IMG/VR virus record: IMGVR_UViG_3300043411_002072
Location: 1 to 27,358 of that record
Reading direction: 5' to 3' (one strand)
DNA length: 27,358 nucleotides
Source: a virus
How positions within the stretch are numbered: the first letter of the stretch is position 1; the number at the start of each line of letters is the position of its first letter. Shown one piece after another: positions 1 through 27,358 of this stretch. The notes under the pieces were generated by a model that saw only the letters and a program-made list of their open reading frames with translations, made no database searches and was not told the DNA's origin. The position numbers and the translations under genes were made by a program.

Positions 1-266
1 ATTCCCAGAGCTTCCACTCGTTCCAGAATTGCCAGACGAACCAGAAGTCCCACTTGTACCGCTTGTACCACTGGACCCAGAAGATCCACTGGTTCCAGAG
101 TTACCACTAGTCCCTGAATTTCCAGAGCTACCGCTTGATCCAGTATTGCCCGAACTGCCACTAGAACCGGAAGTACCGCTTGTTCCAGAACTGCCTGAAG
201 TTCCGCTAGAGCCAGATGACCCAGATGAGCCACTTGTTCCAGAAGATCCATTTGCACCACTTGTTC
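1..266 (-). repeat. Gly-Thr-Ser/Gly-Ser-Ser triplet tract (at least 88 triplets)
   Basis: Imperfect nine-base-scale repetition encodes Gly-X-Y triplets without interruption up to the left edge. Thr is written ACA, ACT, ACC and ACG, and Ser uses TCT, TCA, TCC, TCG, AGT and AGC. The DNA is therefore far less repetitive than the protein. The proline-rich frame on the opposite strand is only the antisense of this tract. Confidence 0.85.
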
Positions 267-483
267 TATAATTTACATTACCAGATCCATCAATAGTTAA
301 AAAATTAGAATCAGCAGCTAAAGGAGTTCCTGTTAGAGTAATTGTTCCAGAAGATCCGATTGTTACTCTAGTAGTATCAGATGTCTTTAATAAAATAGAT
401 TGAGCATCAGAGGTCCTTATGGCTAAGGAACCTCCTGTAGAATTTACGTCATTTGATGCTGGTGTAATTACGACATCTGGCAT
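1..483 (-). CDS. Gly-Thr-Ser-repeat tail fibre protein, N-terminal part (cut by left edge)
   Basis: This is the first 161 codons of a gene that runs off the left edge. It starts at the ATG complementary to 481-483, and the frame stays open to base 1. The protein begins MPDVVITPAS. It then has a short beta-type head of about 70 residues, containing TRVTIGSSGTITLTGTPLA, a pattern typical of phage fibre heads. From about residue 73 it becomes a continuous run of Gly-X-Y triplets, nearly all Gly-Thr-Ser or Gly-Ser-Ser with some Gly-Asn-Ser. The neck before the tract (LTIDGSGNVNYRTSG) resembles the necks before the tracts in the 1387-residue fibre (LVINADGTVG). A trimeric fibre stalk is the likely role, by analogy with collagen-like phage fibres, but the tract has no proline. 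The receptor-binding end lies outside the window. The start follows the previous stop by 16 A/T-rich bases without a Shine-Dalgarno sequence. Confidence 0.85.
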   Translation of the reverse strand, partial: MPDVVITPASNDVNSTGGSLAIRTSDAQSILLKTSDTTRVTIGSSGTITLTGTPLAADSNFLTIDGSGNVNYRTSGANGSSGTSGSSGSSGSSGTSGSSGTSGTSGSSGSSGNTGSSGSSGNSGTSGNSGTSGSSGSSGTSGTSGTSGSSGNSGTSGSSGN

Positions 484-499
484 TTTATTTAAAAAATAA

Positions 500-1294
500 T
501 TATTGACTAATTGTTACTACCGATTCGTTGCTATATATTGAACCAATATCATTAAATACTTCTACTTTGTAAATGCCAGTATTAATTTGTTGAAAATCAG
601 AGAAAAAGAAGCTAGAACCGGTTGCGCCGATTACTTCTTCTCCATTTTTAACCCATTGGAAAGACGGCGAAGGCACAGCTTCGGCCGTAACATAAATCTG
701 TCCCTGTTCTCCAATTTCAAATTCTTTGTCAATTAAATCAGCAATAATACTTGGTGCCGCAAAATTAACAACAGATAACGAAGCCGAACCAGTAATAGAC
801 CCTTGACTATTTGATACTACAATAAAATAAGTTTCATTTTGATTCGCGACAACTGGACCAACTTGATAAGAATCGCCAGTCGCGCCAACAATGTTTTGGC
901 CATCTTTTTTCCATTGATACGTAAAATCATCAGGAAAGCCGCCGACTGAAACAGAAAATTCGCCAGAATCTCCTTCAATTAAAGAAATCGGATTAGGAAA
1001 TGTCTTAAAGAACGGCAACTCTAGTCTTTTTGTTAAACCTAATTTTCTAGTAATTACAGACCCCAAATACTCCAAATCTTGCTCTTCTGTTAAATCACAC
1101 GGCCAATTTTGCCAATCTTCGCCGTCAATCATTACATTAGCAGAATCAAATAGCTGACCATTTGGATTATATTGTTCAGCCAAAAGATGTGGGCCTCTCG
1201 TTGGCCCCATAAAGTCGAAGTTACTCAGTCGCGCAACTACTAAGGAAACATTCCTTTCGGCCGTTGGTTGTGTTTTTACTTGAATAGTTTGCAT
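500..1294 (-). CDS. Structural protein with two C-terminal Ig-like domains
   Basis: The 264-residue product has an N-terminal part (1-95) that I do not recognise. Two tandem Ig-like beta-sandwich domains follow, at about 97-177 and 180-263. The repeats can be read side by side: YQWKKDGQNIVGATGDSY against FQWVKNGEEVIGATGSSF. Each carries the central Ig tryptophan (W128, W214), followed by a late Y-F-I-V-V or Y-K-V-E-V strand. The usual disulfide cysteines are absent, as in many phage and bacterial Ig-like domains. Such domains on virions are known as accessory, surface-exposed modules thought to give weak binding to glycans or the cell surface. There is no signal peptide or membrane segment. 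It lies between a LamG-type protein and a fibre gene, so it is probably a tail-tip or fibre accessory. The start lies 11 bases after the upstream stop, with only an A/T leader. Confidence 0.8.
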   Translation of the reverse strand: MQTIQVKTQPTAERNVSLVVARLSNFDFMGPTRGPHLLAEQYNPNGQLFDSANVMIDGEDWQNWPCDLTEEQDLEYLGSVITRKLGLTKRLELPFFKTFPNPISLIEGDSGEFSVSVGGFPDDFTYQWKKDGQNIVGATGDSYQVGPVVANQNETYFIVVSNSQGSITGSASLSVVNFAAPSIIADLIDKEFEIGEQGQIYVTAEAVPSPSFQWVKNGEEVIGATGSSFFFSDFQQINTGIYKVEVFNDIGSIYSNESVVTISQ

Positions 1295-1305
1295 TTTGAA
1301 ATAAA

Positions 1306-2454
1306 TTAAGGAAAAAGAACCTTTTGCGCCTTATAGTTTCTTAAAATTTCACTAGCTGATAACACTTTGTTGTAGGCTCTACAAATTGGTATTCTTGCAT
1401 TACAATAAAACGTGGCATCGGCAGCTCCTATTATATAAACAGAAGTATATTGTTTTAAAGCCTTTGTCAAAGCGGTGCTTGAAGTTTGAGATCCATTGAT
1501 AAATACTTTCATTAAAGAATTTGTAGCATCAACAGTTAAAGCCATGTGGAAAAAGGCGTTTGTTCCTACCGTTGCATTTCCAGCGGCTACCGTTGTATTA
1601 TCGCTGTAATAAGTGTAAGCGTTAACAGTGGTAGCTCCAGATTGATAAATACCGGCATGAAAACCAGACCTGCCAAAAATTACCCCATTCGTTCCTCCTG
1701 CTCCCAAAAGTTTTGCCCAACATTCATAAGTGTGATTGTGATTGCTTAACGTATATAATTCAGATGTCGAAGCTGCTGTTATAGAGCATCCTAAATTTGC
1801 TTGATTAAAATAATATCCATCTCCATCAAATTGCACATAACCGCTATTTAAATTAGCATTATTTGCTTTGCCGCTCAAATCCAAAAGTCCACCACCTCCG
1901 GCCGTTGTATTTGCCGACCGACTTCCATTAACAAAAGGAGTCACATATGCTTTTTGTTCTAATTGAAAATCCGTTGCATAAAAATAAGAATAAAGCCCAG
2001 ACGTCAAACCAGAAAACGATATCCCCAAAGAAGTTGTCGATGTTGTAAATGTTAAAGTGTACGTATTCCATCCAGAGCTTGCTTGAGTAATTGTTCCGCT
2101 TCCAGCGTAAGCACCGTAAGTTGAAAAAGCTAATTCTCCAGAAACATGAAAATATTTAAAAGATAATGTATAACTTACTCCAGAAGTGACAGTTAAAACT
2201 TGATTAAAATAACCCCTATCAGAATAAATATCTAACCCTTTAGAATAAATACATGTTTTTCCTCTAAAAATCGTAGCTTCTGTGTAAGTAGCGGCCGTTC
2301 CGGCCATAGTCCAACCTGTTGTTCCGCTAGAAAAGTTACCATTTGTAATTAAATTAGTAGTAGATTCGCCGCGAAAAGAACGAAGAGATTTCGCTGAATA
2401 ATATAACTGCAAATTTTCTGTTACTATTCCTATGTTTCCTGTTGAAATGCTCAT
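1306..2454 (-). CDS. Putative carbohydrate-binding tail protein (CBM-like plus LamG)
   Basis: The 382-residue product has two likely carbohydrate-binding sandwiches. Residues about 34-175 start with NLITNGNFSSGTTGW and contain YTLSFKYFHVSG and SSGWNTYTLTFT. That pattern is typical of CBM_4_9-type modules (an NGnFe...W opening, then a central sFyyk strand). Residues about 195-380 look like LamG/ConA type: a GGGLLDLSGKANNA opening, HTYECWAKLL, a FFHMALTVD strand, MKVFINGSQ, and the closing ICRAYNKVLSASEILRNY, which matches the usual end of LamG_3 domains. No catalytic residues for a glycoside hydrolase are evident, so binding rather than cleavage is favoured. Its place just after the large fibre gene suggests host-surface binding or a fibre-tip module. 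The start is three bases after the preceding stop (TAAAAAATG) and has no Shine-Dalgarno sequence. Confidence 0.8.
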   Translation of the reverse strand: MSISTGNIGIVTENLQLYYSAKSLRSFRGESTTNLITNGNFSSGTTGWTMAGTAATYTEATIFRGKTCIYSKGLDIYSDRGYFNQVLTVTSGVSYTLSFKYFHVSGELAFSTYGAYAGSGTITQASSGWNTYTLTFTTSTTSLGISFSGLTSGLYSYFYATDFQLEQKAYVTPFVNGSRSANTTAGGGGLLDLSGKANNANLNSGYVQFDGDGYYFNQANLGCSITAASTSELYTLSNHNHTYECWAKLLGAGGTNGVIFGRSGFHAGIYQSGATTVNAYTYYSDNTTVAAGNATVGTNAFFHMALTVDATNSLMKVFINGSQTSSTALTKALKQYTSVYIIGAADATFYCNARIPICRAYNKVLSASEILRNYKAQKVLFP

Positions 2455-2457
2455 TTT

Positions 2458-5400
2458 TTAAGGTTCTACTTCTAATTTCGGGATGTCTTTTCTTACGGAC
2501 GTAAAAGTCCAAAAGAATAATAAATCTTTAAGACAAGATTCTTTTGAGTCTGTTCTTATTGTAATTTTGTTATTCTCTATATCTATTTTATCAATATAGA
2601 TTACACAGCTATGTTTGATATTGGTAATTTGGATGTTGACATCTTCTTCAAAGACTAAAAATTTGATATAATCCGGCAAAATTATTTCTCCTTTGCCGTT
2701 TATTAGCTTATCTTTTCCAGTAAGTCGAATGCCGTGGTAAGGCGACTCTAAAGAGCCATAAATAAGACGCTTGTCTTTATTTATTGGGTGTTCAATATCG
2801 AAACTCTTTGTTGTCGCCGCAAAAGATCCATTTACTTGTAATTTGTATCCAGTATTTGATAAAGTTCCAATACCAACTTTATTATTTGCTATTACAAAAT
2901 CGCCGCTCTGAAAACTTCCAGCAATTAATCTATCATCTGAGAAGACGCCAAAAATTGGCAAACCATTTGAATCATTTACTGCAAATATTGAATCATTTAA
3001 ATCATTGTTTACATTAAATACTATTCCTGTTGGGCCTTCTGCTGAAAAAATTTGACCAGATGTAGATGAATTATAAACATGAAGAGCAGCAGATGGGGTG
3101 CCTGTATTTATTCCAAATAGACCACTTAAATAACCGGTACCAAGAGAATCGTAAGTAAATCCAGTTTCGGCGATTCCGCTTGCCCCAGTCGATCCAATTC
3201 TAGTAACAACTCCGTTGTCTGGACCAGACAAAGAAAGCAATCCGCTTGTGCCGCTAGTACCAGTTGTCCCAGAAGAGCCTGAAGTGCCCGTTGTCCCTGA
3301 GCTGCCAGATGTTCCAGAACTACCGCTTACACCGCTTGAGCCAGAAGTTCCCGTGGTTCCAGATGTGCCAGTTGTTCCAGAAGAACCAGATGTCCCATTT
3401 ACGCCAGAGCTTCCGCTAGTTCCAGAAGATCCTGAATTTCCTGAAGTCCCGCTAGAACCACTTACTCCAGAAGTTCCCGAAGTGCCCGTCGTGCCAGATG
3501 TTCCGTTAATTCCTGAAGTGCCGTTTATGCCAGATGTGCCAGAAACACCAGAAGAACCACTAATCCCCGATGTTCCACTTGTGCCAGATATACCGCTTGT
3601 AACAGATGTACCAGAGACGCCACTTGAGCCGCTTGTTCCCGAAACACCACTAGACCCAGATGTCCCATCAATAAATACATTTACTCTTGATCCAACTGTT
3701 CCATCTGCATTTATAACTAAAACATTATCGCTTGTAGAAATTGGTATCCCAGTGATACGAACGTCACCAGAAATATCAACTTTATAAAGTGGATTAGGTT
3801 GACCAAATCCAATTTTATTATTTTGTATTGTGAAATCTCCGCTTTGGAAAAGACCAGCTACAATTCTATCATCTGAAAAAACTTGAAACAAAGGTAGCCC
3901 ATTTGAATCATTGATAGCAAAGATGGAGCTATTTAAATCATTATCAACTGAAAAAACGATGCCAGTCGGCCCTTCTGCGTGAAATATAATGCCAGAAGTA
4001 GAAGGCTGATAAACATGTAAGGCAGAAGAAGGAGTTCCCGTGTTTATTCCAAATGCGCCGCTTAAATAACCTGTTCCATTAGCGTCATAAGTAAAACCAA
4101 CTTCAGCGATACCAACAGAACCAGATGCGCCATCTCTTGTTATAACGCCATTGTTTGGCCCACTGAGAGTTAATAGACCACTTGTGCCAGAAGTCCCAGA
4201 AGTTCCCGATGTGCCACTTGTCCCATTTACTCCTGAAGTTCCGCTCGAACCACTTGTTCCGGACGTTCCAGAACTTGCCGCATTTACTTTTGTGCCAACT
4301 GTTCCGTCCGCATTAATTACTAATGTATTTGTACTCGTTGAAACAGGAATCCCTGTAAAACGCATGTCGCCAGATACATCTAATGTATAAAGCGGATTCT
4401 TTTGTCCTAATCCAACATGATTATTATCAATTACAAAATTACCACTCTCAAAATTACCAGCAATTATTCTTTCATCAGTAAATACTTGAAATAAAGGTAA
4501 TCCATTTTGATCATTTATTGCAAAAATTGAATTATCAAAGTTATCATTTATACTAAAAACAATACCAGTAGGGCCTTCGGCATGAAAAATTATACCAGAA
4601 TTGGTTGGAGTATAAACGTGTAAAGCAGCCGTTGGTGTTCCAGTGTTTATGCCAAAAGAGCCGCTTAAATAACCCGTTCCAGCCGAATCATAAGTAAAAC
4701 CGGTTTCGGCGGCACCAATCATTCCCGTTGTGCCAACTCGCGTTATAACACCGTTGTTCGGTCCAGTAAAATAAATCGAAGAAGATGTCTTTAATTTATT
4801 ATTCTCGTATGTAAAAACAGAAGGAGATGATCCAGTTGATTCAGGAGGATTTTTGGTGAAAACTAATTCATCAGAAGAGTTATAATAAACGGTACCAGTT
4901 GAAAGAGTATCTTGGTCTGTAAATTTAGCCAAGTAGCCGCTTACACCGCTTCCGTCAAGCACTCTGTTTGCGCCAAGAATGCCCGTTACGACGTTTTGAA
5001 TCTGTCCAGATGAAAAAGTAAGGGTACTTGAGAAATCGGAGTAAGAACCGTCTTCAAAAGAGGCCCTTGTTTTTATTTCATAATTCTTATTCGGCGAGAT
5101 TGGGAATTTAACTCTTGGTTCAAAAGAAGATAAAACAAAATCAGCAGCGCCAGTTATTCTTTTGGCAATTAAAATACCAGTGCGACCGTTTAAGACAGAC
5201 GGCGAAGTTCCCGAGCCTGAATTTGTTGTTACTCCAGTATATCTTGAGCCAGAATATGTTCCAGAATAAATATTTCCAGAATATTGTCCGCCAGATGGCA
5301 ATATTGAAAACGAATTTGTTCCAGTTTCATACGCATAAACAAAATATAGATCAGAACTGGTAGTTTGACCTGCTGGAATTCTTACTTCTGTTACATATTT

Positions 5401-6621
5401 TAACTCAGTTGAATTAGAATAAAGACCAAGAGGCAAAGACCCATAATTATCAATAAATAAAGTATGATCAACCCATCTTATGCCAGAAGTAGAAAAACTA
5501 GAAAATACACCAGAAAGACCAGAATAAGAGTCTGAAGCAAAAATATTTCTTACTAAATTATTTCCAGTTCCATAACTTAATGAACTAATTTTTTCTACTT
5601 GAGGATTTGAAGATGCAAAAACATAATTTGCGTTATTTTGTCCTTCTTCAAAAACATAAGTCTCAAAGCTTAAAGGATTATCAGTAGAAACTCTGTTCCA
5701 TTTAACTATTGCTTGTAAATCTATATTTTTATCAAATACATTTTGACTGGCAGAAATGTAACCAGTAATTCCGGCCACTTCTTTTGGCGCTCTTTCGGAA
5801 TTGTAAAAAGGAGTTTTAATTCCAGACGTTAGAAAATAAGCGCCTGTATAAAAATAATCATTAGGAATCGCAACAATGTTATAAGGCAAAGAAATGTTCT
5901 GATTAGCATCTAAATAAGGAACATTTTGTATCGAAATCGTTTGTTTGTTCCTCGAAAGCTCGTAGTCAACATTAAATTTAAAAAGTCCACTGCCTTCATC
6001 AAAAAAGCCAGTAGCAGTCGGAATGAAAGACTTGCTCGGCACGCCATAAAAGTCTATTGATTTGGCGTAATTATAATTATTAAGAAGCGGCGCGACTTTA
6101 ACTGGATTAGACGCAACTATTTCAAATCCAGTAATTGAAACCTGTGGGTAATTAACTAATAGATAATAAGTATCGGATAAACCAGCTTTATCTACTGTTT
6201 TGAAATCAAGAAAGAATGAACGGCTATTGTTCATTCCTGACGAGCCAACCGAATTGTAAACAAGTGATGAAATATCGCTAGTGTTTACTTGAATATTTGT
6301 TTCGTTTGTACTTTCAATGTAATTAGCAACAAAAGATCTATTTATGTCATACAAATCTACTTTGATTCCAGAAAAAACATCTGCATTAATCTTACCATCT
6401 TCAACAATAATGTCTGTAGTTGGATCTAACACTGTCAAAGCAACAGTAATGCTGCTCTGAGCAATATCACCAGTAACTAATTTGCTTGAAGCAGATAGGC
6501 CGTAAGTAGTTGGCGATGCCGAATAATTTAGAGTAGTAAACGTGTTAAGATCCGGAATCGTTAAAGATTCTATCGTAAAAGGCAACGAAACAGATGTCCT
6601 AAGCCCGGAAATAACGGCCAT
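2458..6621 (-). CDS. Large modular tail fibre with three repeated head modules and Gly-Thr-Ser stalks
   Basis: The 1387-residue product lies directly downstream of the gpJ homologue, where lambdoid phages place side-fibre genes. Residues 1 to about 600 are beta-rich with no close family that I recognise, and may attach the fibre to the tip. Three homologous modules follow, starting at about residues 618, 817 and 1130. Each has GPNNGVITR or a variant, then ETGFTYDSxGTGYLSG, FGINTGTPxxALHVY, HAEGPTGIVF, and FAINDxNGLPLFQVF. Modules are separated by Gly-Thr-Ser tracts at about 781-815 and 985-1127. The C-terminal domain (about 1271-1387) opens with KSFDIEHPINKDKRLIYGS and contains ESPYHGIRLTGK and GEIILPDY. 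It resembles C-terminal domains I know from other marine-phage fibre proteins. The chaperone-type S74 peptidase motif is not seen. The start ATG has an A/T leader (TTAACATATG). Confidence 0.85.
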   Translation of the reverse strand: MAVISGLRTSVSLPFTIESLTIPDLNTFTTLNYSASPTTYGLSASSKLVTGDIAQSSITVALTVLDPTTDIIVEDGKINADVFSGIKVDLYDINRSFVANYIESTNETNIQVNTSDISSLVYNSVGSSGMNNSRSFFLDFKTVDKAGLSDTYYLLVNYPQVSITGFEIVASNPVKVAPLLNNYNYAKSIDFYGVPSKSFIPTATGFFDEGSGLFKFNVDYELSRNKQTISIQNVPYLDANQNISLPYNIVAIPNDYFYTGAYFLTSGIKTPFYNSERAPKEVAGITGYISASQNVFDKNIDLQAIVKWNRVSTDNPLSFETYVFEEGQNNANYVFASSNPQVEKISSLSYGTGNNLVRNIFASDSYSGLSGVFSSFSTSGIRWVDHTLFIDNYGSLPLGLYSNSTELKYVTEVRIPAGQTTSSDLYFVYAYETGTNSFSILPSGGQYSGNIYSGTYSGSRYTGVTTNSGSGTSPSVLNGRTGILIAKRITGAADFVLSSFEPRVKFPISPNKNYEIKTRASFEDGSYSDFSSTLTFSSGQIQNVVTGILGANRVLDGSGVSGYLAKFTDQDTLSTGTVYYNSSDELVFTKNPPESTGSSPSVFTYENNKLKTSSSIYFTGPNNGVITRVGTTGMIGAAETGFTYDSAGTGYLSGSFGINTGTPTAALHVYTPTNSGIIFHAEGPTGIVFSINDNFDNSIFAINDQNGLPLFQVFTDERIIAGNFESGNFVIDNNHVGLGQKNPLYTLDVSGDMRFTGIPVSTSTNTLVINADGTVGTKVNAASSGTSGTSGSSGTSGVNGTSGTSGTSGTSGTSGLLTLSGPNNGVITRDGASGSVGIAEVGFTYDANGTGYLSGAFGINTGTPSSALHVYQPSTSGIIFHAEGPTGIVFSVDNDLNSSIFAINDSNGLPLFQVFSDDRIVAGLFQSGDFTIQNNKIGFGQPNPLYKVDISGDVRITGIPISTSDNVLVINADGTVGSRVNVFIDGTSGSSGVSGTSGSSGVSGTSVTSGISGTSGTSGISGSSGVSGTSGINGTSGINGTSGTTGTSGTSGVSGSSGTSGNSGSSGTSGSSGVNGTSGSSGTTGTSGTTGTSGSSGVSGSSGTSGSSGTTGTSGSSGTTGTSGTSGLLSLSGPDNGVVTRIGSTGASGIAETGFTYDSLGTGYLSGLFGINTGTPSAALHVYNSSTSGQIFSAEGPTGIVFNVNNDLNDSIFAVNDSNGLPIFGVFSDDRLIAGSFQSGDFVIANNKVGIGTLSNTGYKLQVNGSFAATTKSFDIEHPINKDKRLIYGSLESPYHGIRLTGKDKLINGKGEIILPDYIKFLVFEEDVNIQITNIKHSCVIYIDKIDIENNKITIRTDSKESCLKDLLFFWTFTSVRKDIPKLEVEP
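2815..3235 (-). repeat. Fibre module C (third of three homologous modules)
   Basis: This module runs from GPDNGVVTR through ETGFTYDSLGTGYLSG, FGINTGTPSAALHVY, SAEGPTGIVF, FAVNDSNGLPIFGVF and GIGTLSNTGYKLQVNG. Unlike A and B it is not followed by a Gly-Thr-Ser tract. It passes straight into the C-terminal SFDIEHP domain. Confidence 0.75.
3241..3669 (-). repeat. Gly-Thr-Ser tract 2 in the large fibre (about 143 triplets)
   Basis: This is a long uninterrupted Gly-X-Y stretch made of Gly-Thr-Ser, Gly-Ser-Ser, Gly-Val-Ser, Gly-Ile-Ser/Asn and Gly-Thr-Thr triplets. No proline codons occur. Synonymous codons are mixed throughout. The period-9 pattern is clear on the plus strand as repeated cc-aga-type blocks, and the antisense frame reads as a Pro-Glu-Val pattern. 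Confidence 0.85.
3674..4172 (-). repeat. Fibre module B (second of three homologous modules)
   Basis: Motifs appear in the same order as in module A: GPNNGVITR, EVGFTYDANGTGYLSG, FGINTGTPSSALHVY, HAEGPTGIVF, FAINDSNGLPLFQVF, LVINADGTVG. By eye it is closer to module C in the FAxNDSNGLP segment and closer to A at its start. Confidence 0.8.
4178..4278 (-). repeat. Gly-Thr-Ser tract 1 in the large fibre (about 33 triplets)
   Basis: This short Gly-X-Y stalk sits between modules A and B. It is mainly Gly-Thr-Ser, with one Gly-Val-Asn and some Gly-Ser-Ser. It is much shorter than tract 2 in the same gene, so stalk length differs between otherwise equivalent linkers. Confidence 0.8.
4282..4769 (-). 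repeat. Fibre module A (first of three homologous modules)
   Basis: This encodes about 162 residues running from GPNNGVITR through FGINTGTPTAALHVY and HAEGPTGIVF to the LVINADGTVG neck. Modules B and C repeat the same order of motifs. The DNA is visibly diverged between copies while the protein motifs stay close, so the duplication is old or under protein-level selection. Confidence 0.8.
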
Positions 6622-6646
6622 ATGTTAATTTACAGTAGTTTTGGAA

Positions 6647-9600
6647 CTAAATTTCAATTATCTGATTATCTTTATTGTAAACATACAGTCTTATTCCAGA
6701 AGTAGAACGAATAGATGCGAATCCAATATTATTTACATCAGATAAACGACCCAAAAATACTGTTTTATTCTCAAAAGACGAAGCTTCAAGAGCAAATTTA
6801 ATAGATTGATTTTTCAAAGTTAATTTACAAAGCAATCCTCCTCCTGTGTTAAATACATTTTGTACTTCTTTAAAATAAGCAACGTTAGCTACCGCCTGCG
6901 CCGCAATATAAGCAAATATAAAGCTAAATTTAACAGTTAAAACAGAATAATCTTTATTAACAGAGTAAGACAAAGAAGATTTATTCTCGGAAAATGCATA
7001 ATCAATGCTTAAATTATTTAACTCATTAAGCGAATAATATTCGATGCTATACCAAGAATCGCCAGTGTAATTTTGCAAATCAATTTCTTTTAGGGTTTCC
7101 GCCGAATTAAACGCAATTAAATTGTTAGAAGTGGAAATTGGGTCATTAAAAGAGCCACGATCTAACAAGTCATACTTTTTCGTATTATGTTTAATGCAAA
7201 ATAGAGAATATTCATTATTATCTACTTCAGCAATAGAAATAATTTTGAATAACTTTTGTTCCGTATTGTCTAAGGCGTTCTCAATCAAAAATGGCGTCGA
7301 AGATACTATTCTTGTAAAATAACCAAAGTTATAAGTCGTATCGAAATATACTCTATTGGTATTATTTTCAATTCGCGATATTCTTAATTCAACGACGTCG
7401 CTTTTTATTGAATTATCAAGATCTGCATCTGAAACACTTGACAAATTATCTAAATCTTGAGAAGAAAGAGTTGTCCCATTAAAAATAAATTTAATAATTG
7501 AACCGTCAAGATTCAAATTTAGTTTGCGATCAACAGTAATGTAGCTATTATCGTAATCAACCGAAGTAACGCGGCCCTGTAAGGTCGAATCGTTCTTTCC
7601 TTGGTCTTCAATTTGAATAATGTCACTTGGTTTTAGCGCGATTCCTTGCAAGTCTGTTGCGAAACTAACAGTTTGATTTTCAAATCGGTTTGTTGCCAAA
7701 AGCCACTCGCCAATTCTTCTGGCTTGCCCTCTCGAAGTTATTCCAAAACCTAAAATCTCTTTAGAAATAATCCCATAATCTTTAATAAGAGCAGAATCTT
7801 CAACGACTTCAACTTCATCTTTATAATTTTGGAATTTGTCTCTGTAAATTACTTTTGCTACTGTATAATTTCCATCTAAACTGCCATTAGAATAAGTAAA
7901 TAGACCATTTTTAACATTAGTATTATTAAACAGATAAGAGATTGGCTTGTTTACATCTATTGTTGCCGTTATTAGGTTATTCTTGTAGTATGTTAATCCT
8001 CTAAAAATAGAAGAAAAATCGTTTAAAAGTTTCAAACATTCTGTTTCGTTGTCAATATAGACATTAGCCGAAAATCTGTTTTCAACAGGATCGCGATAAT
8101 TTAGAGTTCGTGGCGCACACTGCCCAATTGATCCTTTCGCGACAACGGCTTCGTCGAAAATCGGCGCGTTAATAATCTCTCGCGCAAAAGTTCCAGCCGA
8201 TTCGGCGCCAGTCTCATTTTCTTTCAACCAAGTTAAACAAAAAGACTTAGCAGAAGCCTCGCTATTCTTTTGTGAATTCTTAATTTGATTAGTTATGTCG
8301 CGAGAAGTGTCATTAAGAACATTCTCTTCAGCAAATCTAGTAAATAAATCTCCACTCGTCTCTCTTTCAAACAAGAAACGTGGCCCAAAATCATTAATTA
8401 ACCTAACAGCAAAATAAGAATCGTATTCTGTAATACCCCAGATTATCTTTTTATAGATCTTATTAACAATTTCTCCATCATTTGTTATATCAGACAAGAA
8501 TATCAAAGAATTATGACTACCGCCGTTTTGTGACGCGGCCGATGTGGTTCCAACGGCAGGCGGATATTGCGCTCTAAATTGGTCAATTGTTCTAAAATTC
8601 TTTGTTACTAATATAGTATTCTTTAACGTAGTAGAATACTCGAAATTATCTGGTAAATACTTAATTGGTTCTTTATTTTTGACTAATTCGTCGCAATGTT
8701 TGGCAATTTTATACAATTCCCACTTGTTTAAGTCTTTTTCGCTAATACTGCCATTTCCTACGCCATAACGACTGTTTGTGGTAATGTCGTAATAAATCCA
8801 AGCAGGATTATCTGTCCACTGCAAAAACTTAGAGAATGTTCCGTCCCAATTTCCATTATATTCTTTTGCTTCAGGATCATAATTGGATGGAATTTTAATT
8901 TTTAATAACTTCAAATCAAAAGACCTTTGGGGTTCTTGGTTAAAGTGACGCGAACTTACAGCAGATCGAACAATAGCAGAAAAAGGATAAGTAAAACTTC
9001 CACGCGACTTAATTCTTTCAACAATAGCTGAAACGGAGAATTCCTTGAATTTAGACGGTTCGGAAGCGCCGATTTTTTTATTCAACGAATACACTTTTAC
9101 ATAAGAATTATTACTAAAATCTAATCCTTGATCGACTTTTAATGTAATTTCTTTTACATATCCAGACTTAGACGTCCCATAAACAGAAACCAAGACAATA
9201 TACCTTGAATCAGAAGCGTCTTGATTAACTTCAATGGCAAAAACTAAAGCAGTATCAACCGTATTGCCTTTATTAGTATCGTATAGTTGATCTATTTTAA
9301 TTTGGACAGCAATTTCATCGGCATACTTATTTTTAATCTTATGAGAAAACTCTTGGCAATTTAACTTAGCAGCATCAAGTTCACTAATTAAATCTTTAAT
9401 TTTATCAAACTTACCCTCTTTTCCAACTAGATAATTTTGATAATCTAAAGAATTATTAGCAACAGCTTGGGCAGACAAAGAAGAGCCTTCTTTCTTAATA
9501 AAAACCAAACTATTCGTTTTTAGGCTAGCGTCTCCGTCTCCAAAATTATATCTTTTTTCATTAAGATACATCTTTTGGCCATATCTAAAAACAGTAGACG

Positions 9601-9922
9601 GATAATCAAATTTTCTATTAGGCATCTCTTCGCCATTAGAAATATTAAATCCAGCAGTAACAAAGTTTAATTTATTTAATCTTGAATCAAGAATTGGCAC
9701 TTCATTGTAATAAACTCCTTTGCCCAAAGATAAATTGTCTGTAGCGCTTTCTTGTTCGCTTGCAATATATTTTAGAACAGACCCTTCTTTGTCTACCAAC
9801 CCTTCAATTGGCCCTTCACAGACCAAATCTGTAGCAAGCAAGACCTCATTGCTTTCGAGTTTGAGGTTCGCGCCAGCAGTTGCTTGAAGCTGAGCTGTCG
9901 AAACAGATAAAACTTTAGTCAT
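6647..9922 (-). CDS. J: Lambda gpJ-like central tail-tip / host-specificity protein
   Basis: The 1091-residue product is close to lambda gpJ in length (1132). Family signatures lie in the expected order. Near the N-terminus is the LVCEGPIEGLVD motif (about residues 33-44). At about 370-390 is the AWIYYDITTNSRYGVGNG block, which matches the gpJ-family 'yDlltn-ryGlG' pattern. At about 725-775 are ITSRGQARRIGEWLL, FENQTVSFATDL and LKPSDIIQIED, the hallmark of the phage-tail_3 region. gpJ homologues form the trimeric hub and tip of siphovirus tails, and their variable C-terminus contacts the receptor. The last 250 residues here do not resemble lambda's and are probably the host-specific part; one stretch (FSFIFAYIAAQAVANVAYF) is unusually hydrophobic. 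The start codon follows the gpI stop directly (TAAATG), which suggests translational coupling. The stop is TAG. Confidence 0.93.
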   Translation of the reverse strand: MTKVLSVSTAQLQATAGANLKLESNEVLLATDLVCEGPIEGLVDKEGSVLKYIASEQESATDNLSLGKGVYYNEVPILDSRLNKLNFVTAGFNISNGEEMPNRKFDYPSTVFRYGQKMYLNEKRYNFGDGDASLKTNSLVFIKKEGSSLSAQAVANNSLDYQNYLVGKEGKFDKIKDLISELDAAKLNCQEFSHKIKNKYADEIAVQIKIDQLYDTNKGNTVDTALVFAIEVNQDASDSRYIVLVSVYGTSKSGYVKEITLKVDQGLDFSNNSYVKVYSLNKKIGASEPSKFKEFSVSAIVERIKSRGSFTYPFSAIVRSAVSSRHFNQEPQRSFDLKLLKIKIPSNYDPEAKEYNGNWDGTFSKFLQWTDNPAWIYYDITTNSRYGVGNGSISEKDLNKWELYKIAKHCDELVKNKEPIKYLPDNFEYSTTLKNTILVTKNFRTIDQFRAQYPPAVGTTSAASQNGGSHNSLIFLSDITNDGEIVNKIYKKIIWGITEYDSYFAVRLINDFGPRFLFERETSGDLFTRFAEENVLNDTSRDITNQIKNSQKNSEASAKSFCLTWLKENETGAESAGTFAREIINAPIFDEAVVAKGSIGQCAPRTLNYRDPVENRFSANVYIDNETECLKLLNDFSSIFRGLTYYKNNLITATIDVNKPISYLFNNTNVKNGLFTYSNGSLDGNYTVAKVIYRDKFQNYKDEVEVVEDSALIKDYGIISKEILGFGITSRGQARRIGEWLLATNRFENQTVSFATDLQGIALKPSDIIQIEDQGKNDSTLQGRVTSVDYDNSYITVDRKLNLNLDGSIIKFIFNGTTLSSQDLDNLSSVSDADLDNSIKSDVVELRISRIENNTNRVYFDTTYNFGYFTRIVSSTPFLIENALDNTEQKLFKIISIAEVDNNEYSLFCIKHNTKKYDLLDRGSFNDPISTSNNLIAFNSAETLKEIDLQNYTGDSWYSIEYYSLNELNNLSIDYAFSENKSSLSYSVNKDYSVLTVKFSFIFAYIAAQAVANVAYFKEVQNVFNTGGGLLCKLTLKNQSIKFALEASSFENKTVFLGRLSDVNNIGFASIRSTSGIRLYVYNKDNQIIEI

Positions 9923-10492
9923 TTAATTCGGTTTGTAAAAACCATCTGGTCCGTAATTTTGAGAATAATCATAATAAGCTGAAATATTTGTGTCACTATT
10001 CTCTAAAACTTGATTAACACGAATATCATTTGCAACAACAGCACTGCCAACACGCAATCTGCCGTATCCTAAAGGCACAACAATGTTTCTATTTAATACA
10101 TTTCTGACTCCGCCCAAAATAGACGAATTAGTTTTAACATCTTTTGGCGCCTTTGGACTTAAAACGATCGACAAAACAACAGAAAGTGCGACTAAAACCA
10201 ATCCAGCGACAATTAAATAGGCTGCGGCGCCACCTTGTAAAATCGGCAAAATCTTTACCTCTTTTTTATTCTTTAATATATTTTTGCTCCTGATTAAGTG
10301 CGCTGGCATCAATTTATCATCTATATAAACAACAAAATGAGAAACAACTTTGGTAATATCAGAAAAATGTCTACTAATTTGTTCTCCGTTAGCCTCTAAT
10401 GCCTCAAATATTTCCATGACAGATTCGACTTCAAGCTTATGTTTTGTGCCGAAAGTCTTACCAAATAGTCCTTCTAGTTGAATTGCTATCAT
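9923..10492 (-). CDS. I: Lambda gpI-like tail assembly protein
   Basis: The 189-residue product has the layout of lambda gpI homologues. An N-terminal ubiquitin-like half (about 1-82) ends in HFVVYIDDKLMP and EVKILPILQGG. A strongly hydrophobic stretch follows (about 89-111, AYLIVAGLVLVALSVVLSIV). The short C-terminal segment contains NIVVPLGYGRLRVGSAVV, the 'PLGYGR-vGS-v' signature found at the gpI end in many phages. Lambda gpI is needed for tail-tip assembly together with K, L and J, and the gene sits in the canonical K-I-J order. Its start overlaps the gpK-like stop (ATGA), and its TAA abuts the gpJ ATG, so the three genes are tightly coupled. No Shine-Dalgarno sequence is seen upstream. 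Confidence 0.9.
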   Translation of the reverse strand: MIAIQLEGLFGKTFGTKHKLEVESVMEIFEALEANGEQISRHFSDITKVVSHFVVYIDDKLMPAHLIRSKNILKNKKEVKILPILQGGAAAYLIVAGLVLVALSVVLSIVLSPKAPKDVKTNSSILGGVRNVLNRNIVVPLGYGRLRVGSAVVANDIRVNQVLENSDTNISAYYDYSQNYGPDGFYKPN

Positions 10493-10806
10493 GAATTGAA
10501 ATAAAATTCATCTTGCTTTACACTATATAACAACATAGGCAAACAAGACCATTTTTGGTTTTCTAAATCCCAATCTGAAAAACCTTTTAGATCAATATGT
10601 TTAGGATGACTATGAAAAAGCACTAAATCGTCTAAACTTGTATATTCTTTAGGGTTAATTAGAAAATAGTCTTTTGAATCAGGATGTATGTTTTTCTTTT
10701 GATGAAACTGATTTTTTTTATCTATAAAGCCAACAATTTCAATATCAGAAGCAACAGATAAATCTTTAAGTTCAGCTAATAACTTATCCGGGAAGTTTAT
10801 AGTCAT
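10489..10806 (-). CDS. K: Lambda gpK-like protein, JAMM (Mov34) domain only
   Basis: The 105-residue product carries a JAMM-type metalloprotease motif: Glu23 in the first strand (DIEIVGF), then His65-Ser-His67-Pro, Ser77 and Asp80. The HIHP/HP-F-INP-EY segment between them is typical of the family. Spacing from the second His to Ser is nine residues rather than the usual seven, so the loop is longer by two, but all ligands remain. Lambda gpK joins a JAMM domain to an NlpC/P60 peptidase domain. The second domain is absent here, and no NlpC/P60 gene is visible nearby. The role is probably tail-tip assembly or processing. The gene overlaps the end of the gpL homologue by 23 bases and the gpI start by four. 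Confidence 0.88.
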   Translation of the reverse strand: MTINFPDKLLAELKDLSVASDIEIVGFIDKKNQFHQKKNIHPDSKDYFLINPKEYTSLDDLVLFHSHPKHIDLKGFSDWDLENQKWSCLPMLLYSVKQDEFYFNS

Positions 10807-12583
10807 AAGTTACCGTTCCGGGAAATGCGCCAAAAGGTAAAAATCCTAAATCCTTAAATCTTAAACTGCACCCATTTAATTTTCTTGAGCATTTATCTTC
10901 TACCCAATCTTTTGTGTGTAAAAATGGACTTTTGCCGCTTGAAAATTCAGAATTAAGCACAAAAAAGCGAGAAGGAGGTTCGTTGTTTTTATTAATGAAT
11001 CTTTCGTTGAAATCGTAATCAATTGCTGTATCAATTTTAACAAAGTCGCCGCGAGAATAAGCTGTTGTAGGACTGTAATCTCCTTTGTAATTCATCGTTT
11101 GCATTCCGTAACTCGATCCATTTGAGAACGGAACAGTTGCCGGACCCATAAAAATCTTGTCATTTTCATCTGCAATCGGCACACCCAAATCGCCATCATT
11201 TGGATAACTTGCGAAAAAATCGTTACTCTTTTTAACTTGATAAGTTGTTATTTCTTCTGTAGTTGTTATTCCATATTTTGTAGCAAGATAACTTGTAATT
11301 CCTTGAACTTTTTTCTGAGAAAGTAATTCGTTAAAAATGATTATCTCGTAGACAACAATATCACTTAAAGCAGTAGCGGCTAAATTCAATCCCATGTTGT
11401 TTGGCGAATTGGTAAAACCAGTGCTTTTCGCAACAATAGATCCATTTTTATAAAAAACAGATTCAGCAGAAGAAGAAGTCGGCGCAACTAATGAATAAAT
11501 ATTTGGAGTATCTATTAAAGGAGAAATATTATCTAGTCTGCTTAAATAAGAGCTATTTGATCGACAGCCATCTTGACTTTTCGTTACACCGTCTCCATAA
11601 CCTACAAACCAACTTTTATCAGCAACACCAAGACCCATTCTTGTATTTGTTCTGGCACCCTTTTTTACCATCTCCGAAACATAAAAGACTGTAAAATTAG
11701 TATTATAATTATTAGTAATTTGTAAGGTATCGGCGACTCCTTCTTTCGATATACCAAACAAGATACCTGTAATGCCATTCATTCTTCCTGAATTGACATA
11801 TTTTTTTGGACTACCTGTGATAGCAATAGTAAGAGGCGCGGCAGATTGATCGACCCAAGCAGTTAATTTTGGCCAAGTTCTATCTACATAATATACTGAT
11901 CCAGTATAAGTAGTACCAGCAGTAGACATTAAATGCAAAGAAAGAGTAATAAGATTTTCAGCAGCAGCATCTGTTGCGTCTGCTAAAGTAGTATATCTTG
12001 TTGGGCGAATTTGGACTTTTGCGCCGTCCCAACCACTAATTTTGCCGTAATTACAGCCACATCCGCGATACTGCCATTGACACGTATCATTATAAACTTT
12101 TCTGGCAGGAGCTGTTTGGCCATCAATATCCATTGTATTGGCCAATTCAAATTCTACTTTTTCTTTGCTAGCTGAATTTTTCTTATGAATTACATAAGTA
12201 TCAACAGAAATAAAGTCTACAAAATTATTAACACCAAGTAAATTCTTATTAGCTTCTCCAAAGTTTTCGGCGTCTAGGTCTTTCGCCAAAATCTTCTTCC
12301 TGTAAAATCTCTTTCCTAAAAGATCGTTTCTGTCTTTTATAAAATTATTTATGTAGTTATTAACATTAGCAATAGAAAGAGTCGGCCGATTCTGTTTTCC
12401 ATCTGATGTATATTCAAGATTACTAATCTCGGAAGGAATATATAAATAAGACTTGCCAGCAAAAACAATATCAGAAGTCAGGTTCTTGCTGCCATGAAAA
12501 CGAAAGTATCCCTCGAAATCATTTAATTTAATTTCAAATAGATCAAGTATCTCGGTATTCTTTAGTAGATGTAAATCAGACAT
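10784..12583 (-). CDS. L: Lambda gpL-like Fe-S tail-tip protein with an inserted ConA-like domain
   Basis: The 599-residue product is about 2.5 times the length of lambda gpL (232). The N-terminal 1-167 matches gpL in pattern: NRPTLSIANVNNYI, LLGKRFYRKKIL and LANTMDIDGQTAPARKVYNDTC. The first cysteine pair is Cys168 with Cys175 or Cys177 (TCQWQYRGCGCNYG). The second pair is Cys565/Cys572 (DKCSRKLNGCSLRF), followed by LPFGAFPG at the end. In lambda gpL the equivalent cysteines bind an iron-sulfur cluster and lie close together. Here about 388 residues separate them. The inserted part includes a ConA/LamG-like sandwich (about 185-442) ending in EIIIFNELLSQ and SYLATKYGI. A linker (about 443-564) contains the Y-GDFVKI pattern seen in longer gpL homologues. 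The gene follows the largest gap in the window (34 bases). A weak purine run (AAAGAGAGAAAAATAA) precedes the ATG. Confidence 0.9.
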   Translation of the reverse strand: MSDLHLLKNTEILDLFEIKLNDFEGYFRFHGSKNLTSDIVFAGKSYLYIPSEISNLEYTSDGKQNRPTLSIANVNNYINNFIKDRNDLLGKRFYRKKILAKDLDAENFGEANKNLLGVNNFVDFISVDTYVIHKKNSASKEKVEFELANTMDIDGQTAPARKVYNDTCQWQYRGCGCNYGKISGWDGAKVQIRPTRYTTLADATDAAAENLITLSLHLMSTAGTTYTGSVYYVDRTWPKLTAWVDQSAAPLTIAITGSPKKYVNSGRMNGITGILFGISKEGVADTLQITNNYNTNFTVFYVSEMVKKGARTNTRMGLGVADKSWFVGYGDGVTKSQDGCRSNSSYLSRLDNISPLIDTPNIYSLVAPTSSSAESVFYKNGSIVAKSTGFTNSPNNMGLNLAATALSDIVVYEIIIFNELLSQKKVQGITSYLATKYGITTTEEITTYQVKKSNDFFASYPNDGDLGVPIADENDKIFMGPATVPFSNGSSYGMQTMNYKGDYSPTTAYSRGDFVKIDTAIDYDFNERFINKNNEPPSRFFVLNSEFSSGKSPFLHTKDWVEDKCSRKLNGCSLRFKDLGFLPFGAFPGTVTYDYKLPG

Positions 12584-12617
12584 TTATTTTTCTCTCTTTG
12601 ATATTATAATCTATTTA

Positions 12618-14141
12618 TTAGGTTCCTTTAGCGTAAACATTCATAAATGGATGAGAAATGTTTAATGGAAACAAAATAGCATTAGACGAGTTAGTTATTT
12701 GTAAATCCGAAGAAGATTTAATGAATAAATTCCTATAAGTATAGGCCAAAGATTCAATTATTTGTTTTGATGTTTTTCGCATTGAAGGCTCGTCGAAAGC
12801 AGAACCATGAAGATAGTCAAATAAATACATTGGAACAGTAGCCGTATTATTGTTGTATCCTTCATTTCCTAATGCAATATTATAGGTCTTTTTATCACTT
12901 AAATCGGATAACGGATTAAAAGGAAGAATGCTGGAAAAAGTTAATTGGCCATTAATTCTTGTTTCAAATACTAGTTCTTCATATGGTTTATTTTGATATG
13001 TGCCGACTTTTCCATTGAAATACGCAAACATCTCAACAAAGAACATAGAAAATGCGTCATATGTTACCGTTGTCGATCCATTGTAAACAGAAACTGGAGT
13101 TGGTGTTGTTACGGCTGCTAAAGAATTTGATGTAGAACCAAGATTAAATAATTTAGTATTACTAAAAGCTGCTCCTAAAAGATCTGGCGTAAAAATTGTT
13201 GTAACTTGATTCGGATTAGCTACATTAGACAACTTTCTGGCTTTCGATGTTTTTGTCCAACTGTCAAAATCTGTAAAAAAGCTCGACTCTGAAATGTTAA
13301 AGCTATTTGCTTCGTTAGAACTTCTTGCCAAAAAGCTAGGATTATTCAAATAAGATCCAGCAAAAACCGATTTTATTACATTAGTGTCTCGATTCGAGGT
13401 ATTGCGAAAAGTGTAGCTTGGGACGCTAAAGTTATAAAATTTAGTATTAAAACCTGAATCAACCCAACCTTGTGAAACCGAACTTGCCTCGATAAATTTA
13501 TGGACCGCATTTACTTGAATTAGCATGTCGCTAAAAGTCGTCGCGTTTACTGCACCATCTTTTGCCAACGCGAAAACAAGAATGGTATAAGACGGCGATT
13601 TGACTGGAGTAATATCGAATGCTTGTTTTATTTTCTTTGCTTGCGCTAATTCGTAAAACTTTAATCCATTAGACGTAACTATTTTAAGGTCGTTCGTTGC
13701 CGAGTTGCTCGTTAAAACCATTGAGCTTGAACCAGAATTATCTGTCCAAGTTGAAGAAACGTCTCCTGCCGAACCCGTTAGATTATCTGTTCTAAGTCTA
13801 AAAATTAAATTATTACCAGTAAACGTATGTCTTCTTAAATTGAGAAAAATATTTGGCGTATAACCTAAAAAGTTAAATTTTCCTGCGCTTGCTGCTGTGC
13901 CAGTTTCGACAACTTGAACAGTTTGGTTCGCTTGCGAAGACGTTTGTCCGCCAGCTCCTTGAACAACAGATTCGACGCTTGTTGTTTTTGCTATAAAATT
14001 TGATTGAATTGTGCCTTCTGCTGTTTCGGTCTCTTTAGAAACAATAACTTTGGTAACAACGGTCATGTCATTCGATGCAACTGCTGCCGCAGAAGTCGTA
14101 TCGATTACCGTTTTTGTCGAAACTGTTGTTTTTTGTGCCAT
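12618..14141 (-). CDS. Tail-tip structural protein with a ConA-like domain
   Basis: I do not recognise a named family for this 507-residue product. The first 90 residues are rich in Thr, Val, Ser and Ala (TTVSTKTVIDTTSAAAVAS) with no hydrophobic signal, so they may form an extended linker or attachment strand. From about residue 95 the sequence reads like a ConA/LamG-type sandwich: FRLRTDNLTGSAGDVSSTWTDNSGS, then LKFYELAQ, SYTILVFALAKDG and YEELVFETRINGQ. The closing DEPSMRKTSKQIIESLAYTYRNL is a variant of the helix-turn that ends such domains (compare SYLATKYGI in the gpL homologue). It has no cysteines or enzyme motif that I can identify. Its place between the gpM and gpL homologues suggests a tip-associated, glycan-facing subunit. 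The start follows the upstream stop within one base (TAAAATG). Confidence 0.65.
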   Translation of the reverse strand: MAQKTTVSTKTVIDTTSAAAVASNDMTVVTKVIVSKETETAEGTIQSNFIAKTTSVESVVQGAGGQTSSQANQTVQVVETGTAASAGKFNFLGYTPNIFLNLRRHTFTGNNLIFRLRTDNLTGSAGDVSSTWTDNSGSSSMVLTSNSATNDLKIVTSNGLKFYELAQAKKIKQAFDITPVKSPSYTILVFALAKDGAVNATTFSDMLIQVNAVHKFIEASSVSQGWVDSGFNTKFYNFSVPSYTFRNTSNRDTNVIKSVFAGSYLNNPSFLARSSNEANSFNISESSFFTDFDSWTKTSKARKLSNVANPNQVTTIFTPDLLGAAFSNTKLFNLGSTSNSLAAVTTPTPVSVYNGSTTVTYDAFSMFFVEMFAYFNGKVGTYQNKPYEELVFETRINGQLTFSSILPFNPLSDLSDKKTYNIALGNEGYNNNTATVPMYLFDYLHGSAFDEPSMRKTSKQIIESLAYTYRNLFIKSSSDLQITNSSNAILFPLNISHPFMNVYAKGT

Positions 14142-14142
14142 T

Positions 14143-15549
14143 TTAAGTTGTGGTCGCCAAATCGGGCGGAATTAAGATTGATTTCGTTCCACCCGGAACA
14201 TTTACAGTAATGGTTTGGCCGCCTTCTGTAACAGTATTAAATTTTGCACCAGCAGCACCAGCATAATATAAACTATCAACATCTTTATACATGTAATACT
14301 GAACAGGCCAACCAGAATAAGTATAATTAGCGAATTTAACTATTGGACCACCATTTCCTGGACTTTCCGTTGCTGAAGTTGCATTAGATCCATGATAGCC
14401 ATATAGTCTAACATTTTCTGTTTCAATTTCTACTCTAAAAATTCCACCAACTCCAGTGCTGTAAATAAATACAGTATTAGTGTCAGAAGGAATAGTCGGA
14501 GGCTCAAAAATCAAAGCGCCTTTGCTTATTGAAGATGCTTGATAAAATGCATATTCATTTTTATCTGTTTTGGGAAACAATTTAACATTAACGCCACTAT
14601 ATCTTAAAAAATTATCAGAATTATTATTTCGTTTCTTTATGAATGCATACAAATCAAAATCTTGTTCATAGTCAGAATAATAATTTAGATAAAGACCAGT
14701 AGCATCGTATCGCAAATTTGCGCCGGGACTTGGATGTAATCCGCTATATGTTATTCCATCGTATTCAAAATTGCTAGAATTGTAACCAGTACAATAAATA
14801 AAAGCTCCAGTTCCTCCTGTTACATTTATTGCACAAATTCTTGCGTAATAATCTTGCCCATAAGATAATCCATCAATAGTTTTTTCGTATTCCGTGCTTA
14901 AAAAACCGCTATAATGACCAAACACGGGCAAATAGTTTTCTGTATTTGCCCCATTTAATTCGTTTACAGAATAATCAGGGATAGTAACTAAAGAACTAAA
15001 ACTTGTATTTGTTGATAACTGTAATCTGAATCCAGTAAAATAATTATTGGCATTAATTGATTCCCAATGGAATTCTAAGTTGTCACCGCCTTTAATTGCA
15101 TAAAAATTGCCAAGAGTTGATGGAATTGAATATCCAGTTGCTCTTTGTCCCGTTACTAAGACAGAAATAGCAGCGTCAGTATCTCCAGCCGAAGATATTG
15201 AATTTATTGTAATTGTTGCTGTTTCAATTCCAGTAGCTTGACCAGATGCAAATGTATAAAATGGCCTATGAAAGATATAAAAAACACCAGAATCAGATAC
15301 TTTTATTGTCTGTTGATAAGATTGATCTGCTGTATCAAAAACATCAGCGTTGTCAGAGATAAATAAAGTGTTATAAACTAATCCATTTGCGGCAACTGAA
15401 GTGTTTACGCTCGAATCAAAAGTCGTATCAGAAATAGAAACAGTATAACCAACAGGAAAATTACCACTGTTAGTTATTGCCATACCTGTGTATGTGCCAA
15501 ATCCAGTTGGCGTACTATTTAGCAAAACTCCATAATTGTAAACGCTCAT
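14143..15549 (-). CDS. Beta-rich tail-tip structural protein with a fibronectin-III-like middle
   Basis: This 468-residue product is of unknown family. The N-terminal part (about 1-140) has the look of an Ig-type sandwich: MAITNSGNFPVGYTVSISD, then FYIFHRPFYTFASG and ETATITINSIS. The middle (about 150-265) resembles a fibronectin type III domain: LEFHWESINANNYFTGFRLQL, a DYSVNEL loop and the late ISGLSYGQDYYARI-like strand (DGLSYGQDYYARICAINVTGG). The C-terminal third is rich in Gly, Tyr and Ser and ends VPGGTKSILIPPDLATTT. No enzymatic motif, signal peptide or membrane segment is seen. Its place between gpM- and gpL-type genes suggests a tip decoration or adhesin. The ATG is preceded by TAAAAC, the same leader as in the gene before it, and overlaps nothing. 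Confidence 0.6.
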   Translation of the reverse strand: MSVYNYGVLLNSTPTGFGTYTGMAITNSGNFPVGYTVSISDTTFDSSVNTSVAANGLVYNTLFISDNADVFDTADQSYQQTIKVSDSGVFYIFHRPFYTFASGQATGIETATITINSISSAGDTDAAISVLVTGQRATGYSIPSTLGNFYAIKGGDNLEFHWESINANNYFTGFRLQLSTNTSFSSLVTIPDYSVNELNGANTENYLPVFGHYSGFLSTEYEKTIDGLSYGQDYYARICAINVTGGTGAFIYCTGYNSSNFEYDGITYSGLHPSPGANLRYDATGLYLNYYSDYEQDFDLYAFIKKRNNNSDNFLRYSGVNVKLFPKTDKNEYAFYQASSISKGALIFEPPTIPSDTNTVFIYSTGVGGIFRVEIETENVRLYGYHGSNATSATESPGNGGPIVKFANYTYSGWPVQYYMYKDVDSLYYAGAAGAKFNTVTEGGQTITVNVPGGTKSILIPPDLATTT

Positions 15550-15552
15550 GTT

Positions 15553-17421
15553 TTATTCTCTAACAAAGGATATTACAGTATTAAACAATGAATCTTGAGT
15601 AAAATGATTTTTGAACTCAACAAATTTTGCACTTATTGAATGATTGTCATAAAAGTCATAAGAATGATTCCATTCGGGGCAATAAACAGAGATGGTTTTG
15701 TTATACGGTTGCGCCAAAGTATAGTTAAAAACTTTGTAACCAGCTTTGTCATCTAAAAATTTCAGAATCGCAAAAGCTTCGCGCAAAGTTCTTTTCGTGA
15801 ATTGCAATTCAAACTCTAATTCATTATAATTTATTCCATCTTTTTCGTATTCTCTTGTAGAATTTTTGAAATCATTAACAATGTATCTTGTTTTAGTCTC
15901 AACAGCATAATTAATGTCTGATTTGAAATAGAAGTCGCGAGTAAAATGTGAATTTGCACCAGTTGGGCTATTTGCTGCCGTGATTACTGTTGATGTCGAA
16001 TAAGGTATGTTCGCGCCAGTATAAAAATAATATCCTCTATGATTAAATGTCTCAGAATTGTAATAAAAGACATCATTATAAGTAAAATCGTAGATTGTAG
16101 AAGAATAAGTCCGACAATAAGTATTATCAATTACTACATTCATCCCTTCATAGTTTAGAATACTAGGATAAAGAGACTCTGCTGTTATTTTTATTGAATT
16201 TATATTATTATAATTCGTCGTGTGCGAAAGATCGGTAAAATACAAATCCATGTTTCTCTTATAAGGAGAAAATAAATTAGTTCTTATTGCGCCGAAACCT
16301 TCATAAACGCTCTTTTTCTCTCTTTCTGGCGCATTTTCAAAATAAGTAATTAAAGCTTTTGCTTGTCTATCTGTTAATCCATCAAAAGATAAATTGAATA
16401 CAGCATTTATGGCATTTACTCCGTTTACTGTATTTGTTTTATATCCGTCACCAAATTTAAGCGGCGACATCTTGGACGTGAATGACGCCGAAGTCCCATA
16501 AGTTAAAGAAAAAAGATGATCAAGAGTCTTTGTCCAATAACTTTGTCCAGTAAATGAAACCGGTGAGTATTGTTCTCCAACTGGCACATCATTTCGAGCA
16601 AAATACAGCCCTCCTAAGTCTGAATATTTTTCAAATAAGTATTTTTCATAGTAATCAATTTCTGTAGAAGGTAAAACACCAGTAAAATGAATAATTTCGT
16701 GAAAATTTATTCCCTGACTTGTCGTATTTTGAGCCAGTTTTAATTCGCCAGACTTCCAAAAAGGGCTGTATGCATAAGAACCAATGTCAAAACCATTTTG
16801 GCGCAAAGTTAAAACGCCTGTGTCTTGAACCACCGTTAAAAAAACAGGTTGGCCGTATGACGTTGAAACAGCGTTGTATTGTCGGCCGTCTACCCAATAA
16901 ATACTACCAGTTTGACCGGGCGAAGGTTGTGGCACGTTTTCGCCAGAAATCTTAATCGTTCCGTCTCCAGAATTTCCTGTCCCAAATTGAATTATTTGTT
17001 GCGCGACATTTTGTTCTACTTCCAAAACCTCAAAAGCCAAAAACAAAGTTCTCGTTGGTGAAGCAAAACCTGTTCCGCTTAAAGTTTGTGCATTATAAAA
17101 TGTAATATAGTCGTCATTAAAATTAACATAAGGTTTAATTACATTGGCAGCATAGTCTTCATTTATGTTAAAGAGATTGCCGCTTCCCTCTACTTTGTTT
17201 AACCAACCAGTTACATAAAAATTAGAATCTAATACAAAATCATCAAGAACATCATTATTGAACCAAGTTGTTAATCCGGTTTGTCCGAGACCAGTAAAAC
17301 TAGGAAGCCGCGAAACTCCAGTCGCCAACTGAAAATCAATTATATCATATTGCGAATACGTCGCCGTTGGATCGTATTCAAATATGTTTTTAATATTTAA
17401 GCCAGAAATCAAATAGCTCAT
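15553..17421 (-). CDS. M: Lambda gpM-like tail-tip protein with N-terminal ConA-like domain and duplicated gpM fold
   Basis: The 622-residue product is far longer than lambda gpM (109). Residues about 35-275 look like a ConA/LamG sandwich: TWFNNDVLDDF, RTLFLAFEVLEVEQN, LTLRQNGFDIGSY, and the closing EIIHFTGVLPSTEIDYYEKY. Residues about 280-430 carry the gpM pattern: FSLTYGTSASFTSK, PLKFGDGYKTN, then the strand FNLSFDGLTDRQAKALITYF. A second gpM-type unit follows at about 500-615 (ELEFELQFTKRTLREAFAIL, FLDDKAGYKVFNY, NKTISVYCPEWNHSY, SISAKFVEF). This corresponds to the lambda gpM end (FLEEHGGWKSFLW, then the cysteine-Ala-Lys-Trp strand). In lambda, gpM joins the tape-measure end to the gpL/gpJ tip. 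Here the duplication may make a larger adaptor ring. The leader is TAAAACATG. Confidence 0.85.
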   Translation of the reverse strand: MSYLISGLNIKNIFEYDPTATYSQYDIIDFQLATGVSRLPSFTGLGQTGLTTWFNNDVLDDFVLDSNFYVTGWLNKVEGSGNLFNINEDYAANVIKPYVNFNDDYITFYNAQTLSGTGFASPTRTLFLAFEVLEVEQNVAQQIIQFGTGNSGDGTIKISGENVPQPSPGQTGSIYWVDGRQYNAVSTSYGQPVFLTVVQDTGVLTLRQNGFDIGSYAYSPFWKSGELKLAQNTTSQGINFHEIIHFTGVLPSTEIDYYEKYLFEKYSDLGGLYFARNDVPVGEQYSPVSFTGQSYWTKTLDHLFSLTYGTSASFTSKMSPLKFGDGYKTNTVNGVNAINAVFNLSFDGLTDRQAKALITYFENAPEREKKSVYEGFGAIRTNLFSPYKRNMDLYFTDLSHTTNYNNINSIKITAESLYPSILNYEGMNVVIDNTYCRTYSSTIYDFTYNDVFYYNSETFNHRGYYFYTGANIPYSTSTVITAANSPTGANSHFTRDFYFKSDINYAVETKTRYIVNDFKNSTREYEKDGINYNELEFELQFTKRTLREAFAILKFLDDKAGYKVFNYTLAQPYNKTISVYCPEWNHSYDFYDNHSISAKFVEFKNHFTQDSLFNTVISFVRE

Positions 17422-17424
17422 GTT

Positions 17425-18219
17425 TTAGATAATTGTTTTGGCTTCGTCTACCTGTTGGCTTATTTCTGCCGAACTTAAAAGATACTGGCCCGCTTGAACT
17501 TCGTAATTCTGACTAGTCAAAACACCACTAACATTAAAATTAGATAAACTAGATCCATAAAGATCTTTTAGATAAATTGTAGTAGATACATTTTTGCCAT
17601 AAATGTCCAACATTTCACCCAAAGTATTAGACGATAATTTAATTGCCGCTCTTTTGTTTAATTTACAAACTCTAAAAGGTTCGGTTTGGCCACATTTGAA
17701 ATAAGCTGGTCTATCAGAAGTAGAAGAGTAGCTAAATGACAAAATGTGGCCCACTCCATCTAAATTTGTTGTATTTAAATAAGATTTATATCCATTGGCA
17801 ATATAACTCGGAGCTGTTTTTGCAGATTGTGTCGAAGCTGACTGATTAGTAAAATCTTCAACGTGAATATTTCCATACCAATCGAACTCAGCAGAAATTA
17901 AAATTGGTTTAAATGGTTCAACAGAAAAAGAAATAGATTTTGGATATAATGTGTCTATTGAAACGCCAGCAAAAGATGCCGCAACTGAGGCTTCTGAGGT
18001 TCCCGTTATGTTTAAGAAAGAAGGAAGGCTCCCAGTTAGGTAAAATTCGCACGCTAGGTTGCCTATTACGGCGTTTTCAGGGGAGTAGCTAAGCAAAGTG
18101 CCATCGCTCAAAAGAACAGGGCTTAAAGAGGCTTGAGCGGAGATCGCGACTTGTGTCGCATAAAAATTTTGATTATTTATGCTAAAATCAATTCCCTGAT
18201 AATTGATAAAATTAGACAT
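17425..18219 (-). CDS. Tube-like structural protein, paralogue of the protein at 19983-20888
   Basis: The 264-residue beta-rich product has no named family that I recognise. It aligns by eye with the 301-residue product two genes upstream. Both have an opening N-Y segment, then an LSxF/EFYLTG strand, then an SFAG/SCSG turn, then a strand ending in ISAEFDWYGNI or IQSTFDVYGNI. A later strand pattern reads ILSFSYSSTSDRPAY against KEFTIDYKCPKIPIY. Such proteins downstream of a tape measure often belong to the tube/distal-tail beta-sandwich superfamily, so a distal tail or tube-like adaptor is plausible. There are three cysteines (C57, FKCGQTEPFRVC), and no signal peptide or enzyme motif. The start leader is TAATTTATG. 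The gene ends three bases before the gpM-like start. Confidence 0.6.
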   Translation of the reverse strand: MSNFINYQGIDFSINNQNFYATQVAISAQASLSPVLLSDGTLLSYSPENAVIGNLACEFYLTGSLPSFLNITGTSEASVAASFAGVSIDTLYPKSISFSVEPFKPILISAEFDWYGNIHVEDFTNQSASTQSAKTAPSYIANGYKSYLNTTNLDGVGHILSFSYSSTSDRPAYFKCGQTEPFRVCKLNKRAAIKLSSNTLGEMLDIYGKNVSTTIYLKDLYGSSLSNFNVSGVLTSQNYEVQAGQYLLSSAEISQQVDEAKTII

Positions 18220-18222
18220 AAA

Positions 18223-19980
18223 TTATGTAATCGTAAAAGATATACAACTTTCTACAACGAATCCACAACTAGTAGTTGATCCGTCTCCTTGACAAATTCT
18301 ATATTGAACTAATTGACCAGCATTAAATGAAGGAGTACCTGCTGTAAATTGACTTTTCGTGAATGTTAATACTTGATTTTGAATTGGGGCAATTGTTTTA
18401 TAAGCAACGAGTCCATCAACGCCAATTGATGGTGTCGCATCGTTTTGACACAGCGAAAAATCTGTCGCATTATCGCTTCCAGGAGTAGACGGAGTAATAA
18501 CAGCTATTTCTAATCTAGGATCTGTTAATGCCGTTAAAGTTGCTTGCGGATAAGCAGAATAAATCATCACTTTTTCGATTGTTCCCGCAAAAGGCATAAC
18601 GCAAAAAGGCGTTGCGGCCACAGAAATTACATTCTGAACTGGCCAGCTATTGTTTGTAGTTGTTGGATCAAAATAAACAGAAGTAGGATCAACATATGAT
18701 TTATACATTTGCAAGTGTTTTCCTTGCGTATATTGCCCCGAAGTTGTTGTTCCTCCGTCAAGATCTAAATTGCCATTTCTGTCTAAATAAGCTTTAATGT
18801 TAGCTTCAGAAGAAGTATCCGCATCAACATAAAAAGCAAAAACATCTTGATAAGTATTAGTCGCGCCATCATCGTATAAACCAACGGCCCATTTACCTAC
18901 ATTGTTTGCGCCATCATATCGACCAAACGAATAAGTATTAGCAACAGAAGCTGCTGCTGAATTATTATTAACTTGAAAAACATCAGTTGTGGTTCCCGCT
19001 GTATTTTCTAATTTAGCTAATCTTGAATCAGCAGAACTAAAAACATGTAATTTATTATCAGGACTAATTGTACCAACTGCAAGTCTATTAGTATCTAATC
19101 TGTAATTAACATTGTTTGCACTAACAAAAGCATCAGCGCCAATACTCGCCGCACTCGCGCCAACTGTTAAATAACCAGTTCTAACAGTATTTGTTATTCC
19201 TAAACTTGTTGTATTGGAATTAACATTTTTCAAACGCGCCATCAAACCGCTTCCAACAGCGTCAAACACATATGCTGGCGAGGTCGTATTTATGCCAACT
19301 TTGGGCGCACTTGCATCGTTATCTATATATAAAACATTATTACCAATAGTAATATCATTATTATTAGACTTATTTATAGCAAAGATGTCGTCTGTAGCTG
19401 TTGATTTAATTTCAGCTAAACTTGGAACGATAGAGATTCCAGAACCGCCACTTTGAAAATTCGCATTTCCACCAGAAACATAAAACTTATCAGAAAGAGC
19501 GGCCGACCCATTAAAAATACCAACATTACCATTTACATCAATGTTCAAAACGCCAGTAACAGTTGTCCCAGAATCTTGAGAAACTTCAATGTAAAAATCT
19601 GTATCGCTCGCTCTTTTGGTTTGGCGCCAAGTTACGGCCGAATCTTGAAGAGAAAATGCGATCTTTCGCGCCGCCGAACTAGCATTTAATCTAACTTGGC
19701 CATTTCCATTTGTTCCAATATCACCAACGTCCAAAGTAACAGTCGGCGAGGTCTTATCTACACCAACATAGCCATCATTGCTAATTGTAATGCCACTTGC
19801 TACGGTTTTGCCGACGATACTAATTCCAGCCGTTGTTCTTGCTGTTAAACCAGTGAAGCTTTTCTGCAATTCAGTTAAAGATAGCTGGTCCGATTCCGTA
19901 GTAGTCCCAACTGGAAAAACAAAAGAGTCCGTAATAGACGAACTAAGAATTACTGGTAAATTTGTTAATTTGACTCCCAT
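18223..19980 (-). CDS. Fibre-like beta-repeat protein
   Basis: The 585-residue product starts MGVKLTNLPVILSSS, a pattern common at the N-terminus of phage fibre proteins that build on 'x-L-tnLP' attachment. It then carries several degenerate copies of a phage-fibre head motif: VGVDKTSPTVTLDVGD, VGINTTSPAYVFDAV and AVGTISPDNKLHVF. The same motif family occurs in the large fibre at 2458-6621 (FGINTGTPxxALHVY). The C-terminal part (about 415-585) is a separate beta-rich unit: a PVQNVISVAATPFCVMPFAG strand pair and a cysteine-containing tail (CQND, RICQGDGSTTSCGF, ESCISF). No S74 peptidase motif is visible. It lies between the two tube-like paralogues, early in the cassette, so it may be a short fibre or decoration anchored near the tail tip. 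The start leader is A/T-rich (TTAATTAAAAATG). Confidence 0.7.
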   Translation of the reverse strand: MGVKLTNLPVILSSSITDSFVFPVGTTTESDQLSLTELQKSFTGLTARTTAGISIVGKTVASGITISNDGYVGVDKTSPTVTLDVGDIGTNGNGQVRLNASSAARKIAFSLQDSAVTWRQTKRASDTDFYIEVSQDSGTTVTGVLNIDVNGNVGIFNGSAALSDKFYVSGGNANFQSGGSGISIVPSLAEIKSTATDDIFAINKSNNNDITIGNNVLYIDNDASAPKVGINTTSPAYVFDAVGSGLMARLKNVNSNTTSLGITNTVRTGYLTVGASAASIGADAFVSANNVNYRLDTNRLAVGTISPDNKLHVFSSADSRLAKLENTAGTTTDVFQVNNNSAAASVANTYSFGRYDGANNVGKWAVGLYDDGATNTYQDVFAFYVDADTSSEANIKAYLDRNGNLDLDGGTTTSGQYTQGKHLQMYKSYVDPTSVYFDPTTTNNSWPVQNVISVAATPFCVMPFAGTIEKVMIYSAYPQATLTALTDPRLEIAVITPSTPGSDNATDFSLCQNDATPSIGVDGLVAYKTIAPIQNQVLTFTKSQFTAGTPSFNAGQLVQYRICQGDGSTTSCGFVVESCISFTIT

Positions 19981-19982
19981 TT

Positions 19983-20888
19983 TTAATTAAGGTAAGATTT
20001 GTAAGTTAATTTTACTCCCAAAACATCATCCGCTGTAGCAGAAACTTGTTCGGATATAATGATTGCTTCATCTGTTGAAAAATAAAAGACTGGAGTAGAA
20101 TCAATTTCTTGTGAATAGAGTAAAATTTGTTGGTCGTCCCACGTTAAAATGTCTATTTCGTCGTGCCCAGCTAAAACGATATCATTCAAGACTGCGCCAC
20201 GAATACTTACACTTAGTGAATTTAAATTACTATTAGATAATATATCAAAAGACCTTCTTGTCTCGTAATCATCTACATCAATTGTAAAAGAACTAATTAC
20301 TTCAATTGGAAACTGATTATGAACTTCGATAGGGACTTCTGCCGAAGTCTCACTTAACGCATAAATTGGTATTTTGGGACATTTATAATCAATTGTGAAC
20401 TCTTTTACTCTATTAGTTGTAGATTGATTACATGTAACTAATATGTTTTTTACTTGTGGTACAAAAACGGACCCAGCAACTGCATTACCAGAAGTATTTA
20501 TTCCAGATCCAATATTACCATATACGTCAAAAGTAGATTGAATTTGAGGAATGTTACCTACTGAACAATTTATACCAAAAGAATTAAGATAACCTGTGCC
20601 GAAACCAAAACTTTTACCGTTATAAACAATGCCGCCAGAACAACTGTTCGCTAAATAATTGTATCCGTCGCCTGTTAGTTGTAAAATTGGATCGCTATTT
20701 ACTAAAAAACGACTAAGAGAAATACTAGCAGATGGAACTTCTGCCAAAACTTGCTTCAAATAACCTTTTCCTATTACATTAATAGGTTGAGTAGTCAGAT
20801 TATAAGAGCCATCAAATGAAATAATTCCAGACAGCGCGGCCCCATCTAAATAAAATGTATTTTCGTAATTTAGTAACGCGCCTTTCAT
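19983..20888 (-). CDS. Tube-like structural protein following the tape measure
   Basis: The 301-residue product is mainly beta-structure. Characteristic segments are SGIISFDGSYNLTTQPINVIGKGYL, ASISLSRFLVNSDPILQLTGDGY and IQSTFDVYGNIGSG. The 'pinVlG-Gy... s-sisRfl..sDpil.lTG' pattern is one I associate with structural proteins next to tape measure genes in marine-type phages, but I cannot name a family. It looks like a longer paralogue of the 264-residue product at 17425-18219. A role as distal-tail/tube adaptor is inferred from position and fold. It starts just after the tape measure stop, and its ATG is preceded by AAGGAG seven bases upstream, which lies inside the end of the tape measure gene. 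Confidence 0.6.
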   Translation of the reverse strand: MKGALLNYENTFYLDGAALSGIISFDGSYNLTTQPINVIGKGYLKQVLAEVPSASISLSRFLVNSDPILQLTGDGYNYLANSCSGGIVYNGKSFGFGTGYLNSFGINCSVGNIPQIQSTFDVYGNIGSGINTSGNAVAGSVFVPQVKNILVTCNQSTTNRVKEFTIDYKCPKIPIYALSETSAEVPIEVHNQFPIEVISSFTIDVDDYETRRSFDILSNSNLNSLSVSIRGAVLNDIVLAGHDEIDILTWDDQQILLYSQEIDSTPVFYFSTDEAIIISEQVSATADDVLGVKLTYKSYLN

Positions 20889-20902
20889 TTTTTAGCTCCT
20901 TA
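20889..20902 (-). promoter_or_regulatory. Shine-Dalgarno-like site before the 301-residue gene
   Basis: Read on the minus strand, the sequence is AAGGAGCTAAAAA followed by ATG, which leaves seven bases between the purine run and the start. It is the only clear Shine-Dalgarno match in the window. It overlaps the last codons (Arg-Ser-stop) of the tape measure gene, so it may be chance or may serve translation reinitiation. Confidence 0.4.
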
Positions 20903-23900
20903 ACGGATTCTTGTACAATTCGCCACCATATCGTTTTTCATTCGACATTGTTTTCAAAACAACAGCATGAATAGATCTAGCCATGTCTTTTGTTAAAATC
21001 AAATCTTGTTTTTCATAACTACTATTGTTTGCACCAACGACAGACTTACCAGAACGATCAATATTGATACTAATATTTGCTGAATTATTATTAGTGTTGC
21101 TTGTAGTAGAAGAACTGTTTTCGTTCATTGAACCGTTATTCATTTCGTTCATCTTGCCTATGCCGTATTTCTTTACAGCAGAATTATTCATGACATATTC
21201 GCCGCCAGTCAATAAAGCAGGAATAGTATCGCCTAATCGAGAGCCATGAGGCAAATAACCGCCGCCGTTTAATCCAATCAATCCGCCATCTTGACGACCT
21301 CTGCGAGATAAACCAACGCCTTCAGAAACTCCTTGATTCAAAAATGACAATCCAGATCCTTTCAATGAACTAAATCCAGATTTATTTAATACCCCAGATA
21401 AATTTGATAACTTATTCATTCCAAATAAGCCATTTTTTGAACCAGCTAAAGTATTTAAGCTAATTCCATTAAGTTGAAATGCGCCAGGATTTTGAGATGC
21501 AAATTTACCAAGCTGACTATAAGATAATCCACCTTTTCCGACGCCAACTAATGAAGCTTGAGCTTGTGCCGTTGTAGCTGTTAATCCAAGACCGTCAGCC
21601 TGAGCAATTTGTTTACCTAATGCTGCTCGTTGTCCAATCTTGCCAATTCCAGCAGAAAGAGCAACAGAACCAACAGCCCCAACGATGCTACTAATTAAAG
21701 CCGCATTTTTTTGCTTTTTAACAAAGTCGCGCTGAACTTTTTCAGCCAAGTCTTGAACAGCTTGTTCGCGCTTTTTAACAAAATATTGATCATTCTCATA
21801 AGCATAAGCAGAATAATTATCAGCATTAATAGACTGAGAAGAATTGCCAGACAAAAGAGTATCAGTAAAATCATATCCTTCGTCTTTACCTTTTGGACGA
21901 AGATACTTCATTTCTGCTTGTGTGCCAAAGCCCCCTCCTGTCGCAAAACGAGGAGCCTGTTTGAAATTAAATTGATCAAGAACACCTTTTCCGCCTGCCG
22001 CTTTAACTGCATTTCTATTTAAGACGTATTCTCCGTCTTCTAATAGAGCCATATTTTTGTCACCAGTTCTTCCACCGCTAATGTACATACCATTTTGGGC
22101 AGTAATAACGCCACCTTTTTGTTTTGTGCTAAATAAAGAACCTATTCCAGTAGCTCCTAAAGTCCTATACAAACTAGCTCTCAATAAGTCACTAATAATT
22201 TGTTGACCAAAACTTATTGCCGAATCTTTTAATGCGTCACCTATTTTTTGCGCGCCCGTAATTCCGCGTGCGATGGCATTAGAAATTCCATCGGCAAACA
22301 TCGAAGGGACATCGCGGCCCAATTTATCAACAATGTCATCAGCACTACGACTAAGCTGATTAAATCCAATAGCCATGTTATTAACAAAGCCAGAAGACCT
22401 TTGAAAATCAGAAGCTGTTTGAGTTGATTTTTCCTTAGAAAGAGCGACTAGATCATCAATACGTTTTGCGGCCAATTCCAACTTACCAGCTTGCTCTTCT
22501 AAATTAGCCTTTTCTGCTGGAGAAATATCGCCGGAAGCAAAACCTCTTAAACTTTTGGCTCGTTCTTTAAAATCATCAGATCCATTAATTTTTGGAAAGC
22601 TTAACGAAGTAGATTCGATATTATTTCTATTTCTAAAAGCCTCTTGCTTAGTCGCATTGTCGCTTAACAGGGCTCGCAATGAATCCTGTTTGTCTATCGG
22701 CGTTGATTTATCATTTATCTGATTCTCTATATTAGTTTTAATTAAATCTAGATTAGATTGAGTATTTGCATCAATAGCTACTGTATTTGCATTCTGCGCC
22801 GCTATTTCTAGAACAGATTGATTGACTTCGGCAGCAATCTTATCTCTTTCAATAGACTGCTCTAATTCGAAAATTCGTTGCCGGTCGGCTTGTTGCGCGA
22901 CGAATTCTTCCTTTCTGTTCATTCCCAAGTATCTGAATTCGCCTCCTTGTTTAATCTTTTCGCTCTCTAAAGCTGTATTTTTAGAAATAGCAGATAGTCC
23001 GCTTTCTAAAGATAGTTGGTTGACTTGATTTTTTTGAGCAATAGAGATAGCTAGACGCTTTTTATCTGTATTTAATTGGTTAGCTGCGGTCTCAAAAGAC
23101 AACTTATTGATCAATTCGGCATAATTAGCTTTAACTTTCTCTATTTCTACTTCCCTTTCTAAAGCAGTAATGACTCCTTGAAATTCGTTATTTGCAGATT
23201 TAAATTTTAAGAATAAATCTTGCGTCTGATTTTCAATTCCAACAAAGGAATCACCAAAGCTCGGATAATCGAAATTATCTTTTGGCAAATTAAACATGTC
23301 ATTCAATGAAGATTGAATGTTTTTATCTGTAAGATTACCCGTTTTAGCTTGGCCCAAAAGAGTAGAAATTTGATCAATTCCAGCGCCGCTTTTAGAAATA
23401 GTCTGTGGTATTAATGCGACTAAATCAGATTGAAGTTTAGCTTCTGCGACACTTCTTTTGCCAGCCGTTTCCCCTTGAACTTTTGCCAAAGATTCTTCTA
23501 TCTGCTTAGATTGGATTTTAGAATTAAACTGAAGTTGAGATTGCTTAATGCTTAATTGACCTAATTCAGAAGCATTATTCAGAAGTGCCGAAAACATACC
23601 GTCTCCAATTTCGCGCATCTTTTCCGTGACCATCGTTTGAATCGATTGATCGAACTCAAACGTTTTCGCGGCCTGACTTACCTGCTCTAATTCATCAAAG
23701 ATAGATTTATTAAGCCTTAATTTGAACGCATTGAATTGATTTTGTCCAGAGATCGCAATTTTATCTTCAGTGTTTCTTTTTAGTAAAAGTTCTCGATAAT
23801 CGTTTATATACTTATAAAAAGATTTATTTAACTCTTCCCCTGCTAGATTTTTAGCTTGTGATAAATATTTAAAAACACCTTCTACAGATTGAACAATCTC

Positions 23901-26900
23901 GTCATCTGCGCCGCTTTTTTTAAAAATTTCTTTTATTTTAGTTCCGTCAAACGTAAACGAAGACCGCTGTTCTTCAAATGCCTTCTTTAAATCAATTGTG
24001 TTCCCTATATTTAACTTGGCTATATTTTCAAAAAATTCCGGAAGATCTTGAAACATTTTCGCTTTTGTTCTCGCTCCGCTCTCTAAACTTAAAGTTTCTG
24101 GAGTCGCAATGGAACCTTCGTCTCCAAGAAACCCCGATGCGCCGATTGCTGTCGGCGCATTTTTCTTAGTATTATATTGGAAATCCTTTTTAAGTTTTTT
24201 CGCGTCAATTCCTACGTCAGAAAAACTCTTGGCCTTTGCAACTTCAGCTTCAAGCGAGCCTTGTTTTCTTTTTTCTCTATCAAAATCAAATAATTCAGAC
24301 GTTAATTTTCGAATATCTGTTCCTGCTTTTTCAAAAGATTCATGCAACTTAACATCTTTAATTGCGGCAAATGCATCTCTAATATCTAAAGACGATCTCT
24401 CTATTGCATCTGGATCAGTTAAAGTAAAACTTTGTTGAACTAATCTAATGTATTCTTTAGCTGCGTTAGCTTGTTCTTGGTTTTTTGCTCTAAACTCATC
24501 GGCTTTTCCGACTAATTCTGCAAAGCTTAAAGAAGTATCATTAGCAGCCGAAATTAAAGCTAATAAAGCGCCTGCACCAGCGCCTAAAGCAACGCCAGGA
24601 ATTCCGCCAACACTTCCAAATGAACTTCCGACAAAAGCTCCTGTCGCAACAGAAGAAACACCAAAACCAGCTAAAGACTTACCGAATCTCTCTCCGCCAG
24701 ATAATTCAGATCTTTTTTTATTTCCAAATGCAGCCTGATCAACGAATCCGCCTAAAAGTGGCAATCCTAACATTAAACCAAAACCCAAATTTGGATTAAT
24801 CCCTTTTTTGTTAGCCGCAACGCTTGCTGCAACGCTTGTTTGAATTCCTGCCAAAGCGGAAACGGAGGCTGCTAAGCGGGCTGAATCGCGACTCGATATA
24901 GATGGCCCTCCAGAATAAGTTCTAGATGTGCTTTGACCGCCGCCGCCAACTTCAAGGTTATTTCCTCCTAAAGAAGAGCCAGCCCCGCCTCTAAAAAATC
25001 CGAAATCACTAATCCTTCCCGAAACTCCACCGTCTCTTAATTGTTGTCCAGATCTTGCATTTCCAAATACAGTTCCAGTATTAGATAGGTTGGAAAATTC
25101 AACAGGCCCTCCATTTTTTAGCAATACAGAGCTTGATTCGACAACAATCGGATTGGATCTCATTACTCCACCCGATAAAATCGGCCCTTGATTTCCTTGC
25201 CAGCGTGACGAAAGCGGAGAAAAACTACTTCTAGCAAAATTAGGATCTGGAATTGATTGGCTCAGTATTTTAGAAACAATATCCTTATTCGCAAAAGAAG
25301 GAGTGCCGGCAGATTGAATTGCGCCAGAAACAGACCCTTGAAAAGTTTTATTGCCAAAGTTTGGTGTCCCAGCAAAGACAGGAATTCCTGAGCTTGGTTG
25401 ATTACCCAAAGGAAACCTAGATGTATTTTGTTCAACAAAACCTCTATTAACAGCTCCGCCAAAAATTACATTATCTGTAATTCCATATTGGCCACCAAAT
25501 TTAACAGAACTAATTTGTTTTCTTGCTTCTTTTTCTGCTTTAGCGAAGGCAAAAGACTGTTTTGTTACTTCAGCAAAACTAGCTGCATTTAATTTATAAT
25601 TACCTATTAAGGATCTTATCTGATTATTTATTTGAAAATTAGACAAAGAAGCCAAGTCAAGACTCCTAATATAATTAGATATAGACTGACCTATTTTTTG
25701 GTGACTGACAAATTTACCAGATTGGCCAACTAATTTAGTTCCAGTTAAACTAAAGTCATTTTGATTTGGAACTCCGCCGCCTGCGAAATTAGGAACAAAT
25801 CCAGAATTAGAATAAGGATTAACTCCAGTTTTTCTAATTGAATTGACTTTGTGCGCCATTCCTGCTTTGGAATTTGCAGGAGGATTAATAAAAGGCTGCG
25901 AAAAGCCGGCATAATATTTTACATGTTCGGCCGAATTCATTACGCCGCCGACTGGAGACTTAATTACTTTGCCCGGAATATACCCGCCTTGAAAAGCTCC
26001 TTGAATCTCTGCATTACGAACCGAATCAGGAATAAAGCCGCCGCTTCTTGTTGCCTCAATTCCTCGTTTTCCAACAGAAATACCTTGTCGAGATAAAAGC
26101 GGCGCCAATTGCTTAGACAAAAGAACCTGCATTTCATATTCTCGCGTCAGCAACCTTGCTTCATTTACAATGATGGCAGCTTGAGCAGCTTGATTTCCTT
26201 GAGCGTTTAAAATGGCATTAGCAACACTTCCTTGTTGCTGCATGATCGCCAAAACATTTTCTTCAAGGAGTCTTCTTTTGCCCGTTTCCGTCGTGATTCC
26301 AATTAATTTTGGAATAATTTCAGAAAGATAAGTAAAAGAAGTGCTAGCAACCTTATATAAAACAGCAAAAAGACCAACGGCAACTGGACCACCAAGAACA
26401 TTTTTAATACCCTTTAAGAGTCCATTAGCAAAGAAGCTGCCTACTCCATCTCCTTCTAAAGCTGTATTAAATACATTAAGAATACTTTCAACAGCAGTAG
26501 TAGCACTTCTTGCTAAAGGCTCAAAAGTCACATTACCAATATTGCTCGCCAACTGAGTCGTTCCAGTTCCAACTCTTGAAAACAAAGCTGACATTGTGCT
26601 ATTTAATTTAGCTGTCGCAATTTCAGCTTCATTAGTTGCGCCAATGCCTGTCGCTAACGAACTATTATAAATACTGTTTTCTGAATTAAGATCCTTAATT
26701 AAAGCTTTAAGAATGTTAACTTGATAAACGCCTGCAATTTGTTCTGATAGTTGACTCTTTTGGGAAGTACCTAAGTCTTTATAAACAGACGCAAAATTTC
26801 TTAAAATTTGAACAGCGGGAAGAACATTGCCTTCCAAGTCTCTAACAACTACATTAAAATTTTCTAATTGCTCAAGAGTCCCAGCTCGTTGAACGCGAGT

Positions 26901-27358
26901 AAAAATAGTCTTTAATGCATTACCAATAACAGCACCACCTCTGGCTGTATTTTGTTGTGCCGAAGTAACCAACGCATTCAATTGGTCCAAATCAACACCA
27001 GCTTCTTGGGCGGCTTGACCAGTTCGAGCCAAAGCTTCAGCCAAGTCACCTGCTCCAACTGCGTAATTTTGTTCAACTGCAACAAGTTTGTTAAGAACTT
27101 GAGTCGTTGTTAAACCAGCGTTTGAAAAACCGTTTACAGTGGCCGTTAAGGATTCAACAGCAGCTTCAGTGCTAACTCCAGCCAAACGAGTCAACGTTAG
27201 TGCGTCTTTAGTTCTTTGTAGTGCGTCTGCCGCTGAAACACCCTGACGAGAGAACTCAAGCAAAGCCTTAGACGAATCTTTGAAAGACGATGCCGTTGCT
27301 TTACTGACTTCAAAAAGATCAGAAGTCAGTTTTTGTAAACCAGAAGAAGTTAATCCGA
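20892..27358 (-). CDS. Tail tape measure protein, C-terminal 2154 residues (5' end beyond right edge)
   Basis: The frame is open to base 27358, so the true start lies outside. The TTG at 27261-27263 is only an internal leucine codon, because upstream codons continue without a stop. The first part (about 26800-27300) contains GAGDLAEALARTGQAAQEAGV, LVTSAQQNTARGGAVIGNAL and KTIFTRVQR. These are the conserved core of TP901-type tape measure proteins. Next come small hydrophobic patches and Gly-rich segments with GFIPDSVR and GFVPNFAGG, then a long Gln/Glu/Lys-rich stretch suited to coiled coil (about 22400-24500). Near the C-terminus a 'GD.. AlL..GEYV(L/M)N..AVK' motif occurs twice. The protein sets tail length during assembly and is expelled at infection. 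At about 1.5 angstroms per residue, the visible part alone corresponds to roughly 320 nm of tail. Confidence 0.95.
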   Translation of the reverse strand, partial: GLTSSGLQKLTSDLFEVSKATASSFKDSSKALLEFSRQGVSAADALQRTKDALTLTRLAGVSTEAAVESLTATVNGFSNAGLTTTQVLNKLVAVEQNYAVGAGDLAEALARTGQAAQEAGVDLDQLNALVTSAQQNTARGGAVIGNALKTIFTRVQRAGTLEQLENFNVVVRDLEGNVLPAVQILRNFASVYKDLGTSQKSQLSEQIAGVYQVNILKALIKDLNSENSIYNSSLATGIGATNEAEIATAKLNSTMSALFSRVGTGTTQLASNIGNVTFEPLARSATTAVESILNVFNTALEGDGVGSFFANGLLKGIKNVLGGPVAVGLFAVLYKVASTSFTYLSEIIPKLIGITTETGKRRLLEENVLAIMQQQGSVANAILNAQGNQAAQAAIIVNEARLLTREYEMQVLLSKQLAPLLSRQGISVGKRGIEATRSGGFIPDSVRNAEIQGAFQGGYIPGKVIKSPVGGVMNSAEHVKYYAGFSQPFINPPANSKAGMAHKVNSIRKTGVNPYSNSGFVPNFAGGGVPNQNDFSLTGTKLVGQSGKFVSHQKIGQSISNYIRSLDLASLSNFQINNQIRSLIGNYKLNAASFAEVTKQSFAFAKAEKEARKQISSVKFGGQYGITDNVIFGGAVNRGFVEQNTSRFPLGNQPSSGIPVFAGTPNFGNKTFQGSVSGAIQSAGTPSFANKDIVSKILSQSIPDPNFARSSFSPLSSRWQGNQGPILSGGVMRSNPIVVESSSVLLKNGGPVEFSNLSNTGTVFGNARSGQQLRDGGVSGRISDFGFFRGGAGSSLGGNNLEVGGGGQSTSRTYSGGPSISSRDSARLAASVSALAGIQTSVAASVAANKKGINPNLGFGLMLGLPLLGGFVDQAAFGNKKRSELSGGERFGKSLAGFGVSSVATGAFVGSSFGSVGGIPGVALGAGAGALLALISAANDTSLSFAELVGKADEFRAKNQEQANAAKEYIRLVQQSFTLTDPDAIERSSLDIRDAFAAIKDVKLHESFEKAGTDIRKLTSELFDFDREKRKQGSLEAEVAKAKSFSDVGIDAKKLKKDFQYNTKKNAPTAIGASGFLGDEGSIATPETLSLESGARTKAKMFQDLPEFFENIAKLNIGNTIDLKKAFEEQRSSFTFDGTKIKEIFKKSGADDEIVQSVEGVFKYLSQAKNLAGEELNKSFYKYINDYRELLLKRNTEDKIAISGQNQFNAFKLRLNKSIFDELEQVSQAAKTFEFDQSIQTMVTEKMREIGDGMFSALLNNASELGQLSIKQSQLQFNSKIQSKQIEESLAKVQGETAGKRSVAEAKLQSDLVALIPQTISKSGAGIDQISTLLGQAKTGNLTDKNIQSSLNDMFNLPKDNFDYPSFGDSFVGIENQTQDLFLKFKSANNEFQGVITALEREVEIEKVKANYAELINKLSFETAANQLNTDKKRLAISIAQKNQVNQLSLESGLSAISKNTALESEKIKQGGEFRYLGMNRKEEFVAQQADRQRIFELEQSIERDKIAAEVNQSVLEIAAQNANTVAIDANTQSNLDLIKTNIENQINDKSTPIDKQDSLRALLSDNATKQEAFRNRNNIESTSLSFPKINGSDDFKERAKSLRGFASGDISPAEKANLEEQAGKLELAAKRIDDLVALSKEKSTQTASDFQRSSGFVNNMAIGFNQLSRSADDIVDKLGRDVPSMFADGISNAIARGITGAQKIGDALKDSAISFGQQIISDLLRASLYRTLGATGIGSLFSTKQKGGVITAQNGMYISGGRTGDKNMALLEDGEYVLNRNAVKAAGGKGVLDQFNFKQAPRFATGGGFGTQAEMKYLRPKGKDEGYDFTDTLLSGNSSQSINADNYSAYAYENDQYFVKKREQAVQDLAEKVQRDFVKKQKNAALISSIVGAVGSVALSAGIGKIGQRAALGKQIAQADGLGLTATTAQAQASLVGVGKGGLSYSQLGKFASQNPGAFQLNGISLNTLAGSKNGLFGMNKLSNLSGVLNKSGFSSLKGSGLSFLNQGVSEGVGLSRRGRQDGGLIGLNGGGYLPHGSRLGDTIPALLTGGEYVMNNSAVKKYGIGKMNEMNNGSMNENSSSTTSNTNNNSANISINIDRSGKSVVGANNSSYEKQDLILTKDMARSIHAVVLKTMSNEKRYGGELYKNPLRS
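21170..21245 (-). repeat. Second copy of the duplicated GEYV motif in the tape measure
   Basis: This encodes SRLGDTIPALLTGGEYVMNN and then SAVKKYG, homologous to the copy at 22005-22075. Both follow a Gly-rich lead-in (GGVITAQNGMYISGG against GLIGLNGGGYLPHG), so the duplicated unit is about 45 residues. Confidence 0.6.
22005..22075 (-). repeat. First copy of the duplicated GEYV motif in the tape measure
   Basis: This encodes GGRTGDKNMALLEDGEYVLN and then RNAVKAAGG. The motif reappears about 830 bases later near the C-terminus as GDTIPALLTGGEYVMNNSAV. Similar motifs recur in tape measure proteins of long-tailed phages. Confidence 0.6.

Follow-up and report, generated by a model that had tools for sequence, protein, structure and literature searches.

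A gpL-like tail hub protein with a predicted ConA/LamG-type lectin domain between its iron-sulfur cysteine pairs

The metagenomic virus record IMGVR_UViG_3300043411_002072 (27,358 bases, analysed whole and called the window here) encodes a gpL-like tail hub protein of 599 residues, in which the two halves of the lambda-type 4Fe-4S site are separated by a long insert containing a domain predicted with high confidence to be a ConA/LamG-type sandwich (residues about 189-438). The gene occupies positions 10784-12583 (stop codon included) of the minus strand as a single unbroken ORF of 599 codons, while stops block the plus strand over this interval; the other tail genes and the protein segments located below are also on the minus strand. 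We consider it likely that the cluster is kept, that the lectin points outward from the tail tip, and that it binds sugars during adsorption. Homology, cysteine invariance, the predicted fold, the presence of an insertion hotspot and fast evolution were all found in the analysis, and support this explanation.

The protein matches the Pfam family PF05100 (Phage_tail_L) at 1.2e-36, with 126.5 bits against a curated cut-off of 25, and PHROG and phmmer searches give the same assignment. The Pfam match falls in two stretches, residues 26-181 corresponding to profile positions 7-159 and residues about 557-591 to positions 170-204, and the family is matched by all 50 aligned relatives. This two-part match, with the phmmer alignment to lambda gpL (8iyk_L), bears out the original prediction of a gpL framework on both sides of an insert. 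The N-terminal part (residues 1-166; 12086-12583) is the HDI domain, a tail-tube-like β-sandwich, its extent being based on PF05100, on a Foldseek match to 8iyk_L and on the domain limits in lambda, where the domain sits in the last tail ring, beneath gpM (PMC10721106). It is followed by the first half of the 4Fe-4S domain, an invariant motif (residues 167-181, TCQWQYRGCGCNYGK; 12041-12085). The second half, together with the C-terminus, is formed by residues 561-599 (EDKCSRKLNGCSLRF...PFGAFPG; 10787-10903), which carry the match to profile positions 170-204.

In lambda gpL the cluster ligands are Cys173, 182, 205 and 212, and the 4Fe-4S domain lies on the outer surface (PMC10721106). In a phmmer search of the PDB, C168/C177 and C565/C572 fall on the cysteines of 8iyk_L and of the F2-pyocin BHP, and a profile search of the PDB using 50 sequences repeats this alignment. 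By alignment and invariance, Cys168 (12080-12082), Cys177 (12053-12055), Cys565 (10889-10891) and Cys572 (10868-10870) are the putative ligands corresponding to lambda Cys173, Cys182, Cys205 and Cys212, respectively, and they reproduce the C-x8-C and C-x6-C half-motifs of gpL. All four are present in each of the 36 non-redundant insert-bearing homologues and in the 14 insert-free ones. Since they are invariant over these 50 sequences with and without the insert, and the reading frame is kept, their retention goes beyond chance. The same four had been proposed as ligands together with C175, which does not fit: it is found in 22 of the 36 insert-bearing proteins, and judging from the alignment the second ligand is C177, C175 being an extra, non-conserved cysteine. 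The remaining cysteine columns are each occupied in fewer than half of these 36 proteins, with one exception: at the column of Leu543, some 22 residues before the third ligand, 30 of the 36 have an additional cysteine, which is absent in the window.

Between C177 and C565 there are 387 residues (a distance of 388, in agreement with the approximately 388 first estimated), against 21-40 in insert-free gpL. Such a separation of the pairs is not without precedent. In the hub proteins of RcGTA (gp13; PMC7296036) and of roseophage R4C (PMC10276861), the iron-binding domain is made up of two segments and the cluster is visible in the maps; as here, a domain, in their case termed oligosaccharide-binding, sits between the Fe-S cysteine pairs. 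The upper baseplate protein gp50 of JBD30 also has the C-x8-C and C-x6-C half-motifs, in which Cys147, 156, 238 and 245 coordinate a putative metal (PMC11445458). Its gap is shorter (81 residues between pairs), and the passages covered report no ConA-like lectin. These solved structures, in which a cluster or metal is seen, show that the metal site survives a long insertion between the pairs.

Most likely, then, the four cysteines still bind one 4Fe-4S cluster. An alternative is that the cluster has been lost and that the cysteines have been retained to bind zinc or some other metal, or to form disulfides, with the two halves rebuilding no 4Fe-4S site. It would fit the wording used for JBD30 gp50, where a putative metal ion, and not firmly a cluster, is assigned to the same half-motifs, and also the low confidence of our structural model at the first half-site, where pLDDT is below 50 at residues 152-165 and at 172-179, near the first cysteine pair. 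Nevertheless we regard it as unlikely, given that the half-motifs are the same as in lambda, whose homologues bind 4Fe-4S (PMC10721106), that R4C and RcGTA retain the cluster despite a split domain, and that none of the 36 insert-bearing homologues has lost a ligand.

The fold of the insert was predicted using AlphaFold2, run as a monomer on a 50-sequence alignment. This run (mean pLDDT 78.7, with the blocks of the insert mostly at 80-97) replaced one on 4 sequences, in which mean pLDDT was 40 and the framework was uninformative. The predicted lectin domain (residues 189-438; 11270-12019) is all-β, with strands between residues 189 and 417, followed by a helix at 423-437. A fold search had been set beforehand as the test of the lectin idea, and it returned ConA-type matches for the insert among both PDB entries and predicted viral structures. 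Against the PDB, the top Foldseek match of the model is lambda gpL (8iyk_L, E 8.4e-12), in keeping with an HDI fold. The next, at about 1e-8, are trans-sialidases and binding fragments of clostridial neurotoxins, both of which include ConA-type lectin domains, the similarity being one of fold only. Against predicted viral structures, the matches are phage proteins annotated 'Concanavalin A-like lectin', over about 240 columns and with a target TM of 0.66-0.69. Predicted structure and fold search thus agree on a two-sheet β-sandwich of the ConA/LamG-like lectin superfamily. The sandwich of about 255 residues first proposed is in this way upheld at about 189-438, and refined by the recognition of a second conserved segment behind it.

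None of the 50 members matches the Pfam lectin (ConA/LamG) models at E 0.1; the domain is accordingly called a lectin on the strength of structure prediction, and is assigned to a LamG-like fold, not to a named lectin family. In a profile search of the PDB there was a weak match to PilC (E 0.02); this minor pilin is reported to be part of a glycan-binding complex.

The second inserted segment (residues 464-560, GDY..Y..GDFVK.D..DF...FFV...W; 10904-11194) lies past the lectin and before the second cysteine pair. It is conserved in the 36 homologues, better so than the lectin. Possibly it is a small CBM5/12-like module, a guess prompted by a Y..GD.V-like motif that recurs in the split N-terminal region of the gpM-like protein described below, which was considered as such a module too; Pfam has no match for either, and an hhalign comparison of the two gave 0.3%.

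The insert and the framework have evolved at very different rates. Mean pairwise identity is 71% for the framework, 53% for residues 464-560 and 29% for the lectin. In seven pairs of sequences, dN is 3- to 34-fold higher in the lectin than in the framework, mostly 4- to 6-fold. The corresponding dN/dS values, which are rough ratios since high dS is saturated, are 0.06-0.34 for the lectin in six pairs and 0.96 in the seventh, and 0.01-0.12 for the framework. The ratio is below 1 in every pair tested, although nearly neutral in one. The lectin domain is therefore mostly under purifying selection and yet fast-changing, and such quick change would be expected of a surface that faces the host.

A ConA/LamG fold is no proof of sugar binding; some such domains bind protein, or merely form a scaffold. 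It is thus conceivable, though on balance rather unlikely, that the insert has this fold but binds no sugar, and instead acts as a spacer in the structure or offers a docking surface to another tail protein, such as the product of the 507-aa or the 468-aa ORF. ConA-like folds do serve as scaffolds elsewhere, and both ORFs, which lie between the genes for the gpM-like and gpL-like proteins, have homologues in most relatives whose region is covered. Against this, the lectin changes far more quickly than the framework does, which suits an exposed, host-facing domain better than a conserved docking surface, and a related lectin-like domain occurs in another tail protein, the gpM-like one. A host-facing lectin hence remains our preferred reading. 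The 507-aa ORF (12618-14141) adjoins the gpL gene, is kept in most relatives, and by eye looks LamG-like itself (FRLRTDN..W.DNSG). That it carries the same lectin as the gpL insert is unsupported, the hhalign profile comparison giving 0.8%.

The tail module runs, on the minus strand, from the tape measure through three ORFs to the gpM-like distal tail protein (622 aa; 15553-17421), which has two Phage_min_tail stretches (PF05939, 5e-17; PHROG 14), and on through the 468-aa and 507-aa ORFs to the gpL-like protein. Then come a gpK-like JAB protein of 105 aa (10489-10806; PHROG 30), a gpI-like tail assembly protein (9923-10492; PHROG 32, 1e-21) and a gpJ-like central hub/fibre protein (6647-9922; PHROG 31, 2e-103). 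The gpL gene thus has its usual place between gpM and gpK/gpI/gpJ, two extra ORFs separating it from gpM, and this synteny (gpM-ORF-ORF-gpL-JAB-gpI-gpJ) is kept across relatives. The gpK slot holds the 105-aa JAB-like protein only, and the start of its gene overlaps the end of the gpL gene by 23 bases. To the 3' side of gpJ there are a fibre with collagen-like repeats and then a LamG protein. A 382-aa protein at 1306-2454, distinct from the gpL-like one, has a clear Laminin_G_3 domain (1e-15), and no homologues of it were found among the ORFs of the collected gpL loci.

The gpM-like protein appears to have a lectin of its own. A second lectin-like insert at its residues 33-282 (16576-17325), preceding the Phage_min_tail stretches, aligns with the gpL lectin in hhalign with a probability of 91% (E 9e-7, 80 columns), the kinship extending over the C-terminal part. 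By eye, the flanks of this insert (EYDPTATYSQYDIIDF ... YFARNDVP) resemble a single small domain that the insert interrupts. Should the gpM-like protein be a hexamer and the gpL-like protein a trimer, as in lambda, up to nine lectins could surround the tip.

Comparison with known systems shows which parts of this arrangement are familiar. Lambda gpL (8iyk, PF05100) shares the HDI domain, the Fe-S half-motifs and the gene order M-L-K-I-J, besides being the top Foldseek match in the PDB; it has 22 residues between Cys182 and Cys205, in contrast to 387 with a lectin here, and lambda has neither a lectin in gpM nor the two ORFs that here separate M from L. The inserts of RcGTA and R4C comprise about 82 residues, that of RcGTA resembling a domain of the T4 hub protein. 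The insert in the window is of another kind, with a ConA/LamG-type domain of about 250 residues, which has ConA-type matches, and a segment of about 100. Siphophages of Gram-positive hosts offer a parallel in their evolved Dit and Tal proteins: carbohydrate-binding modules are likewise carried in loops of core tail proteins, and some have been shown to bind cells (PMC7291167). There, however, the core is Dit or Tal rather than gpL, the CBM fold is different, and no Fe-S site is involved, and so the gpL-like protein is not an evolved Dit, even though the gpM-like neighbour, the counterpart of Dit, does carry a lectin-like insert.

The precedents of RcGTA, R4C and JBD30 mean that the architecture cannot be claimed as wholly new: a sugar-binding-type domain between these cysteine pairs is already known from RcGTA and R4C. 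This reduces the novelty implied by the original prediction, which is otherwise supported as a whole. What is new, if the modelled fold is correct, is a full ConA/LamG lectin at the split site, in a tail of lambda gene order with a second lectin in the gpM-like protein. A literature search found no description of a ConA/LamG lectin in gpL, most subscription papers lying outside its scope; a recent comparison has termed the C-terminal region of gpL hypervariable (PMC13243795).

We propose that the lectin and the smaller conserved segment have been inserted in the loop that joins the two cysteine pairs of the gpL 4Fe-4S domain. The HDI domain and the flanks would rebuild a normal gpL, three copies of which would encircle the tail tip beneath the gpM ring. 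The 4Fe-4S cluster would close the base of the loop and hold the lectin as an appendage, presumably directed outward. Each tail would then have three gpL lectins, plus six more if the lectin-bearing gpM-like protein is hexameric as in lambda. These lectins may bind sugars of the envelope or capsule in the vicinity of the tail opening, and this could help to position the tip and keep it in place during the search for the final receptor by gpJ and the fibres. On this model, contact with cell-surface sugars is probably made by the tail core too, and not by the fibres alone.

A more active role can be imagined. The 4Fe-4S domain of lambda gpL rotates rigidly off the axis when the tail opens (PMC11101478), and the lectin might act as a trigger, with sugar binding pulling or restraining this domain and so coupling recognition to tail opening, the cluster being the rigid clamp. 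We hold this to be distinctly improbable.

The architecture is not peculiar to the window. As this is a metagenomic virus fragment, the insert could in principle be an assembly chimera or a recent accidental insertion in one contig. This can be regarded as refuted, since the same architecture, with the frame intact, is present in 46 further ORFs of other viral contigs. A sequence search of a phage collection found no phage with the lectin insert, and a pattern search of a prokaryotic genome collection found no prophage relatives. Among the distinct gpL ORFs, the spacing from ligand 2 to ligand 3 falls into three groups, namely 21-40 (the canonical group, 70 ORFs), 257-275 (15) and 385-525 (47, including the window), where the group sizes reflect the collection of gpL loci from viral contigs and are not frequencies in nature.

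The 257-275 group is of the S-CBS4 cyanophage type. In gp036 of Synechococcus phage S-CBS4 (L129, 1202-2599) and its relatives (L132-L157), a different insert of a comparable kind, with alanine-rich ends that are probably coiled-coil, occupies exactly the same cysteine-pair junction, with 260 residues between the pairs in gp036. Its sequence differs from that of the insert in the window, the profile comparison aligning the gpL framework only. The cysteine-pair junction of gpL is an insertion hotspot. A family that has some 390-520 residues between its ligands, with the four cysteines kept in every complete member examined, points to this loop as a favoured site for recognition modules, and to the cluster as a probable clamp able to accommodate large exposed insertions. 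This bears on what the iron-sulfur cluster, widespread in gpL, does, and would carry over to the hub of lambda-like tails the 'evolved Dit' idea, in which core tail proteins bear sugar-binding modules.

It may be added that gpL-like proteins vary elsewhere too. Two (L056, 1535-2431; L057, 9986-10882) are without any Fe-S cysteines; their HDI 'FLDSSNF' motif is followed by an insert that by eye resembles a cupredoxin (YYCTVHGNTMG). The gpL proteins of L046-L055, which have no lectin, carry an additional module of roughly 70 residues (HPWLAAKYFKVGDVVRAS...) N-terminal to the HDI domain.
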